Assembly: GCA_001898965.1 (NCBI GenBank)
Contig: MKVW01000006.1
Coordinates: 50,882 to 114,881, forward strand
Direction: 5' to 3'
Length of the DNA: 64,000 bases
Source: Rhizobiales bacterium 62-17
GTDB lineage: Bacteria > Pseudomonadota > Alphaproteobacteria > Rhizobiales > Beijerinckiaceae
The first letter of the stretch is position 1. Each line of letters begins with the position of its first letter. Under the pieces are notes generated by a model. That model was not told the DNA's origin and did not search any database. It was given only the letters and a program-made list of their open reading frames with translations. This document shows positions 1 through 64,000 of this stretch, one piece after another. A program made the position numbers and the translations under genes.

Positions 1-1176
1 GGGCTTCTCGACGAGCTTGCACAGGACTTCTCCCATGCGGGCGAGCAGCGTGTCGCCAGCGGCATGGCCGAGTTGGTCATTGACGATTTTCAAGCCGTCG
101 AGATCCGCCATGATGATGGTAACGGGACTTGGGCCCTTGCGCTCCAGCCGATGCAATTCGTCGACGTAGAAGGAGCGATTGTAGAGCTTGGTCAAAACGT
201 CGTGCTTGCCGAGATATTCGAGATAGGCTTCGGCCTTTTTGCGCGCCGTGATGTCGGTGAGGGCGATCTGCACCAGGGACCAGTCCTTCTCGTGACCGGG
301 CAATACCGAGAATTGCATGTAGAAATGGATCTCGGCTCCGTCGAGAGAATAGTTCAGCACTTCGCGTTGCTGAAAGAGTTTGCCGTCCCAGAGGTCGATC
401 AATTGCTCGCGGAAATTCTGCCGCATGTCGTCGCGGAAGACTTCGTCGAGGCGCTGCAGCAAAACGGCTTTGTTGGGCGCGCCAAAAATCTGCAGGGTCT
501 GCTGATTGATGTCGATGACGCGAATCTCGCTCATGCAGCGTTCGACGAATTCGGGATGTACATCGGTGAAGACGCGGAAATCGGTGATGCCGCGAAAGCG
601 GATTTCTTCCAGAAGTCGGCGAATGGTGCTGAAATCTTCCACCCAAAGCGACACGGGCGAATGGGCGAAGAGGCCACGCGCATAGGCTTCACTGGCGGTC
701 AAAGCACGGCGGGCGGTTTCGCGCTCGGTTACGTCCTCGATGGCGACCAGCACGCGCTGCCAGTCGTTCTCATAACCAGGGAGAATCGAGCCTTTCAATT
801 GAATATCGATACGGCGGCCGGAAAGGGAATAGTTGACGCTCGTGCCGTGGAAATGGCTGTGGCCGTCCCAGAGCTGGGCCAATTCGTCGACATGGGCGTC
901 GAACATATCGTCGCGGAAAACGTGATGGATGTTCGCGGTCAGAGTATCGAGATCGGCGGCCTCGAACAGGCTCAAGGTTTTGCGGTTGACCTTGATGACA
1001 CGAAGGTGCGCCGAACAGATGCGTATGCGCTCGCGATCCTCGCGGAGATAGGCGCGCAAATCCACGACGCCTTGTGCGCGCAAGCCCTCGAAATGAATCC
1101 GCAGTCCGGAATAGTCTTCCAGCCATAGCGAGACGGGTGCGAGATCGAACATTTCCGCATCATCGCCCCGTGGCAT
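1..1176 (-). CDS. PAS-PAS-GGDEF signalling protein (3' end outside window)
   Basis: Reading the minus strand from an ATG at 1176 gives 392 open codons that run off the left edge. Two similar sensor modules (about residues 8-150 and 170-315) each carry LAPVSLWLEDYS or SPVSLWVEDFS and end in a D-(V/I)-T linker typical of PAS/PAC domains. From about residue 330 the text HDVLTKLYNR and then ADLDGLKIVND with GHAAGD is the start of a GGDEF domain. The GGDEF signature itself is beyond the edge, so diguanylate cyclase activity, or a following EAL or HD-GYP domain, cannot be judged. No strong ribosome site precedes the start; an ATG at 1152 is an alternative. Confidence 0.85.
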   Translation of the reverse strand, partial: MPRGDDAEMFDLAPVSLWLEDYSGLRIHFEGLRAQGVVDLRAYLREDRERIRICSAHLRVIKVNRKTLSLFEAADLDTLTANIHHVFRDDMFDAHVDELAQLWDGHSHFHGTSVNYSLSGRRIDIQLKGSILPGYENDWQRVLVAIEDVTERETARRALTASEAYARGLFAHSPVSLWVEDFSTIRRLLEEIRFRGITDFRVFTDVHPEFVERCMSEIRVIDINQQTLQIFGAPNKAVLLQRLDEVFRDDMRQNFREQLIDLWDGKLFQQREVLNYSLDGAEIHFYMQFSVLPGHEKDWSLVQIALTDITARKKAEAYLEYLGKHDVLTKLYNRSFYVDELHRLERKGPSPVTIIMADLDGLKIVNDQLGHAAGDTLLARMGEVLCKLVEKP

Positions 1177-1377
1177 GTTGATATTTTCTGCCGTCGGCTC
1201 AAGGCGCGACGTAATGCTTCCGGAGGTGATGTGCCAGCTCCCTTTCCAGGCAGGCGGCGGAACGGATGGCGCCCTGCCTGCATAAGGTATTCTAATCTAG
1301 CGATTATCCGCCGTGGATGCCACAGAAATCCGTTAAAATCCTTCATAAGACATTGCTCGGACCACGGAATGTGGGGC

Positions 1378-2481
1378 ATGTCAGCAGCCATGCAGACTGT
1401 TGAAACATCCTCCCTCGACTTTGCCAGCGACAATGCCAGCGGTGCGTCCAGCAAGGTCCTGGAGGCGCTTGTTGCGGCTAACGATGGAGTAGTGCCGGCC
1501 TACGGCGCCGATCCGTTCACCCGTCGCGCCGAGGAGCGGATCAGCGAACTGTTCGAGCGTGACTGCGCGGTTTTCCTCCTGGCGAGCGGCACGGCCGCCA
1601 ATGCTCTCGCCCTGGCGGCGCTAACACCGCCCTATGGGGCGATCTTCTGTCATGCCCATGCTCATGTGATGGATGACGAATGTGGCGCGCCGGAGTTTTT
1701 CTCGGCGGGTGCCAAGCTCATCGGTATTCCCGGGGATGCCGGCAAGATCACGCCGACAGCGCTGGCCGCGAGCTTGGCTGCCTATCCGGCCGGCTTGGTC
1801 AAACAGGTGCAGCCAGCGGCTTTGTCGCTCTCTCAAGCCAGCGAGTCCGGGACGCTTTATCAGCCAAATGAAGTAGCCGAATTGGCGGCCCTTGCTCATG
1901 GCCACAACGTCCGCGTGCATATGGACGGGGCCCGGTTTGCCAATGCGGTGGTATCCCTGGGCTGCGCGCCAGCCGACATCACATGGCGGGTTGGCGTTGA
2001 CGTCCTGTCGCTCGGCGCCTCGAAGAACGGGGCTTTCGCCTGCGAGGCCGTCGTCTTCTTCGACAAAGCCTTGGCCACCGACTTTGCCTATCGGCGCAAG
2101 CGTGGCGGGCACACTTTATCGAAAGGGCGTTTCCTGGCCGCTCAAATGCTGGCGTGGCTGGATGACGATCATTGGCTCGCCCTGGCGCGTCATTCCAATG
2201 GTTGTGCGGCACGGCTGGCTAAGGCATTGCCCGCCATTCCTGGCGTCCGTCTCGCGTGGTCGGTCGAGGCCAATGAAGTGTTCGCCATTTTGCCGCGGGC
2301 CGCCGATCTGGCGCTCAAGCAGGCCGGCGCCCGGTATTATCCCTGGTCCGCTGATCGGCTGGCCATCGCCGAAAGACCGGAGTCAAATGAGGTTTTCGTC
2401 CGTTTGGTGACCTCTTTCGTCACCCGGGAGGCGGATATCGACCGTTTTGTGGGAATTGTCGCCGCCAATGCGGGAAACTGA
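1378..2481 (+). CDS. ltaE: Low-specificity L-threonine aldolase family enzyme
   Basis: A 367-residue PLP enzyme of the aminotransferase-I fold that splits L-threonine or allo-threonine to glycine and acetaldehyde in the cytoplasm. The conserved HMDGARFANA block places the cofactor-contacting Asp near residue 183, and LGASKNGAF puts the Schiff-base lysine near residue 216. The N-terminal FASDNASGAS resembles the family's substrate-loop start. The ATG at 1378 follows a GGGG stretch; an in-frame ATG at 1390 is possible. It is transcribed away from the PAS-GGDEF gene, with a 201-base shared upstream region. Length and motifs are ordinary for the family. Confidence 0.88.
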   Translation: MSAAMQTVETSSLDFASDNASGASSKVLEALVAANDGVVPAYGADPFTRRAEERISELFERDCAVFLLASGTAANALALAALTPPYGAIFCHAHAHVMDDECGAPEFFSAGAKLIGIPGDAGKITPTALAASLAAYPAGLVKQVQPAALSLSQASESGTLYQPNEVAELAALAHGHNVRVHMDGARFANAVVSLGCAPADITWRVGVDVLSLGASKNGAFACEAVVFFDKALATDFAYRRKRGGHTLSKGRFLAAQMLAWLDDDHWLALARHSNGCAARLAKALPAIPGVRLAWSVEANEVFAILPRAADLALKQAGARYYPWSADRLAIAERPESNEVFVRLVTSFVTREADIDRFVGIVAANAGN

Positions 2482-2639
2482 CGGGAGGCACTATTCCAGA
2501 CCCAGCAATGCCTCTTAAAAACGCCCCTGACGTCCTATCCTTGCCGCATTCACACTCAAAGTCTGGGGTAGGTTCACTTGTCGATGTTTCGTGCGGCCGT
2601 GGTCAGCGGCGCATGGTTGCATCCCCAAAGGAGGCTTGA

Positions 2640-3530
2640 ATGGCCGCTCTGAAGCGAATGCTTTCCCGCACAGCCGTGCTCGGTGGTCTGGCAGCGACGA
2701 CCGTTCTGGTCGGCGCGGCGGCACCGGCGCAGGCGCAGATCTACGGCTATTGGGGCTATCGCACCTATTCCTATCCGGTCGATCCCTACTATGACGATGC
2801 GCCGATCTACGCGCCGCGCTATCGGGCGCCGGCGCTCAACATGCTATCGCCTGGCGAAATTCGCGAGAGCCTGCGTGACGATGGCTATCGCGTCATCGGC
2901 CAGATGCAACGCAGCGGGCGCACCTATATCGTCGTGGCGCAGGATCGTCGCGGCCAGCGCTTCCGGCTGGTGGTCGATGGCATCGAAGGCGAGATTGTCC
3001 GTTCCGCTCGACTGACGACGACGCCACGCAACGAGGCGCGTGCGAATGACTATCGCGATGCGCCGGCTGCTCCGCCACCGGCGGCGATGCCGCCCCCGCC
3101 GCATGTCCTGCCTGGCATTGGGCCGGAATCGCACACGGCTCCGCAAACACGTCCGCCCCGCGCCGCGGCCCGGCCAGAAAGCGAAGGGCCGCGTATGCGC
3201 CCTGGCGACAGCAATCCGCCTACAGCTCGTCCGCAAGGACCCTCGCAAGCCGCGCGTCCCGATCCGGCTCGCAGCGACAGCGTTCAGCCGGTGAAGCCCG
3301 TGACACCGGCGCTGCCTCAGCCGGAGGTGGCCAAGCCTGAAGCGAGCCCGCCGGAAACCAAGCCGGCGGCCGCGGCACCGCGTGTCGTTTATCCCGGTGG
3401 TCCGGTGACGACAGCGCCGGCGACCTCCGAGCCGTCAGCCGCGGCCAATGTGCCGGCCGCGCCGCTCGATGCCCCGCCAGCCAAGCCTGCGACGCCAACG
3501 CCGGACGTTCCCGTCGCACCACTGGAGTAG
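2640..3530 (+). CDS. Secreted proline-rich protein with a small PepSY-like region
   Basis: The 296-residue product starts with a clear Sec signal peptide (about residues 1-33, ending APAQAQ) after a strong AAAGGAGG ribosome site. A Tyr-rich stretch follows. Residues about 63-120 (SPGEIRESLRDDGYRVIG, then RLVVDGIEGEIVRS) look like a small folded domain of the PepSY-like type seen in many short periplasmic alphaproteobacterial proteins. The rest is a low-complexity Pro/Ala tail, probably unstructured and periplasmic or wall-associated. The next gene is an L,D-transpeptidase, so a cell-wall role is possible but not shown. No specific function is recognised. Confidence 0.8.
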   Translation: MAALKRMLSRTAVLGGLAATTVLVGAAAPAQAQIYGYWGYRTYSYPVDPYYDDAPIYAPRYRAPALNMLSPGEIRESLRDDGYRVIGQMQRSGRTYIVVAQDRRGQRFRLVVDGIEGEIVRSARLTTTPRNEARANDYRDAPAAPPPAAMPPPPHVLPGIGPESHTAPQTRPPRAAARPESEGPRMRPGDSNPPTARPQGPSQAARPDPARSDSVQPVKPVTPALPQPEVAKPEASPPETKPAAAAPRVVYPGGPVTTAPATSEPSAAANVPAAPLDAPPAKPATPTPDVPVAPLE

Positions 3531-3744
3531 TTTCTCGGGTCACGATGAGACGGCGTTCAGCGCCGCCTCATTCCTGAGCGCATTCTTTCACAAAGCCGTG
3601 TAGCACAGGGTTTTGTTCACCTTTTCAGCAAGGTGTTGCACCGCTGCATCGACCTTGGTGCTATAGTCTGCCCCGTTCAGTTCAACATTATCCGGCTTGC
3701 CGTTTTTCCTCTTGTGGCTCGCTGGTTACGACGGGGTTGGGGTT

Positions 3745-4281
3745 ATGGTCGGTCTTCTGTCCGGGGCGCAGTCGCGCCGCGCGTTTTTGCAATTGAGTGG
3801 CGTTGCCGCAGCGGCTGCCGTCACTACGCCGGCGCTTGCTGCACATGATGTCGTACCTTTCCCGGAGCAGTATCCGGCTGGCACGATGGTGATCTCCCTG
3901 CGCCAACGCAGGCTTTTCCTGGTGCTCGGGAACGGTCAAGCGATCCGCTATCCGGTTGCGGTCGGCAAAGCCGGTAAGGCTTGGTCGGGCTGGGCGCATG
4001 TGGAAGGCAAGTTCGTCAACCCGGCTTGGGCACCGCCGGCCGTGGTCAAGCGCGACAATCCGAAGCTGCCCGATCTCATTCCTGGCGGCGCTCCCGGCAA
4101 TCCGATGGGTCCGCGCGCGATCACGCTCGATCGCAGCGAAATCGCCATTCACGGCACGACGCGCACCATGCGCGGCTCGGTTGGCACAGCTGCCTCCTAT
4201 GGCTGCATCCGCATGTACAATGAAGACGTGATCGACCTGTTCGAACGGGTCAGCGTCGGCATGCCGGTGGTCGCGATCTGA
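3745..4281 (+). CDS. L,D-transpeptidase (YkuD domain), exported
   Basis: A 178-residue YkuD-fold protein that would form 3-3 peptidoglycan cross-links or attach lipoproteins in the periplasm. The signature HGT...SxGCIRM is complete, with catalytic His near residue 136 and Cys near residue 154. The N-terminus has SRRAFLQLSG, a twin-arginine-like motif, before a hydrophobic segment ending ALAA, so Tat export is likely. The start at 3745 follows a GGGGTT stretch; an in-frame ATG at 3697 would put extra hydrophobic residues ahead of the Tat motif and is less likely. A terminator lies 40 bases past the stop. Confidence 0.9.
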   Translation: MVGLLSGAQSRRAFLQLSGVAAAAAVTTPALAAHDVVPFPEQYPAGTMVISLRQRRLFLVLGNGQAIRYPVAVGKAGKAWSGWAHVEGKFVNPAWAPPAVVKRDNPKLPDLIPGGAPGNPMGPRAITLDRSEIAIHGTTRTMRGSVGTAASYGCIRMYNEDVIDLFERVSVGMPVVAI

Positions 4282-4320
4282 TCGACAGGGATTACGCGTT
4301 TCAAAACGATAAAAACAATA

Positions 4321-4346
4321 AAGCCCCATCCGACGATGGGGCTTTT
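4321..4346. terminator. Rho-independent terminator, probably bidirectional
   Basis: AAGCCCCATC, a four-base CGAC loop, then GATGGGGCTT followed by TTTTGTTTTT form a strong hairpin with a T tract on the plus side. An A-rich stretch on the left gives a T tract for the minus strand. It sits between the convergent L,D-transpeptidase and cyclopropane synthase genes. Confidence 0.9.
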
Positions 4347-4378
4347 TGTTTTTGGTTTTGGTGCGCGCCTGCTTGAGC

Positions 4379-5698
4379 CTATTTCGGCGTCGGTCCAGGC
4401 GCATACATGTAAGTGCGCGTCGGCGGGATGTCGGTTGGGCTTTTCAGGCGCTTGACCGACAGGGTTTGATAGAGGCCGCAATTGTTGCGTTCGAAGGTGA
4501 TCGAACAAGCCGCGAGATAGACCAGCCAGGTGCGCGCCGTCGCCTCGCCGACTTCTTTCACCGCCGCATCCCAATTGGCGACAAGCCGATCGTGCCAATG
4601 ACGGCAGGTTAGCATGTAGTGCTCACGCCAGCATTCGACGTCGCGCACTTCAAAGCCGTTCAGTTCGAGATTGGTGACGGTGCGGCCAATGTAATCGAGT
4701 TCGCCGCCGGGAAAGATGTAGCGCGTCAGCGCAGCGAATTCCGGCCGGCGCTTCTTGGTGCGAGCCGCTTCGCTCTTACCCGGACGGGTGATGGCATGGT
4801 GCAGGAACAGGCCGCCGGGGCGCAGCGAGCGCGCGGCCGTCTGGTAGTAAATGGGAAAGTTGTCGATGCCGACATGCTCCAGCATGCCGATGGCCGCCAC
4901 TTTGTCGTAGACGCCCTCGGCATGCGCATAGTCCTTGCACTCGATGCGCACTTGATCCTGTAGGCCGAGCCGTTTGATCTTTTCATTGGCATAGGCGACC
5001 TGCTGTTCCGACAGGGTCACGCCATAGGCCTTCACGCCATAATATTTGGCCGCGTGGATCGAGAGGGCGCCCCAGCCGCAGCCCATGTCGAGCAGGGTTT
5101 CGCCTGGTTTCAAGCGCAGCTTCTTACAAACCATGTCGAGCTTGTCGAACTGCGACTGGTCGATGGAGTTGTTCCAATCGGTGAAATAAGAGCAGGTGTA
5201 GACCATCTCCTTGTCGAGCCACAGTTCGTAGAAGGCGTTCGACACGTCGTAGTGATAGGAGATGTTCTTCTTATTTTCTTTGGCGCTGCCGTCGCTCTGC
5301 TTGTCCGAGCCGACGGTTTCCAGAGGCCAAGGGCCGCCGCGCGGCACGAACAGGAATTTCGTCGCCAGCTTGGCGATGTGCATCTTATCGAGCGACTTGA
5401 TGAAATGTTTTGTGCGCACTTTCGGGCGCTTGGCGACGAGATCGAAAATCGTGCCATTGCGGATGTCGACGCGCGCCGCGGCCCAGAGGTTGGCCATGGT
5501 CTCAGGCTTGGGCTTGCGCAGGAGGGCGGCCACCGCGCCTTCGTCGGCGATGGCAACGGCCAGGCCGTCAGCCGGGTAGTCCTGCGGAATGCGGACGCCG
5601 TCCCAGAGTTCGATACCAAACTCCAGGCCGAGCTTCTGATGCGCCACCGTCAGGAACTCGCGCAGGAGTTCGAGCCGCTTCTGCTTCTTCTTGTCCAT
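4379..5698 (-). CDS. cfa: Cyclopropane-fatty-acyl-phospholipid synthase
   Basis: A 439-residue SAM-dependent enzyme that adds a methylene bridge to unsaturated acyl chains of membrane phospholipids. An N-terminal lipid-binding region (about 1-140) is followed by NISYHYDVSNAFYELWL and the SAM motif LLDMGCGWG near residues 203-211. YIFPGGEL and the RHWHDRL region follow toward the C-terminus, all typical of Cfa. The length is slightly above the E. coli enzyme (about 380). The start is preceded by GGAG on the minus strand. It is a single gene ending at a shared terminator. Confidence 0.93.
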   Translation of the reverse strand: MDKKKQKRLELLREFLTVAHQKLGLEFGIELWDGVRIPQDYPADGLAVAIADEGAVAALLRKPKPETMANLWAAARVDIRNGTIFDLVAKRPKVRTKHFIKSLDKMHIAKLATKFLFVPRGGPWPLETVGSDKQSDGSAKENKKNISYHYDVSNAFYELWLDKEMVYTCSYFTDWNNSIDQSQFDKLDMVCKKLRLKPGETLLDMGCGWGALSIHAAKYYGVKAYGVTLSEQQVAYANEKIKRLGLQDQVRIECKDYAHAEGVYDKVAAIGMLEHVGIDNFPIYYQTAARSLRPGGLFLHHAITRPGKSEAARTKKRRPEFAALTRYIFPGGELDYIGRTVTNLELNGFEVRDVECWREHYMLTCRHWHDRLVANWDAAVKEVGEATARTWLVYLAACSITFERNNCGLYQTLSVKRLKSPTDIPPTRTYMYAPGPTPK

Positions 5699-5906
5699 TG
5701 AAAACTCCAGGCCGGACGGCCGCAGGGCAGAGGCAGATCAGGACTTCCGCCGATTCCGGGGGCTTACATCCGGCAAAACCCCCGTCAAGTCCAGCACGGA
5801 GGCCGTTTGGAGGGTGGAAAGCGCTTTCCGGGCGGGGTCGCGCAGAGCTGCCTTGCGCCCAAATCGCGGGATTCCGCTGATTGGATAGTCGCCTATTCGA
5901 GGTTTT

Positions 5907-7154
5907 GTGGCTAATCCTTGGGCAATAATTTCTTTTGGAAACCCCGTGCCCAAGCCCAGCAAATTACCCATGGCGGCCGTTCTCGTGCTCGCCGCCGGTT
6001 TCTTCGCCCTTTTCGTCAATGGCAGCGGCCGCTTGGCCGTCGGGCTGACCTTGCGGCCGATGGTCGAAGATCTGAAGTGGAACCGGGCCGATATCGGCTC
6101 AGCCGTTGCCGTGTTCCAGGTGGTTTCGGCCATTGCCATGTTCTTCGCAGGCCGGCTGGCCGACCGGGTGAGCCTGCGGCTCCTGATCAGTTCGGGAGTG
6201 GTGGTTTGCGCCTTTGGCATCGGCATGATGGGGTTCGTCAGCGAGCCATGGCACGTGTTGCTGCTGTTCGGCCTGATCTATGGTGTTGGCAATGCAGGCT
6301 GTTCGACCCCCACGGTCGGTGTGATGGTGGCGCGTACCTTCCCGGGCAATACGGGCTTTGCCAATGGCTTCGTCACTTCAGGCATGAGCCTTGGACAATT
6401 GCTCATTGTCGCGGTCCTGGCGGCAGTCTTGGTGCAGATTGGCTGGCGCTCAGTCTATTTCTGGGTGGCAGCGGCGCATCTGGCCTTGTTGCCGTTGATC
6501 TATTTCGCCGTGCCAGCTCATTCCGGCAATGGTTCACTGGCAGCACAGGTGCCGCGCGAAGGGATGAGCCTGCGCGAGGCAGCCCGCACGCGCCGCTTCT
6601 GGGTGTTGATTGGCGTGTTCGCCGTTTGTGGCCTCGACGATTTTTTCGTGACCACCCATCTTGTCGCTTACGCGGAAGATAGCGGCGTTAGCCAGCTTTT
6701 CGCCGGCAATCTTCTGGCGGTGATGGGACTGGCGGCGCTGATCGGCGTGTTGCTGGCCGGTGCCTTTGGCGACAAGACCGGGCCGGTGATGCCGACGATT
6801 GCATCCTTCGTGTTGCGTATTGCCTGTTTCGGCCTGCTTCTGATCGACAGCTCGACGATTTCGATCGCCGTCTTCACCCTGGTCTTTGGATTGACCTTCC
6901 TTGTCACCGCTCCGCTTACCGTGCTGTTCGTGCGGGACGCTTTTGGCATGAAACATCTCGGCGCCATCAGCGGTCTGATCACTATGGTGCATCACACGTT
7001 TGGCGGCATCGGCGCCTATGCAGGGGCGGTGATCTTCGACGCCAATGGTTCCTATGCGATCGCTTTCGCCATCATGCTGGCCTCCAGCGTTCTGGCGGTG
7101 GCTTTGATGCTGATGTACCAGCCGCGGCCGAAGGAAGGCCCTGCGATGGCGTGA
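5907..7154 (+). CDS. Major facilitator superfamily transporter
   Basis: A 415-residue integral membrane protein with about 12 hydrophobic segments. It has an MFS-type loop after the second segment (FFAGRLADRVSLR), a central hydrophilic linker around residues 200-225 and the second six-helix half. The substrate cannot be named; the family includes carboxylate and drug transporters. The start is uncertain: GTG at 5907 follows CGAGG, while GTG at 5946 or ATG at 5970 would begin closer to the first membrane helix. It stands alone, divergent from cfa and convergent with the following minus-strand operon. Confidence 0.85.
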   Translation: MANPWAIISFGNPVPKPSKLPMAAVLVLAAGFFALFVNGSGRLAVGLTLRPMVEDLKWNRADIGSAVAVFQVVSAIAMFFAGRLADRVSLRLLISSGVVVCAFGIGMMGFVSEPWHVLLLFGLIYGVGNAGCSTPTVGVMVARTFPGNTGFANGFVTSGMSLGQLLIVAVLAAVLVQIGWRSVYFWVAAAHLALLPLIYFAVPAHSGNGSLAAQVPREGMSLREAARTRRFWVLIGVFAVCGLDDFFVTTHLVAYAEDSGVSQLFAGNLLAVMGLAALIGVLLAGAFGDKTGPVMPTIASFVLRIACFGLLLIDSSTISIAVFTLVFGLTFLVTAPLTVLFVRDAFGMKHLGAISGLITMVHHTFGGIGAYAGAVIFDANGSYAIAFAIMLASSVLAVALMLMYQPRPKEGPAMA

Positions 7155-7160
7155 AAAAGA

Positions 7161-7186
7161 AAGGCCCGGTTCTCTAACCGGGCCTT
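7161..7186. terminator. Terminator between MFS gene and minus-strand catabolic operon
   Basis: AAGGCCCGGTT and AACCGGGCCTT form an 11-bp perfect stem with a 4-base loop. On the minus strand the hairpin is followed by TTCTTTTTC, so it probably ends the leftward operon. On the plus side it is followed only by a weak T-containing stretch. Confidence 0.85.
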
Positions 7187-7207
7187 GAAGTCTGTCTTGT
7201 TGGCCGT

Positions 7208-8107
7208 CTATCGCGCGACGACGGCTTCGTAAGCGGGGTCGCCCTTGAGAATGCCGACATCGCGCCCGAAGGCGTTCATGCCCTTGACGAAGTCGGGGCT
7301 GATGTCCGTCGAATAATAGGGCAGGTCGCGCTCGACGATACCGGCGATGAGTTCGGCTTGTTCGGCGGGGAAGATTTTCCGGCCGATGTCGGTGGCGAGC
7401 GCAATATTCTGCTTCAGCGCCTGATGGGCATCTCCGATCGCCAGCTTGAGCGCCTTGGCCTCATCCGGGCGTTCAGCGAGGAACTTGTCAGTCACCGCAA
7501 CCGAAGCCATGGTGAAATTGAAAGCGGGCTTGGGGCCGTCACCCCGGCGAATATCGAGCACGATTTTGCCGGCGCCGCTGCGCACTGCTACTTCCGCACC
7601 CATGCCATTGGCCCAGAAACCATCGATCAGGCCATCCTGGAGCGCCTTGGCGGCCGTCAGGCCGAAATTGGTGCTGGGCGCGCCGGTGTTGGGCACGGGA
7701 GCGATGGTGACATTGTCGCGCTTCTCGTCAATGCCGGCGGCACGCAGCAGGCCGCGCAAGCCGAGATCAACCCATGGCGCCGCGCCGATGGTGCGGCCCT
7801 TGACGACGTTGACGTCGCCACGCTCGCAGGGAATGTCGGCACGCATCACCAGGAACCAATACATGCCCTGGCCCTGGGCGCAGAGCAGCTTGACGCCCTG
7901 CCATTCCGGAAAGGCGTGCAGAGCCGAATGAGCGGAGCCCGCCACCGCATCGACGGTGCCGTCGCGCAAGGCTTCATAGGCCTTGTTGACCGGGAAGATC
8001 AGATCGACCGACGCATCAATGCCACGCGCGGCGAGCATGCCGCCATGAACGGCGGTGACGGCTGGAAAATAGGAGTTCGAAATGAGGTCTGGAACGGCGA
8101 TCTTCAT
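7208..8107 (-). CDS. NMT1/THI5-like solute-binding-fold protein without signal peptide
   Basis: The 299-residue product opens directly with MKIAVPDLISNSYFPAVTAV and then has the two-lobed binding-protein pattern of the SsuA/THI5-like superfamily (ALRDGTVDAVAGSAH, NFGLTAAKALQDGLIDGFWANG). No signal peptide is present, unlike transport-associated members, so it may act in the cytoplasm or carry an overlooked start. It is the last gene of the minus-strand operon and overlaps the monooxygenase stop by 4 bases, which suggests translational coupling. Relatives bind thiazole or pyrimidine precursors, sulfonates or phthalate-like acids; the ligand here is unknown. Confidence 0.75.
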   Translation of the reverse strand: MKIAVPDLISNSYFPAVTAVHGGMLAARGIDASVDLIFPVNKAYEALRDGTVDAVAGSAHSALHAFPEWQGVKLLCAQGQGMYWFLVMRADIPCERGDVNVVKGRTIGAAPWVDLGLRGLLRAAGIDEKRDNVTIAPVPNTGAPSTNFGLTAAKALQDGLIDGFWANGMGAEVAVRSGAGKIVLDIRRGDGPKPAFNFTMASVAVTDKFLAERPDEAKALKLAIGDAHQALKQNIALATDIGRKIFPAEQAELIAGIVERDLPYYSTDISPDFVKGMNAFGRDVGILKGDPAYEAVVAR

Positions 8108-9333
8108 TCTGCTGCCGCCTTAATCTTTCGGACGCTTTCAATCAGCGATGTCTTCAACAGGAAGGCTCGGTGCGCGGCAGGATCCGCCGCCGTCTTGCGC
8201 AGTGCCTCGAAATTAGCTTCGCGGGCCGCCGGATCGCGTTCTTCCAGTCGCTTTTTGTTGGCGATGGTCTGCTGCTGGACATATTCGATATTGGTCGGGC
8301 GGCGGATTGCGTCATAGCTTTCGAAAACGCTCTCCGGTCGCTTACCCGCGCGCACATCGGCGAGAAGTTCGGCCAGATGCGTGGCATCGTGAATGCCGCT
8401 GTTGAGGCCGAGACCACCGATGGGATTGTTCACGTGGGCTGAATCGCCCGCCAGGAACACACGGCCTTCCCGGAAGCGCACGGCGACGCGTTGATGCACG
8501 CGGTAGATGTTGCGGTGGAAGATGTCGTAGCGACCGGTTTTGGGGAAGAATTTCTGCAAGCGTGACTCGCAGGCCTCGTCGCTCATCACTTCTTCATCGG
8601 TCTGCCCCGGCAGGGTCGGGAAGACGGCGCGCCAGCGGCCCTTGCCATCATCGCCCGCCACCTTGAACAGATTGGCCCATTCGTCCGGATCAGAGAAATA
8701 AGCGCGGAAGGCAACGCCATGTTCGGTGCCGAAATCGAACGGCGTGGTCAGAACCAGGAAGCGCTCGGGGAACGTGTAGCCGTCAAAGGCGATGTTCAAA
8801 GCTTTCCGCACCAGGGAGCGTCCGCCATCGGCGCCGACCAGATAGGAGCCTTCAAATCGTTCGCTGCCGTTAGCCCCCGTGACTGTGATGGCGACGCCAT
8901 CGGCATTGGTCTCGACGCTTTCGACCGGCGTGCCAAACGACACGCTTGCATGCGGATAAGCCGCGAGCTTGTCGATGCACATCTTCACGATCTTGTGCTG
9001 CTCGCATTGCACCACATAGGGGCAGGTGGTGTCCTGCGCCAAAATGGCGTGATCGAATTCGGCAACGAGACGGCGCGCCGGACGATCCCAGAACTGGAAG
9101 GTGCGTGCGACGAGACCTTGCGTCGTGACTTCTCCGAGCAGGTCGAGTTCGGCGAGCATTTCGAGCGTCGCCGGATGCAAGGTTGACGCCCGCGGAGAGT
9201 CGTTGATCTCGGTCTGCGCTTCGAAGACCTTCACTGGTATACCGCGCTTGGCTAGAGCCAGCGCTGTGACGACACCAACCGGTCCGCCACCTGCGATCAG
9301 GATGGGACGTTCATCTGTTTTCATGGGACTCAC
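8104..9333 (-). CDS. FAD-dependent aromatic monooxygenase (PheA/TfdB type)
   Basis: A 409-residue group A flavin monooxygenase. The FAD-binding fingerprint IAGGGPVGVVTALALAKRG is at residues 13-31 and the second FAD motif GDSAHVNNPIGGLGLNSG lies near residue 295. The family hydroxylates aromatic or heteroaromatic rings using NAD(P)H and O2. It overlaps the preceding Bug protein gene (GTGA) and the following NMT1-like gene (ATGA), so all three are probably co-translated. A start at ATG 9324 is an alternative. The C-terminal thioredoxin-like extension of phenol hydroxylases is absent. The substrate is unknown. Confidence 0.87.
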   Translation of the reverse strand: MSPMKTDERPILIAGGGPVGVVTALALAKRGIPVKVFEAQTEINDSPRASTLHPATLEMLAELDLLGEVTTQGLVARTFQFWDRPARRLVAEFDHAILAQDTTCPYVVQCEQHKIVKMCIDKLAAYPHASVSFGTPVESVETNADGVAITVTGANGSERFEGSYLVGADGGRSLVRKALNIAFDGYTFPERFLVLTTPFDFGTEHGVAFRAYFSDPDEWANLFKVAGDDGKGRWRAVFPTLPGQTDEEVMSDEACESRLQKFFPKTGRYDIFHRNIYRVHQRVAVRFREGRVFLAGDSAHVNNPIGGLGLNSGIHDATHLAELLADVRAGKRPESVFESYDAIRRPTNIEYVQQQTIANKKRLEERDPAAREANFEALRKTAADPAAHRAFLLKTSLIESVRKIKAAAE

Positions 9334-10307
9334 TGCTGTTTCACACCGGCGATTTCAACGGCCTCTTTCCAGATGGCCATGTCTTTGGCGAGCGTCTCGG
9401 CGAACTCTGCCGGATGCGCGGCAAGGGGATCGACGCCATAGTCGGCAAGCTGCTTGCGGAACGGCGCATCCTTGATGGCGGCGCTCATCGTATCGGCGAT
9501 CTTGTCGATGATCGCTTTGGGCGTTCCCGCCGGCGCCATCAGGCCGTTCCAGGTCAGCACGTTGAAGCCGGGATAGCCGGCTTCAGCCACGGTTGGGGCA
9601 TCGGGGGCAAGTGCCGACCGTTCGGCGCTCGATACGGCAAGCAAGCGCACCGATCCACCGCTGATCTGCGGCAAAGCATCGGACAGATTGGAGAACATCG
9701 CCGGGACGTGGCCGGCAACGATGTCGGCAAGCGCCGGCGCATTGCCGCGATAAGGCACATGCGACATCTGCAAGCCAGCGCGCTTCAAGAACAATGCCAT
9801 CGAGAGATGGTTGAGGCTGCCGACACCGGCCGATCCGTAAGACAATTGGTCGGGCCGCGCTTTGACGTAGGCGACGAATTCGTCGAGCGTCTTGATCGGC
9901 AAATCCTTGTTGATGACCAGAGCGAAGGGATTGGTCGCGATATTGCTGATCGGCGCGAAATCTTTTTGGGAATCGTAGCGCACCTTCGACATCGCCGGAA
10001 CGATCGCCATGACGGGCAGGGCGGCGATGAACAATGTATAGCCATCCGGTGCGGATTTGGCGACGTAATCGGCGGCAACCGCGCCGCCGGCACCGGGGCG
10101 GTTCTCAACGTTGAACGCCATGCCATAGGCTTCGGTCATGCGTTGCGCCGCCATGCGCGCGATACCGTCGGTGTTACCGCCCGCCGCGAAGGGGCAAATA
10201 ATGGTGACCGGCTTTTGCGGCCATGCGGCCTGGGCAAAGGCCTTGGGTACGAGACCAAAAGCAGCAACGCCGGCGGCGGAGCTGAGAACGTTTCTACGGG
10301 AGATCAT
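9330..10307 (-). CDS. Bug-family (TctC) extracytoplasmic solute-binding protein
   Basis: A 325-residue periplasmic binding protein. It has SRRNVLSSAAG, a twin-arginine-like signal peptide cleaved near FAQA, then KPVTIICPFAAGGNTDGIAR and NRPGAGGAVAADYVAKSAPDGYTL, which are hallmark Bug motifs for carboxylate ligand binding. The start at 10307 is chosen because AGGAAG lies about 8 bases upstream; a TTG at 10331 is in frame. No TctA/TctB permease genes lie nearby, so it may feed a transporter encoded elsewhere or act as a sensor, as reported for orphan Bug proteins. Confidence 0.9.
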   Translation of the reverse strand: MISRRNVLSSAAGVAAFGLVPKAFAQAAWPQKPVTIICPFAAGGNTDGIARMAAQRMTEAYGMAFNVENRPGAGGAVAADYVAKSAPDGYTLFIAALPVMAIVPAMSKVRYDSQKDFAPISNIATNPFALVINKDLPIKTLDEFVAYVKARPDQLSYGSAGVGSLNHLSMALFLKRAGLQMSHVPYRGNAPALADIVAGHVPAMFSNLSDALPQISGGSVRLLAVSSAERSALAPDAPTVAEAGYPGFNVLTWNGLMAPAGTPKAIIDKIADTMSAAIKDAPFRKQLADYGVDPLAAHPAEFAETLAKDMAIWKEAVEIAGVKQQ

Positions 10308-10327
10308 GATCGGACTTCCTAGTTTGT

Positions 10328-11353
10328 TCAAAGGCCTTGAGCGGCAAGCCAGCTTGTCAAAGTGTCGGCAAGCGCCTGTTCGTTGCCCTCGAAGTAGTGA
10401 CCCTTCAGGCTTGGCGCATTGGTATTCGGAAGGAGTTTGAACTCGATGCTTTTGACCAGAGAGCCTTCCGAGTGGGCCGCGTCGAGCAGCATGTAAGGTT
10501 CGAAAGGCTGGATCAGTGCGTCGGCCTTATCCCGCACCAGCAGCACCGGATAGGGCAGGCGTTTGATCCACTGCGTGCCGTCGGCCATGCTGGTCTTGTC
10601 CCAGCGATAGGTGAAGAAGTGCTGCGCCGTCACCGGCACTTCCTGGCCGGTGAAGTAATGCATCTTGACGCTCAGCGGCGTGTCCAACTTGCCTTCGCTG
10701 AGCGCCTGCTTGGCCGAGGCGATCAATTGCTGGAAGCTTTCCTCGTTCTGCACAAGGATGTTTCGGGTCTTCCAAGGGAGATTGCCGAATGCGCCGAGCA
10801 GCATCACCGCTTTGATGTCGCGATCCCAATTGGTCGCGGCATAGAACTGCACTTGGATGTTGCCGAGGCTGTGACCCTGGATCACCAGTTTCCGATAGCC
10901 CAGGGAGCGAGCAGTGTAGACCGCAGCATCGATATCGCGACGGATATCGAAGAAATTTTCCGTGTTGATTTTATCGTCATGCTGCCGCGTATCGATCGCC
11001 AAAGCAGCATAGCCTTTGGCGGCGAGACGGCCGCCGAGCGCGCTTTCGGGAGCACGGCGATAGCTGCCGCCGCTGCCATGGATCATCACCACCATCGTGG
11101 TGTCGGCGGCCGATTTACCCTGTGGCTGCCACAAGGCACCGTCGATCTTGTTTCCGTCGATGGCTTGAATGGCAAGGAATTTGAGGTCGGTTTTGTCCGC
11201 CGGCTTGAAATCGTCGGAGAGACCAGCGGGAGTGGCAACAAATTCGTATCGAATGCTGGCGGCGACAGTCGCCGTTTGCGCAGTCGCTGCCGCAAAAGCA
11301 CCACCAGCCGAGCTGAGGGCAATGCCGAATAGAACGGCTGATAGGCGCTTCAT
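10328..11353 (-). CDS. Exported alpha/beta hydrolase
   Basis: A 341-residue hydrolase with a Sec signal peptide (KRLSAVLFGIALSSAGGAFA). MIHGSGGSYRR provides the oxyanion-hole region near residue 92 and GHSLGN carries the nucleophilic Ser near residue 162. LVRDKADALIQPFEP fits the acid position and LKGHYFEG supplies the likely catalytic His near the C-terminus. The start at 11353 has AAGGAGC upstream. The enzyme probably cleaves an ester or amide in the periplasm before uptake. It lies 20 bases upstream of the Bug protein gene in the same operon. Confidence 0.85.
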   Translation of the reverse strand: MKRLSAVLFGIALSSAGGAFAAATAQTATVAASIRYEFVATPAGLSDDFKPADKTDLKFLAIQAIDGNKIDGALWQPQGKSAADTTMVVMIHGSGGSYRRAPESALGGRLAAKGYAALAIDTRQHDDKINTENFFDIRRDIDAAVYTARSLGYRKLVIQGHSLGNIQVQFYAATNWDRDIKAVMLLGAFGNLPWKTRNILVQNEESFQQLIASAKQALSEGKLDTPLSVKMHYFTGQEVPVTAQHFFTYRWDKTSMADGTQWIKRLPYPVLLVRDKADALIQPFEPYMLLDAAHSEGSLVKSIEFKLLPNTNAPSLKGHYFEGNEQALADTLTSWLAAQGL

Positions 11354-11363
11354 GTTGGGCTCC

Positions 11364-11750
11364 TTACGGTTTCGAAACGCTATCTTCGTAGTAGTGGATC
11401 TCATAGAGGATGCAGCCGCCGTTCGACTTGAACGGGCCGTGATAGACGGCCGGCGGGCGGCAGGCATAGGTCGGTGCGCCAAAGGCTTCGCCACCGTTGC
11501 CATTGGCGTCGTTGCCGACGGTCAGGTCACCAGAGACGAGATAAACCTCTTCCCAATGATCATGGACGAAGGGTGCGGTGGTGAATGCGCCGGGGTCGAA
11601 GCGCAGCAGGCGTGTGCGGCTGCCCGTCTTGCGCTCTTCGTCGATGTCGCTCGCCAGAATCTTTTGCTGAATCGAAGATGGATATCCCGGCGGGGAAGCC
11701 CAGCCTTCGCTCATGTCGAGGCTAAAGAACTCCTTGTGCGGCTTCGTCAT
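11364..11750 (-). CDS. Small cupin-domain protein
   Basis: A 128-residue single-cupin protein. VHDHWEEVYLVSGDLTV near residues 62-78 gives the first cupin motif with His and Glu metal ligands, and PPAVYHGPFKSNGGC supplies the second motif His. Such small cupins are metal-dependent isomerases, dioxygenases or binding proteins; ChrR-like and cysteine-dioxygenase-like folds are close. It lies between the hydrolase and the GntR gene in the operon, so a role in the same catabolic route is likely, but the reaction is unknown. Confidence 0.8.
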   Translation of the reverse strand: MTKPHKEFFSLDMSEGWASPPGYPSSIQQKILASDIDEERKTGSRTRLLRFDPGAFTTAPFVHDHWEEVYLVSGDLTVGNDANGNGGEAFGAPTYACRPPAVYHGPFKSNGGCILYEIHYYEDSVSKP

Positions 11751-11762
11751 GGGATTACTCCT

Positions 11763-12452
11763 TTACACCCGATGGATGATATTCTTCCTGAAGGACTCGA
11801 TATGGGCCCGCATCGCTTGGGTCGCACCGTCGCGGTCGCGTCGTTGCAAGGCATCGGCGATGGCAAGATGTTCATCCTGCACGGAGCGCTGCTGTTCTTG
11901 TGCCGTCAACGACAGAAACCAGAAGCGCAGCGAGCGCTCGTGCAGGTTCTGCAATATGGATGCCAAGATCGGATTGCGTGCGGCCGATGCGATCGCCATA
12001 TGGAATTCGCGATCGAGCAGCATCATCTGATTGGTATCATGGGCCGATGTTGCAGCATCGGTCCGTTCGAGAATGTTGTGGAGGGCGGCCAACTCGTTGG
12101 CGTCAATGCGTTCGGCGGCGAGCATGGCGCAGTAGGGCTCGTTGATCAGCCGTACGTCGATAATCTGCGCCACGGTGTCGACGCTGAGCGCGGTGACGAT
12201 GATGCCCTTGCGCGGCATGATCTCGACCAGGCCGTCCTGCTCGAGGCGTTCGATGGCCTGATGAACCGGCGTACGTCCAATGCCGAGCGCCAGACTGATC
12301 TTGGCTTCGTTGAGATAGCCGCCCGGCTTGAATTCGCAGGTGATGATGCGCTGCTTGATGGCGGCATAAGCTTCATCGCGCAGCGGCAATCGTTCTCCCG
12401 CCTCGGTGGGCGCTGTGGGAAGCCAAGCTGCTGCGGATGAAGGCGTGTTCAC
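11763..12452 (-). CDS. GntR-family transcriptional regulator (FadR/FCD type)
   Basis: A 229-residue regulator. The N-terminal winged helix (about residues 27-88) has EAYAAIKQRIITCEFKPGG and LGIGRTPVHQAIERLEQDGLVE, and the C-terminal helical FCD ligand domain follows. The GTG start has GAGG 5 bases upstream. It is the second gene of the catabolic operon, so it probably represses its own operon until a small carboxylate-type ligand binds. A candidate operator overlaps the start of the first gene (see 13147-13160). Confidence 0.92.
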   Translation of the reverse strand: MNTPSSAAAWLPTAPTEAGERLPLRDEAYAAIKQRIITCEFKPGGYLNEAKISLALGIGRTPVHQAIERLEQDGLVEIMPRKGIIVTALSVDTVAQIIDVRLINEPYCAMLAAERIDANELAALHNILERTDAATSAHDTNQMMLLDREFHMAIASAARNPILASILQNLHERSLRFWFLSLTAQEQQRSVQDEHLAIADALQRRDRDGATQAMRAHIESFRKNIIHRV

Positions 12453-12459
12453 GAGAACC

Positions 12460-13143
12460 TCACGAAATGACGGGAATGACGTCGATATCGTAGGCCAGTG
12501 TCAGGGTGCGCCCAAGCACTGGGTCTTCCAGTTCACATTCAAAACGCGTGGCCGGCCGGATGCCGCCGATCGCCGCCAAGGTGCCGCAGAACATGGCGGT
12601 GCCATCGGGCAGCGGTTTACCTTCGTCGCGCAGTTCGACCAGGTTGAGTGGGGTGCGCAGCGCCGTGATCGGGCCCGATTGATAAAGCACGCGCTCACCA
12701 TCGATGGTGGCGTAGGAGCGCAGCAACAGCCGGTCCCAATGGGCTGCGATCTCGGCCAGGCGCCAGAGGCCGCGGCCGATCGGCTTGTCGCAAATCTGTT
12801 TCGAGGCGGCGACGCCGATAGCTTCCAATTCGCGGTCGGTGTGGTCGGAACCAAGCCCGATCCACAGTTCGCCGCCATGGCTGATGCAGACGCACTCGGC
12901 TTCGCCGCTGCTGGCCGGCCCCAGAGCTTCGATCTTCGGCGCTTGAGTCAGCCGGGCGGCGGCGCAAGCATAGAAAATCGGCGTACGGGAGGGGCGTTTC
13001 ACGCCGAGCTGTTCCAGCTCGACGATGTGATGCTCGAGGGCAACCGGATCGCGCCCGGCCCAGCCGGCGATGATCAGGCGAGAAATGGCAACGGAGACCG
13101 CGCCGCCGGGAATTTCGAAATTAAAGGTGGTGACATCTGACAT
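12460..13143 (-). CDS. DUF2848 family protein
   Basis: A 227-residue protein matching the DUF2848 family by overall length and by blocks such as FYACAAARLTQAP, GLGSDHTDRELEAIGV and FCGTLAAIGGI. The family resembles fumarylacetoacetate hydrolase-fold proteins and commonly sits in small catabolic operons, but no reaction is established to my knowledge. It is the promoter-proximal gene of the operon, 7 bases ahead of the GntR gene, and is divergent from an amidase. Family assignment is from pattern recognition only. Confidence 0.75.
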   Translation of the reverse strand: MSDVTTFNFEIPGGAVSVAISRLIIAGWAGRDPVALEHHIVELEQLGVKRPSRTPIFYACAAARLTQAPKIEALGPASSGEAECVCISHGGELWIGLGSDHTDRELEAIGVAASKQICDKPIGRGLWRLAEIAAHWDRLLLRSYATIDGERVLYQSGPITALRTPLNLVELRDEGKPLPDGTAMFCGTLAAIGGIRPATRFECELEDPVLGRTLTLAYDIDVIPVIS

Positions 13144-13146
13144 GCT

Positions 13147-13160
13147 TGTGATATTTCACA
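13147..13160. promoter_or_regulatory. Inverted repeat TGTGA-N4-TCACA, candidate operator
   Basis: A perfect 5-bp inverted repeat with a 4-base centre lies directly upstream of the DUF2848 start and 37 bases ahead of the amidase start, inside the short divergent promoter. Its position suits repression of both directions by the operon's GntR regulator. The TGTGA half-site also resembles a CRP-type site, so the binding protein is not certain. Confidence 0.45.
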
Positions 13161-13197
13161 TGTCGATTACAGAGTCAATGGATAGGTGGAGCGAGCT

Positions 13198-14526
13198 ATG
13201 TCAGGAACTGGAGCGACGATCGCGGAATTGGCCAAGACTTATCGCCAGGGCGGCCGGGCCGATGCAGTCAAGGCACAGCTCGCTCGGATCGCCGATCCCG
13301 CCGGGGAGGGCGCGCGCGCCTTCTTTTCCACCTTTGATGAGCCGGCCGTGGCCCAGGCGCAGGCCTATGATCGCGCGTCGGCTCCAGTGCCGCTTGCCGG
13401 CATCACCATTAGTATCAAGGATTTGTTCGACGTTGCCGGACAAGCCACGGCGGCGGGCTCGACATTTTTGCGGAAGGCGCCCCCGGCCAAGCAGGATGCG
13501 CCGGTGATCCAGCGGCTGCGCAAGGCGGGTCTCATTCCCATCGGCCGCACGAATATGACCGAATTCGCTTATTCGGGCCTTGGCATTAATCCGCATTTCG
13601 GCACGCCGGCCAATCCGTTCGATCGCGCCGCCAAGCGCATTCCTGGCGGATCATCGTCAGGCGCCGCGGTGTCGGTCGCCGACGGCATGGCTGATGTCGG
13701 GCTCGGTACGGACACCGGTGGGTCATGCCGCATTCCGGCAGCGCTTTGCGGTCTCGTCGGTTTCAAGCCGACGGCGCATCGCGTGCCGCGTGATGGCGTG
13801 CTGCCGCTATCGACCACGCTCGATTCTATCGGGCCGATTGCTCGTTCCGTGGCCTGCTGCGCGACGGTGGACAGCATTCTGGCCGACGATCCAACGCCAG
13901 TGCCCGATGTGCCGGTGACAGGGCTGCGTCTCGGCGTGCCATCGGCCTTTGTCTTCGATGATGTGGACGAGGCGACAGCCAAGGCCTTCGAAGCCGCGCT
14001 TTCGCGATTGTCGAAGGCGGGCGCCAAGATCGAAACCGTTGATGCTTCGGCCTTGCTCGATATTCCGCAGATCAATCATAAGGGTGGTTTCAGCGCGCGC
14101 GAAGCCTATCTTTATCATCGCAAGTGGATTGCCGAACATGGCGCCGAATACGATCCGCGCGTCGTGTCGCGCATCGTCAAGGGCGAAATCCAGTCGGATG
14201 AAGATGAACGCATTCTCGTGCGCGAGCGCCAACGTTTGATCGCGGCTGTTTCGCATTTCGATGCCTATGACGCGCTCGTTCTCCCGACGACACCTTTGGT
14301 GGCGCCAACCATCGCGGAATTGGCGGATGAAGCCGCCTATACGCGCGTCAATCTGTTGATGCTGCGCAATTGCACTGTCACCAACATGCTTGATCGTTGC
14401 GCCATCTCGGTGCCGTGCCATGCTCCAGGCACCGCGCCTGTCGGCTTGATGCTGATGGGCGCACACGATGGCGATCGCCGCTTGTTTGGCGTGGCGCAGG
14501 CTGTAGAGAGCGCTCTCAGCTCTTAG
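13198..14526 (+). CDS. Amidase (amidase-signature family)
   Basis: A 442-residue amidase-signature hydrolase with the Ser-cisSer-Lys triad. Lys is in SIKDLFD near residue 74, the cis-Ser in PGGSSSGAA near residue 153 and the nucleophile in GTDTGGSCRIP near residue 176. The closest general types are GatA-like and allophanate-hydrolase-like amidases, but nothing fixes the substrate. GGTGGAG precedes ATG 13198, favouring it over GTG 13186. It is divergent from the DUF2848 operon with only 54 bases between, so shared regulation and a joint pathway are likely. Confidence 0.9.
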   Translation: MSGTGATIAELAKTYRQGGRADAVKAQLARIADPAGEGARAFFSTFDEPAVAQAQAYDRASAPVPLAGITISIKDLFDVAGQATAAGSTFLRKAPPAKQDAPVIQRLRKAGLIPIGRTNMTEFAYSGLGINPHFGTPANPFDRAAKRIPGGSSSGAAVSVADGMADVGLGTDTGGSCRIPAALCGLVGFKPTAHRVPRDGVLPLSTTLDSIGPIARSVACCATVDSILADDPTPVPDVPVTGLRLGVPSAFVFDDVDEATAKAFEAALSRLSKAGAKIETVDASALLDIPQINHKGGFSAREAYLYHRKWIAEHGAEYDPRVVSRIVKGEIQSDEDERILVRERQRLIAAVSHFDAYDALVLPTTPLVAPTIAELADEAAYTRVNLLMLRNCTVTNMLDRCAISVPCHAPGTAPVGLMLMGAHDGDRRLFGVAQAVESALSS

Positions 14527-14570
14527 TTTGACGCGTTTTGTGGCGTTTGGCTTCGTCAAACTGCAAAATG

Positions 14571-15557
14571 CTATGAACGTCGCCAGCCGTGAAACACATT
14601 GGCGGCGATGATCGCGGCTGAATAGACGCAGATGCAGAGCAGGGTCGGTGTCGACCAGGACAGTCGGGAATCGAGCGGCTGGGCGGCGAAGACCAGTACG
14701 GGGCCAAGCGCGCGAATGACCTGACCAGTCAGATGCGGCGTACGGCCAATACCGGCCTGCAATGCGAATAGGGGAATGACAATCAGCGCCACGGCGGCGA
14801 TAGCGATGGTGGCAAAATCGATGAAGCCATCGACACGCGCCAACCCGCCGCCCTGGCGCGTGTCGTGCCAGGTCATCGCTGCCGCCAGAACGATGGTCAG
14901 CAGATAACGCACGGAGGTGATGCTGGCCGAGGTGGCGCCGATATCGTGCAGGCGCTTGGAATAAAGCAAGCTCAGCGTGATCATCGAGCCGCTGACCAAC
15001 AGCGCGGCCAGGGCGGCGAATTGGCCGGTGAAAGTCTTGCCCTGGGCGCCGGAGGCACCGCTGAGAACGACGATCCAGAGCGCGATCAGCGAAGCCGCCA
15101 TCACGCCATAGCTCAGCCGCTCCAGCCGATTGGTTGCGCCGGAACCGCCGAGCTTGATGCCGAAGGCGGCAAGGGCCAGCACGGTGAGTGGCGCCATGCC
15201 GCTGTGGATCGTGTTGACGATCGCCGGTTCGATCTGGCTGAGCGCGAAGAAGAAGCATGACCAGGCCAGCGCCGTGGTGACGTTCATCGCCACCACGGCA
15301 GCCGTGTCCTTGCGCAGGATGGCGATCTGCTGGGGCTCGCGCAGCAGGGTCCACAATCCAAAGCCGAGCGCCGACAGGCCGAAGGCGATCAGCAGCACGG
15401 CAAAGAAATCGACGCGCTGGAAAATGAAGCCGAAATAGACGTCGCGCAGCGCCTGGGAGACGGCGAAAACGAGGATGAGGAGAGGACCGGCCAGGGACGG
15501 GCTCGCCAGGGTTTTGGGCGTGGTATCGGACTGGGCCTGGCTCGTGGGCGCGCTCAT
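14571..15557 (-). CDS. EamA/DMT-type membrane permease
   Basis: A 328-residue protein with about 10 hydrophobic helices in two halves, as in EamA-family drug/metabolite transporters. The ATG at 15557 follows a strong GAGGAGG ribosome site; the longer frame upstream lacks one. The substrate is unknown. It faces the amidase convergently with 44 bases between and no clear terminator. It diverges from the leuA leader region. Confidence 0.8.
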   Translation of the reverse strand: MSAPTSQAQSDTTPKTLASPSLAGPLLILVFAVSQALRDVYFGFIFQRVDFFAVLLIAFGLSALGFGLWTLLREPQQIAILRKDTAAVVAMNVTTALAWSCFFFALSQIEPAIVNTIHSGMAPLTVLALAAFGIKLGGSGATNRLERLSYGVMAASLIALWIVVLSGASGAQGKTFTGQFAALAALLVSGSMITLSLLYSKRLHDIGATSASITSVRYLLTIVLAAAMTWHDTRQGGGLARVDGFIDFATIAIAAVALIVIPLFALQAGIGRTPHLTGQVIRALGPVLVFAAQPLDSRLSWSTPTLLCICVYSAAIIAANVFHGWRRS

Positions 15558-15761
15558 CGTTCCTCCTCGTATGAGGCGCCCGTTTATCCGGGACGTGGCC
15601 TTCAAGACACCCGATTGCTGCGATTATCGGGTTTGCGAGCGGAAAATCGCCTGAAAGCAGGGTTATCCTGTAAATCTAAGCTGGTCTTCGACCTTGCCAA
15701 ATTGGCCAGCTTTCGCGTATTTGGATGGATATGGCCGTTTTGGCCGCGAAAGAGGACGCCC

Positions 15762-15866
15762 GTGGCGCAGTTTGCCGCCCGAAATACCGCCCCAGCCGGA
15801 CGCTGTGCGCCGGTCGCGGTCGTGCGCGCCTCGCTTGATGGTCTGCTTCTTCTTAGCCGCCCCTGA
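15762..15866 (+). CDS. Candidate leucine-rich leader peptide of leuA
   Basis: A 34-codon frame begins at GTG 15762 after AGAGGA and ends DGLLLLSRP-stop, with four consecutive leucine codons (CTG CTT CTT CTT) just before the stop. This is the hallmark of ribosome-mediated attenuation of leucine biosynthesis. The stop codon lies in the left arm of an 8-bp hairpin (15860-15899). A shorter version could start at GTG 15822. The frame lies 114 bases upstream of leuA. Confidence 0.6.
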   Translation: MAQFAARNTAPAGRCAPVAVVRASLDGLLLLSRP

Positions 15867-15899
15867 GGGCCGGCCGGGCATTGCCTGGGCGCTCAGGGG
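15860..15899 (+). promoter_or_regulatory. Attenuator-like hairpin in the leuA leader
   Basis: CCCCTGAG (15860-15867) pairs perfectly with CTCAGGGG (15892-15899), and the leader stop codon is inside the left arm. No long T tract follows (GATTTGACG), so it may be an antiterminator or pause structure rather than a simple intrinsic terminator. Another stem further upstream (15678-15684 with 15706-15712, AAGCTGG/CCAGCTT) may belong to the same leader. Confidence 0.5.
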
Positions 15900-15979
15900 A
15901 GATTTGACGAAGCAATCACACCCTCGGGTTTCGCCAGCGGACCTTCGAGGCCATCAAAAGCAGATCCAGGATCGGTTCC

Positions 15980-17569
15980 ATGTCGAACGATAACAGCAAG
16001 TCTCAGTCCTCCACGTCCAATCGCGACCGCGTGCTCATTTTTGACACGACGCTGCGCGACGGCGAGCAGTCACCCGGCGCCACCATGACCTTTGAGGAAA
16101 AACTCGAAGTCGCCGATATTCTCGACACCATGGGCGTCGATATTATCGAAGCCGGTTTTCCGATTGCCTCGGAAGGTGATTTCGAAGCCGTCACTGCCAT
16201 CTCAAAGCGGGTGAAGAATGCCACCGTCGCCGGCCTCGCGCGTGCCGCGCTCAACGATATCGATCGTTGCGCTGAAGCGGTGAAACATGCGCGCCGCGCT
16301 CGCATCCACACCTTCATCTCCACCTCGCCGCTGCACATGAAGTACAAGTTGCAGAAAGAGCCGCACGAGGTGCTCGAAATGGTGACGGCGCAAGTGGCGC
16401 GCGCCCGCAACTATGTCGAGGATGTGGAATGGTCGGCCGAGGATGGCACGCGTACGGAGATGGATTTCCTGTGCCGCACCGTCGAGGCGGCGATTAAGGC
16501 CGGTGCCACGACGATCAATATTCCCGATACGGTCGGCTACACCGTGCCGGAGGAATATGAGCGTATTTTCCGCACCGTGCGCGAGCGCGTGCCGAATTCC
16601 GACAAGGCGATCTTCTCGGTCCATTGCCACAACGATCTCGGCCTGGCGGTTGCTAATACGTTGGCGGGTCTCGCCGGCGGCGCGCGGCAGATCGAATGCA
16701 CGATCAACGGTATTGGCGAGCGTGCCGGCAACGCGGCGCTGGAAGAAGTGGTGATGGCGCTGCGCACCCGCGCCGACGTGCTGCCCTATCACAACCAGAT
16801 CGAAGCAACGATGCTGACGCGTGCGTCGAAACTGGTCTCGGCTGTCACTTCGTTTCCGGTGCAATACAACAAGGCGATCGTCGGTCGGAATGCGTTTGCC
16901 CATGAGAGCGGCATCCACCAGGACGGCATGCTGAAGAATGCACAGACCTACGAGATCATGACACCCGCTTCGGTCGGCGTGTCGAAAACCTCGCTAGTCA
17001 TGGGCAAGCATTCGGGCCGCAATGCCTTCCGCTCGAAGCTGAAGGAATTGGGCTACGATCTCGGCGACAATGCTTTGAACGACGCCTTCAAGCGTTTCAA
17101 GGATCTCGCCGATCGCAAGAAGATCGTCTACGACGAAGATATCGAAGCCTTGGTGGACGATGAGATCGGCCACGCCGGCGAGCGAATCAAGGTCGAGGCG
17201 CTGACGGTGATCGCCGGCACCATGGGTCCGCAGACCGCCACGCTGACGCTCGATATCGACGGCAAGCCGGTGACCAAGCAGGCGACCGGCAACGGCCCCG
17301 TCGATGCCATTTTCAACGCCATCAAGGCGCTGGTGGCGAACGAGGCGGTGCTGGAACTCTATCAGGTGCAGGCCGTGACCGAAGGCACGGATGCGCAGGC
17401 CGAAGTTTCAGTGCGACTCGCCGAAAACGGCCGCTCGGTCACAGCGAAAGGCGCCGATCCGGACACGCTCGTGGCGAGCGCGCGCGCCTATGTGGCGGCG
17501 CTCAACAAGCTGATGGTCAAACGTTTGAAGGGCAAACCCGAACCGATGACGGCGCGGTTGAAACCTTAA
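15980..17569 (+). CDS. leuA: 2-isopropylmalate synthase
   Basis: A 529-residue enzyme for the first committed step of leucine synthesis: acetyl-CoA plus 2-oxoisovalerate to 2-isopropylmalate. The HMGL-like TIM barrel begins [16 protein letters not shown] near residue 22, with metal-ligand [14 protein letters not shown] near residue 215. The C-terminal LeuA allosteric domain (about residues 395-529) is present, so leucine feedback is expected. Upstream lies a leader peptide with a leucine codon run. A GC-rich hairpin follows the stop. Confidence 0.97.
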
Positions 17570-17587
17570 AATCGGCTCTAGACAGGC

Positions 17588-17614
17588 CGGGCGGGCTTTG
17601 CTACATCCCGCCCG
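17588..17614 (+). terminator. GC-rich hairpin after leuA
   Basis: CGGGCGGG pairs perfectly with CCCGCCCG across an 11-base loop, 18 bases past the leuA stop. The following sequence is not T-rich, so termination strength is uncertain. Confidence 0.55.
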
Positions 17615-17657
17615 TTCGCGTCGGCCCGACACCGTGGCCGACGCGGTTGTTTTCGAT

Positions 17658-17733
<76 letters not shown>

Positions 17734-18494
17734 TCGAAACTCCCGATTTGAGTAGGGAAAATAAATCGCCGCTGAAAGCGCGCGGGTCGCGAGATCGTGC
17801 GTGGTGACCAAATGGTGTTCATTTGAGCGGGAGATGTGAGGAAGTACAGAGTTCGTTGGCAAAGAGTGCCTCGCCTGCGAGCGATGAGATGTTTCGTCCG
17901 AAAGATGTTGGTTTGCTCCTTCGCCATCAATCAGGTCCTGTCTCGGTTTGTAGGTTTTCGAGGACAAGCCGCCGTTCACTGATCGCCCGAGCAACCTCAA
18001 GACTTTTCGAGAGCTAGCCGAAAATTTTGCAAACGTAAGAGTTCGAATCCTTTCCTGCGCGCCGCTAGCGTTTCAAGATGGAAGCCGCTTTCGCAACTCC
18101 AATAGTTAAGAACTGGACAAATGTACTAATCGATTCCGAACCTGCGTTCGTGTAGGCAATTTGCATCGATCCAAATCGTGGAAAGAAGGCTACGCAGTGA
18201 CAGGCGGAACACTCCTTACGCCTTGCGTTCTGCTTGCTTCTGCAGAGGTCTGTCAGACGGTGCAGTTCACGATGTCAGGCCATATATCTTTGAGCCGCCA
18301 GCGCCAGCCGTTTTCTAATTATATATATTGCGCAAGCGAAGCGTGGCATTTCTCATCAAGTCTAATACCAGCGTCTAGAGACGTACCAAAATGGTGTAAT
18401 CCCAAAGGGCTACCTCTTCTGCTCGGATAGAAATCCCTTTGCTCGCTTAGTCGGGTGATCTTGCAAGCGTAATCTCGTTTCCATTCTAGGTTGA
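17734..18494. other. Gene-poor stretch after tRNA-Lys with a tRNA-like fragment
   Basis: No convincing coding sequence is seen in these 761 bases. Short frames on both strands have no family resemblance, and one minus-strand frame is simply an antisense reading through the tRNA. The composition is more AT-rich near 18310-18340 than in flanking genes. At 18039-18063 GAGTTCGAATCC followed by a CCTGCGCGCC end resembles the T-arm and acceptor of a tRNA, perhaps a remnant of an earlier integration. Confidence 0.5.
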
Positions 18495-18506
18495 GTGGAG
18501 CGTGTT

Positions 18507-19196
18507 GTGTACCTGAACGCAGAGCTCTCCGCGAAGGAGCTGCAAGAAGCTGCACTGAGGATTAAAGCGCTTCGTCGCGCCGCTACCGAGCACGCCGTTG
18601 AAATCGGGCAAGAGCTTCTGCGTGTTAAGGAAAAGCTGCCGCATGGCGTTTTCGTCAAATGGGTAGAAAAGGCATGTGAGTTCAAAATCAGAACCGCGCA
18701 GGATCTGATGAAGCTCGCGCGTGAGGTCGAGTCCGATGCGAAGCTTGTGGCGCTTATGGTGCCGTCGACGCTTCGGGTTTATCTTTCCAAAACGACTCCC
18801 CCCGCCGTTCGCAATACCATTTTGAAGCGGCTTGAGAGCGGCGAGCGTGTTTCGCGCAGCGAACTCTATTCGCAAATCTCGGATACAAAGCCGAAAGCCG
18901 GGGCAGGCGCGGATCGGCGGCCGGCGCGCAAGGAGCTTTCCTCGTCATTTTTGACCGGCCCTGAAACTCCAAAGACTGCCGGAAAAAAATCCAACGATGC
19001 GGATGGAGACCGCGCTCGCTTGGTCGCCGAACTGATTCTCCAACGGCTCACTCCGAAGGACTATGAGTTCATCATGGAAGGGATGAATTGGGAGGTTTGG
19101 AACCGAGCCTTTGTTTGGATGCGGGCAACGCAAATCCTGGATGCTGAGCGGCTGGACGTGACCATATCCAAAACTCCGCTAACAGATTCCTCGTGA
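18507..19196 (+). CDS. DUF3102-like protein of mobile-element type
   Basis: A roughly 229-residue protein. AATEHAVEIGQELLRVKEKLPHG and FVKWVEKACEFKIRTAQDLMKLA (about residues 26-75) match the DUF3102 pattern found on phages, plasmids and islands. The middle (TKPKAGAG...ARKEL) is basic and low-complexity, and the C-terminal 60 residues form a separate, unrecognised part. Function is unknown. GTG 18507 has GGAG upstream; GTG 18495 is also open. It lies between the gene-poor tRNA flank and the first EPS gene, supporting an accessory origin. Confidence 0.65.
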   Translation: MYLNAELSAKELQEAALRIKALRRAATEHAVEIGQELLRVKEKLPHGVFVKWVEKACEFKIRTAQDLMKLAREVESDAKLVALMVPSTLRVYLSKTTPPAVRNTILKRLESGERVSRSELYSQISDTKPKAGAGADRRPARKELSSSFLTGPETPKTAGKKSNDADGDRARLVAELILQRLTPKDYEFIMEGMNWEVWNRAFVWMRATQILDAERLDVTISKTPLTDSS

Positions 19197-19286
19197 AGCG
19201 TCGAATGCCGCAAAGCTATTGAGGATGGAAAGCACCTTTCAAAAAGGGCGTGTTCGCGAATTTGGCCGCGTAGGATCGGAAATCCA

Positions 19287-20816
19287 ATGTCGTTCCACAT
19301 GGAAGAACTTCATTTGGAAACAACTTACGGCCTGCCGAGCCTGAGCCGTCGGTGGAAGATGGTCGCTGCATGCGTCGTGTCGTCGGTGCTTCTTGGAATG
19401 TTCGCCGTTCTGTTGAAGCCGGTCAGCTATACGGCTTCGACGCAGCTCCTGATCTATCTGAGGGAAATTCAACCGGGCCCCGACCTTATCGTGTCGCCGG
19501 GGCGTGCCGATCTCACGCAGGTCGAGAACGAAATCGAAATTATTCGCGCACGTGGCACACTCTCCAAAGTCGTCCAATCGCTGAATCTGACCCAAGATCG
19601 CGAGTTTGTGCCCGCGATGACGCTGCTCCAGCGGAGTGTGCAGTGGATCATCGGGTCGCTGCAGGCGTCACTCGATGAAAGTCGAAGGGTGCAGGAGGTC
19701 GCGGTTGATTCCCTTGCAAGGCATATCACGGTCAAAAGGGTCGGGACGAGCCATACCATTCTGGTCAATGTCACCACCTCGGATCCCAAAAAATCGGAGC
19801 ATATTGCGAACGGTATCAGTCAAGTGATGCTTCAGGCGCGGGTTAGCGCGGAGCAGGACGGCAACAGGTCGCCGCTGCAACGGGAACGACTGCAAGGACT
19901 GGGCCCCAGTGCTTATGTGATGACGCCGGCTCTCGCGCCCGAGAAGCCGAATGGACCGCGAAATATCCTCATCATCCTGGGCGCTGTGGTCGCGGGGCTT
20001 GGGATCGGATCGGTGCTGGCTGTGTTCTTGGATTTCACGGACAAGACCATCCGTTGCTCCGCGCAGGTTGAGCACTTTGGCGTGGACTGCATTGGGGCTA
20101 TTCCTGTTCTCGACGACAAGAGAGTGGCATTTCATTCGGGAAAGCCAGCTGGCCAAAAAGAGTTTTTGCCGGATGCGTTGCTGAACCAGACGCTTCTTCG
20201 AGCCGCTGTTGCAATTGAAAGCGCGCGGGCGCGTATCTTCGGCATTGCATCATCGATCGCGGGTGAGGGGTCCTCGACCGTGGCGAGCCATCTTGCGCGA
20301 ATGGCCGCTTGTAGTCGGAAGAAAGTATTGTTCGTCGAGACCGGTCCGGGCAGTACACCTCGTTTCTTCTCAGTATCAGGATCACCGACGACGACTGGGC
20401 GCGTCGATATGCAAGAGCTATCGGCCGGTGCCATCGGTGATCTTGCACCACCCGGTGCCTATAACGGAGACCAGGCCCGGAATTGGACTGCGTATTGCGC
20501 TCCGGAATTCTTGGTCGATTACGATTTGATTGTGGTCAATCTTCCGCCGCTCGAACGGGGCGCTGAATTCCGCATGGCCACGCAGAATCTCGATGGCGTC
20601 CTCTTGGTTGTTAGGTGGGGAAGCACGCGCATCGAGCAGATCGAGCACGCCTTTACTGTATCGCGCGCCGTACCGTCGGATTTTATCGGGGCGGTCCTGA
20701 ACATGGTCGATCGTCGGATGATTGGCCAATTTGGAGACAAGCTCTGGGAAGCGGAAGCCGCACTGGTTTACCGACGACGCTCATTCAGCCGTGGAAAGCC
20801 CATCGACGCCACATGA
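19287..20816 (+). CDS. Wzz/ExoP-like chain-length protein with degenerate kinase domain
   Basis: A 509-residue inner-membrane polysaccharide co-polymerase. A cytoplasmic start and helix near residues 25-43 are followed by a periplasmic Wzz domain, a second helix near 226-248 and a BY-kinase-like cytoplasmic domain. That domain is degenerate. The Walker A reads GEGSST (about 326-331), with Ser where the catalytic Lys belongs; the A-prime motif reads LFVETG; Walker B reads LIVVNLPP, with Asn for Asp. No C-terminal tyrosine cluster is seen. It is therefore probably a structural length regulator rather than a kinase. The next gene encodes the outer-membrane export partner. A paralogue lies at 38621-40189. 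Confidence 0.85.
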   Translation: MSFHMEELHLETTYGLPSLSRRWKMVAACVVSSVLLGMFAVLLKPVSYTASTQLLIYLREIQPGPDLIVSPGRADLTQVENEIEIIRARGTLSKVVQSLNLTQDREFVPAMTLLQRSVQWIIGSLQASLDESRRVQEVAVDSLARHITVKRVGTSHTILVNVTTSDPKKSEHIANGISQVMLQARVSAEQDGNRSPLQRERLQGLGPSAYVMTPALAPEKPNGPRNILIILGAVVAGLGIGSVLAVFLDFTDKTIRCSAQVEHFGVDCIGAIPVLDDKRVAFHSGKPAGQKEFLPDALLNQTLLRAAVAIESARARIFGIASSIAGEGSSTVASHLARMAACSRKKVLFVETGPGSTPRFFSVSGSPTTTGRVDMQELSAGAIGDLAPPGAYNGDQARNWTAYCAPEFLVDYDLIVVNLPPLERGAEFRMATQNLDGVLLVVRWGSTRIEQIEHAFTVSRAVPSDFIGAVLNMVDRRMIGQFGDKLWEAEAALVYRRRSFSRGKPIDAT

Positions 20817-20833
20817 AGCGGAAAGGTATTACG

Positions 20834-22120
20834 ATGAACCTGAATCGTTCATGGACAAAGGCCGCCGGATCGATCGCCCTGGTTCTATGCCTGTTTCAGG
20901 GCGGAGCGGTTCGTGCGATGTCCGACTATGTCGTTCGTGCCGACGACAAACTCAAGATCAAAATCTTTCAATATCCCGAGTTGAGCGGGGAGCACACTGT
21001 CCGCGCCAACGGAACGATTTCCATCGCACCGATCGGAGAGATTGCGGTCGATGGCCTCTCGACGGAAGAGATCGCGAACCGGATTTCCGAGCGCTTCGTG
21101 CGTGCGGGCATTTCAGATAAGCCCGGTACGTCGGTCGAAGTTCTTGAAACACGGCCGGTGTATGTCCTGGGCGACGTGCAGAAGCCGGGCGAGTACCGTT
21201 TCCGTCCGGGCATGACTATTCTGCAGGTCGTCAGTCTGGCCGGTGGATGGCTGCGGTTCAACGATCCTGGCTTGATGCGGCTTGATCGCGACAGCATCAA
21301 TATCACAGGCGAGATGCAGACTCTCGTCAGACGATATAATCAGTTGATGGCCCGCCGCGCTCGTCTCAACGCCGAACTGACGATGGCAAGCGACATCCAG
21401 TTTCCGCCCGATCTCGTCAGGCAGTCGCAGAACGACGGCGAACTGCAACAGCTGATTCTTGAAGAGCGTTCGCTGCTGAACATTCACGTGGAAGCATTGA
21501 AAACCCAAATCGACAGTTTGCAGCAGAATCGCACGCTTTATGAGCGCGAGATCGAGGCGATCTCGCGTCAGATTCAGGCCAATAAGGCCCAATCGGCCAG
21601 TGTCGAAAGAGAACTCACCGAGGTTCGCGATCTGGTCAAGCGCGGTCTGTCGACCATACCTCGTCTGTCGGGCCTTGAGCGAATGCTGGCCCAGCTTGAG
21701 ATGAACGAGCAGGGATTCCAGACGCTCATTCTGCGGTCTCGCCAAAGCATCACGCAGGCCGATCAGAAAATATTCGATCTGAAGAGCGAGCGGAATGCAT
21801 CTTTGACCGCTGAGGTTCAGAAGGTTCGCATGGACCTTGATGACGTCGGCGTCAAATACGAGACCAATCGGCATCTTCTTTTTGAAGCCAAAGTTACGGT
21901 TCCCACGCTCGTTGGAAACACTGACGGCGCCATCGAAACTCGCAGCCTGACGGTCGTGCGGGTTCAGGATGGAAAGGCCCGGACGTTCGATGCTGAAGAG
22001 CACACAGAAATTCTGCCGGGAGACGTCATCAGGGTCCAGAGAAGCATTCTTCCGTCAGCCCTGAATGTTCGCGCCTTCTCGGGCCTCAATCCTATTCTGC
22101 CGACAGGAATCCAAAAATAG
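20834..22120 (+). CDS. Polysaccharide export protein (ExoF/Wza-like)
   Basis: A 428-residue exported protein: signal peptide (about 1-30, ending GGAVRAM), Poly_export domain (YVVRADDKLKIKIFQYPELSG...ANGTISIAPIGEIAVDG) and an SLBB-like segment (TRPVYVLGDVQKPGEYRFRPGMTI). A long coiled coil follows (about 160-350) and then a C-terminal beta region. This is the ExoF layout of rhizobial EPS systems, longer than the Wza lipoprotein, and no lipobox is seen. The ATG at 20834 has GAAAGG upstream; an ATG at 20813 overlaps the previous stop. It is coupled to the preceding ExoP-like gene. Confidence 0.88.
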   Translation: MNLNRSWTKAAGSIALVLCLFQGGAVRAMSDYVVRADDKLKIKIFQYPELSGEHTVRANGTISIAPIGEIAVDGLSTEEIANRISERFVRAGISDKPGTSVEVLETRPVYVLGDVQKPGEYRFRPGMTILQVVSLAGGWLRFNDPGLMRLDRDSINITGEMQTLVRRYNQLMARRARLNAELTMASDIQFPPDLVRQSQNDGELQQLILEERSLLNIHVEALKTQIDSLQQNRTLYEREIEAISRQIQANKAQSASVERELTEVRDLVKRGLSTIPRLSGLERMLAQLEMNEQGFQTLILRSRQSITQADQKIFDLKSERNASLTAEVQKVRMDLDDVGVKYETNRHLLFEAKVTVPTLVGNTDGAIETRSLTVVRVQDGKARTFDAEEHTEILPGDVIRVQRSILPSALNVRAFSGLNPILPTGIQK

Positions 22121-22194
22121 TGAGGCCGATGCTTGGCCTGGGCATCAAGCATTCCAACTCAAGTAAGGTTGTTACGTGCTGGGGGAGATCGGAG

Positions 22195-22800
22195 ATGACT
22201 GTATGCGACAATGGCTCTGAAAAAGAGAAGTTCGGCACCGTATCCATTCAACAGCAAATCTTGGGGTTTGAGCCGCAATTGCGTGCTTATGCGATGTCTC
22301 TCAGCCGAAGCGCGGACAAGTCCGATGATCTCGTGCAAGAAACTATGTTGCGCGCAATCAGCAAGATTGAGACTTTCCGACCGGGCACGAATCTTGGAGC
22401 CTGGCTGACGACAATCCTGCGAAATTGCTATCTTTCCGATCTTCGCCGTCGCCGCAATGAGGTGGAAGACGCGGATGGCTGCTATTCCGAATCGTTGCGC
22501 GCGGCACCGGAGCAGGAAGCCGTCCTTGAATACAAAGAATTCTGGACGGCTTTGCGGGAGATTCCGTTCGATCAGCGCGAGGCGCTTCTGTTGGTGGGCG
22601 CGGCGGGGCTCTCCTATGAAGATACGGCCATGCTTTGTCGAACAACGACCGGAACGATCAAGAGCCGGATCAACAGAGCGCGCCAGCGGCTTGCTGCCTT
22701 GCTTGCCATCGAGAATGCCGCCGAGATCGGGGTTGACAGCCGTATCCGGGCCGTCATGGCGGCCGACCAAAGCTTCGTTTCGGCGCGCCGCTTCTTTTGA
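22195..22800 (+). CDS. ECF-type RNA polymerase sigma factor
   Basis: A 201-residue sigma-70 family protein with only regions 2 and 4. Region 2 has DKSDDLVQETMLRAISKIETFRPGTNLGAWL followed by TILRNCYLSDLRRRR; region 4 has IPFDQREALLLVGAAGLSYEDTAMLC and then GTIKSRINRARQRL. The pattern is near the EcfG and related alphaproteobacterial groups, but no phyR or nepR gene is adjacent and no anti-sigma gene is visible. GGAG precedes the ATG. It follows the export gene and faces the type I secretion genes, so control of EPS or secretion is plausible but unproven. Confidence 0.88.
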   Translation: MTVCDNGSEKEKFGTVSIQQQILGFEPQLRAYAMSLSRSADKSDDLVQETMLRAISKIETFRPGTNLGAWLTTILRNCYLSDLRRRRNEVEDADGCYSESLRAAPEQEAVLEYKEFWTALREIPFDQREALLLVGAAGLSYEDTAMLCRTTTGTIKSRINRARQRLAALLAIENAAEIGVDSRIRAVMAADQSFVSARRFF

Positions 22801-22818
22801 GCATGGGCGACGAAGCGG

Positions 22819-24825
22819 CTAACGTTCACGCAAGCTATTGTGGTGATAGCGGGCAAGTGGCGAGAGCAGATAGCTAATGATCCGCCGCTTGCCGGTTTTG
22901 ATCTCCGCCGTAACGGCCATGCCGGGTGAGAGATTGAGCTGCTTGTCTTCGATATCCAGTTGCGTGCGATTGAGAGAAATGCGCGCTGAATAGAGAAGCT
23001 CCTGACCGCGAGGCTCGCTGCTGCCGCTATCTGCGCCGGAAGCCTTATCGTTCGTATCAAATGTCTTGTTGCGCGCGATTGCATCCTGCGAAACGCTCAG
23101 AATGCTTCCTTGAAGCAGGCCGTAACGCGTGAAATTGAACGTATCGATTTTGATTGCTGCCTCCTGGCCGGCATTTACGAAGCCGATGTCCTTGTTGGAG
23201 ATCATTGCCTCGATCTCCAGTCGGCCTTCCGTCGGCACGATATACATGAGCGTCTGCGCCGGCGTGACGACGCCGCCAATCGTATGGATCGCGAGCTGCT
23301 GAACCATGCCATCGACGGGAGCCGTCAGCCTTTGCAGGTTTCTGCGCAGCTCGGTCTTGACGACATCTCTCTTGAGTCCGGCCATCTTCTGCTGAGCCTT
23401 GCTCAGTTCGTCGAACAAGGCCCGATCGTACTCAGCTACGGTTTTCGCGCGCGTCTCCTTCAATGCAGCCACTGCGGCATTGGCTTCGACGCCGCGCCGC
23501 TCCTGAACGAGAATGTCCTGGCGCTGCCCGACGAGATCCTGCAGCTCGGACAAATAGGTGATCTTGGATCCGAGGCCTTTCTGGAAAAGCTGCTCGCGTA
23601 TGTCGACCCGTTGCTGGAGAGGCACAATGGTCGATTTGAGCTTCTCGACAGAAGCCATAGTGGTGTCGTAAGCGGCGACACTTTGGGCCAATTGACTGTC
23701 GATGGCCGCGAGTTTGGCCTTTTGTTCGCTGCTTTGGCTGATGAGAAGGCCGCGGTAAACTTCGACCAGTTCGCTCGGTGCGTCGGCGGGTGGCGTAAAC
23801 GCTGGAAGCGGGTTGTCCTTGTTGGAGATCGCCGCCTGCAGCCTTGCGATGTCGAGGCGCGCGGCCATCAAGTCGTTCTGCTGGTTTCTGAATTCGGCAT
23901 CCGTTGCGGTCGTATCGAGTTCCACCAGAATATCGCCGGCCTTGACGCTTTGGCCGTCTCGGACCTGAATGGCACGTACGACGCCGGTCTCAAAAGGTTG
24001 GATCGTTTTGGTCCGATCGCTCGGAACGATTCTTCCAGGAGCGATGGCAACAATGTCTACTGTGCCGATACAGGCCCAGATCAACGCAATGGCGAAGATG
24101 GAAATGACGCTCCAGCCGATGGTGCGTCCCAAAGGAGAGGGAGGGGTTTCGACGATTTCGAGCGCTGCTGGCAGAAACGCCAGTTCCTGGGATCGCCGCC
24201 GGTTTTCATCGAAGGCTCGTGCCAGAACCGCCCGTTGCAGGCCTTGCGAGCGAACGGCGAGGCTGGTGACGGTGGCGCGGGCATTTGTCCCCCATCGTGG
24301 AGCTATTTTGAGAGTGCGACGGAGCGGCCTTGCAATGGCGTTATCGAAACGTCCTATGAGCTTGGCGATTTTGGATGGCTCGGCCAGAAAAAGACGCCCG
24401 CTCCATTGAGCTTCGAATTCCGCCCGCGTCATCAGGATCGGCTGCTCGATGTTTGCGACTATAACAACCGCTTTTTCACGATTGGCCTTGCCGAGCAGGA
24501 GGAAGCTGCCGTCGCGCAATCCGGCAACGCAAGGGAGCGGCAGATCCGCCAGTTGATCCCAGTCGGCCGAAATAGAGCGGCCCCAGAAGCCATATAGGCG
24601 CGCAGCTTGTGCCATGGCGGTGAGACCGAATGCGTCGTCGTCGACCTGACGACGCAAGTCTTTCGTCGTGATGGTTGCGCCGCGCAGTCGTAACAGCATC
24701 GCCAGAGCGACAAGCCCGGATTGGGCTTTGGTGGATGGGTTCATCGCCTTGGCCACGTCGCGGCTCTTGCTCTCCAAGGAGCCATCGCGCTGCAGGGCGT
24801 CCATCGCTAAGGAATGAGTGGTCAT
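22819..24825 (-). CDS. Type I secretion adaptor (HlyD family) with N-terminal C39-like domain
   Basis: A 668-residue protein. Residues about 31-150 form a C39-peptidase-like domain (AQSGLVALAMLL, then WDQLADLPLPCVAGLRDGSFLLLG, WSGRLFLAE) clearly homologous to the N-terminus of the adjacent ABC transporter. The catalytic Cys position holds Ser, so it should be a non-peptidase C39-like domain. A membrane helix (about 236-254) and a standard HlyD body follow: lipoyl half-motif (FETGVVRAIQVRDGQSVKAG), long coiled coil, second lipoyl half (RLTAPVDGMVQQLAIHTIGG) and beta-barrel. HlyD proteins normally lack the C39-like part. Its start overlaps the ABC gene stop by 4 bases. Confidence 0.88.
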   Translation of the reverse strand: MTTHSLAMDALQRDGSLESKSRDVAKAMNPSTKAQSGLVALAMLLRLRGATITTKDLRRQVDDDAFGLTAMAQAARLYGFWGRSISADWDQLADLPLPCVAGLRDGSFLLLGKANREKAVVIVANIEQPILMTRAEFEAQWSGRLFLAEPSKIAKLIGRFDNAIARPLRRTLKIAPRWGTNARATVTSLAVRSQGLQRAVLARAFDENRRRSQELAFLPAALEIVETPPSPLGRTIGWSVISIFAIALIWACIGTVDIVAIAPGRIVPSDRTKTIQPFETGVVRAIQVRDGQSVKAGDILVELDTTATDAEFRNQQNDLMAARLDIARLQAAISNKDNPLPAFTPPADAPSELVEVYRGLLISQSSEQKAKLAAIDSQLAQSVAAYDTTMASVEKLKSTIVPLQQRVDIREQLFQKGLGSKITYLSELQDLVGQRQDILVQERRGVEANAAVAALKETRAKTVAEYDRALFDELSKAQQKMAGLKRDVVKTELRRNLQRLTAPVDGMVQQLAIHTIGGVVTPAQTLMYIVPTEGRLEIEAMISNKDIGFVNAGQEAAIKIDTFNFTRYGLLQGSILSVSQDAIARNKTFDTNDKASGADSGSSEPRGQELLYSARISLNRTQLDIEDKQLNLSPGMAVTAEIKTGKRRIISYLLSPLARYHHNSLRER

Positions 24826-27101
24826 CTGATCGTGTCCCGATGAAGTTCGCGGCTGCGCATTCGGGATGCCGCCAGTGCCTGGTTTGCTGCGAGCGTCGCC
24901 AGCGGCGAGGGCTCCGGGGATCCGGATGGATCAACCGTCTGGTCCGCCGCCGGCACGTCCTGGATGTCCGGCGATCCAAACTGCAATGCGTATAGCGAGG
25001 CATAGCGACCGCCGGTCCGGATCAGCTTCTCGTGCGTGCCGTCCTCGATCAGCCGGCCGTCCTCGATCGTGACGAGGCGATCGGCCATCCGCAAGGTGGA
25101 AAGGCGATGCGCGATGATGAGCACAGTTCGAGAACGGGCGATTTGTGCCATATTCTGCTGAATGATGTGTTCGCTATCGTAGTCCAATGCGCTCGTTGCC
25201 TCATCGAAGATCAGGATGCGGGGATTGGTGGCCAGGGCGCGGGCGATGGCGATACGCTGCCGCTGCCCGCCCGATAGACTGCCGCCGCGCTCGCCGACAA
25301 TCGTGTCGTAGCCTTCAGGCAGCTTGAGAATGAAATCATGTGCGCCGGCAAGTGTCGCGGCCGCAATCACATCTTCAACAGGAAGTGCGGGATCGGCCAA
25401 GGCGATATTGTCGCGAATGGAGCGGTTGAACAGAATGGAATCTTGAAGGACAACACCGATCTGACGGCGCAGCCAAGATGGATCGATCTGTGCGACATCC
25501 ACGCCGTCGACGAGAACCCGGCCGCTTTCCGGCACGTAGAGCCGTTGGACCAGTTTAGCCAGCGTACTTTTGCCGGATCCGGATGGTCCCACGATGCCGA
25601 TCATTTGGCCGGCTGGAATATTCAGGCTGATGTCGTGCAGAATCTCCGGGCCGTCGACTCTGTAACGGAAAGTGACGTGCTCGAAGGCGATATCGCCGCG
25701 GATCTCGGGTAGGGACGTCCGGCTGGTGCTGTAAATCGGCTCGGGCGTCGTGTTGAGAATGTCGCCCAGGCGGGCGATCGATAGCCGGGCCTGATGGAAA
25801 TCCTGCCAGACTTGCGCGAGCCGCAGCACAGGACCACTGACACGGCCGGCGAGCAGGTTGAAGGCCACCAGTTCGCCCACCGAAAGCTGGCCATCGATGA
25901 CGAGTTTCGCGCCCACGTACAAGAGCGCGACCGTCACCAGCTTGCTGATGAGTTGAACGGTCTGGCTCGCGACGTTGCCTAGATTCAGGACGCGAAAACT
26001 TGCCGCGACATAGGCGGCCAGTTGTTCCTCCCAACGCTGCTGCATCAGGGGTTCGACCGCCATGGCCTTGAGCGTTTCAGCCGCCGTTACGCTCTCGACC
26101 AGAAAGGCCTGATTTTCCGCGCCGCGGGCGAATTTTTCGTCAAGATATTTGCGGAATAGCGGCGTCGCGCATGCGGATATGGCGACATAGAGAGGCAGCG
26201 ACGCGAGGACGATCCAGGTCAAGAGCGGGGAATAGAAAAACAGCGCGATTATGAAGACGACCGTGAAAAACAGATCGATGACGAGCGTCAGTCCCGAACT
26301 GGTGAGAAAGTTGCGAATATTCTCGAGTTCTCGCACGCGCGCGACCGAATCACCGACGCGTCGTGCCTGGAAATAGCTGATCGGCAACGCCAACAAATGG
26401 CGAAAGAGGCGCGCGCCCAATTCCACGTCGATCCGATTCGTGGTGTGGGAGAACAGATAGGTTCGCAGTGCGCCGAGGATGACTTCAAACAAGGCAATGG
26501 CTATGAGCCCGACGGCCAGAACGTCCAATGTGCTCATGCTGTGATGCACGAGTACCTTGTCGATCACAACTTGGAAGAAGAGCGGCGAGGCGAGGCCAAA
26601 GAGCTGAAGAAAGAACGACGCGACGAGAACTTCGCCCAAGAGCCAGCGATATTTGTGGATAGCGCCCATAAACCAAGTGATGTCAAAGCGGCGACTTAGA
26701 TCGGTCAATGTCGCTCGTCTGGTCATCAGTACCAGCCGGCCGTCCCAGGCCGCTTCCAACTCGGCCCGTGACATCATGCTTGGTCGGGGAGCATGGGGCG
26801 ATTGGACAAGGATTCTGTCTTCGCCGCAGCGCCCCAACAGAAGAAAGCTGCCGTCGCGCATGGCGGCGATCACCGGCAAGGGGGTGCGGGCCAGTCGCTC
26901 CCAGTTTGTCGTAATCGTCCGCGCCTTGAGGCCGAGACTTTTAGCGCACCTGATCATTTCCACGACGCCGATGGATCGACCGGGAAATTGATGTTGGATC
27001 TGCTCTGGAGAAATGGCGACGCCCTGACTGCGCAGGATGAACATGAGCGCGGTCAAGCCGGCGTCGGGTAGTCGATTGTTGTTGTCGTCGTGTTCTTTCA
27101 A
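24822..27101 (-). CDS. Type I secretion ABC transporter (HlyB-like)
   Basis: A 759-residue transporter. The N-terminal C39-like domain (about 10-135) has Ala at the catalytic Cys position (LPDAGLTALMFIL), so it would bind rather than cut the substrate, as in HlyB. Membrane helices span about 155-440. The nucleotide-binding domain has Walker A GPSGSGKST (505-513), the signature LSGGQRQRIAIARAL, Walker B ILIFDEATSALD and the H-loop IAHRLSTL. An extra C-terminal tail of about 50 residues is Pro/Ala-rich. It lies between a candidate substrate gene upstream and the adaptor downstream. No TolC-like outer-membrane gene is visible in the window. Confidence 0.94.
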   Translation of the reverse strand: MKEHDDNNNRLPDAGLTALMFILRSQGVAISPEQIQHQFPGRSIGVVEMIRCAKSLGLKARTITTNWERLARTPLPVIAAMRDGSFLLLGRCGEDRILVQSPHAPRPSMMSRAELEAAWDGRLVLMTRRATLTDLSRRFDITWFMGAIHKYRWLLGEVLVASFFLQLFGLASPLFFQVVIDKVLVHHSMSTLDVLAVGLIAIALFEVILGALRTYLFSHTTNRIDVELGARLFRHLLALPISYFQARRVGDSVARVRELENIRNFLTSSGLTLVIDLFFTVVFIIALFFYSPLLTWIVLASLPLYVAISACATPLFRKYLDEKFARGAENQAFLVESVTAAETLKAMAVEPLMQQRWEEQLAAYVAASFRVLNLGNVASQTVQLISKLVTVALLYVGAKLVIDGQLSVGELVAFNLLAGRVSGPVLRLAQVWQDFHQARLSIARLGDILNTTPEPIYSTSRTSLPEIRGDIAFEHVTFRYRVDGPEILHDISLNIPAGQMIGIVGPSGSGKSTLAKLVQRLYVPESGRVLVDGVDVAQIDPSWLRRQIGVVLQDSILFNRSIRDNIALADPALPVEDVIAAATLAGAHDFILKLPEGYDTIVGERGGSLSGGQRQRIAIARALATNPRILIFDEATSALDYDSEHIIQQNMAQIARSRTVLIIAHRLSTLRMADRLVTIEDGRLIEDGTHEKLIRTGGRYASLYALQFGSPDIQDVPAADQTVDPSGSPEPSPLATLAANQALAASRMRSRELHRDTIR

Positions 27102-27212
27102 ACGTCACGTCCCGGGTCGTCGATAGTAAAGTGCGTGCGCGCGGGAAGCTGGTCTCGCGCGCACGACATGGCGAGTATTTTAGGCCCGGCTTAAAGTCAG
27201 GCCGTTATACAT

Positions 27213-29561
27213 TTACCTGCCCAATGATTTTGCCAGCGTCTGCGTCGTATCGCCGAACCACTGCTGGGCTGAAGCCCCAGCAAATGTTGCTGCCGTCGTG
27301 GCGAAGCTCGATGCCGCATATTGGCTCAAGAGAGCAAGTTGTGGCATCACCGATCCGGTGGTTTGCGGCGAGCTCGCTCCCGCGCCTTGAGAACCGGAAT
27401 AGCCGAGCGTCATTTGGCCGCCGAGCGCGTCTATGGTCCCGCGCATTTGAGCATTGAGATCAGAGCTCGGCGTTGTTGGCGTATTTGAGGGCACACTGGC
27501 GGCAGACGCATCTGCCTGGAGTGTCGCGGGTGCCGCAAGATCGGCTATGGATGAGTTGACCGTGGCCGTCCGTTGATTGGACGATCCCGTGCGGATCGCC
27601 AGCGTTCCGGCGGGCTGATGCGGCGCGCCGGACAGATTGACGGCATTGCCGTCTCGATCCGTTACGCCGCTCAGATTGTATCCGGAAACTTCCAGATCGG
27701 ACGCCCGATCACCAGCCGCCACTTTATAATCGAACTGCAGCGTGTTGGTCCCTGAGCCACTCACGTATTTGGCGGTGCCATTGCTGTTCAGGGACAAGCT
27801 CGGCGTTCCGTTGACGGTTACGGCTTCATTGAAGTTGACCGACAGTCGAACGGTGCCGCCTGTGCCAACGACGCCAGTGCCATTGCGGATGCCCGATCCG
27901 GTGGCGGAAATCCATTGGATCTTCGGCGCATTCGGATCGACGAATGACTTGGTGTCGACAACCAGCGTGCCTGCCGGCTGCTGCGGAGCCCCCGCGATGT
28001 TGACCGCGTTGCCAGCCTGATCCGCGATACCGGACAGATTGTATCCACTAATCGCCAGATCGGCCGTGTTCTGACCGGCGGCGACCTTATAGTCGAACTG
28101 CAGGACATCTGTGCCGGATCCGCTGACATATTTGGCGATACCGTTGTCGTTCAGCGACAAAGTCGGCGTGCCGGTAACGTTCACCGCTTCGTTCATTTTG
28201 AGTGTCAGGCGAACAGTGTCGCCGACCCCAACGGTGCCGCTGCCATTCGTGATCCCAGGGCCGTTTGTTGACACCCACTGCACGATAGGAGCGGTCGTAT
28301 CCGTGACGGCCTTGGTATCGACAACCAGCGTGCCCGCCGGTTGCAACGGAGCCCCAGAAGTGTTGACCGCGTTGCCAGCTGTATCCGTGATACCGGATAG
28401 GTTGTATCCGCTAATCGCCAGATCGGCGGTGTTCTGACCAGCGGCGACCTTGTAGTCGAACTGCAGGACATCTGTGCCAGAGCCGCTGACATATTTGGCG
28501 GTACCGTTGTCGTTCAGCGACAAAGTCGGCGTGCCGGTAACGTTCACCGCTTCGCTCATTTTGAGTGTCAGGCGAACAGTGTCGCCGACCCCAACGGTGC
28601 CGCTGCCATTCGTGATTCCAGGGCCGTTTGTCGCAACCCATTGCACGATTGGGGCGGTCGTATCCGTCGCCGACGGGTTGCCTGTCGACGGTGCGGTGCC
28701 GCCGCCGGTATCACCCGAGCTTCCCGAGCCTGACGAGCTCTGTCCGCTCACGCCCGCAAGCAAAGGCGTAATCTTCCCCATGTCGTGCCATAACGCGGTC
28801 ATCGTCGCATCGTCGAAATCATTGGATTGCGCACGAATGGTCGTCGTCCCGCCGGCGACGTCGACGACATAGGCGCCGTACTTCTGCATGGCTGTAAAAA
28901 CTTCCTGGCCGAGCGGCGAAAGCCCGGCCGGCATCGGCGTGCCCTTGGGAATCGCAAGGAGTTGTCCTTCCTTGACGATGCCGCTTGCGCTGCTGCCGTC
29001 GCTGGCGATGGCGCTGCCAACGGCTCCGGGAAGGACGAGCTTGGAATCAACGACAAGCTGCAGCGCGTGATCAATCGATCCATCGGCCGTTTCCGCTTTG
29101 ACGAGAAGTCCGCCAAGCTGGCTGGAGCCAGCGGCCGTGATGCCGGCACTCAGAAATGGCGATTTGCTGCCCCATCCATCGCCGGTGACGACATTCTCGG
29201 CTCCAAATGAAGCCGCCGTTCCCGTCGAAGTGCTTGTTCTTTTGAACTGCCAGAAATTATACGCGACATCGCCATCGATGACGATCAGTTCGCCATCGGT
29301 GCCTGCGGCACCGTTCGCGGCGGCTGGCATGTGAACGCTGATGGTGCCGCCGGGATAGCCCCATCCCGGAGGATATGTGACCTGAACGAGGGGATCAGAG
29401 GGAGACGCGACATAGACCGCGGGTGAATAGCTGTCCCATGCGACGCTGTAGTTATAGCCGGTGGAAGCGGGCCAATTGAGTTTTGTAAATGTCGCGCTGT
29501 CCGAGACAGGTGTATTCCAACTAGAAGACGCAGAAAATGGCGACGTTCCAAGTGAGACCAT
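27213..29561 (-). CDS. Large repeat protein, candidate type I secretion substrate
   Basis: A 782-residue protein without a signal peptide. Residues about 8-265 form an unrecognised globular domain (SASSSWNTPVS, WDSYSPAVYVAS, GTDGELIVIDGDVAYNFWQFKR, AGLSPLGQ, KYGAYVVDVAGG) shared with the gene at 29860-30840. A Ser/Gly linker leads to three 121-residue Ig-like repeats (about 300-662, each with VRLTLKM-type strands and AGNAVN). A 120-residue Ser/Ala/Gln-rich C-terminus without Cys ends in LAKSLGR. Lack of a Sec signal and the adjacent ABC and adaptor genes suggest C-terminal-signal secretion. No RTX nonapeptides are seen. Polysaccharide modification is a guess from context only. Confidence 0.8.
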   Translation of the reverse strand: MVSLGTSPFSASSSWNTPVSDSATFTKLNWPASTGYNYSVAWDSYSPAVYVASPSDPLVQVTYPPGWGYPGGTISVHMPAAANGAAGTDGELIVIDGDVAYNFWQFKRTSTSTGTAASFGAENVVTGDGWGSKSPFLSAGITAAGSSQLGGLLVKAETADGSIDHALQLVVDSKLVLPGAVGSAIASDGSSASGIVKEGQLLAIPKGTPMPAGLSPLGQEVFTAMQKYGAYVVDVAGGTTTIRAQSNDFDDATMTALWHDMGKITPLLAGVSGQSSSGSGSSGDTGGGTAPSTGNPSATDTTAPIVQWVATNGPGITNGSGTVGVGDTVRLTLKMSEAVNVTGTPTLSLNDNGTAKYVSGSGTDVLQFDYKVAAGQNTADLAISGYNLSGITDTAGNAVNTSGAPLQPAGTLVVDTKAVTDTTAPIVQWVSTNGPGITNGSGTVGVGDTVRLTLKMNEAVNVTGTPTLSLNDNGIAKYVSGSGTDVLQFDYKVAAGQNTADLAISGYNLSGIADQAGNAVNIAGAPQQPAGTLVVDTKSFVDPNAPKIQWISATGSGIRNGTGVVGTGGTVRLSVNFNEAVTVNGTPSLSLNSNGTAKYVSGSGTNTLQFDYKVAAGDRASDLEVSGYNLSGVTDRDGNAVNLSGAPHQPAGTLAIRTGSSNQRTATVNSSIADLAAPATLQADASAASVPSNTPTTPSSDLNAQMRGTIDALGGQMTLGYSGSQGAGASSPQTTGSVMPQLALLSQYAASSFATTAATFAGASAQQWFGDTTQTLAKSLGR
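27576..28664 (-). repeat. Three tandem 363-bp repeats encoding Ig-like domains
   Basis: Units at about 28664-28302, 28301-27939 and 27938-27576 are in frame, each 121 codons. The first two are almost identical in DNA: for example the text near 28211 and near 28574, exactly 363 bases apart, differs at only a few positions. The third unit is clearly diverged. The pattern suggests a recent duplication or gene conversion between units 1 and 2. Confidence 0.9.
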
Positions 29562-29859
29562 AATTATAAACCCCGTTTGGTTCTGTGCGAAGGAATGCGG
29601 TGAGCGAGATTTGATCGGGATGAATCAAGTCGCAGACCTATGCAGAGATCGGCGAGTATCAACGCTTACTGCGCGCTTTGAGAGCGAGAGACACAACGTC
29701 ATGCGATCGATGTATCGACTCTGGTCGCGACGGTGGAGCCACATCGTGATGAGAATGTGGCGCGAGCGCGAATTTGTTTGAAGCGAAGATAGAAGTGCAC
29801 ATGCGCGGCAACATATAATGATGTTCGCGAAATTGCAGGCACGCTGAGGTTGTAAGTTT

Positions 29860-30840
29860 CTATCGATGATCTCGATGCAAACGATTTACGTCAGAACAAC
29901 TAGACGGCGAAATATGATCGTTACGCACGCGTTGAAGAGAAGGCGATACACGCGCTAGATCTCGTTGCAGCGCTGATATCGTTGGTTGGTCGTAAGCATT
30001 CGCCTGAGCCCGTAGATGAGTCACGTTTTCAGCTATATCGACCACATAGGCGCCATATCTCTGGTATGCGCGAAAGACTTTCTGTCCTAGCGGCGACAGT
30101 CCTGTTGGCATCGTCTCGTGAGCGGGGATGGCAAGTCGCTGTCCTTCCTGGATCATGCCGTTCGAGTATCGACCATCTCCATTGATCGCTTCGTCGCTGT
30201 GGCCCGGCTTCGCAAAACGTGCGTCAATCGAGATTTGCAACGCGTGCGCGATTTCTTCTCGCTTCGTCTCGGCCTCAACCAACAAGCCGGCGAGCTGGCT
30301 TGAGCCCGTCGCCACGATGCCCGCGCCGACAAATGGCGATGGGCATCCCCAACCGCTGCCGGTGATGACATTCGTTGTGGCATAGGATTGCGCCGTCGCG
30401 GTTTCCGCATCCAGTCGTCTGAACTGCCAGAAGTTGTGAACGGCATCGCCGTCTATCACCAGCAATTCGCCATCGGTCCCTGGGGCTCCGTCGGCGTTGA
30501 TGGGGATGCGGATCTTGAGAATATTGGCGGGCCGCCCCCAGCTCGTGGGATGTTTGACGGACACGATCGGATCTGAATCGGAGGCCACGTAAACAGCCGG
30601 GGAGTAGCTGCTCCAAGCCACGCCAAAGCGGGCCGTGGAAGGCCAATCGAGCGGTTCAAGGATTGCGTTCGGTGGGATCGGCGTGTTCCAGGACGAGCTG
30701 GGCGCGAACGGTCGCTCGCCGAGAACGAAAGTATCGTGGGGCGGATGCGAAACATCGCTCGTCATAATGGACGGTTGTCCCACGGACGTGGCAATCGCAA
30801 GCGCCAGGGCGGGCAGCGGCAGCGCGCGTATCGTCCTCAT
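29860..30840 (-). CDS. Sec-exported paralogue of the repeat protein's N-terminal domain
   Basis: A 326-residue protein. A hydrophobic N-terminal segment (RTIRALPLPALALAIATSVG) looks like a signal peptide. It is followed by one copy of the same unrecognised domain as in 27213-29561 (FAPSSSWNTPIPP, WSSYSPAVYVASDSDP, GTDGELLVIDGDAVHNFWQFRR, GLSPLGQKVF, QRYGAYVVDIAE), with no Ig-like repeats. The start at 30840 forms an ATGA overlap with the glycosyltransferase stop, indicating translational coupling and supporting this start over longer frames. The conserved Trp, Asp and His positions could be catalytic, but no enzyme family is recognised. Confidence 0.8.
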   Translation of the reverse strand: MRTIRALPLPALALAIATSVGQPSIMTSDVSHPPHDTFVLGERPFAPSSSWNTPIPPNAILEPLDWPSTARFGVAWSSYSPAVYVASDSDPIVSVKHPTSWGRPANILKIRIPINADGAPGTDGELLVIDGDAVHNFWQFRRLDAETATAQSYATTNVITGSGWGCPSPFVGAGIVATGSSQLAGLLVEAETKREEIAHALQISIDARFAKPGHSDEAINGDGRYSNGMIQEGQRLAIPAHETMPTGLSPLGQKVFRAYQRYGAYVVDIAENVTHLRAQANAYDQPTISALQRDLARVSPSLQRVRNDHISPSSCSDVNRLHRDHR

Positions 30841-32018
30841 CGTTCTGTCCGAACCCAGGCGACCTGCCGGTTGACAAAGAAGCGGATGTACGAGGGAATT
30901 CGGCGCAGACAATAGGCCGGGCCTGCCGCCAGCTCATGCAGCGAAATGATCTCTTTCCCGAAGCGCCACCATGCTCCGGCGATCGCGCCCATAAACAAGC
31001 CTAACGCGCTTGCGGAAACCAGTAGTGGGCTCGTGATATCGGTTAGCACAAACCAGATCAGGCTCGATCCGAAGGTCAAGATGAGCATCATGGCGAAAAG
31101 GGCGAGCGGCGGAACGCAGAGATCGAGCGCGAACGCGAGGCGTTGCAGGCTTCGCTTGGAAATCGCGTGGCCGACAAGCGGAAGAAAGAACTCTCCGATG
31201 ATCGCGAGATGCCCATGCTCCCAGCGGGTTCGCTGCTCGCGCTTTCCTGTTTCGCCTTTTGGCAGCCGGCTGAGAATGCGTGCGTTCGGGCAGAAAAGCG
31301 GTGATTTATCCGCGAGTGCCAATTCGGCTCCGAGTTTCTGATCCTCCGCGAGATGGCCCGTGGCGAGATCAAACTGACGGACTATGTCGAAGGGCAGGGC
31401 CATGCCGGAGCCCATCAACTGGCACGGCCATCCAAGATGCAGCGAGCCCAGCGGCCGCACGAAGGTTTTCACCGTCCATGCCAGCCGAGACATCTTGTCG
31501 GCGGGGCTCGGCGCTTCGGGCGCCTGCATCGCATAGTGTGCTTGGACCGGATGGCCCGTCGTGCTGCAGTGCTGGACCAGAATCTCCAGTGCGCCGGGCA
31601 TGACTTCGCAATCCGCATCGATGATGACGACGATCTGTGGTGGATTTGATTGGAGACTTCGTGCGCCGAACGCCAGCGCATAGCCCTTACCCACATGGCT
31701 CATGTCCTGACGTATGACCACCGCCGCCCCAGCTTCCGATGCAACCCGCGCCGTGTCGTCGGAGCAATTGTCGGCGATCACGAGCAATTGGCCGGTCGGT
31801 GGCAATTGAGAAGTGATCGAGGCGATGACACGCGCGATGATCGCCTCCTCGTTGTGAGCGGGCATGAGGATAGCGAAGCGCGGACAGGGTACGGAGGCGA
31901 CCGACGCGGACCGCCTGATCGGGAGGAGAGCCGCGCCGATCTGCAGGGTGAGAAAGACCGCAGGAATCATGGTCAGAAAACCAAGGATCAGCAGCGTAAA
32001 AGTGATTGCGCCAATCAT
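30837..32018 (-). CDS. Membrane glycosyltransferase family 2 (processive type)
   Basis: A 393-residue protein with an N-terminal membrane helix (IGAITFTLLILGFLTMIPAVF). The GT-A domain has FAILMPAHNEEAIIARVI, the DADCEV metal-binding motif, AEDQKLGAEL and an EQRTRWEHG block of the QxxRW type. Two or three membrane helices and a short tail follow. This layout is that of processive or membrane-anchored GT2 enzymes related to the cellulose synthase group. The ATG at 32018 follows GGTGGAAAG. It lies 17 bases downstream of the WecG-like gene and is coupled to the following secreted-protein gene. Confidence 0.87.
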   Translation of the reverse strand: MIGAITFTLLILGFLTMIPAVFLTLQIGAALLPIRRSASVASVPCPRFAILMPAHNEEAIIARVIASITSQLPPTGQLLVIADNCSDDTARVASEAGAAVVIRQDMSHVGKGYALAFGARSLQSNPPQIVVIIDADCEVMPGALEILVQHCSTTGHPVQAHYAMQAPEAPSPADKMSRLAWTVKTFVRPLGSLHLGWPCQLMGSGMALPFDIVRQFDLATGHLAEDQKLGAELALADKSPLFCPNARILSRLPKGETGKREQRTRWEHGHLAIIGEFFLPLVGHAISKRSLQRLAFALDLCVPPLALFAMMLILTFGSSLIWFVLTDITSPLLVSASALGLFMGAIAGAWWRFGKEIISLHELAAGPAYCLRRIPSYIRFFVNRQVAWVRTER

Positions 32019-32035
32019 GGGCTTTCCACCCCCGT

Positions 32036-32842
32036 TCAAGGTCGTGGGATTGGGCTTTGCAAGTGAAAGGCCCGGGCAACAGCGTTTCGGGAGATCAATC
32101 CGAGAAACTGGGAGTTCGTGATCAGATAGCGTCTGAACAGCCGGCGCGGTTCTTGTGCGAGGCGATAAGCCCACTCAAGCCCCGCGCGTTGGATAAACGG
32201 CGGGGCGCGCTTTCGCCGTCCCGCAATCACGTCAAAGCTGCCGCCGACACCGATGACGATCCGCGCACCAAGGTTTTTCCACTGCTCGTCGATAAAATAT
32301 TCCTGCCGCGGCACGCCCATTGCGACGAAGAGAAGATCGGCGCCGCTTTCCGCGATGGCTTTTGCCCGCGCTTCGGCCTGTTCAGGCCCGAAATATCCGT
32401 CGGCATAGCCACAGACGCTCAGGCCGCGATGCCTGGCCTGAAGTACGTTGACAGCGACACGAACCGTATCGCGATCTGCGCCGAGAAAATAAACGCCGAA
32501 GCCCTCGTCTGCGGCGCGGGCGCAAAGTTGGTCGATAAGATCGATGCCGGCCACGCGCTCCGGCAGCGGCTGCCGCCAAAGGTGCGAGGCCCAGACCAGC
32601 GGTTGGCCGTCGGCAACCGTCCATCGCGATGTGTCGACGAAGCGTTGCAGCCGGGGATCCGACCGCATCATCATGAGGATCGCGACATTGACCGTGGACA
32701 GAACGCCGCGCTCTCGCGCACGAGTGGCGCGAACGAGCTCTTCCACGGTCTGATGAGCTGAGAGTCGATCGAACCGGCCATTCAGAATCTGGATGGATGG
32801 AGTGGCTTTGGTTGCGACAGGAATGGCGATGTCTGATGGCAT
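32036..32842 (-). CDS. WecG/TagA/CpsF family glycosyltransferase (GT26)
   Basis: A 268-residue enzyme. LSTVNVAILMMMRSDPRLQ, then ADGQPLVWASHLWRQPLPERVAGIDL and YFLGADRDTV are characteristic, as are GVPRQEYFIDEQW and GVGGSFDVIAGRRKRAPPFIQ. The C-terminal EWAYRLAQEPRRLFRRYL is typical of the family's membrane-association region. Members add the second sugar (such as ManNAcA) to a polyprenyl-linked primer in surface glycan assembly. The ATG at 32842 has GAGGG upstream; a GTG at 32917 is in frame. It heads a leftward three-gene group and diverges from the priming transferase gene. Confidence 0.92.
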   Translation of the reverse strand: MPSDIAIPVATKATPSIQILNGRFDRLSAHQTVEELVRATRARERGVLSTVNVAILMMMRSDPRLQRFVDTSRWTVADGQPLVWASHLWRQPLPERVAGIDLIDQLCARAADEGFGVYFLGADRDTVRVAVNVLQARHRGLSVCGYADGYFGPEQAEARAKAIAESGADLLFVAMGVPRQEYFIDEQWKNLGARIVIGVGGSFDVIAGRRKRAPPFIQRAGLEWAYRLAQEPRRLFRRYLITNSQFLGLISRNAVARAFHLQSPIPRP

Positions 32843-33018
32843 TGGAATCCCTCGACCGGTGATCTCCAAGCGAAACGAACGGTCGGCCGCGTGCGAGCTG
32901 TCGGCGTGCGTGGCCACCGTTCAAAGAGCTAATGGTCGAAGCGGCTGGTTTGTTCGCGCTGAGGCGACTGCTGCCGTGTGAGAGATGATCCGTTGATTGA
33001 TTCCGCGTCAGCAAAAAT

Positions 33019-33034
33019 GCGCAACCGGTTGCGC
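33019..33034. promoter_or_regulatory. 16-bp perfect palindrome GCGCAACCGGTTGCGC, candidate operator
   Basis: The palindrome lies in the divergent region between wecG-like and priming-transferase genes, about 83 bases before ATG 33117. Its GCAACCGGTTGC core with central CG matches the usual form of LacI-family operators. A-rich sequence to the left and TTTT to the right would also allow a hairpin. No LacI-type gene is in the window. Confidence 0.5.
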
Positions 33035-33116
33035 TTTTGAGTCGCGATGCGCAGAAAGCGAAGAACCCGCGCCCATTGCTCGCATTAAACCTGTGCGGCG
33101 GCCGAGCCTCCACGCT

Positions 33117-34592
33117 ATGGGAGCATTTGACGAAGCAATGTCACTCAACGCGATGTTTCCCCGCGCTCAACCTCTTGCTGGAACGGCGCCGACCCATAGG
33201 ACGCAGGTCTTTTGGACTGCGGTTGTTGCCGGTCTCGAGGCCATCGTCATCGTCGCCTGCGCTTATGGTGCCTTTCTCGCATATTCGGCATCGGTCTATG
33301 GCGTTGTCTTCTTTCGAACCGACTATGCTTTGGCATCCATAGCTATGGGGGCCCTGTATGTTGGCCTCTGCGTCGCCGATAATCAGTATGATCTCTTAGG
33401 CCAGGAATGGAATGAACATAGTCGTTCGCGGGGCGGTGCCACGATCGTTCTTTCGTTCGTCATTCTGCTGGCGATCGGATATGCGACTAACAGTCTTGAC
33501 GGCTATTCGCGCGGCACGTTCTTCGCGCAACTGGTGGCTACATTGTTGGGTCAGATCGCCATCAGAGCGGTTCTCTGGCAGGTCATCGATCATGTTCGTC
33601 TGAATGCGCAGTGGCGTCGCGAAAGCATGGCCGTGCTGGTCATGCCGGGCGCACGGGACGTCGGAGATATTCGCGCGCGGCTAGCGATTCGGCAGGAACA
33701 TGTCGTGCGCTGGATAGATTTCCCGTCGGTGTCCGACCGGATCAATGGGAGTGCCTCTTTGGAGGTACAACTTTCAGAGATAAGGTCCGAGTGCCGGGCT
33801 CTGCCTATTGATGCCGTACTCGTTCTGTTTGGCGCGGACAATATGGATGTGGTGTCGCATACCGTGGAGGCATTGTCGGAGCTACCGGTGCGGATTCAGC
33901 TCTTGCCCGTCGAGCTGACAGATCTCATGCGACGCAGCCGCGTGGGAAGCTACGGCCATCTCCGAGTGCTCGAATTGTTTTGCGGTCCTTGTTCGCTGCG
34001 CGACCGGTTCCTGAAACGCACCTTCGATATCGTCATTGCCACGTCGATGATCCTTGTTTTGTGGCCGCTGTTCGTCGTGGTTGCCATTCTGATCAAGCTC
34101 GACTCGAGAGGTCCGGTGCTGTTTCAGCAGGCGCGTCTTGGGTTCAACAACGAGCCCATTCGGGTTCTGAAATTTCGCAGCATGACGACTTTCGACGATG
34201 CGCACGATGAATTTCGCCAAGCCGTGCGCAACGATCCGCGCGTGACCGGCATCGGGCGGGTGCTGCGCCAGACCAATATCGATGAATTGCCGCAGCTGCT
34301 GAATGTCCTGCGTGGCGAGATGTCGATTGTGGGGCCGCGTCCGCATGCGATCGCCCACAACCGTATGTTCGCCGATCATATCCGCAAGATGTTCCGGCGC
34401 CATAACGTCAAACCGGGAATTACCGGCTGGGCTCAAGTCAATGGCCTGCGCGGCGAGACCGATACATTCGATAAAATGCGGAAGCGGATCGAGCATGATC
34501 TCTACTATGTCGACAACTGGTCTTTCTTCTTCGATATCAAGATTCTGATCATGACGATCATATCCAGGCGCGCGCATATAAACGCCTATTGA
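33117..34592 (+). CDS. Undecaprenyl-phosphate hexose-1-phosphate transferase (priming enzyme)
   Basis: A protein of about 491 residues of the WbaP/WcaJ type that links the first sugar phosphate to the lipid carrier. Four or so N-terminal helices and a CoA-binding-like middle lead to the Bac_transf domain. That domain has RFLKRTFDIVIATSMILVL, GPVLFQQARLGFNNEPIRVLKFRSM, DELPQLLNVLRGEMSIVGPRPHA and KPGITGWAQVNGLRGE. The start is uncertain: ATG 33117 or 33138, neither with a strong ribosome site. It begins the rightward EPS operon and is followed 11 bases later by a GT4 gene. Confidence 0.92.
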   Translation: MGAFDEAMSLNAMFPRAQPLAGTAPTHRTQVFWTAVVAGLEAIVIVACAYGAFLAYSASVYGVVFFRTDYALASIAMGALYVGLCVADNQYDLLGQEWNEHSRSRGGATIVLSFVILLAIGYATNSLDGYSRGTFFAQLVATLLGQIAIRAVLWQVIDHVRLNAQWRRESMAVLVMPGARDVGDIRARLAIRQEHVVRWIDFPSVSDRINGSASLEVQLSEIRSECRALPIDAVLVLFGADNMDVVSHTVEALSELPVRIQLLPVELTDLMRRSRVGSYGHLRVLELFCGPCSLRDRFLKRTFDIVIATSMILVLWPLFVVVAILIKLDSRGPVLFQQARLGFNNEPIRVLKFRSMTTFDDAHDEFRQAVRNDPRVTGIGRVLRQTNIDELPQLLNVLRGEMSIVGPRPHAIAHNRMFADHIRKMFRRHNVKPGITGWAQVNGLRGETDTFDKMRKRIEHDLYYVDNWSFFFDIKILIMTIISRRAHINAY

Positions 34593-34603
34593 GGAAAGCG
34601 CCT

Positions 34604-35905
34604 ATGCGAGTTTGCTACTTCGTATCCGAGTATCCGGCTAACTCCCATACCTTCATTCGGCGGGAGATCGCCGAGCTGGAACGGACCGGCGTTTCGGTTC
34701 TGCGTGTTTCGCTGCGCAGCTGCGATCGCCAGCTCGCGGATCCCTATGACATCGAGGAAAAGGCACGCACTCGCTACATTCTTGAGGGCGGGATCGGCAA
34801 GTTTGTCGCTGCTTTTGCCAATGCGATGGTGCGAAACCCCGGTGCTATGGCCAGAGCGACCATCGCCGCGATTAGGTTGATGCGGCGTTCGAGTCGTCCG
34901 GCGCCACTCCATCTGGTTTATCTGGCGGAAGCGCTCGTCCTGGCGCGGTGGGTGAGGGAAGCGGGTGTCTGGCATATTCATGCGCATTTTGGAACGAATG
35001 GCGCGGAAGTCGCCATGCTATGCCATCTTCTGACGGGCATACCTTATAGCTTCACCGTGCATGGACCAGATGAATTCGATCGTCCCGAATATCTCGGCCT
35101 GCCAACCAAGGTGAAGCATGCGGCATTCGTTTGCGCCGTCAGCTCGTTCACGCGCAGCCAGCTTTGCCGCTGGATTCCGCCGGATCAGTGGACAAAGATC
35201 AAGGTGGTGCGTTGCGGGCTCGATGGCGATTTCCTGGACGCACCGCCTCCTCGCCATGTTCCGCGCTCCCAGCTCGTAACGGTTGGGCGGCTCAGCGAGC
35301 AGAAGGGGCAACTGGTTCTGCTCCGTGCTCTCGCCGTTGTGGCGCGCGAGGGCGTGCCTTTCAAATTGACTATGATCGGTGATGGCCCGCTGCGGCACCA
35401 GCTGGAGCACAACATCCGTGTCCTGAGATTGGATCAGCATGTCGAGCTCGTTGGCTGGATGAGCAGTGCCCAAGTGCGCGCCGCGATATGTGAGGCGCGG
35501 GCACTGGTTCTGCCGAGTTTTGCTGAAGGATTGCCTGTTGTTCTGATGGAGGCCCTGGCGCTCGGCCGTCCGGTCATCACGACCTCTATCGCAGGCATTC
35601 CCGAATTGGTCACCGATCAGGTCAGCGGTTGGCTCGTTCCAGCGGGAAGTGTCGATAAGCTCATTGACGCCATCAGACAATGTCTGAATACGCCGGATGC
35701 CTTGATACAGATCATGGGCGTGTGGGGGCGTAAACGCGTTCTGGAGCAGCATGACATTGTCTGGGAATGTCGAAAGCTGGCTGCCTTGTTCAAAGCCGAA
35801 TCGGTGACCCTCGATTGGCTCGAGCCGATCGGGAAGCATCGGTCTTACGAGGCCGGGACCTCCGAGGACCAAGAAGTGATGTCGGACCATGTCATTTCGC
35901 TGTGA
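34604..35905 (+). CDS. Glycosyltransferase family 4
   Basis: A 433-residue GT-B enzyme. CYFVSEYPANSHTFIRREIAEL starts the N-terminal domain, HIHAHFGTNGAEVAMLC and FTVHGPDEFD follow, and the C-terminal nucleotide-sugar domain has VTVGRLSEQKGQLVLLRAL and ARALVLPSFAEGLPVVLMEALALGRPVI (the E-x7-E block). Such enzymes add sugars to the lipid-linked EPS repeat on the cytoplasmic face. GAGGAAA precedes the ATG. Donor and acceptor cannot be deduced. Confidence 0.93.
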   Translation: MRVCYFVSEYPANSHTFIRREIAELERTGVSVLRVSLRSCDRQLADPYDIEEKARTRYILEGGIGKFVAAFANAMVRNPGAMARATIAAIRLMRRSSRPAPLHLVYLAEALVLARWVREAGVWHIHAHFGTNGAEVAMLCHLLTGIPYSFTVHGPDEFDRPEYLGLPTKVKHAAFVCAVSSFTRSQLCRWIPPDQWTKIKVVRCGLDGDFLDAPPPRHVPRSQLVTVGRLSEQKGQLVLLRALAVVAREGVPFKLTMIGDGPLRHQLEHNIRVLRLDQHVELVGWMSSAQVRAAICEARALVLPSFAEGLPVVLMEALALGRPVITTSIAGIPELVTDQVSGWLVPAGSVDKLIDAIRQCLNTPDALIQIMGVWGRKRVLEQHDIVWECRKLAALFKAESVTLDWLEPIGKHRSYEAGTSEDQEVMSDHVISL

Positions 35906-35973
35906 TCGAGAGACTTGGTCGGAGGCGGTGGATGATCGTTTCCGATGCGCAAAAAGCAAATCCGGAGAGCTGA

Positions 35974-36987
35974 GTGGTTGATGTCTCGGTCATCGTTCCT
36001 ACTCACAACCGTCGGCGGATTCTGCCGCAGGCGGTCTTTTCAATCTTGGGCCAGCAGAACGTTTCGCTCGAACTCATCGTGGTCAACGATGGTTCGACCG
36101 ATGAAACGGGTGCTTGGCTTGATCGGTTCGCCGTCACCGACCCCCGGGTCCGGGTCGTGCATCATGCCCAGCCCCGCTTTATCTCGGCCGCGCGGAATGC
36201 CGGCGTTGCCGTCGCCACCGGGCATTGGGTTGCCTTTTGCGACGACGACGATCTCTGGGCGCCCGACAAATTGGCCGTGCAGCTTGCCGCGTTGCGTGTC
36301 GGTTCGGCGCGTTGGGGATGCACCGGCGTCGCGGTCGTGAATGAAGTACTGGAGGTCGTCGGGCATCACCGTGTCAAAGGGGGAGACGTCCTGGAGGGTT
36401 TGCTGGAGAGCAACAGGATTCCCACCGGGTCGTCAGTGATTGCCGAGCTCGACCTCGTTCGGAAAGTGGAGGGCTTCGATCCGAAGCTCCGTGGTTCGGA
36501 GGATTGGGATCTGTGGATCAGGCTGGCCCAGCACTCGCCGCTGACCGCCGTGGACCGTCCGCTGATCGCGTATCGGCTGGGCAGACAATCGTTGTCGATG
36601 CGGATCGATCCCATGCGGGCGGGCCGTCTGGCGATCGCCGAACGATATGCGACGTTGGCGACGGCTTATGGCGTCAAATCCGACGAGGCGCAGCACGAGC
36701 GCTATCTCGCCAAGCAACTGGTAAGAGGGGGGCAACGCTGGCCTGCCGCGTCCATTTTTGCCACGCTCGCGTTTAGGCATGGGCGTTGGCGGGAGCTGCC
36801 GCGGGCGGTTGGCGCGCTGATCGCACCGCATATGCTGGATCAAGTGGGCCAGGCGCGCGCAGCTGCCGCGGTGCCTGCGTCGTGGCGTCGCGAAGCTGAA
36901 CTCTGGCTGCAGCCGATTCGAGACGCGGCCCAGCCTCGCGTCTCGCATTCTTGTCTAGAGGCCGGAATCACGGAGCAGGAAGCGTGA
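35974..36987 (+). CDS. Glycosyltransferase family 2
   Basis: A 337-residue GT-A enzyme. VSVIVPTHNRRRILPQAVFSI and LIVVNDGSTDETGAWL bind nucleotide sugar, FCDDDDLWAPDKL is the metal-binding DXD region, and GSEDWDLWIRLAQ is the catalytic-base block. A basic C-terminal region of about 100 residues follows. The start is GTG 35974 after GGAGAG. Its stop overlaps the start of the polymerase gene (GTGA), so the two are probably translationally coupled. Confidence 0.92.
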   Translation: MVDVSVIVPTHNRRRILPQAVFSILGQQNVSLELIVVNDGSTDETGAWLDRFAVTDPRVRVVHHAQPRFISAARNAGVAVATGHWVAFCDDDDLWAPDKLAVQLAALRVGSARWGCTGVAVVNEVLEVVGHHRVKGGDVLEGLLESNRIPTGSSVIAELDLVRKVEGFDPKLRGSEDWDLWIRLAQHSPLTAVDRPLIAYRLGRQSLSMRIDPMRAGRLAIAERYATLATAYGVKSDEAQHERYLAKQLVRGGQRWPAASIFATLAFRHGRWRELPRAVGALIAPHMLDQVGQARAAAAVPASWRREAELWLQPIRDAAQPRVSHSCLEAGITEQEA

Positions 36988-38330
36988 CGCTCGGGTCTGG
37001 TTCAATCGAGATCGAACATCGCGCGACGCCTCGCGACAGTGCAGCGGAGGCTCGACAGACGGCGTCGGTTCGCTTCGTCAATTATAGAGCCATATGGAGT
37101 TTGTTGCGCGCGGTTGTGTTCGGGATTCTTTTGGTCCGGGCATCATCCGATCCGATCTTCAATCTGCTGGGTGGAGAGTCTGCCGCGTCGATGGGGGTCG
37201 GCGCCATCTTCAATGTGCTGGCGATCGGGCTCGCAGTCCTATTCCTCGCGATGGAGCCCGTACGGGCACCGTTTCCCGTCTTTGCGATTTGGGGGCCGTT
37301 CCTCTTGGTGGCTTTCGGTTCGACGCTCTATGCGCCGGATTTCATGGCTGCCGCGCGTCTCGCTTTTGTTCTGCTTTCCTATTGGGCGTTCTTTGCGATT
37401 CCATTCTTCATTCTGCGGTCTTCACTTGATGTCTCCCGATTTATCTTCGTGGTGATCGGATCGTCCATTCCGGTCACACTTTATGCAGTCGTGGATATTG
37501 CGCGGGGGCTGTCCGATCTGTCGGAGTTCCGGCTGCAAAGCACGTTCTCGCATCCCAACATCTATGCGTTTTATCTTGTTCTGCTGATGGGGCTCGGGCT
37601 CTATGTCTCGTCTTCGCGCATCGTCCGCGTGACAGCGCGTCTTCGCGTGCTCATTATGCTCTACATTCCGGTTCTGGTGGTCCTATTGATGCTCACAAAG
37701 ACGCGCAGCGCATGGGGCGTGTGCGGGTTTATGTTTCTGGTCTATGCCTTCAAGATCGACCGTCGGTTCCTCGCCGGCTTTCTTCTGATTCCGGTTCTGT
37801 TGGTCGCCAATCCCAGCCTTATGGATAGATTGGCCGATGTCACCACGGCAACGGAGGTCGACAGCTTCAGTCAACTCAATGAGAGCACGCGGCTCAACTC
37901 CTATGTGTGGCGCCAGGCCTTATGGGAGTCCGCCATTCCGCAAGTGCTGGAGCGGCCGCTCCTGGGGCACGGCCTCGAGTCGTTCAAGCCGTCGACACCG
38001 AGCTTTTTCCCATTAGTTGGCCTTCAAGGTATCGACGGTCACAATTTTTATCTGCAGACCAGTTTTGAGATGGGGCTTGCGGGCATTCTGGCGCTCGTCT
38101 GGTTGTTCGGCTGGGTGGCCTATCGCTTGATCAGCGGTTACCCGCGAGATCCGCCCGGTATCCTAGTTCTGCTGTGCATTCTGACGTCATATCTGCTCGA
38201 GTCCTATTCGGACAACATGCATTTCTATCTGTCCTTCAATTGGTACTTCTGGTTCATGATGGGCACGATCTATGCCTGGATCCGCCAGGAGATCCTGCCG
38301 GACGCAACGACGAGCGCGGTGATGGATTAG
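36984..38330 (+). CDS. Wzy-like polysaccharide polymerase (O-antigen ligase domain)
   Basis: A 448-residue membrane protein with about 10-12 hydrophobic helices and a large periplasmic loop containing ERPLLGHGLESFKP and GIDGHNFYLQTSFEMGLAG. This G-x-G...H-N pattern is typical of Wzy/WaaL proteins. It would polymerise the flipped repeat units in the periplasm. GTG 36984 with GGAGCAGGAAG upstream overlaps the previous stop. A hairpin about 100 bases after the stop may end this transcription unit. Confidence 0.87.
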   Translation: MTLGSGSIEIEHRATPRDSAAEARQTASVRFVNYRAIWSLLRAVVFGILLVRASSDPIFNLLGGESAASMGVGAIFNVLAIGLAVLFLAMEPVRAPFPVFAIWGPFLLVAFGSTLYAPDFMAAARLAFVLLSYWAFFAIPFFILRSSLDVSRFIFVVIGSSIPVTLYAVVDIARGLSDLSEFRLQSTFSHPNIYAFYLVLLMGLGLYVSSSRIVRVTARLRVLIMLYIPVLVVLLMLTKTRSAWGVCGFMFLVYAFKIDRRFLAGFLLIPVLLVANPSLMDRLADVTTATEVDSFSQLNESTRLNSYVWRQALWESAIPQVLERPLLGHGLESFKPSTPSFFPLVGLQGIDGHNFYLQTSFEMGLAGILALVWLFGWVAYRLISGYPRDPPGILVLLCILTSYLLESYSDNMHFYLSFNWYFWFMMGTIYAWIRQEILPDATTSAVMD

Positions 38331-38433
38331 CCGGCGGCCGACATGTCTGCACCGATTTCGGGCGGTCCAGCAGGGGCAAGCGGACCCCGTTATTCACTGA
38401 ATGAATTTCACGAGGGCGTTTGCTGCAGGAACG

Positions 38434-38448
38434 CGGGCGCAGCGCCCG
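38434..38448 (+). terminator. Hairpin downstream of the Wzy gene
   Basis: CGGGCGC and GCGCCCG form a perfect 7-bp inverted repeat around a single A, followed after two bases by GTTTCTTCT. It lies in the 290-base gap between the polymerase gene and the second Wzz-like gene, in which no coding sequence is seen. Confidence 0.5.
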
Positions 38449-38620
38449 ACGTTTCTTCTGTAGATGCCACTGCAGCCGGGAAAAGATCGAGTGAAGGCGG
38501 CCTGGGCGCTCATGGTTTGAGCTGACGGCGACGCAGTTTCGATGGCGGAGGTTTCCTTCGTTCATGAGCCTGCAAGCCAGATCCAGCGTTCGAAATGAAC
38601 CCCAATCCTGATGGAAACCC

Positions 38621-40189
38621 ATGCTGGACAAAAAGCTCCATCGACAGATCGTAGAGAGTCCGGATGGGTTCGATTATCGGATCAATGTGCGACCGCGTCC
38701 GTCGTTTGGTCTGGGAAGCCTGCGGAACCGCAAGTGGCTCCTCGCCGCCGGAATTCTGTTGGGGCTGGCGGGCGCGTCATTCTATGTCAGCTCCCGTTCT
38801 GCGACATACACCGCGTCCAGCCAGATTCTGGTCTTCATCAGGCAGATCCTGACAGGCCCTGATCTGGCGGTCCTGCCGGGCCGTGCCGATCTTCCGATGG
38901 TTCAGAACCAGATTGAGCTGATGCGATCGGGCAATGTGCTGGGGAAGGTAATCGAAGCTCTGCAATTGACCCATGATCCGGAATTCGTCGGCGCTCACCA
39001 ATCGCTGGAACCGGCGAAAAGCGGCTCCCAGACCTCGTCCTCGTCAATCGAGGAGGACAGGTCCGCCTACGCAGCCACTTTGGACGCGGTGACCCGTAAA
39101 CTTGGCGTGCGCCAGGTGGGTACGAGCCATATGATTACCGTGAGCTTCCGGGCGTCCGATTCCGAAAAAGCGGCCCGCATAGTCAATAGCGTGATCCGCA
39201 TCTATCTGCAGGAAAGCACGCGAGCCTCGGATGCGGCCTCGTCCAGGACTCCGACGTTACGCGAGATTTACCAGAACCTTGGCCCGAGTGCTCAAGTGGT
39301 TTCCCAGGCCGAGCCGCCGCTCAAAGCGGATGGCCCCCCGGCAGTATTGATCTTCGCCGTTGCGGCATTGCTTGGCTTGCTCGTCAGTGCGGCCTTCGCC
39401 CTCTTTCTCGATGCGGTCAATGACACAATTCGTAGTCGGCAACAGATGGAGCACGTCCTTGGATTGGAGTGTCTGGGCATCGTGCGCCGCTTCTCAAACA
39501 TTGGCGTTCAGCGCGAAGATTTCCCCGCGCGAAGACTGCTCGCATTGAAGAGGCCGCCGTTGCAGCGAGCCGTTGCCATGCTGCAAGATGCCTCATCGCG
39601 TGGATTGCGAACGATCGGCCTGACGGCAACCTTGCCGGGTGAGGGGGCAACGACGCTCGCGATCGGCCTGGCGGAGATGGCAACGGTATCGGGAAGGCGC
39701 GTTCTGCTGATTGATGCCGTGCCGGAAAATCCTTCGGTGTCGCGCTGGATCGCGGACCTCCCGAGCCTGCCATTGCTTCCGGGGACCAAATCCGAGCACC
39801 CGGGGCTTGACCACATCGTCGAGGTTCAGGCCGGTTTGCATGTCTTGCCGCTTGCGGGGCGCCTCGGGGGCGGGAAGCCTCTCATCCTTCCCGACCTGTT
39901 GGACGGCATTCTGAATGCGATTGGAAAAAAATACGACCTCGTGATCGTCGACATGCCTTCATTGGTGGAAAGCCCGCAGGTGCGTGCTGCGGCACAGTCA
40001 CTGGATGGATTTCTGCTCGTCGTGAAATGGGGGAAGACCAAATCCGAGCTGGTTCGGCAGGCCTTCAGGTCCGCCGGCCCGGCGCGCGCAAAATTTATCG
40101 GGGCGGTACTTAATGCGGCCGATGAAGAGGCGATGAAACGTTATGGATATGAGCTTTCTATCGAACCCAAAAGCGTAGCGGCGTCCTGA
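38621..40189 (+). CDS. Second Wzz/ExoP-like protein with degenerate kinase domain
   Basis: A 522-residue paralogue of 19287-20816, sharing the block GPDL.V.PGRADL and the order helix (about 38-56), Wzz domain, helix (about 240-263), ATPase-like domain. The Walker A reads GEGATT (340-345), with Ala in place of Lys, while A-prime LLIDAVPEN and Walker B LVIVDMPS keep their Asp. No tyrosine cluster is present. Loss of the Walker Lys in both paralogues argues for a non-kinase role in EPS length control. It is followed 42 bases later by the CDP-glucose gene set. Confidence 0.85.
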   Translation: MLDKKLHRQIVESPDGFDYRINVRPRPSFGLGSLRNRKWLLAAGILLGLAGASFYVSSRSATYTASSQILVFIRQILTGPDLAVLPGRADLPMVQNQIELMRSGNVLGKVIEALQLTHDPEFVGAHQSLEPAKSGSQTSSSSIEEDRSAYAATLDAVTRKLGVRQVGTSHMITVSFRASDSEKAARIVNSVIRIYLQESTRASDAASSRTPTLREIYQNLGPSAQVVSQAEPPLKADGPPAVLIFAVAALLGLLVSAAFALFLDAVNDTIRSRQQMEHVLGLECLGIVRRFSNIGVQREDFPARRLLALKRPPLQRAVAMLQDASSRGLRTIGLTATLPGEGATTLAIGLAEMATVSGRRVLLIDAVPENPSVSRWIADLPSLPLLPGTKSEHPGLDHIVEVQAGLHVLPLAGRLGGGKPLILPDLLDGILNAIGKKYDLVIVDMPSLVESPQVRAAAQSLDGFLLVVKWGKTKSELVRQAFRSAGPARAKFIGAVLNAADEEAMKRYGYELSIEPKSVAAS

Positions 40190-40231
40190 GACTTATCGAA
40201 TCCAGCCTACGGTCTTGCGAGGGAGAGTGTC

Positions 40232-41044
40232 ATGAAAGTCGTGCTGTTTTGCGGCGGTGCTGGAATGCGGCTGCGGGGCTATGTGGACGATGTTCCCAAG
40301 CCCATGGTGCAAATCGGCTCGCGCCCGATCCTCTGGCATCTAATGAAATACTACGCTCATTTCGGCCATAGGGACTTCATTCTCTGCCTTGGTCATAAAG
40401 GCTATGCCATCAAGGATTACTTTCTGAAATACGATGAATCGATCTCGAACGATTTCGTGTGGTCGCAGGGCGGCCGAAAGATCGATTTTGTCAATCGCGA
40501 CAGCGACGACTGGACGATCACTTTCGTGGAAACCGGCTTGCACGCGACGATCGGCGAACGTCTGAAGGCCGTTGAGCCGTATCTGCGGGGCGAGGAATTC
40601 TTTCTTGCCAATTACGGCGACGGGCTCAGCGATCTTCATCTGCCGACAATGATCGAAGAGTTGCAGCAGAGCCATGCCGTTGGTTCATTGCTTCTGGTGC
40701 AGCCGACGGCAAGCTTCGATATCGTCAAGACATCTCCCGCTGGCGAGATCATCGAGGTGGCCGCTTTAAGCCAATCCGACATCTGGATCAACGGTGGCTT
40801 CTTCGTCTTTCGGAATGAGATCTTCGATTATATAGACCATGGCGACGAACTGGTGCGGGAGCCCTTTGCGCGATTGATTCAACGTCGCACATTGTTGGCG
40901 CATAAGTGCTCCGGCTTCTGGCAATGCATGGACACGTTCAAGGACAAACAGCGCCTTGAAGAACTTAACGACACCAATCCGCCCTGGAAAGTGTGGAAGA
41001 ATTGCACTGCTGTTCCGCAGCGCGAGATGGTGAAGGTGGCGTGA
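40232..41044 (+). CDS. rfbF: Glucose-1-phosphate cytidylyltransferase
   Basis: A 270-residue nucleotidyltransferase that makes CDP-glucose from CTP and glucose-1-phosphate. VVLFCGGAGMRLRG is the nucleotide-binding start, PKPMVQIGSRPILWHLMKYY follows, and FLANYGDGLSDL and FWQCMDTFKDKQRLEELN are characteristic of RfbF. The expected partner rfbG is at 45273, separated by five kilobases of other sugar genes. The C-terminus ends near WKVWKN plus a short tail. It overlaps the next start (GTGA). Confidence 0.95.
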   Translation: MKVVLFCGGAGMRLRGYVDDVPKPMVQIGSRPILWHLMKYYAHFGHRDFILCLGHKGYAIKDYFLKYDESISNDFVWSQGGRKIDFVNRDSDDWTITFVETGLHATIGERLKAVEPYLRGEEFFLANYGDGLSDLHLPTMIEELQQSHAVGSLLLVQPTASFDIVKTSPAGEIIEVAALSQSDIWINGGFFVFRNEIFDYIDHGDELVREPFARLIQRRTLLAHKCSGFWQCMDTFKDKQRLEELNDTNPPWKVWKNCTAVPQREMVKVA

Positions 41045-41700
41045 CCATGCTTCGCTTGAAACTGGATGGCGGTGGGAAGCATCCGTTGCAGATTCTATGC
41101 CTCGGCTGCCATTCCGATGACATCGAAATCGGGTGCGGCGGGACGGTTTTGCAACTGGCAACGGAATATCCAGAGGCGGTGTTTCACTGGGTTGTTTTCA
41201 GTGCCGGCGGCGTGCGCGCCTCCGAAGCGACAAACGGGGCGAAGCAATTCGTCGATCCCACGCGGATGAAGCGGATCATCGTGAAGGATTTTCAGGACGG
41301 CTACATGCCGTTTGTGGGCGCCGACATCAAGAATGTATTCGAAGAGCTGAAGCGCGAAGTGTCGCCGGATATTATCTTCACGCACAATCGCCTGGATTCT
41401 CATCAGGATCATCGGCTGATCGCCGAGTTGACGTGGAACACGTTTCGCAGCCACCTGATCTTGGAATATGAAATTCCCAAGTATGACGGCGATCTCGGGC
41501 AACCCAGCGTTTTCAAGGCTCTTTCGGCGGATATCTGCGAGCGGAAAGTTACTTTGATTGTTGATACCTTCAAATCGCAGGGTAACAAGCATTGGTTCGA
41601 TCGCTCGACCTTCCTAGCGCTAATGCGATTGCGCGGCATGGAATGCAATGCGTCGAGCGGATACGCCGAGGCGTTCTACGCTCGCAAATTGGCTCTCTGA
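41041..41700 (+). CDS. PIG-L family deacetylase
   Basis: A 219-residue LmbE/PIG-L protein, a zinc-dependent amidohydrolase that removes N-acetyl groups from sugars. Metal-binding motifs are LGCHSDDIEIGCGGT, a variant of the usual HPDDE form, and THNRLDSHQDHR. The start is GTG 41041, overlapping the rfbF stop with GAAGG upstream, or ATG 41047. Placed inside the CDP-sugar set it may act on a CDP-linked or lipid-linked amino sugar; the substrate is unknown. Confidence 0.88.
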   Translation: MTMLRLKLDGGGKHPLQILCLGCHSDDIEIGCGGTVLQLATEYPEAVFHWVVFSAGGVRASEATNGAKQFVDPTRMKRIIVKDFQDGYMPFVGADIKNVFEELKREVSPDIIFTHNRLDSHQDHRLIAELTWNTFRSHLILEYEIPKYDGDLGQPSVFKALSADICERKVTLIVDTFKSQGNKHWFDRSTFLALMRLRGMECNASSGYAEAFYARKLAL

Positions 41701-41719
41701 ATCGAAAATTGAGATTGAG

Positions 41720-43174
41720 ATGCAGGATCTGAAGAGTAGAGCCGTTCGCGCCGGCCTCATCAATGTTGGCTCACGCGTATTCAGTTTCGGCGTTCGAGTT
41801 GTGTCGCTCATGATCCTGGGGCGGCTGCTGACCCCGGAGGACTATGGTCTGGTCACCATGGTGACGGCATTTACCGGGGTGCTGAACATGTTTGGTTGCT
41901 TTGGCCTGTTTCAGGCCGCCATTCAACGTGATGTTTTGAGCGAAGCCGAGTCGTCATCGTTGTTCTGGCTGAATATGGCGTTCGGCCTGTTGCTGACGAT
42001 AATCGCGATCGCAGCCTCTCCCCTGGTCGCCACATTCTATAATGAGCCGCGTCTGTTTGCGATCATGGACGTGATTGCCTTGACCTTCATCATCACATCG
42101 GCGGGAATTCAGCACGGCGTTCTGCTTCAACGCAGGTTATCATTCGGAACTTCGGCGAAAATCGAAATCAGTTCTTTGCTGATTGCGACGGCTGTATCGA
42201 TCGCCATGGCTGTGTATGGCTATGGCTATTGGGCGATTGTCTCGATGACCATCACTCAGCCGCTGGCGACGACCATCGGTCTGTGGTTGTCGACGGGTTG
42301 GATTCCGGGGCGTCCACGGTTCGCCCCTGGACTTCGCTCCATGTTGCAGTTCGGCTGCGGGACGACGCTAACAGGCTTTCTGTCTTACATCACAGGTAAT
42401 ATCGACAAACTTCTGCTTGGCCGGGTCTGGGGAACGGAAGCAACCGGTCTCTACAGCCGCAGCTTCTATCTGGCCAACTTTCCCTGCGAAAATCTCAACT
42501 CGACGATCGGCGAGGTTGCCTTCGCCGCGCTGTCGCGGACCAGAGATGATCCGGATCGTTTCCGGCGCTTCTTCCTCAAGGGTTATTCACTGGTGGTGAC
42601 CCTGACATTGCCGCTGGCGATGATATGCGGGCTCTTCGCCGACGATCTGATCGCGGTGGCGCTGGGTCCGCAATGGGGTGGCGCGGTTGGAATATTCAGG
42701 ATTCTTGCGCCGACGATCCTGGTGGTCGCCATTTCCAGCCCGCTGGGATGGCTGCTCAATGCGCTCGGTCTCGTCAGGCGGGGCGTCTATATTGGACTGT
42801 TCTCGGCGCCGCTGATGATTACCGGCGTGCTGATCGGGCTGCCTTATGGGCCGCGCGGCGTCGCGGTGGCGTATTCCACTGTGATGGTGCTCAAGGTGAT
42901 TCCGGTTGTGCTTTGGGCGTTGCATGGCACGGGGCTTCGCGCCCGCGATATCGCCGGCGCGTTGGCCAGCCCGTTAGCTGCGAGCGTGATCGCTGCCGGT
43001 ATCGCGTTCGGAATACATGCCCTGTATCCGTCGAGTTTGTCTCCGGTGCTGCGCCTGCTGTTGGATGTCGGCATATTTGGCGGGGCCTATGTGATAGCCC
43101 TGCTTTTGATTGCGGGCGAGAAGGCGCTGTATCTCGATCTCTTCCGTGCGGCGAGAGCCGCTTCCTCCGCCTGA
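41720..43174 (+). CDS. Wzx-like polysaccharide flippase (MOP superfamily)
   Basis: A 484-residue membrane protein with about 12-14 helices. MILGRLLTPEDYGLVTMVTAFTGVLN near the N-terminus and LLLGRVWGTEATGLYSRSF in the middle are typical of the polysaccharide synthesis (WzxC-like) group, which moves lipid-linked repeats across the inner membrane. The ATG at 41720 was chosen as the first start giving a compact N-terminus; the longer frame overlaps the deacetylase gene. A GC-rich inverted repeat near 43225-43250 and AT-rich sequence at 43260 separate it from the next gene. Confidence 0.9.
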   Translation: MQDLKSRAVRAGLINVGSRVFSFGVRVVSLMILGRLLTPEDYGLVTMVTAFTGVLNMFGCFGLFQAAIQRDVLSEAESSSLFWLNMAFGLLLTIIAIAASPLVATFYNEPRLFAIMDVIALTFIITSAGIQHGVLLQRRLSFGTSAKIEISSLLIATAVSIAMAVYGYGYWAIVSMTITQPLATTIGLWLSTGWIPGRPRFAPGLRSMLQFGCGTTLTGFLSYITGNIDKLLLGRVWGTEATGLYSRSFYLANFPCENLNSTIGEVAFAALSRTRDDPDRFRRFFLKGYSLVVTLTLPLAMICGLFADDLIAVALGPQWGGAVGIFRILAPTILVVAISSPLGWLLNALGLVRRGVYIGLFSAPLMITGVLIGLPYGPRGVAVAYSTVMVLKVIPVVLWALHGTGLRARDIAGALASPLAASVIAAGIAFGIHALYPSSLSPVLRLLLDVGIFGGAYVIALLLIAGEKALYLDLFRAARAASSA

Positions 43175-43296
43175 GGCGGTGCCGGTAAGCGTCGGATCCA
43201 TCAACGAAAGCCACCATGCGAGACGGGCCGGGCGCTGGAACACGCCCTGTTGGCCGGCATTAATTATATACAAGGTGAAATTCTGGAGGGCATGGC

Positions 43297-43866
43297 ATGC
43301 ACTTCACTAAGACCGGGGTTCTCGGGGCTATGGTGATTGATCCTGCTCCGCATGCCGACACGCGCGGGCGCTTCATGCGCGCATGGTGCCTGCGGGAGTT
43401 CGCCGATCAAGGCATCGTCTTCAATCCGGTCCAGGCGAATATGGGATTCAGCACGAAGCGCGGCACGCTCAGGGGCATGCATTTTCAAGCGCCTCCGGCC
43501 AGCGAGGCAAAGCTTGTCCGCTGCACGCGCGGAACGATGTTCGAAGTCGTTTTGGATCTGCGACCCGATTCACCGACTTATCGCGCGTGGCATGGCGTGG
43601 AGTTGAGCAGCGACAACGGGCGCATGCTCTATTTTCCAGAAGGCTGCGCGCATGGATACCAGACGCTCGAGGCCGATACTGAGATGCTCTACATGACCTC
43701 GGCTTTCTATGCTCCAGCGGCGATTAGGGGCGCGCGCTTCGACGATCCGGCCTTTGGCATCGCATGGCCTTTGGCCCTGAGCGATATCTCCGAGCAGGAT
43801 CGAAACTGGCCACTCACAGAGCGATGCTTCGATCCTCTCCCGGCAAAGCAATCTTTGATGGCTTGA
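43297..43866 (+). CDS. RmlC/RfbC-like sugar 3,5-epimerase
   Basis: A 189-residue cupin of the dTDP-4-dehydrorhamnose 3,5-epimerase family. DTRGRFMRAWC is the substrate-binding start, GTLRGMHFQ carries the catalytic His near residue 62, and FPEGCAHGYQTL and a Tyr-rich LYMTSAFYAP block (Tyr 132 and 138) complete the active-site pattern. No rmlA, rmlB or rmlD genes are present. It lies between CDP-glucose genes, so its substrate is more likely a CDP-4-keto-6-deoxy sugar than the dTDP compound. GGAGG precedes the ATG. Confidence 0.87.
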   Translation: MHFTKTGVLGAMVIDPAPHADTRGRFMRAWCLREFADQGIVFNPVQANMGFSTKRGTLRGMHFQAPPASEAKLVRCTRGTMFEVVLDLRPDSPTYRAWHGVELSSDNGRMLYFPEGCAHGYQTLEADTEMLYMTSAFYAPAAIRGARFDDPAFGIAWPLALSDISEQDRNWPLTERCFDPLPAKQSLMA

Positions 43867-43903
43867 ATGCCTTTGAAGGCATTTTCGAGAAAAGGAACGC
43901 GAA

Positions 43904-45232
43904 ATGGCGATCGACACGGTGCTGCGGAAGTATGAGGCGGAAGGCCGGCCGATCCGCGTCGGCATGGTGGGGGCGGGCGCTACCGGCCGTGCCATTGCTC
44001 TCCAGCTTGGCACGCCGGCGCCAGGCATACGGCTTGTGGGCATTGCCAACCGGACGCCCAAGCATGCCGAGCGGGCGTTTCGTGAGGCGAATATCCACGG
44101 CTGGGGCCGCGTCTCCTCGGCGCGAGACGCTGAACGGGCGATCGCCCATGGCATGCCGGTCTTGACGGACGATGCTTCGGTTCTCACCAGTTGCGAGGCG
44201 GTTGACATCATCGTCGAAGTCACCGGCGAGGTCGAGGCCGGCGCGACGGTGGTTCTCGAGGCGATCGCTCATCGCAAACATGTTGTGATGGTCAATGCCG
44301 AACTCGATTCTTTGATCGGCCCGATCCTGAACGATTACGCGCGCCGGGCGGGCGTGGTGCTGACCAACACCGATGGTGACGAGCCCGGCGTTGCCATGAC
44401 GCTTCTGCGCTATCTGCAGACGCTGGGGCTGCGGCCGGTCGCCGCCGGCAACATCAAGGGAATGGTCGATTATTATCGAAATCCCGATACCCAACGCGCT
44501 TTCGCTGAAAAGAACGACCAGGATGCCCGGAAGGTCACGTCGTTTGCGGATGCCACGAAGCTGTCGATGGAAACGACTGTGCTGGCCAATGCCACGGGCT
44601 TTCGCGCCGGGCGACGCGGCATGTACGGGCCGGCTTGCAAGGACGTACGGGAAATTGCGGAGCGTCTGCCGGCGGCGGCCATGCTTGAAATGGGGCTGGT
44701 GGATTATGCGTTGGGCGCGGCGCCCCATACGGGCGCTTTCGTCATCGTCCATGAAGAGTCGCCGCTGAAGAAGGCGCAGTTTGCCTATTACAAGCTCGGC
44801 GATGGCCCGTTCTACGTGTTCTATACGCCGTTCCACCTGCCTCATCTTCAGATCGCGTCGACCATTGGGCGCGCGGTTATCTATCACGATGCGACGGTGG
44901 CGCCGCTGGCTGGTCCGGTTTGCGAGGTCGTCACGGTGGCAAAACGCGATCTCAAGGCGGGCGAACGTCTCGACGGCATTGGTGGCTTCTGCGCCTATGG
45001 ACTGATTGAGAACACCGCGGAGGCACGTGCTGCCAATGCGTTGCCAATCGGCTTGTCCGAGAATTGCGTTCTGCGGTGCGACAAAAATAAGGACGCTGTC
45101 ATTTCATTCGATGACGTCACACTGAAAACCGAAGGTCGGGCGCTTGCGTTCTGGCGGGAGCAGAAAATGCTGTGGCCGGTCAGTGGCGCGCAGGATGCAC
45201 CGCGGCGCGTCGTCGCCGAAACGATATCGTGA
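43904..45232 (+). CDS. NAD(P)-binding oxidoreductase with C-terminal SAF domain
   Basis: A 442-residue protein. The Rossmann motif VGMVGAGATGRAIALQLG (about 18-35) and a homoserine-dehydrogenase-like core (IIVEVTGEVEAGATVVLEAI, MVNAELDSLIGPIL, TNTDGDEPGVAMTLLRYL) are followed by a SAF-like region near residues 340-410 (VVTVAKRDLKAGERLDGIGGFCAYG). This is a recurrent but poorly characterised protein type near rfbF/rfbG genes. It probably reduces or isomerises a CDP-linked keto sugar, but no reaction is established to my knowledge. It lies 37 bases after the epimerase and 40 before rfbG. Confidence 0.8.
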   Translation: MAIDTVLRKYEAEGRPIRVGMVGAGATGRAIALQLGTPAPGIRLVGIANRTPKHAERAFREANIHGWGRVSSARDAERAIAHGMPVLTDDASVLTSCEAVDIIVEVTGEVEAGATVVLEAIAHRKHVVMVNAELDSLIGPILNDYARRAGVVLTNTDGDEPGVAMTLLRYLQTLGLRPVAAGNIKGMVDYYRNPDTQRAFAEKNDQDARKVTSFADATKLSMETTVLANATGFRAGRRGMYGPACKDVREIAERLPAAAMLEMGLVDYALGAAPHTGAFVIVHEESPLKKAQFAYYKLGDGPFYVFYTPFHLPHLQIASTIGRAVIYHDATVAPLAGPVCEVVTVAKRDLKAGERLDGIGGFCAYGLIENTAEARAANALPIGLSENCVLRCDKNKDAVISFDDVTLKTEGRALAFWREQKMLWPVSGAQDAPRRVVAETIS

Positions 45233-45272
45233 CAAAGGCGTCTGCTTCTTCCGGCACGGGACGAGATGAGCC

Positions 45273-46427
45273 ATGCTGAATCCTTCTTTCTGGAAAAATC
45301 GCAAGGTATTCGTGACCGGCCACACCGGCTTCAAGGGCAGTTGGCTCTCGCTATGGCTGGAGGCTCTGGGCGCGAATGTAACAGGTTATGCCCTCGACCC
45401 GCCGTCCGAGCCGAGCCTCTTTGAGCAGGCGAGGGTGGGCGAATGCGTGCGTTCGATTCGTGGTGACGTTCGGGATTTCGCCCGTCTGAAGTCTGCGCTG
45501 GGCGAATCCAATGCCGATGTCGTCATTCATATGGCCGCCCAGTCGGTCGTTCGTCATGGCTACGAGGAGCCAGTCAATACCTATGCGACGAATGTGATGG
45601 GTACGGCCCATCTGCTGGAGGCGGTGCGCCAGCTCGGCCGTCCTTGCGTCGTGCTCAATGTGACGAGTGACAAATGCTACGAAAATCGTGAGTGGGTCTG
45701 GGGCTATCGCGAGAATGACCCGATGGGAGGTCACGATCCCTATTCTAACTCCAAGGGATGCGCGGAGCTGGTGACGGGTGCCTATCGCGATTCCTACTTT
45801 CCGCCAGATATGTTGTCTCGGCATGGTGTCGCTCTGGCGAGTGCCCGCGCGGGAAATGCCATCGGTGGCGGTGACTGGACGGCCAATCAACTGATCCCCG
45901 ACGTGATCCGCGCCTTTCTGGGCAATCGCCCCTGCCGCATTCGTTCTCCGTCGGCGATAAGGCCGTGGCAGTTCGTTCTGATGCCGCTCCACGGCTACCT
46001 GCTGCTCTGTGAGAGGTTGGCGGAGGACGGCGCCCGTTTCGCGGCGGGTTGGAATTTCGGCCCGATGGAGGAGGATGCGCGGCCTGTCTCGTGGATCGCC
46101 GATAAGCTCGTGACCTTGTGGGGCGAGGGCGCTTCATGGATGTACGATCGTGGAGCGCATCCCGCCGAAGCGCATGTGCTCCGCCTCGATACATCCAAAG
46201 CGAAATCCGATCTCGATTGGCACCCGGTTCTGCAACTGGAGCAAAGCCTGGTTTGGATCGTCGAATGGTATCACGCGTTTCAAGCGCGAGGCGATCTTCA
46301 ATCCATCACGCGCCGGCAGATCGAGCGCTATGAATATCTTCTGCAAGATCATTGCGGGAGAAATGCTGCGGGGGCGCCTAGGGAAACAGCTGTAAAGGTT
46401 CAACTGCTGCCGATGATCGATGGCTAA
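45273..46427 (+). CDS. rfbG: CDP-glucose 4,6-dehydratase
   Basis: A 384-residue short-chain dehydrogenase-type enzyme converting CDP-glucose to CDP-4-keto-6-deoxyglucose. The extended-SDR motif VTGHTGFKGSWLSLWLE (13-29) is diagnostic of RfbG. VTSDKCYENREWVWGYRE and the YxxxK-type DPYSNSKGCAE hold the catalytic residues, and GNAIGGGDW follows. The C-terminal tail is somewhat extended. Together with rfbF it shows that the EPS contains a CDP-derived 6-deoxy or branched sugar. An rfbH-like 3-dehydrase is absent from the window. Confidence 0.95.
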   Translation: MLNPSFWKNRKVFVTGHTGFKGSWLSLWLEALGANVTGYALDPPSEPSLFEQARVGECVRSIRGDVRDFARLKSALGESNADVVIHMAAQSVVRHGYEEPVNTYATNVMGTAHLLEAVRQLGRPCVVLNVTSDKCYENREWVWGYRENDPMGGHDPYSNSKGCAELVTGAYRDSYFPPDMLSRHGVALASARAGNAIGGGDWTANQLIPDVIRAFLGNRPCRIRSPSAIRPWQFVLMPLHGYLLLCERLAEDGARFAAGWNFGPMEEDARPVSWIADKLVTLWGEGASWMYDRGAHPAEAHVLRLDTSKAKSDLDWHPVLQLEQSLVWIVEWYHAFQARGDLQSITRRQIERYEYLLQDHCGRNAAGAPRETAVKVQLLPMIDG

Positions 46428-46466
46428 CTCCGCACTCGTGGCGAACAGCGCAAGGAATATGTGCTC

Positions 46467-47807
46467 ATGTCGAACATCGTCATTATCGGTACGGGAATGG
46501 CTGGTTTCGGTGCAGCTTACCGACTTCGGAAGGAAGGCATCACGCCGACCATGTATGATAAGAATTCATATCACGGCGGCCATACCACGTCGTTTCGGCA
46601 CGAATCCGGTTTTGTCTTTGATGTCGGCCCTCATATTTCCTTCACGAAGGACGAACGTATTCAAGAACTGTTCGCCGATTGCGTGGATCAACTCTACGAA
46701 ACCGTGAACATCAATTTGAACAATTACTGGCGGGGGTATTGGCCTCAGCATCCCGTTCAGCTTCATCTGCACGGCTTGCCGGAAGACGTGGTTGTGAAGG
46801 TGATTGCCGATTTTGTGGAGGAGCGGCAAAAGCCCGAACAGCCCATCAGAAATTATGACGACTGGCTGGTGTCCAGTTTCGGTTCAACCTTTGCCGATCT
46901 CTTCCCCAAGCAATATACGCGCAAGTATCATCTCACGACGGCCGATAATATGAGCATCGACTGGCTGGGCCCGCGCATCTATCGCCCGAGTTTGGAAGAA
47001 GTGCTCCGGGGCGCAATTTCGAAAACGTCGCCCAATATTCATTACATTACGCATTTTCGCTATCCGAAGCAGGGCGGTTTCGTTTCCTATTTGCGGAAAT
47101 TCCTATCGTTCGGAAACATCAAACTCAATCACGACGTGGTGTCCATCGATCCGAAAATTCGTCAGATCGAATTCTCGAACGGCATGCGCGGGGACTATGA
47201 TGGGCTGATATCGTCGGTACCTCTGCCGGATCTTATTTCCGCGATCAAGGATGCGCCGCGCGATGTCATGGAAGCTGCGCGGCTGCTTGCCTGCTCGTCT
47301 TGCGTTCTCGTCAATATCGGCCTGGATCGCGACACTCTCTCCGATGCGCATATGTCGTATTTCTACGATGAGGACATTTGCTTCACGCGATTGAGCTTTC
47401 CCCACATGCTATCCAAGAATAACGTTCCGAACGGCATGGGCAGTATTCAAGCGGAGGTCTATTTTTCCGACAAATACAAGCCTTTCGCGGGGAAACCGGA
47501 TGACCTAATTGCGCCGGTCATCGCCGATCTTCGTCGATGCGGTCTGCTACGGGAGAACGACCGGATCGTATTCAGCTCGGTCATGTACCTGCCCTACGCC
47601 AATATCATCTTCGACCTGGATCGCGCGGCCGCGCTTGAGACGGTTCACGGCTATCTCGACGATATCGGGATCTTCTACTGCGGGCGCTATGGCGACTGGG
47701 GATATATGTGGACTGACGAAAGCTTCAAAAGCGGCGAGGCGGCGGCGGAAGCGGCGCTGTCGTCCTTGAGGACTTCTCTTGTTCATCAGCGAGCGCGTTT
47801 TGCATGA
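46467..47807 (+). CDS. FAD-dependent oxidoreductase, UDP-galactopyranose mutase-like
   Basis: A 446-residue flavoprotein. NIVIIGTGMAGFGAAYRL binds the ADP part of FAD, YHGGHTTSF and DVGPHISFTKDERI continue the GR2-type fold, and RYPKQGGFVSYLRKFL and YDGLISSVPLPDL resemble the amine-oxidase/mutase superfamily. Similar genes in glycan clusters are annotated as protoporphyrinogen-oxidase-like or UGM-like; ring contraction of a nucleotide sugar is plausible but unproven. ATG 46467 has AAGGAA upstream. Its stop overlaps the next start (ATGA). Confidence 0.8.
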   Translation: MSNIVIIGTGMAGFGAAYRLRKEGITPTMYDKNSYHGGHTTSFRHESGFVFDVGPHISFTKDERIQELFADCVDQLYETVNINLNNYWRGYWPQHPVQLHLHGLPEDVVVKVIADFVEERQKPEQPIRNYDDWLVSSFGSTFADLFPKQYTRKYHLTTADNMSIDWLGPRIYRPSLEEVLRGAISKTSPNIHYITHFRYPKQGGFVSYLRKFLSFGNIKLNHDVVSIDPKIRQIEFSNGMRGDYDGLISSVPLPDLISAIKDAPRDVMEAARLLACSSCVLVNIGLDRDTLSDAHMSYFYDEDICFTRLSFPHMLSKNNVPNGMGSIQAEVYFSDKYKPFAGKPDDLIAPVIADLRRCGLLRENDRIVFSSVMYLPYANIIFDLDRAAALETVHGYLDDIGIFYCGRYGDWGYMWTDESFKSGEAAAEAALSSLRTSLVHQRARFA

Positions 47808-49258
47808 ACGATCAGGTCAACATCGATGCTTTCGCTGCCGTACCCGTCGATCGCTCGTGGTTTGGGCGCCAGAGAAGCTGTGCGAAGCCCGTGGACATTG
47901 CGCAGCCCAAGCCGAACCGGATCGCCCTGCTGGCCCATTGCGGCACGGGCAATCTGGGTGACGAAGCCTCAATCGCTGCGGTGCTCGATAACATTACACA
48001 GAGATCGCCTGGCGTATCTGTTATGGGTCTGTCGATGGATCCGGCGGATACGACACGCAGGCTTGGAATCCCTTGCTTTGCGATGCGCCAGAGGATTTTC
48101 CCATTTCAGCGCGAGTGGTCGTCGGCTCCGCGATTTCCCGATCGAGCAGGGTTTGCCGGCCGGTTGAAGGCGATCGTCAAGAAGACGGGGCCGTTGTTTC
48201 ATATCGCCAAAGTATTGAGACAAGCACTCATCGTGCGGCCGGTCCAAGTTGTCCGTGAAGTCGGCTTCCTCGCGCGAGCCCTGCTTTTGGTCTGTGAGCT
48301 CGATATGCTCATCATATGCGGAGGCGGACAGCTTCTCGATTGGGGAGGGCCATGGGCATTTCCCTATACGCTATTCAAATGGATCGTTCTGGCGAAATGC
48401 GCGCGCGTTAAATGCGTTTTCCTCAACAGCGGCGCCGGCCCCTTGGATTCATCGCTGAGCCGCTGGTTCGTTAAGCGCATGCTCAACATGGCCGATTACG
48501 TGTCGCTGCGGGACGCCGCATCCGGCGAATTGCTTCGCAAGATTGGATTCCGCGGCAAAATGAAGGTCGTTGCCGATGCCGTTTGGGGATTTCACGTGCC
48601 GGATCGGCTGGTGAGCAAGCCGACGGAGCAGTGGACGGAGCTCGTGGTCGGCGTTGCGCCGATGGCATACGGCGATTCCTCGCGACATTGGATTAGCGAC
48701 GATCGGGCTTACAGGCATTTGATCGCCAGCATGGCCGAATTCTGCTGCTGGATGCTGACGCGTGGATATCGGATCAAGCTTTTCAGCAGCGATATCTGGT
48801 TCGATTCTCAAGCTATCTTGGATCTCGATGCAGCTATTCGGCAGAATTGCCCCACGTTGGGATCAGATCGCGTCATGCGTGAAACGATTACAAATACCAG
48901 CGATATGTTCGCGGCCCTATCTGGCCTGGATTTCTATGTAACGTGTCGTTTCCATGGCGTGGTCTTTGCGTCGTTGTTGGGAGTGCCAACTCTCGCTTTG
49001 GCACCGCATCCCAAGGTTACGACTCTGATGAACGATTTGGGGTTGTCGGATTATTGTGTCGATATCTCTCAGTGCGATGCGGATGATTTAAAATTCAGAG
49101 CCGACCGATTGATTGCCAACATGGATGAAATCAAGGCGCGTATCTGCACGAACGCCGCGAAATTCCAATCGCAGCTCAATCTGCAGTTCGATGCCTTGTT
49201 CCTGCCCGACACCGACACTCATAGCGGGCGAACGACATGTTCTCGGGAGGGCGCGTGA
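47804..49258 (+). CDS. Polysaccharide pyruvyl transferase family protein
   Basis: A 484-residue protein of the CsaB/ExoV-like family that transfers pyruvate from PEP to sugar hydroxyls, or of related glycan enzymes sharing the fold. HCGTGNLGDEASIAAVLDNI near residue 45 and CRFHGVVFASLLGVPTLAL near residue 385 are the family hallmarks, with LIICGGGQLLDWGG between. Pyruvyl ketals give EPS acidic charge. The N-terminal 35 residues are an unconserved extension. Its start overlaps the preceding flavoprotein gene, so the two may act in the same modification step. Confidence 0.88.
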   Translation: MNDQVNIDAFAAVPVDRSWFGRQRSCAKPVDIAQPKPNRIALLAHCGTGNLGDEASIAAVLDNITQRSPGVSVMGLSMDPADTTRRLGIPCFAMRQRIFPFQREWSSAPRFPDRAGFAGRLKAIVKKTGPLFHIAKVLRQALIVRPVQVVREVGFLARALLLVCELDMLIICGGGQLLDWGGPWAFPYTLFKWIVLAKCARVKCVFLNSGAGPLDSSLSRWFVKRMLNMADYVSLRDAASGELLRKIGFRGKMKVVADAVWGFHVPDRLVSKPTEQWTELVVGVAPMAYGDSSRHWISDDRAYRHLIASMAEFCCWMLTRGYRIKLFSSDIWFDSQAILDLDAAIRQNCPTLGSDRVMRETITNTSDMFAALSGLDFYVTCRFHGVVFASLLGVPTLALAPHPKVTTLMNDLGLSDYCVDISQCDADDLKFRADRLIANMDEIKARICTNAAKFQSQLNLQFDALFLPDTDTHSGRTTCSREGA

Positions 49259-49259
49259 G

Positions 49260-50300
49260 ATGATTAGACCCAATGAACCTTTGGTTAGTGTTCTGACACC
49301 CGTATATAATGGCGGGGAATTCCTGCGTGAATGTGTCGAGAGCGTTTTATCGCAGAGCTATCAGAACTGGGAATATATTATCGTCAACAATGCCAGTACT
49401 GACGGGACGCTTGACATAGCTGAAGAATACAGTCGGCGCGACAGCCGTATCCGCATTGTCAGCAATGATTCAGTGCTGCCCATCATCGCCAATCACAATA
49501 AAGCTTTTGGTCTTATTTCCTCAGATAGTGTGTATTGCAAAGTGGTTTCGGCCGACGATTGGATCTACCCCGAATGTTTGGAGAAGATGGTTAGCCTTGC
49601 CCAATTCAATCCGTCTGTCGGTATGGTTGGTGCCTATCAGCTCAGCGGAGGCCGGGACGTATGGTACGTTCGAAACGTTGGCCTATCCTATTCGCAGGCC
49701 ATTGTTCCGGGGCGTGATATCTGCCGCGCCCATCTGCTAGGGATGTCGCGCGTATTGGGAAATCCGACATCGCTTCTCTATCGGTCCGATCTGGTGCGCG
49801 CCACCAACGACTTCTTTCCAAACTCAACCTATGAAGCAGATATCAGCGCATGCTTGAAGTATCTGCGGTATGCGGACTTTGGCTTCGTGCATCAGATTCT
49901 GTCGCACGAGCGCATTCACCATCACAGGGCGACGACGGTCTCCCTTGAAATCAATGCTTATGTTGCGGCGGAGATCGGTGACTGCCAGGCATATGGCGAT
50001 TGGTATCTGACCAAGCGGGAGTGCGAAGAACGTCTCGGCGAGCTGTTGGATCAGTATTATGCGTACCTCTCCGCCAGCGCCTTCAAGTTCAAGGACAGAA
50101 AATTCTGGGCTTATCATGCGGAGCGGTTGCGCGATCTGGGATATCAGTTTGATGGATGGAAGCTCTCCAGAGGCATTGCGGCGAAGGCGCTCGACCTGAG
50201 CTTGAATCCGAAGGAAACGGTGCAGATGCTCAATCGGCGTGTTCGATTGTACTACCTGCTCAAAGGCGGACGGACACCGCCGCGCGGGCGCTACTGCTGA
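49260..50300 (+). CDS. Glycosyltransferase family 2
   Basis: A 346-residue GT-A enzyme. VSVLTPVYNGGEFLRECVESVLSQ and YIIVNNASTDGTLDIAEEYS form the nucleotide-sugar site and VVSADDWIYPECLEKMV contains the DXD-type motif. The C-terminal 120 residues are less typical, with Tyr/Lys-rich helices. The ATG at 49260 lies one base after the previous stop, with GGGAGG upstream. It is the last gene of the rightward EPS operon; a hairpin follows the stop. Confidence 0.9.
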   Translation: MIRPNEPLVSVLTPVYNGGEFLRECVESVLSQSYQNWEYIIVNNASTDGTLDIAEEYSRRDSRIRIVSNDSVLPIIANHNKAFGLISSDSVYCKVVSADDWIYPECLEKMVSLAQFNPSVGMVGAYQLSGGRDVWYVRNVGLSYSQAIVPGRDICRAHLLGMSRVLGNPTSLLYRSDLVRATNDFFPNSTYEADISACLKYLRYADFGFVHQILSHERIHHHRATTVSLEINAYVAAEIGDCQAYGDWYLTKRECEERLGELLDQYYAYLSASAFKFKDRKFWAYHAERLRDLGYQFDGWKLSRGIAAKALDLSLNPKETVQMLNRRVRLYYLLKGGRTPPRGRYC

Positions 50301-50314
50301 GCTCGCTTGTTGGA

Positions 50315-50331
50315 CTGCTCCTGAGGAGCAG
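50315..50331 (+). terminator. Hairpin ending the EPS operon
   Basis: CTGCTCCT and AGGAGCAG pair perfectly around a single base 15 bases past the last glycosyltransferase stop, followed by GTTGTCTTGG. The short T content makes it a moderate intrinsic terminator candidate. Confidence 0.5.
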
Positions 50332-50811
50332 CGTTGTCTTGGCGTTCTTATTGGAGCAGCGTGGCTATGAAGCAGGCAGTCGATGCAAATGGTCAGTGCA
50401 AAGTATCGCCTAAATGGTTTCTTTGAAATGGAACCGCGCTGTTTTGACCCGCGATGACAGATCACAAAAAAGGGAACTTAGTTTATTGAAGTGATCTCTA
50501 ATTGTCTTGATGGAAGAAGGAGTTTTTGCTATATTATTAGTAAATTACGTGGATAATTCTGCTTCATTACGACATTTCTGTGATGATGATCTGCAGGTCC
50601 GAGAGAAAGGAATGGACCAAGTTTACTGTCGCTAAAAGTCTGTATCGATCACGTATATCTGCGGAATGATTGCTTTATGGAGGGATGAAGCAATCATCTC
50701 AAAAAGCAGCTTTGCATAATCATCCATCGTTGTTCGCCTTAAGACGAACGCAAGTCCTGACATACCAAGCGTCCTAAAGAAGGACGTATCCGTATGGCGT
50801 AGGAGGGGAAG
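50332..50811. promoter_or_regulatory. AT-rich intergenic region upstream of the LuxR-type regulator
   Basis: No credible coding sequence is seen in this 480-base stretch, which is markedly more AT-rich than its surroundings around 50460-50600 and probably contains the regulator promoter. Two small inverted repeats lie close to the gene: GTTCG/CGAAC near 50735-50752 and CGTCCT-AAAGA-AGGACG at 50770-50786. The second is just upstream of the AGGAGG ribosome site and could affect translation. Confidence 0.45.
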
Positions 50812-51597
50812 ATGCGTGAGCACAAATCTATTGGAGTTATACTTATTGGGAAATGTTCTCTGATGAGAGAGGGGATTTCCCGAATTTTGCAGGCGCAAAA
50901 TTTTCGGATTCTTGTCTCGGCCTCTTACGCCACGCAATTGGTCGACAGGATTCGAAATCAGGAATTGCTCTTTCTCATCGTCAATGCCGATGATGATTTC
51001 GATCTCGTTATCGCCGAAATCAAGCTTGTGAAGGATCGGCATCCGCAGGCCCGTGTCGCGGTCGTTGCTGATCATCAATGGGCGAACGAGCCAGCTTTAG
51101 CTTTCGAAGCCGGTGCCTCCGGCTATCTCGTGAACGCCATTTCATGCGACGTCTTCATCAAGTCCATCGAGCTTGTGATTCTCGGAGAGACCGTCTTTCC
51201 GCCGGCGTTCCTAGCAGCGGTAGCGCCCGCCGGCAAAGGCCGGCCGTCCAAGGCAAATCCCGTTGCTGACGAGAGTGAGCAGGCCTCTTCGCACATCCCG
51301 CAGGAGGACGCGGGTATACCTTTGTTGTCGCCGCGGGAAATCGCGATCCTACGTTGTTTGGCCGAAGGAGATTCGAACAAGTCCATCGCTCGAAAGATCG
51401 GTATTGCCGAGGCCACCGTAAAGGTCCACGTGAAAGCTATTCTGCGTAAAATTAGAGTGCAGAATCGAACGCAGGCCGCAATCTGGAGTATGAGCCATGG
51501 GGCTTTGTTGCAGCCGTCCAATAACAACTTTCTACTTTTGCCGGCTCAAGAGAGCAAAAAGGTATTGAAGATTGCCGCCGACCTTCAGCAGGCATGA
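50812..51597 (+). CDS. LuxR/NarL-type response regulator with degenerate receiver
   Basis: A 261-residue regulator. The N-terminal 125 residues have a receiver fold, but the acidic pocket is lost (ILIGKC in place of the usual xDDH) and the phospho-acceptor strand reads LIVNADD, with Asn at the expected Asp. A charged linker leads to a GerE-type HTH (LLSPREIAILRCLAEGDSNKSIARKIGIAEATVKVHVKAILRKI, about 170-215). It probably works without phosphorylation. A strong AGGAGG precedes the ATG. It sits directly after the EPS operon, so EPS control is likely but inferred. Confidence 0.88.
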   Translation: MREHKSIGVILIGKCSLMREGISRILQAQNFRILVSASYATQLVDRIRNQELLFLIVNADDDFDLVIAEIKLVKDRHPQARVAVVADHQWANEPALAFEAGASGYLVNAISCDVFIKSIELVILGETVFPPAFLAAVAPAGKGRPSKANPVADESEQASSHIPQEDAGIPLLSPREIAILRCLAEGDSNKSIARKIGIAEATVKVHVKAILRKIRVQNRTQAAIWSMSHGALLQPSNNNFLLLPAQESKKVLKIAADLQQA

Positions 51598-52020
51598 GCA
51601 GCGTCAATTCTCCGGAAGAAAGAAGCGTCCCGGAGCGTTATGCAAAAGTGCAAGCGCTAATCTCTGCCCATCCTTGGGACGGCTGATCTCAGAGGAAACG
51701 GCGTTGGGTCGAGAGCCTGGTCTCCAACGTGACTTGCGTTGAACAATCCCGCCGAAAAATCAACAGGCGAGTATCCGAGTGCGCCGATACTGCCGCAAAA
51801 TGTTCCTTATGGTGTCGCAGCAAAGTAATCGAGGAGCTTGGGGTCAGTGTCAGGGGCGCTCTGGATTTGTTCGAAGCACTGGATCAGCGTGCGACCATGT
51901 GAAGGAGCCGATACAGGGTGTGGAGAATTCTGTAGACGAAGAGAGCGGTTTCTCGGCCGACTTTGATGCTGGTGATATTGCTCCGGTTTTCCAACTTGGA
52001 TTTGGTCGTGGAGATCCGTT
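51598..52020. other. Non-coding or decayed stretch
   Basis: Between the regulator and the decayed genes no intact gene is visible. A minus-strand frame at 51884-52081 (65 codons, with ENRSNITSIKVGRETALF) looks protein-like and might be the end of a lost gene, but no family is recognised. The stretch is read as an insertion scar. Confidence 0.4.
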
Positions 52021-52245
52021 TTCGGCTCAGCGCCCAATATTCTGGATTTGCTTCAATCAGACGAAGATCGAGAGCTCGCAAGATTTGTTTTCAGTCCTTC
52101 CATGGTTACGCGGCCAGTTGCCGCCGGACCAGCCGTTCCAGCCGATCGTTTAGATTTACTTCGCCGCGCTTTCGACAAGACGGTTGCCGACGAGCAATTC
52201 AAACAGCAGATGCTTCAGCTCATCGGTGATGATGTTGATCCGTAG
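52021..52245 (+). pseudogene. 3' remnant of a solute-binding-protein-like gene
   Basis: The frame encodes APNILDLLQSDEDRELARF, then AGPAVPADRLDLLRRAFDKT and ends DDVDP-stop. This resembles the C-terminal segment of tripartite-tricarboxylate-type binding proteins (PPGVPADRVAALRxAFDAT pattern). The rest of such a gene is absent upstream, so only about 75 codons of a roughly 330-codon gene remain. It directly abuts the broken 3' end of the integrase remnant on the opposite strand. Confidence 0.5.
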
Positions 52246-52257
52246 AATCGTGAAGAT

Positions 52258-53030
52258 GTCGCTGCGCCCGGAACGACGAAGCGGCTGTCGCGCGGTGCCG
52301 TACGTAAAAGGTCGAGTGCTGCCGAATTCAAAACGATCGTCTTGCGGCCGATCTTGCTGTCGGGAAGGAGCAGGAAGCCTCGGTCGAGGTCTACGTGCGA
52401 CCATTCCAGTGTCATAATCTCATTCTTGCGGGCGCCCGTAAAATCAACAGTCGAATTGCCAATATGGCTGGGGCGGGAAGCAGAGTCCGTTGGTTCTCAG
52501 GCTTGGCACGATGCTTACTCGGTGTGTCGACGGGCGGCTTCCACGGAATGCCGGTGGTTTCGGCTAAGCGATGTGCTTCGCCGATCCTGCCGAGCTCTTC
52601 GGCGTTAAGAAATCGCTCGCGTGCCTGCTCACGATATTTCCCGATATCGCGTGCTGGGTTGCAGAGCCTCGTGATGAAGCCACGTTTGCCGGCGAAGCTG
52701 TACATGCTCTTCAGGACCACAAGGATCTGGTCGGCTTGGTGGGGTGTGCTGCGCATCTTCAGATGAAGTTCGGATATCTTTTGTGGGGTCACGTGTTCCG
52801 CGCTCAGTGATCCAAGCGTCGGGACGACGTGCTTTTCTAGAAGAGATCGATAGCCGCGATACGTACCAGGTTTTCTCTTCGCTTCGACGTGCTGGGTCAG
52901 AAACAGTTCGACCAGAGCGCGGACGGTCGCTGCAGCTTTCTGTTTCTCGCGCTCGATGACCGGGTCTTCACCTAGAGCCGCCTGGCTGAGGAGGGCTCGG
53001 GCGTTGTTACGAGCGTCTTCGTCTGCTGGA
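52258..53030 (-). pseudogene. Decayed tyrosine-recombinase integrase
   Basis: Minus-strand frames match a P4-type integrase in two pieces. The first runs ARNNARALLSQAALGEDP, core-binding domain LVELFLTQHVEAKRKPGTYRGYRS, then GIPWKPPVDTPSKHRAKPEN. The second continues TGARKNEIMTLEWSHVDLDRG with LLLPDSKIGRKTIVLNS. The join shows a one-base deletion in a T run near 52440-52443. The N-terminal DUF4102 part is mostly missing, and homology stops after RFVVPGA near 52258, so the catalytic His-x-x-Arg and Tyr are lost. It is inactive and marks a former mobile element. Confidence 0.8.
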
Positions 53031-53127
53031 GCCGCGTCTCGATGGCGTTGTCGCGGTAACGAGCGCCATGAAGCGCTCGGCCAATAGCCATCTGTCGTAC
53101 TCTTCACTCTTGGCGAAGCTAACGTCA

Positions 53128-54942
53128 TTAGATGCTTGTCAGCGAAGCCAACTGTGCGCGGAGCAGGCCACCGAACTTGCCTTCCCACGGGCGGTTCTGA
53201 TGCCGCGAAAGCTGGACTGCCCGGAGTTCACGCAGAATCGAAGGCCGAATGATGGCATGGGCTTCGAGCGCATGCGTGTCGAGGCTCCGGCGGACGGCAG
53301 ATGCCGGCATGGCCGTAGCCCATCCGCCCGATTTCACCAGACGAATGGCGGCAGCCATCGAGTCGAGTTCCAGTTTGGGCACCAATGGCAGACCGGCATC
53401 GGCGAACTTCCGATCGAGGAGGGCGCGCAAGCCGTGGCGCTGTGATGGCAGGACAAGATTGAGCTTACCGATATCGGCCATCTTGATGGGGCCTGGCGGA
53501 CAGTCGGATTGTCCGGCGGCGGTTAGAATCGAGAGCGGCTCGACAAACAGCGCTGTTTCCTTGAGCCAGGTGCGCGTGTGCAGGTCTTCGACGATGGCGA
53601 TGTCGACGATGTTCTCAGCCAGCCAGTCCAGCAGGACGCTGCTGTGCGATTCAACGATCTTGAGTTCGACGTTTGCGAAATCTTTCTGCCACTGTTGAAT
53701 CGTCGCGGTCATGGCGCGGATGAGAAGACTGTCTTCGTCCAGTCCCGGTAGAACGCCCACGCGCAAGGTCGTGCGGGTGCGTATCGGCTTGGTTGTGGGA
53801 TTGCGTCCTTCCTGGCGTAGCGCCTCAAGGACTGGAGCATAGACTTCGCGAGCCCGGTGCGCCAAAGCTGTCGGATGAATGCCTTGCGCCGTGCGGTCGA
53901 AAAGTGCTCCACCCAGGCTGTGTTCCAGCGCCCGGATCTGCATGCTGACGGCCGGCTGAACGACGTTCAGCTTCGCTGCGACACGCGTGATCGATCCTTC
54001 TTCGAAGGCACGCAGAAAGTAACGTAGCTGACGCATTTCGGGGAGGGCCGGCGCGTCAAGCTCCTGTTCCGGCGTTCGCCTGGCTCGGATGATCTGAGCT
54101 TTCAGGGCGGTGCAAAAGGCGCGCTGCTCCGCTTCCTGGAGATCGCAGGCCATTGTGATCCGAAGCGGCGGCAGAGCCTTCGTGACGTCGCGCACGAATA
54201 GTCGGGGGTGCCGTAGGTTCCGTGGATTGATCGCCAAACGCGGCGCAAGGATACGTCCGCTGTTTTGTACCAGCAGGTCGGCGATCAGTTCGTCCGCATC
54301 GCCGGTCTGGTGATGCAGGACATGTTCGCCGCCGATTGGCCAGGTCTTTAAGGCTTCGCGGATGCGGGGCGGCAGGACAGGAAGATTGATGTCGCCTGTC
54401 AGAGGCTCGGCGCGTGGTTTCACTCGGCGGTCCTGCATCGGCCCCGCTATGCCGATCAGGAGCCATTGGTCGGAAATCGCCGTCCCATTCGCCGCGAGGT
54501 CGATGTCATGATGGATCTGCACTAGGCCGCCATGCGGCGCGGATCCCATTTCCGAGGGAAAATAGGTGATCTTGATCTGCGGCGCTTTATTCGCGAGCGC
54601 CCGGCCGGCTTGTCGGCAGGCGCGCGTCAGCAGGCTGGCCGCCGAATAAGGCAATTCCACAAACAGCGGTTTAAAGGGAGCCGTCTCTGCAGCGCGAATG
54701 TAGCCGGTGCCATGCGAGGCGGCGTCCAGCAGTGGCGATATCCGCCGATAAAGACGCTGCGCCGATTTCGTCGGACGAAGTCCTACGGGCGTGCGTCCGA
54801 AGAGGACATCGTTCAGTTCAGTCTCGAGCAAACGAATTTGCGTGCTCAAAGTCGGCTGCGTGACCTGGCAGGCCACGGCCGCAGCACTCATGCTACGCTG
54901 TTCAACCGCCGCGATGAAATACTGAAGTTGGCGAAAATCCAT
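53128..54942 (-). CDS. Double LysR-type transcriptional regulator (two regulators in one chain)
   Basis: A 604-residue protein, twice the usual LysR length of about 300. Two winged HTH domains are seen: DFRQLQYFIAAVEQRSMSAAA with VTQPTLSTQIRLLETEL at the N-terminus, and MRQLRYFLRAFEEGSITRVA with VVQPAVSMQIRALEHSL near residue 303. The second is followed by a normal LysR effector domain (LRVGVLPGLDED to the end); the first half has a weaker, diverged effector-like region. No stop or frameshift separates the halves. It is divergent from the Liv/catabolic operon and is its likely regulator. The start is ATG 54942, with TTG 54951 possible. Confidence 0.88.
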   Translation of the reverse strand: MDFRQLQYFIAAVEQRSMSAAAVACQVTQPTLSTQIRLLETELNDVLFGRTPVGLRPTKSAQRLYRRISPLLDAASHGTGYIRAAETAPFKPLFVELPYSAASLLTRACRQAGRALANKAPQIKITYFPSEMGSAPHGGLVQIHHDIDLAANGTAISDQWLLIGIAGPMQDRRVKPRAEPLTGDINLPVLPPRIREALKTWPIGGEHVLHHQTGDADELIADLLVQNSGRILAPRLAINPRNLRHPRLFVRDVTKALPPLRITMACDLQEAEQRAFCTALKAQIIRARRTPEQELDAPALPEMRQLRYFLRAFEEGSITRVAAKLNVVQPAVSMQIRALEHSLGGALFDRTAQGIHPTALAHRAREVYAPVLEALRQEGRNPTTKPIRTRTTLRVGVLPGLDEDSLLIRAMTATIQQWQKDFANVELKIVESHSSVLLDWLAENIVDIAIVEDLHTRTWLKETALFVEPLSILTAAGQSDCPPGPIKMADIGKLNLVLPSQRHGLRALLDRKFADAGLPLVPKLELDSMAAAIRLVKSGGWATAMPASAVRRSLDTHALEAHAIIRPSILRELRAVQLSRHQNRPWEGKFGGLLRAQLASLTSI

Positions 54943-54960
54943 GAATTTCAATCCATAAGA

Positions 54961-54976
54961 CTATAGAATGGTATAG
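54961..54976. promoter_or_regulatory. Inverted repeat CTATA-N6-TATAG in the divergent promoter
   Basis: This perfect 5-bp inverted repeat lies 19 bases upstream of the double LysR gene and about 150 bases before the binding-protein gene, where a LysR site would be expected. Its spacing is not the canonical T-N11-A, so assignment to the regulator is tentative. Confidence 0.35.
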
Positions 54977-55124
54977 GAAAATCTGATGCATGTCATTCTT
55001 AATCCATATTGGTCGACGCGCGCAGCGCTGCTTACTCTGCCGCAGATTTGCCGCTTTTGTTGATGGCGGGTGGATCCGACCAAAAGACTGAAAAATGGCT
55101 CCGTCCTAGAAGAAGGGTAAGACG

Positions 55125-56297
55125 ATGAAAGCTCATTTTCCGTGTGTTTCCGCTTCCACTTTGATGGGCGCAGCGGTTCTGGCAATCGGTGCCCTGGCGA
55201 TTTCGCCAGCGGTCGCCCAAGTCAAAATCGGTTTTCAGGCGCCGTTGACCGGCCCTGCTGCCACCGATGGTGTTTCGGCTAAAGTCGCTTCGGAGTTGGC
55301 GATCGAGCGTATCAATGCCAAGGGCGGCATCCTTGGCCAGAAAGCCGAACTCGTCACTTACGACGACCAGGCCAAAACCGAAGATGCGGTGTTCACGGCC
55401 AATAAGCTTGTCGGCCAGGATGGTGTGAAGTTCGCGGTTTCGGGCAGCTACTCTGCTTCAGGCCGCGCCGCCGCGCCGATCTTCCAGAACGCCAAAGTGC
55501 CCTTCATCTCGGCCTATGGCGTGCATCCAGACATCACCCGCACGGGTAACTATGCCTTCCGGACGGTTCACCTGGGCCAGCCGCAGGGCCGCGCCGCCGC
55601 CAAATTCATTGGCGACAATCTCGGCAAGAAGCGCATTTCCGTCATCTCGATGGACAATGACTACGGTCAGGCGACGCTCGAAGGGTTCAAGAGCGCGGTC
55701 GACCAGTTCGGCGTGAAGATCCTCGGCGAGTATTCCTATCCGCTGCGCGACCGGCAGTTCGGTTCGATCGTCGCCAGCGTCAAGCGCGACAATCCGGAAG
55801 CGGTCTATATCACCGGCTACTTCTTCACCGGCGGCCCGCTGGTGACGCAGCTGCGTGCCGCTGGCATCACCGTTCCGATCATCGGTTCGCAGGCTTTTGA
55901 TGCGCAGAAGCTCATCGAAATTGCCGGCTCTGCGGTCGAGGGCGTCTATATCGTCGGCGGCCTCAACCGCGATCCTTCGAACGAGGAACTCAAGACCTAT
56001 CTGGCCGATTTCCAGAAGCGCGCCGGCTATCCTGGCGAGAATGTCGGTGCGACGGTCTATTCGGCAATCGTTCTGATGGCCGATGCGATCAACCGGGCGG
56101 GGACGCTCGATCCGGCCAAGGTGCGCGATGCTTTGGCGAATACGAAGGACTTCCCGCATCTTGCCGGCAAACTGGTCAGCTTCAATCCGCTGCGCGAAAT
56201 CAACATGCCGATGAACGTCAACATCGTGAAGGATGGGCAGTTCCGCCACTTCGCCTGGATCGACGATCTGAAGCTGCTCGCGCCGCCGACCGAATAA
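55125..56297 (+). CDS. Liv-type ABC transporter periplasmic binding protein
   Basis: A 390-residue protein. The signal peptide ends near AISPAVAQ, and the type I binding fold follows (VKIGFQAPLTGPAATDGVSAKVASELAIERINAKGGILGQK, then ISVISMDNDYGQATLEGFKSA and GATVYSAIVLMADAI). Family ligands are branched-chain amino acids, amides and aromatic acids. With the following catabolic genes the ligand is more likely an imidazole- or hydantoin-type compound, which is an inference. AAGAAGG lies upstream of the ATG. It is the first gene of the operon. Confidence 0.92.
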   Translation: MKAHFPCVSASTLMGAAVLAIGALAISPAVAQVKIGFQAPLTGPAATDGVSAKVASELAIERINAKGGILGQKAELVTYDDQAKTEDAVFTANKLVGQDGVKFAVSGSYSASGRAAAPIFQNAKVPFISAYGVHPDITRTGNYAFRTVHLGQPQGRAAAKFIGDNLGKKRISVISMDNDYGQATLEGFKSAVDQFGVKILGEYSYPLRDRQFGSIVASVKRDNPEAVYITGYFFTGGPLVTQLRAAGITVPIIGSQAFDAQKLIEIAGSAVEGVYIVGGLNRDPSNEELKTYLADFQKRAGYPGENVGATVYSAIVLMADAINRAGTLDPAKVRDALANTKDFPHLAGKLVSFNPLREINMPMNVNIVKDGQFRHFAWIDDLKLLAPPTE

Positions 56298-56313
56298 CGC
56301 GACCTGACCTTAA

Positions 56314-56343
56314 GGCGCATCGGGGTGAGAGTCTCGATGCGCC
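56314..56343 (+). promoter_or_regulatory. Intercistronic hairpin between binding-protein and permease genes
   Basis: GGCGCATCG (56314-56322) pairs perfectly with CGATGCGCC (56335-56343) across a 12-base loop, 16 bases after the binding-protein stop and 21 before the permease start. No T tract follows. Such hairpins commonly protect the upstream message and allow more binding protein than permease to be made. Confidence 0.6.
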
Positions 56344-56364
56344 ACCTCACATCTGGATCACATC

Positions 56365-57231
56365 GTGTATTACGTCGACCTCTTTTTGAATGGTCTGATT
56401 TTCGGCAGCATGTATGCGCTGATGGCCATCGGACTGACCTTGGTCTACGGCCTGCTGCGAATTCTGCATATTTCGCATGCCGCCGTTTACGCGTTAGGCG
56501 CGTTCATCACCGTCATCGTCGCCAATGCGACGGGAAGCATTGCGCTCGGCATGCTGGTTGCCGTCGTCGTCTCGGCGATTTTCGGCATGGGCGTCTATCG
56601 CGTGCTCTATCAGCCCATGCTGCGCTATCCACCCTATGTGGCGATGATCGCCTCGATCGGTCTGCTCATCTTCATGGAAGATGCGTTCCGCATCATTTTC
56701 GGCGAACAGGGCCTAACCTTTACCCGCAATCCCTATCCGACGCAGATCCACAATCTGTTCGGCATCACGATCAACACGGTGCAGATTGCCATGATCGTTC
56801 TGTCGACGATTTGCCTGGTGGCTTTGGCGTTGTTCACGACGCGCACCCGCATGGGCATTGCCTGGCGGGCCACGGTGTCCAACCCGACGATCGCGACCAG
56901 CTTCGGCGTCGATGCCATCAAGGTGCGTTATCTGAATTTCATGATCGGCTCGGCGCTTGCCGCTTTGGCCGGCGGGCTGATCGCGCTGCTCAACAATTTT
57001 GTCGAGCCGACCATGGGCTTCGTCGTCAGCTACAAGGCGCTTGCCATCATCGTTCTGGGTGGCCTCGGCAGCATGCGCGGCACGCTGATCGCCGCGCTCG
57101 CGCTGGGGCTGGTCGAATCCTTCGGCACGATCTGGGTTGGTTCATACCTCGATCGTGATGCTCTGGCCTTCTTGTTCCTTATTATTGTCCTGATGGTGCG
57201 TCCGCAGGGCCTGACCGGGGCGCACGCATGA
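56365..57231 (+). CDS. Liv-type ABC transporter permease (LivH-like)
   Basis: A 288-residue membrane protein with about eight helices. FLNGLIFGSMYALMAIGLTLVYGLLRILHISHAAVYALGAF is the classic LivH N-terminus, and LGGLGSMRGTLIAALALGLVE is the cytoplasmic coupling region that contacts the ATPase. It starts with GTG 56365. Its stop overlaps the next permease start by 4 bases (ATGA). Confidence 0.94.
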   Translation: MYYVDLFLNGLIFGSMYALMAIGLTLVYGLLRILHISHAAVYALGAFITVIVANATGSIALGMLVAVVVSAIFGMGVYRVLYQPMLRYPPYVAMIASIGLLIFMEDAFRIIFGEQGLTFTRNPYPTQIHNLFGITINTVQIAMIVLSTICLVALALFTTRTRMGIAWRATVSNPTIATSFGVDAIKVRYLNFMIGSALAALAGGLIALLNNFVEPTMGFVVSYKALAIIVLGGLGSMRGTLIAALALGLVESFGTIWVGSYLDRDALAFLFLIIVLMVRPQGLTGAHA

Positions 57232-58076
57232 CCCTCTATGCTTACAGTCTTCTGTCCATTCTCGGCATCAATATCATGTTGGCGACGAGTCTCAACTTGA
57301 TCAGCGGCTTCTGCGGTCAGTTCAGTCTCGGGCACGGTGCTTTCTATGGCGCCGGTGCCTATGCGGCGGCGCTTTGCGCGGTCGCCGGCTATCCGGTGCC
57401 GGTGGCTTTGCTGGTCGGCGCGCTGGTCGGCGGCGCCCTTGGCTTTGTCGTCGGCTTTGCTTCGGTGCGGTTGCGCGAGGATTTCCTGGTGGTCACCACC
57501 ATCGGTGTCAGCTTCCTGTTCGTCGGCTTCGTCCGCAAGCAGAAGTGGCTCGGCGCCGAAATGGGGATCAGCAAAATTCCCGCGAGTGGGCTCGGCCCCG
57601 AGGGCAATGCGATCATGATCCTCCTCTTCGCCGCCGCGACGATTGCGCTTTGCCTTTATCTCAACCGCAGCTGGCTTGGTTTCGCTTTCCGTGCGGTGGG
57701 TGACGACGAGCAGGCAGCGCGCACCATCGCTATTCCGGTCTCCACCTACAAATTGCTGGCCTTCACCATCGGCACGGCGGTCGCTGGATTGGCGGGTGGC
57801 CTCTACACCTATTTCACCCAGTTCATCGTGCCCGATTCCTTCACCTTCATTCTGTCGGTGACATTGATGGCTATGGTGGTCATCGGCGGCCTTGGCTCGA
57901 CCTGGGGTGTGGTGATCGCGGCGATCATCCTGACGCTGCTGCCGGAGGCATTCCGCTTCATCAACGACTACCGTCTGCTGATTTACGGCGGCGTGCTGAT
58001 GCTCGTCATGCGTTTTGCGCCTGGCGGCCTTGCTGGCATCGCGACATCGGTCACACGGAGGCTGCGCAAGGCATGA
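57228..58076 (+). CDS. Liv-type ABC transporter permease (LivM-like)
   Basis: A 282-residue membrane protein. SLNLISGFCGQFSLGHGAFYGAGAYAAAL is the LivM hallmark, FRAVGDDEQAARTIAIPVSTYKLLAFTIG is the conserved cytoplasmic loop, and IGGLGSTWGVVIAAIILTLLPE follows. It pairs with the preceding LivH-like protein to form the channel. Start and stop overlap the neighbours by 4 bases, showing tight coupling within the operon. Confidence 0.94.
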   Translation: MTLYAYSLLSILGINIMLATSLNLISGFCGQFSLGHGAFYGAGAYAAALCAVAGYPVPVALLVGALVGGALGFVVGFASVRLREDFLVVTTIGVSFLFVGFVRKQKWLGAEMGISKIPASGLGPEGNAIMILLFAAATIALCLYLNRSWLGFAFRAVGDDEQAARTIAIPVSTYKLLAFTIGTAVAGLAGGLYTYFTQFIVPDSFTFILSVTLMAMVVIGGLGSTWGVVIAAIILTLLPEAFRFINDYRLLIYGGVLMLVMRFAPGGLAGIATSVTRRLRKA

Positions 58077-58834
58077 CCACGCTCCACGTCGAATCCGTCT
58101 CCATCCGCTTCGGTGGTGTTCAGGCGCTGACGGACGTCAATTTCTCGGTCCAGAAGGGCGAGTTTGTCGGCCTGATCGGTCCCAACGGGGCTGGCAAGAC
58201 GACTCTGCTCAAAATCATCGCCGGCATTCTGACACCGGACACCGGTCGCGTCATGCTGGAGGGTGAGGACGTAACGCGCCTGCCCACCGCCAAGCGTGTG
58301 CGCAAAGGACTGGCGATCACCCACCAGATCGTGCGGCCGTTTCGCTCCATGACCACGTTGGACAACACGGCATTGGCCGCCGGCTACAAGATCACGTCCA
58401 ATCCGCTGACGGCAGCCTTTCATTGGCGGCGCTCGCAGCAATCGGCGCGCGCCGCCGAGATGCTGGCCAAGGTCGGCCTTGCCGGCCTCGAAGATCGTGA
58501 TGTGAGTGCTTTGCCCTTAGGCAATCTGAAACGCCTGGAAGTGGCGCGCGCCCTGGCGCTCGATCCGTCCATCATCATCCTCGACGAACCTCTGGCAGGG
58601 CTCAATCATCGCGAAGCGGAAAGGCAGGCCGATACTCTTGCCGCACTCAACGCGGAAGGACTGACCATTGTTCTTATCGAGCACAACCTGCGCGAACTTG
58701 TCCGCGTCTCCAAACGCCTGCTGGTCCTCGATGGCGGTAAAATGATTGCCGATGGCGAACCGGAACACGTGATGTCTGATCCGGCTGTGCGGGAAGCCTA
58801 TGTGGGAAAGGCCGACGATCATGCTGCGGCTTGA
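58073..58834 (+). CDS. Liv-type ABC transporter ATPase (LivG-like)
   Basis: A 253-residue ATPase. VSIRFGGVQALTDVNFSV, Walker A GPNGAGKTTLLK, the Liv-specific RPFRSMTTLDN loop, the signature region LPLGNLKRLEVARALALDPS and Walker B IIILDEPLAGLNHREAE are visible. The signature is altered: LPLGNLKR replaces the usual LSGGxxQR/LPYGxQRR form, as is often seen in LivG. The C-terminal extension typical of LivG (DPAVREAYVG) is present. It overlaps the next gene by 14 bases. Confidence 0.94.
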   Translation: MTTLHVESVSIRFGGVQALTDVNFSVQKGEFVGLIGPNGAGKTTLLKIIAGILTPDTGRVMLEGEDVTRLPTAKRVRKGLAITHQIVRPFRSMTTLDNTALAAGYKITSNPLTAAFHWRRSQQSARAAEMLAKVGLAGLEDRDVSALPLGNLKRLEVARALALDPSIIILDEPLAGLNHREAERQADTLAALNAEGLTIVLIEHNLRELVRVSKRLLVLDGGKMIADGEPEHVMSDPAVREAYVGKADDHAAA

Positions 58835-59531
58835 AAATCTGAGCTGCGGGTACGGACCCGTCGTCGCGGTCGAAGACGTGAGCTTCGACCTGCCGGAACG
58901 CTCATCCCTGGCGCTGCTCGGGCCGAACGGTGCGGGCAAGACTTCGACCATCATGGCGATCATGGGACACACCACGATTCATGGTGGACGCATTCTGTTT
59001 AACGATCAGGACATCACGCGGCTGCCGCCGGTCAAGCGCGTCGATCTGGGTATTGCCCTGGTGCCTGAAGGACGGCGCTTATTTACCGATCTGACGGTTG
59101 AGGAAAATCTCACCGTCGGCGGCTACCGCTTGTCCGTGCAACGCGACAAGATCAATCGGCAGCGCGTTTACGACTTGTTTCCGCGCCTGTCCGATCGTCG
59201 CAAGCAAACCGCCGGCTCCATGTCGGGTGGCGAACAGCAGATGCTGGCGATGGGCCGCGCTTTAATGACCGAGCCGAAGCTTTTGCTGATTGACGAACTT
59301 TCGCTCGGCCTGATGCCGAAAATGGTCGATTTGTGTTTCGATGCGCTGGCAGCCTTGAAACAGGACGGCGTGACGATTTTGCTGGTCGAGCAGAACACGA
59401 CCCGCGCTCTCGATTTTGCCGAGAATGTCTGCGTGATGACGTCGGGTTCGCTGGCGTTTTCTGGAACTTCCAAACAGGCCAAGGCCGATGAAAACCTCTT
59501 CGACGTTTTCATCAGCGCGGCCCATGAGTGA
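58821..59531 (+). CDS. Liv-type ABC transporter ATPase (LivF-like)
   Basis: A 236-residue ATPase. LENLSCGYGPVVAVEDVSFDL, Walker A GPNGAGKTSTIMAIMG, the LivF-typical LVPEGRRLFTDLTVEENL, the signature MSGGEQQMLAMGRALM and Walker B LLLIDELSLGLMPKMV are all present; the last shows Leu for the usual Pro after the catalytic Glu. GGGAAAGG precedes ATG 58821. It completes the transporter and overlaps the following amidohydrolase region. Confidence 0.93.
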   Translation: MLRLENLSCGYGPVVAVEDVSFDLPERSSLALLGPNGAGKTSTIMAIMGHTTIHGGRILFNDQDITRLPPVKRVDLGIALVPEGRRLFTDLTVEENLTVGGYRLSVQRDKINRQRVYDLFPRLSDRRKQTAGSMSGGEQQMLAMGRALMTEPKLLLIDELSLGLMPKMVDLCFDALAALKQDGVTILLVEQNTTRALDFAENVCVMTSGSLAFSGTSKQAKADENLFDVFISAAHE

Positions 59532-59539
59532 GCAGTGCC

Positions 59540-60919
59540 ATGAGTGATTTCGATCTTGTCGTTACGGGCCGCGTGGTTCTCACCGATCACGTGATTGACC
59601 ATGGCTATGTGGCGGTTCGCTCCGGTGTCGTCGAGCGGGTCGGCTCTGGGACGCCGCCGCAGGCTCGCGAGCGCTTCGATTTCGGCGACGCCTATGTGCT
59701 GCCGGGCGCCATCGACTCGCAGGTTCACTCCCGGTCGCAGAAGAACCAGGAGGATTTCATCTGGTCGACACGCTCGGCGGCCGCCGGCGGCGTCACCACC
59801 ATCGTTGACATGCCTTACGATGAAGGGTTCCTGGTCTCCTCGGGCGCAAATGTTCGTCGTAAGGCCGAAGAGGCAGGTGTGCAGGCGCGGGTCGATTTCG
59901 CCCTTTACGCCACGATCGACCCCGAGGAAGGCGCAAAGCGGATCGATGAAATGGTCGCTGCCGGTGCGGCCTCGTTCAAATTCTCGACCTTCGGCACTGA
60001 TCCGAAACGGTTCCCGCGCATCCCGCCGCAAACCTTGCACGCCTGTTTCAAGGCGATCAGTCGCCATGGGCTGATCGCCGGCGTTCACAACGAGAACGAC
60101 GAAATGGTGCGTGCCGCCATCGGGGCGGTGGAAGCCTCGGGGATTCGCGACTATCGCGCGCATGCCCTGTCGCGCCCACCGGCGACGGAAACCCTCGCCA
60201 TGGCGGAAGTCTATGAACTCGCGGCCGATGCTGGTTGCTCCGGCCATATCGTTCATTGTTCGCTCGGACGTGGCTACGATCTATGCGCCGGCTATCGTGC
60301 GCAAGGGTTCGATCATACCATCGAAGCTTGCATTCATTACCTGACGCTCGATGAAGAAAACGATGTGGCGCGGCTCGGCGGCAAGGCGAAGATCAATCCG
60401 CCGCTTCGTCCGCGCCGCGAAGTGGAAGCGCTCTGGCGTCATCTCGCTGCCGGCAATGTGACGGTGGTGTCCACCGATCACGTCAGCTGGTCGGAGGATC
60501 GCAAGACCAACCCAGACATGCTGAAGAACGCATCCGGCGTGCCGAGCCTCGAAGTTCTCTATGCACTGCTGCTCAAGGGGCTGACCGAACGGCGCCTCGA
60601 CGTCACCTGGGCAGCTCGCTTGCTGGCCGCCAATCCAGCACGGCTGTTCCGCATCGGTCACCGCAAGGGCGCGCTCGAAGCGGGCCGCGATGCCGATATC
60701 ACTGTGATGGCCCATCGCCCGGGCCGCTACGATGCGGCGGCGAGTGGTCACAACTTCGTCGGCTGGAGCCCTTATCAAGGCATCGAACTGCCCTATCGCC
60801 CAGTGGCGACCTTCCTGCGTGGCAAAGCGATTTTCGATGGCACCAATGTGACGGCGGAGCCGGGAAGCGGTGCCTTCATCCATCCGGTTCTGGCGAACCA
60901 GGTGGAGGCAGCGGCTTGA
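59540..60919 (+). CDS. Cyclic amidohydrolase (hydantoinase/dihydroorotase superfamily)
   Basis: A 459-residue TIM-barrel metalloenzyme of the dihydroorotase, allantoinase and hydantoinase group. The barrel-start motif reads PGAIDSQVHSRSQ, with Gln where most members have the first His, a variation also known in some dihydroorotases. SFKFSTFG supplies the lysine region, HNENDEM and HIVHCSLGRG give metal-binding His, and STDHVSWSED gives the catalytic Asp region. In this operon it probably opens a hydantoin ring, possibly hydantoin-5-propionate, to an N-carbamoyl amino acid. GTG 59528 is an alternative start. Confidence 0.87.
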   Translation: MSDFDLVVTGRVVLTDHVIDHGYVAVRSGVVERVGSGTPPQARERFDFGDAYVLPGAIDSQVHSRSQKNQEDFIWSTRSAAAGGVTTIVDMPYDEGFLVSSGANVRRKAEEAGVQARVDFALYATIDPEEGAKRIDEMVAAGAASFKFSTFGTDPKRFPRIPPQTLHACFKAISRHGLIAGVHNENDEMVRAAIGAVEASGIRDYRAHALSRPPATETLAMAEVYELAADAGCSGHIVHCSLGRGYDLCAGYRAQGFDHTIEACIHYLTLDEENDVARLGGKAKINPPLRPRREVEALWRHLAAGNVTVVSTDHVSWSEDRKTNPDMLKNASGVPSLEVLYALLLKGLTERRLDVTWAARLLAANPARLFRIGHRKGALEAGRDADITVMAHRPGRYDAAASGHNFVGWSPYQGIELPYRPVATFLRGKAIFDGTNVTAEPGSGAFIHPVLANQVEAAA

Positions 60920-62178
60920 TGGGTACATCTCGGTTGCCGGTCGATCAAGACCGTATGTGGAACGATGTGATGGCGCTCGCCGCCATCACCGATCCAGATC
61001 GGCCCTATACGCGCCGCTCTTTCTCGCAACGTTTCCTGGAAGGGCGCGATTGGTTGCGGCGCCGTTTCGAGGACGCCGGATTGAGTGTGCGTCTCGATCA
61101 GGCCGCCAATTTGATCGGCCGTCTGGAAGGCACGGAGGCGGGTGCCCCGCCGATCATGCTGGGATCGCATTCCGATACCGTGCCGTCGGGCGGACGGTTT
61201 GATGGCATCGCCGGCGTCATCGTCGCGCTCGAAATCGTCCGTGCCATGAAGGATGCCGGTTACCGCTCGCGCCATCCCATCGAAGTGGTCGATTTCCTCG
61301 CCGAAGAGCCGAGTGAATATGGCATCTCCTGCGTCGGTAGCCGCGCCATGGCCGGTGCGCTCGATGACAAAATGCTCGCCTATACCAATGCAGCGGGCGA
61401 AAAGCTGGCTGACGCGATCCGCCGCGTTGGTGGCAATCCGGAGAGGCTGGCTGAGGCCCGCCGATCCGATATCGCCGGCTTTCTGGAGCTGCATATCGAA
61501 CAGGGTCTTGTGCTGCAGAACAACAAGATTGACCTGGGGCTCGTGACGGCGATTGTCGGCATCACCCGGATTGAAGTGATCTACAAGGGCGAAGCAGACC
61601 ATGCGGGCGCAACGCCGATGGACTATCGGCATGACGCCAGTCTGGCAGCGGCGCAACTCATTCTCTTCGTCAATCGCGCAGCTAGGGAATTGGCCGAGCA
61701 GGGAAAAGGCTATTTCGTCGCTACCACGGGGATCATTGACATTCATCCCAATGCCTCCAACGTCGTGCCGGGGCAGGCACGCCTGGTGTTTGATATCCGC
61801 GCCGAGGATTATGCCCTGGTCGCAGATTTCAAGGCGGCGTTGGAGCGTGAAAGTCGTGCGATCGCGCAGCGTGAGAGAGTTGAGCTGGCACGTTATGCCA
61901 TTCTCTCTGATACTCAGCCGACGGCCTGCGATGCGCATCTGCGCGATCTTCTGGGACGTGGTGCCGAGCGCCATGGCTTTTCGGCGATGACTTTGGCCTC
62001 GGGCGCTGGGCACGACGCGGCCTTTGTCGCGAAGATCGCGCCAAGTGCTATGCTGTTCATTCCTTGCCGCGATGGCAAAAGCCACGCGCCGGAGGAGTGG
62101 ACCGAGCCGGAACAGATCGCGGCCGGAGCTACCGCTATTTTTGAAGCCGTGCGGCTTCTCGACGGACACAACAGCTAA
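60919..62178 (+). CDS. M20-family N-carbamoyl-amino-acid hydrolase (HyuC/AllC-like)
   Basis: A 419-residue dinuclear zinc hydrolase. Metal-binding motifs are GSHSDTVPSGGRFDGIAG, FLAEEPSEYGISCVGSRAMAG, LELHIEQG and GAGHDAAFVA. The IPCRDGKSHAPEEW block with the last His is diagnostic of the carbamoylase/allantoate amidohydrolase subgroup. The dimerisation domain (about 215-330) is present. Following a hydantoinase-type gene, it would release the amino acid, CO2 and ammonia; N-carbamoyl-glutamate is the proposed substrate. The ATG overlaps the previous stop (TGATG). Confidence 0.92.
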   Translation: MGTSRLPVDQDRMWNDVMALAAITDPDRPYTRRSFSQRFLEGRDWLRRRFEDAGLSVRLDQAANLIGRLEGTEAGAPPIMLGSHSDTVPSGGRFDGIAGVIVALEIVRAMKDAGYRSRHPIEVVDFLAEEPSEYGISCVGSRAMAGALDDKMLAYTNAAGEKLADAIRRVGGNPERLAEARRSDIAGFLELHIEQGLVLQNNKIDLGLVTAIVGITRIEVIYKGEADHAGATPMDYRHDASLAAAQLILFVNRAARELAEQGKGYFVATTGIIDIHPNASNVVPGQARLVFDIRAEDYALVADFKAALERESRAIAQRERVELARYAILSDTQPTACDAHLRDLLGRGAERHGFSAMTLASGAGHDAAFVAKIAPSAMLFIPCRDGKSHAPEEWTEPEQIAAGATAIFEAVRLLDGHNS

Positions 62179-62189
62179 CGGAGCCGGAT

Positions 62190-63278
62190 ATGGGACGCAT
62201 TCTGACGGCGCGCGATGTAGATTGCGCAGGCAAGGGCGGTGCGGTGTTTGCGGCGGGCGGTGGCGGCTGGGCCGATCATGGCCGTATGCTTGGCACGGCC
62301 GCGGTCAATGCCGGCCAGCCAGAATTGGTGTCCATGGACGAAGTGCCCGATGATGCCTGGATCGCCACCGCCGCGGCCATTGGCGCACCGGCCAGCACCA
62401 CCGAATGGCAGATGCTCGGCGTCGATTATGTCAAAGCCGTGCAGCTCGTACAGAAGGAACTCGGCGCACCGATCCACGGCCTGATCATCGGTCAGAACGG
62501 CAAGTCCAGCACGATGAACGCCTGGCTTCCATCAGCCATTCTCGGCACCAAGGTGATCGATGCGGTCGGCGATATCCGCGCCCATCCCACAGGCGACATG
62601 GGATCGATCGGCCTTGCCAATTCGCCGATCCCAATGATTCAGTCGGCGGTGGGCGGCAATCGCAGCAAGAATGCCTATATCGAGCTGGTGGTACGCGGCG
62701 CGACGGCCAAGATTTCACCGATCCTGCGCACGGCCTCGGATATGTCGGGTGGGTTCATCGCCTCCTGCCGCAATCCGGTGCCAGCCTCCTATGTGAAGAA
62801 ACATGCAGCGCTCGGCGGCATTTCCATCGCTTTGGCGTTGGGCGAAGCCATTTTGAAGGCTGAACCTAAGGGCGGGACGGCTGTCGTCGATGCCATCTGT
62901 AAGGAAACCAAGGGCGAGATTATCGGCCAGGGCAAGGTGATGAAAAAGGCGGTGACCTACACCAATGAAGCCTTCGACATTGGCACGATCACGATCAACG
63001 AGGGCGCCAAGGCGATTACTTTGCACGTGATGAATGAGTATATGGCGGTGGAAGATGCGCAAGGCACGCGCCTCGCCACGTTCCCAGACGTCATCACCAC
63101 CCTGGACAAGAATGGCGTTCCGGCCAGCGTCGGTGAGATCAGGGAAGGTGACGAACTTCTGGTGCTGCGCATCGCCAAGAACGTCATTCCCCTGTCCTCT
63201 AGCGTCACCGATCCGTCTGTCTATCCGATCGTCGAAAAGGCGCTCGGTCTCAATCTGACCGACTATGCTCTGAGCTGA
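62190..63278 (+). CDS. DUF917 family protein (S-methyl-thiohydantoin desulfurase-like)
   Basis: A 362-residue protein matching the DUF917 family (GGAVFAAGGGGWADHGRML, GLIIGQNGKSSTMNAWLPS, DAVGDIRAHPTGDMGSIGL, SDMSGGFIASCRNPVP). As I recall, a founding biochemical activity in this family is removal of the sulfur group from S-methyl thiohydantoin propionate in ergothioneine breakdown; other members sit in hydantoin operons. The N-terminal half is the likely catalytic part and the C-terminal 100 residues form a beta domain. It lies 11 bases after the carbamoylase and 10 before the urocanase-like gene. Confidence 0.85.
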   Translation: MGRILTARDVDCAGKGGAVFAAGGGGWADHGRMLGTAAVNAGQPELVSMDEVPDDAWIATAAAIGAPASTTEWQMLGVDYVKAVQLVQKELGAPIHGLIIGQNGKSSTMNAWLPSAILGTKVIDAVGDIRAHPTGDMGSIGLANSPIPMIQSAVGGNRSKNAYIELVVRGATAKISPILRTASDMSGGFIASCRNPVPASYVKKHAALGGISIALALGEAILKAEPKGGTAVVDAICKETKGEIIGQGKVMKKAVTYTNEAFDIGTITINEGAKAITLHVMNEYMAVEDAQGTRLATFPDVITTLDKNGVPASVGEIREGDELLVLRIAKNVIPLSSSVTDPSVYPIVEKALGLNLTDYALS

Positions 63279-63288
63279 GGTTTTAGAG

Positions 63289-64000
63289 ATGGCGCAGCGT
63301 GTATTTTCCGTAACGTCCGGCGACCAACTGCGATGCAAGGGCTGGCGCCAGGAAGCGCTATTGCGCCTCTTGGAGAACGTGCTGGCCGTCGGCGAGGATC
63401 CGAACAATCTCGTCGTCTATGCCGCGCTCGGCCGTGCCGCGCGCGACTGGCCTTCGCACGACAAGATCGTCGAGACATTAAAGACGATCGAGGATGGTGA
63501 AACCCTGCTCGTGCAATCGGGCAAGCCGATCGGTGTCATCAAGACCCACGCCAAGGCGCCGGTCATCATCATGGCCAATTGCAACATGGTTGGCCAATGG
63601 GCCAAGGCCGAGAATTTCTACGAACTGGCGAAGAAAAACCTAATCTGCTGGGGCGGTCTCACCGCCGGTGACTGGCAATATATCGGCTCGCAAGGCGTTA
63701 TTCAGGGTACCTACGAAATCTTTATGCGCATCGCGGCCAAACATTTCGGCGGCGATCTCGCTGGGCGCTTCGTACTCACCGCCGGCATGGGCGGCATGGG
63801 TGGGGCGCAGCCGCTGGCGGGCAAGATGGCTAAGGCGGCGATCCTTTGTGTCGACGTCGACGAATCTCGCATCGACAAGCGCATGACGATTGGTTTTGTC
63901 GATGTCAAAGCGAAGACATTGGATGAAGCGCTGGAGATGATCCGCAAGGCCCAGGCAGAAAAGAGGCCACTGTCCGTTGGTTTGTGCGCCAATGCGGCCG
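63289..64000 (+). CDS. Urocanate hydratase homologue, divergent (3' end outside window)
   Basis: From ATG 63289 there are 237 open codons running off the right edge. The text matches the urocanase N-terminal half: GWRQEALLRLLENV, ETLLVQSGKPIGVIKTH, the NAD-binding TAGMGGMGGAQPLAGKMA and SVGLCANAA. Several normally conserved spots differ: the YGGIGRAARNW block reads YAALGRAARDW and the GQMTAGSW block reads GGLTAGDW. Next to a DUF917 gene this suggests a thiourocanate or S-methyl-thiourocanate hydratase rather than HutU. GAGG lies upstream. No hutH, hutI or hutG gene is in the window. Confidence 0.9.
   Translation, partial: MAQRVFSVTSGDQLRCKGWRQEALLRLLENVLAVGEDPNNLVVYAALGRAARDWPSHDKIVETLKTIEDGETLLVQSGKPIGVIKTHAKAPVIIMANCNMVGQWAKAENFYELAKKNLICWGGLTAGDWQYIGSQGVIQGTYEIFMRIAAKHFGGDLAGRFVLTAGMGGMGGAQPLAGKMAKAAILCVDVDESRIDKRMTIGFVDVKAKTLDEALEMIRKAQAEKRPLSVGLCANAA

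Follow-up and report, generated by a model that had tools for sequence, protein, structure and literature searches.

A predicted thiourocanate-to-glutamate operon that ends with a UbiD-family decarboxylase in Rhizobiales bacterium 62-17

Introduction

What is degraded by an operon that shares four enzymes with the ergothioneine pathway but has no ergothionase gene? The question is raised by a gene set of Rhizobiales bacterium 62-17 at the right end of a 64,000-nucleotide stretch of contig MKVW01000006.1, termed the window here. A sequence-only reading had titled it a probable operon for the breakdown of ergothioneine or S-methyl-ergothioneine. Its steps from thiourocanate to glutamate (hydration, desulfuration, ring opening, and decarbamoylation) are each matched by an NCBIfam equivalog above cut-off, whereas the entry from ergothioneine is not supported, as no ergothionase was found in the genome. 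Probably, the operon degrades thiourocanate-level compounds rather than ergothioneine to glutamate, with a UbiD-family decarboxylase as stand-in for ergothionase.

Operon layout

Ten genes form a tight operon that starts at position 55125, runs beyond the window edge, and ends with the UbiD decarboxylase gene (Table 1; ORFs of the window plus L002). Neighboring genes are separated by less than 70 bp, and 4-base overlaps occur at several junctions. The Liv transporter, hydantoinase, M20 carbamoylase, DUF917 protein, and urocanase lie on one strand in the order that had been read from the sequence. The hydratase gene comprises 550 codons, 237 of them within the window, and the UbiD gene starts about 17 bp past its stop. 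Divergent from the operon lies the gene of a tandem LysR-type protein, a candidate regulator of the operon that has a homolog at the same position in the related loci L011, L012, and L013. At the UbiD end of the operon, a scan for promoters and terminators gave no hit. A second Liv set beyond UbiD was rejected as operon member because of its opposite orientation; L011 and L012 have other genes in the place of this set and an MhpA-like hydroxylase, neither of which is assigned to the operon. The L013 contig stops at this point.

Table 1. Features of the operon and associated genes (positions in the window unless L002 or L009 is named).
Feature	Position	Strand	Evidence
Tandem LysR-type regulator, 607 aa, two HTH_1 stretches	53128..54951	-	Pfam HTH_1 (2 stretches) and LysR_substrate
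LivK-like substrate-binding protein	55125..56297	+	Peripla_BP_6, 219.9 bits
LivH-like permease	56365..57231	+	UrtB/LivH models, under their equivalog cut-offs
LivM-like permease	57228..58076	+	ORF; L011-L013 counterparts 84-87% identical
LivG-like ATPase	58073..58834	+	ORF; counterparts in L011-L013; family judged by eye
LivF-like ATPase	58800..59531	+	ORF; counterparts in L011-L013; family judged by eye
Hydantoin-5-propionate amidohydrolase ErtD	59528..60919	+	NF058538, 773 bits (cut-off 600)
N-carbamoyl-L-glutamate amidohydrolase ErtE, M20 family	60916..62178	+	NF058540, 593 bits (cut-off 520)
Thiohydantoin desulfurase, DUF917	62190..63278	+	NF058529, 613 bits (cut-off 440); Pfam S-Me-THD N and C domains
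Thiourocanate hydratase	63289..64000, cut by window edge; intact as L002:12171-13823	+	NF058530, 1032 bits (cut-off 930)
UbiD-family decarboxylase, outside window, last operon gene	L002:13840-15201		PF01977, UbiD_N, UbiD_C
UbiX-like protein (putative flavin prenyltransferase), 195-aa ORF, named from length and motif	L009:6869-7456		PF02441

Core enzymes

ErtD, ErtE, the desulfurase, and the hydratase all exceed their NCBIfam equivalog cut-offs, and the Pfam and NCBIfam matches lie far above chance. The models of the S-methyl branch fall below their own cut-offs with the operon urocanase (761 bits against 880, S-methyl thiourocanate hydratase) and the DUF917 protein (274 against 450, S-methyl thiohydantoin desulfurase). 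The S-methyl version of the earlier proposal is thereby not supported, and the core of the operon is well supported, as judged from the sequence, as the plain thiourocanate branch. On a second ErtD model, the hydantoinase scores 378 bits (cut-off 650).

The urocanase had been called divergent, which is borne out: it reaches 1032 bits on the thiourocanate hydratase model versus 719 on the general HutU model TIGR01228, whose cut-off of 375 it also passes. Its nearest solved relative is 7ned. The RICW motif of HutU contains an active-site cysteine that is important in that enzyme; the operon hydratase reads RIAW, with alanine in its place. This position is occupied by Ala, Gly, or Ser in 65/65 hydratases and by Cys in all 30 HutU proteins examined. 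The hydratase is the single urocanase in the genome, and neither a normal HutU active site nor downstream hut genes were found. Hydantoinases and carbamoylases belong to general families that would also suit ordinary histidine or hydantoin use, but the missing HutU cysteine, a urocanase above the thiourocanate hydratase cut-off, and a desulfurase equivalog in the same operon make such use very improbable.

In the predicted pathway, the Liv transporter would import an imidazole-2-thione acid, either thiourocanate that is set free by other organisms or a related acid. Thiourocanate hydratase would convert thiourocanate to thiohydantoin propionate, and the DUF917 desulfurase would replace the sulfur with oxygen, yielding hydantoin-5-propionate. 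Subsequently, ErtD would open the hydantoin ring, and ErtE would take off the carbamoyl group to release glutamate. This order of steps follows from the named enzyme families.

Search for an ergothionase

The aromatic lyase that had been expected past the right edge is absent from the next 5 kb, where the next gene encodes the UbiD decarboxylase. No ergothionase, searched for as a PF00221 lyase without the methylidene-imidazolone (MIO) triad, was found in the operon or genome (99.3% complete assembly, from which a gene may be missing). Because of this result, the pathway would not start from ergothioneine; breakdown of thiourocanate is well supported by the sequence, but breakdown of ergothioneine by this organism is not. 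The genome encodes EgtB and EgtD, so the host probably makes ergothioneine, and its own antioxidant would be the target of an ergothionase. Achromobacter insuavis (L034) carries an ergothionase-type lyase together with an EgtD-family gene; ergothioneine producers are therefore not always without such a lyase.

The only PF00221 lyase of the genome is an MIO-type enzyme on another contig (C1) with an intact Ala-Ser-Gly triad, GSVGASGDLAPL. It could in principle catalyze the first step of a full ergothioneine (or 2-thiohistidine) pathway as an unlinked lyase, with UbiD as an accessory. In favor of this reading, a Lys-Asp pair after the TGxG loop is shared by the C1 lyase and the ergothionases, including the solved 6s7j, and is absent from 15 canonical HutH rows. 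Related MIO lyases also lie near a hydratase and a UbiD gene in L019 and L069, and the L032 and L063 genomes encode such lyases as well. MIO lyases, however, liberate ammonia and not trimethylamine, and the triad that the C1 lyase keeps is missing from 41/41 ergothionase-type lyases. The MIO cofactor is absent from ergothionase according to PMC13405746. The C1 lyase moreover sits in a urate-type operon, and none of the 13 other neighborhoods read around its close relatives (56-74% identity) showed a hydratase, desulfurase, or UbiD gene. An entry through this enzyme is thus unlikely.

Distribution of lyase and UbiD genes

Hydratase-bearing loci were surveyed in a set of 68, which consists of the operon itself and 67 of 80 loci, the latter being the best 80 of 370 relatives. 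The loci span at most 21 kb each, many less, and gene presence was scored by tblastn at 90 bits or more. An ergothionase-type lyase is present in 41/68 loci and UbiD, in several gene orders, in 15/68; the two never occur together (0/68). Three further loci have neither, but a CoA-transferase and two acyl-CoA dehydrogenases, and nine have none of these genes. The label ergothionase refers here to the missing MIO triad and to 6s7j as best solved match of a profile built from two members (374 bits versus 259 for the next); a scan of two members gave no hit to any NCBIfam ergothionase model.

The exclusion yields a Fisher value of 7e-8 over 65 rows, which ignores kinship, and a tree-based sign test had three usable pairs and hence no power. 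In the hydratase tree (rows L046, L063, and L086 were too short and left out), the UbiD-bearing hydratases do not form one clade. The swap of UbiD for ergothionase recurs in several bacterial lineages. Genome-wide, no non-MIO lyase was found in 12 of 13 UbiD-type genomes, and the 13th (G750) has fragments that were partly read. Outside the UbiD group, a non-MIO lyase lies about 18 kb from the hydratase in L060, beyond the surveyed flank, and elsewhere in the L089 genome; the L025 genome has one without the Lys-Asp pair. The locus counts therefore understate the lyases outside the UbiD group.

The UbiD subfamily

The UbiD protein contains three UbiD domains and keeps the E(D)-R-E residues (the Pfam scan used an ORF from an upstream start); the nearest solved structures are 6h6v and 6h6x. 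At positions 296/304/331 of HmfF numbering, an H-I-R signature is common to 23/23 subfamily members, with Ile replacing HmfF Arg304 in every one. The subfamily forms a separate clade with a support of 100/100; one outside row (L172) is long-branched.

The 14 hydratase-linked UbiDs were found via DUF917 and are hence uninformative by themselves on where the subfamily occurs. Nine further clusters were found by a UbiD search alone, with neighbors scored by tblastn at 80 bits or more. In all nine, an ErtD-like hydantoinase lies no more than 9 kb away, and hydratase and desulfurase are lacking, whereas 7/7 weaker UbiD homologs examined are not near such hydantoinases. UbiD enzymes are common (seven in the host genome), which would allow UbiD as a passenger unconnected with the pathway. 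Against this stand the hydantoinase neighbors of the nine relatives, for which the pathway was not the bait, the start close behind the hydratase, and the recurrence at 15 surveyed loci in varied order; a passenger is highly improbable.

The nine clusters show that a thio compound is not a required substrate of UbiD, which may serve a separate branch. Two pathways might accordingly be merged in the operon: hydratase and desulfurase would serve thiourocanate, the UbiD branch another histidine-derived acid, and the hydantoinase and carbamoylase would be shared. In agreement, 7/9 of the genomes with further clusters have no desulfurase above cut-off, 2/9 have no urocanase, and in G661 and G719 the hydratase/desulfurase and UbiD clusters occupy separate sites. 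A candidate variant has oxidized (hydantoin-ring) histidine or ergothioneine as substrate of the UbiD branch; PMC9732360 lists 5-oxo-ergothioneine among oxidation products. However, no lyase that could serve a second branch is linked to the operon or to its counterparts in L011, L012, and L013; a merger is possible but rather improbable. In 7/9 further clusters the hydantoinase is 61-66% identical to that of the window, and xanthine-type chemistry (ureido-imidazole carboxylate) was set aside for this reason. In the hydantoinase tree, from which ergothionase-type rows were thinned, the proteins of L157-L159 fall among ergothionase-type rows such as those of Rhizobium and Martelella and not with the other UbiD clusters; hydantoinase and UbiD therefore did not always travel together.

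In the favored reading, with UbiD as stand-in for ergothionase, the likeliest reaction of UbiD would be decarboxylation of a related (thio)imidazole acid that feeds into the same drain, although this specific assignment is itself doubtful. More broadly, and with somewhat less than even confidence, we propose that the H-I-R subfamily performs an undescribed prFMN-dependent step on 2-thio or oxidized imidazole acids related to histidine and ergothioneine. Its partners would be lyases of the Lys-Asp type or a module of CoA-transferase and acyl-CoA dehydrogenase; it would drain via ErtD/ErtE and have replaced ergothionase several times, so that ergothioneine makers use ergothioneine debris while their own stock is spared. 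No account that links UbiD to ergothioneine, thiourocanate operons, or a lyase/hydantoinase was found in the open-licence literature, and the subfamily appears to mark a second branch that was nowhere found described there.

If this is true, ergothionase is not the sole gateway to thiourocanate catabolism. Surveys that score by ergothionase alone would miss users of ergothioneine products, and those that score by downstream enzymes would overcount ergothioneine degraders. The UbiD subfamily would also gain a narrow field of candidate substrates, namely imidazole, imidazole-2-thione, or hydantoin acids.

Comparison with known systems

The Ert pathway of ergothioneine degradation comprises five reconstituted steps, catalyzed by ergothionase, thiourocanate hydratase, thiohydantoin desulfurase, ErtD, and ErtE. 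Four of the five enzymes are common to the operon, which differs by its UbiD decarboxylase and Liv transporter and by the ergothionase that was not found. S-methyl-ergothioneine catabolism follows the same overall logic with homologous enzymes, but the operon scores under the cut-offs of its models.

The structure 6h6v is that of HmfF, a UbiD enzyme that decarboxylates furan-2,5-dicarboxylate (PMC8988006). Like HmfF, the operon UbiD has the E(D)-R-E residues and a histidine at the position of HmfF 296. It differs in the triplet 296/304/331, which is H, R, R in HmfF and H, I, R in the operon enzyme, and in its separate clade. Arg304 and Arg331 have a functional role in HmfF.

A further parallel is the cross-feeding on thiourocanate from Clostridium symbiosum to Bacteroides xylanisolvens in the gut, a case cited in PMC13405746. 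There, as predicted for the operon, thiourocanate released by another organism is used. The gut case is an anaerobic use that supports energy metabolism, whereas the operon is predicted to break the compound down completely to glutamate.

Operon layout and core enzymes

The window ends in a tight plus-strand operon whose open reading frames encode LivK-LivH-LivM-LivG-LivF, a hydantoinase-type amidohydrolase, an M20 carbamoylase, a DUF917 protein, and a urocanase. The urocanase is cut by the window edge and is complete (550 aa) in the contig continuation. The sequence-only reading had predicted an ergothionase past this edge; it is absent, and a UbiD decarboxylase sits at that place, with genes on the opposite strand beyond it. 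Long relatives (about 600 aa and more) of the divergent tandem LysR regulator occur at other hydratase or UbiD loci (L055, L058, L060, L064, L072, L162-L164).

Features located in the window and elsewhere
Feature	Position	Remarks
Tandem LysR regulator	window 53128-54951	divergent from the operon; two HTH stretches
ORF near the LysR regulator	window 52412-53188 (- strand)	by eye like a tyrosine-recombinase fragment
UbiD-family decarboxylase	L002:13840-15201	same contig beyond the window; starts ~17 bp 3' of the urocanase
C1 lyase	L004:1375-3006 = C1:458747-460375	MIO-type, histidine-lyase-like
EgtB-EgtD, proV-like (betaine-type) ABC ATPase, fused permease/binding protein	L260:572-5217	own contig C9
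Second DUF917 gene of another locus	L017:1-997	35% identical; beside the Liv genes at a hydratase-bearing locus

Four operon enzymes exceed the cut-offs of specific NCBIfam models: hydantoin-5-propionate amidohydrolase (ErtD, 773 bits, cut-off 600), N-carbamoyl-L-glutamate amidohydrolase (ErtE, 593, cut-off 520), thiohydantoin desulfurase (613, cut-off 440), and thiourocanate hydratase (1032, cut-off 930). The S-methyl models stay below their cut-offs for the operon hydratase (761/880 bits) and desulfurase (274/450 bits). Of the solved structures, 7ned matches the hydratase best; it is titled urocanate hydratase, and we take it to be a thiourocanate hydratase. An alanine stands in place of the cysteine of the HutU RICW motif. 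Across 65 hydratases of such loci this position is Ala in 62, Gly in two, and Ser in one, versus Cys in 30 of 30 HutU sequences, and two motifs adjacent to RICW also set the two groups apart in every sequence of this set in which they were read. Going by what the named families catalyze, the four enzymes should suffice to take thiourocanate to glutamate; established family knowledge suggests the order hydration, desulfuration, ring opening, and decarbamoylation. This core pathway is already known and named in NCBIfam.

At 5.66 Mb in 9 contigs and 99.3% completeness, the own genome has a single urocanase, that of the operon. Its only PF00221 lyase is encoded on contig C1 and has an intact Ala-Ser-Gly MIO triad. 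This C1 lyase belongs to a urate-type operon that also encodes a xanthine permease, a PuuE/OHCU-decarboxylase fusion, a protein like allantoate amidohydrolase and, by eye, UraH. Of 397 genomes of the same order, 20 contain a match to the C1 lyase; the surroundings of these matches vary, and three lie close to UraH-like genes.

Exchange of ergothionase and UbiD

Loci were fetched around the best 80 of 370 DUF917 relatives and their genes scored by tblastn. Including the own locus, 68 of 81 hold the hydratase and 13 do not. Among the 68, an ergothionase-type lyase is found in 41 and UbiD in 15, never both (0/68); three carry only a family III CoA-transferase with two acyl-CoA dehydrogenases, and nine have none of these. 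The MIO triad is absent from all 41 lyases, and a profile built from two of them scores highest on the solved ergothionase 6s7j (374 bits, versus 259 for the runner-up). Ergothionases, 6s7j included, have a Lys-Asp pair directly after the TGxG loop, where 15 canonical HutH rows have Leu-Ala.

UbiD is accompanied by UbiX in L012, L020, L026, L029, and L059, and by the CoA-transferase/dehydrogenase module in L022, L026, L029, L030, and L069 (members in L029 and L030 checked with Pfam). The module stands beside the hydratase without UbiD in L055, L060, and L064, and has a TRAP permease gene with it in L026, L029, L060, L064, and L069. The module may convert thioimidazole propionate into thiourocanate.

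On the 65-row hydratase tree the UbiD label requires six changes, at least three of them forced by well-supported branches, and a single group of UbiD-bearing hydratases is rejected (p-AU 2e-6). In beta-proteobacteria, UbiD-type Pandoraea and Herbaspirillum fall inside a supported group with ergothionase-type Achromobacter, Caballeronia, and Polaromonas. L058, from a record titled Bacillus subtilis SK6B4, is near-identical to Pseudochrobactrum loci in this tree and probably reflects contamination or misnaming.

A genome-wide PF00221 search covered 24 genomes, 13 of the UbiD kind, with that of L012 left out. It found no non-MIO lyase in 12 of these 13; the last, G750, has PF00221 fragments, all but two of which were read. 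Among the genomes not of the UbiD kind, those of L060 and L089 encode a non-MIO lyase with Lys-Asp outside the fetched stretch, and that of L025 encodes one without Lys-Asp. At the sequence level, the operon combines the four core enzymes with a UbiD that replaces the lyase, a replacement that recurs.

Ten Bosea/Microvirga-type loci (L024, L028, L031, L036, L044, L045, L047, L048, L054, L056) have a DUF917 protein 74-78% identical to that of the window, a hydantoinase (44-45%), and a carbamoylase; thiourocanate hydratase was not seen in them, and an FAD-linked oxidase is present in seven at the cut-off used.

The UbiD subfamily and its neighborhoods

The nearest solved relative of the operon UbiD is HmfF (furan-2,5-dicarboxylate decarboxylase), and its E(D)-R-E residues are conserved. 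As query against 397 genomes of the same order, it yielded nine further relatives (43-71% identity) and 14 weaker matches, including one own-genome paralogue. All nine clusters have an ErtD-like hydantoinase at most 9 kb from UbiD (61-66% identity in seven, 43% in two); UbiX occurs in seven and a carbamoylase in six. A lyase falls within the 20 kb read in seven and lies about 10.5 kb from UbiD in the other two genomes. Neither hydratase nor desulfurase occurs in any of the nine, in the stretch read. Seven surroundings of the 14 weaker matches were read: five contain UbiX, and hydantoinase, carbamoylase, hydratase, desulfurase, and lyase are absent from all seven.

In a tree with HmfF and these seven weaker matches, the 14 hydratase-linked UbiDs that were long enough group with the nine cluster UbiDs in a single clade (support 100/100) that excludes the others; among the latter, the branch of L172 is long. 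HmfF positions 296/304/331 read His-Ile-Arg in 23 of 23 subfamily members and in 0 of 7 others. The clade, this signature, and the hydantoinase neighborhoods argue that UbiD is part of this corner of metabolism. A desulfurase over cut-off is absent from seven of the nine cluster genomes and a urocanase altogether from two, and G661 and G719 hold the UbiD cluster and the hydratase/desulfurase system at separate places. UbiD therefore seems able to work without hydratase and desulfurase as well.

Lys-Asp is present in the seven cluster lyases read, the lyases of L019 and L069, and the C1 lyase. Their MIO triad is absent in L157-L159, Ala-Cys-Gly in L163 and L164, and intact in the rest. This motif suggests that the lyases may act on histidines with a modified ring, in betaine or free amino acid form.

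Proposed role of UbiD and ergothioneine in the host

The Liv transporter would import thiourocanate or a relative, and UbiD would take the carboxyl group off an imidazole-type acid. UbiD could either supply thiourocanate to the hydratase or act in a parallel branch that merges at the hydantoinase. UbiD enzymes accept unsaturated and heteroaromatic acids (PMC8988006) and PA0254 shows trace (1.3%) conversion of imidazole-4-carboxylate (PMC7976604), which makes an imidazole acid chemically possible as substrate. Searches of open-licence papers gave no account of a link between UbiD and the thiourocanate pathway.

The host probably makes ergothioneine, since both EgtB (570 bits, cut-off 360) and EgtD (398, cut-off 291) are present in its genome. 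The lack of an ergothionase may spare the cell's own pool. PF10017 (EgtD family) is matched in nine of 13 UbiD-type and one of three ergothionase-type genomes; as it also matches in E. coli, only the own genome's EgtD is confirmed by a specific model. A case against such sparing is Achromobacter insuavis, which has both an ergothionase-type lyase and an EgtD-family gene. The permease/binding-protein fusion beside EgtB-EgtD was recognized by eye and has no NCBIfam match. The arrangement of this locus recalls the ergothioneine importer EgtUV.
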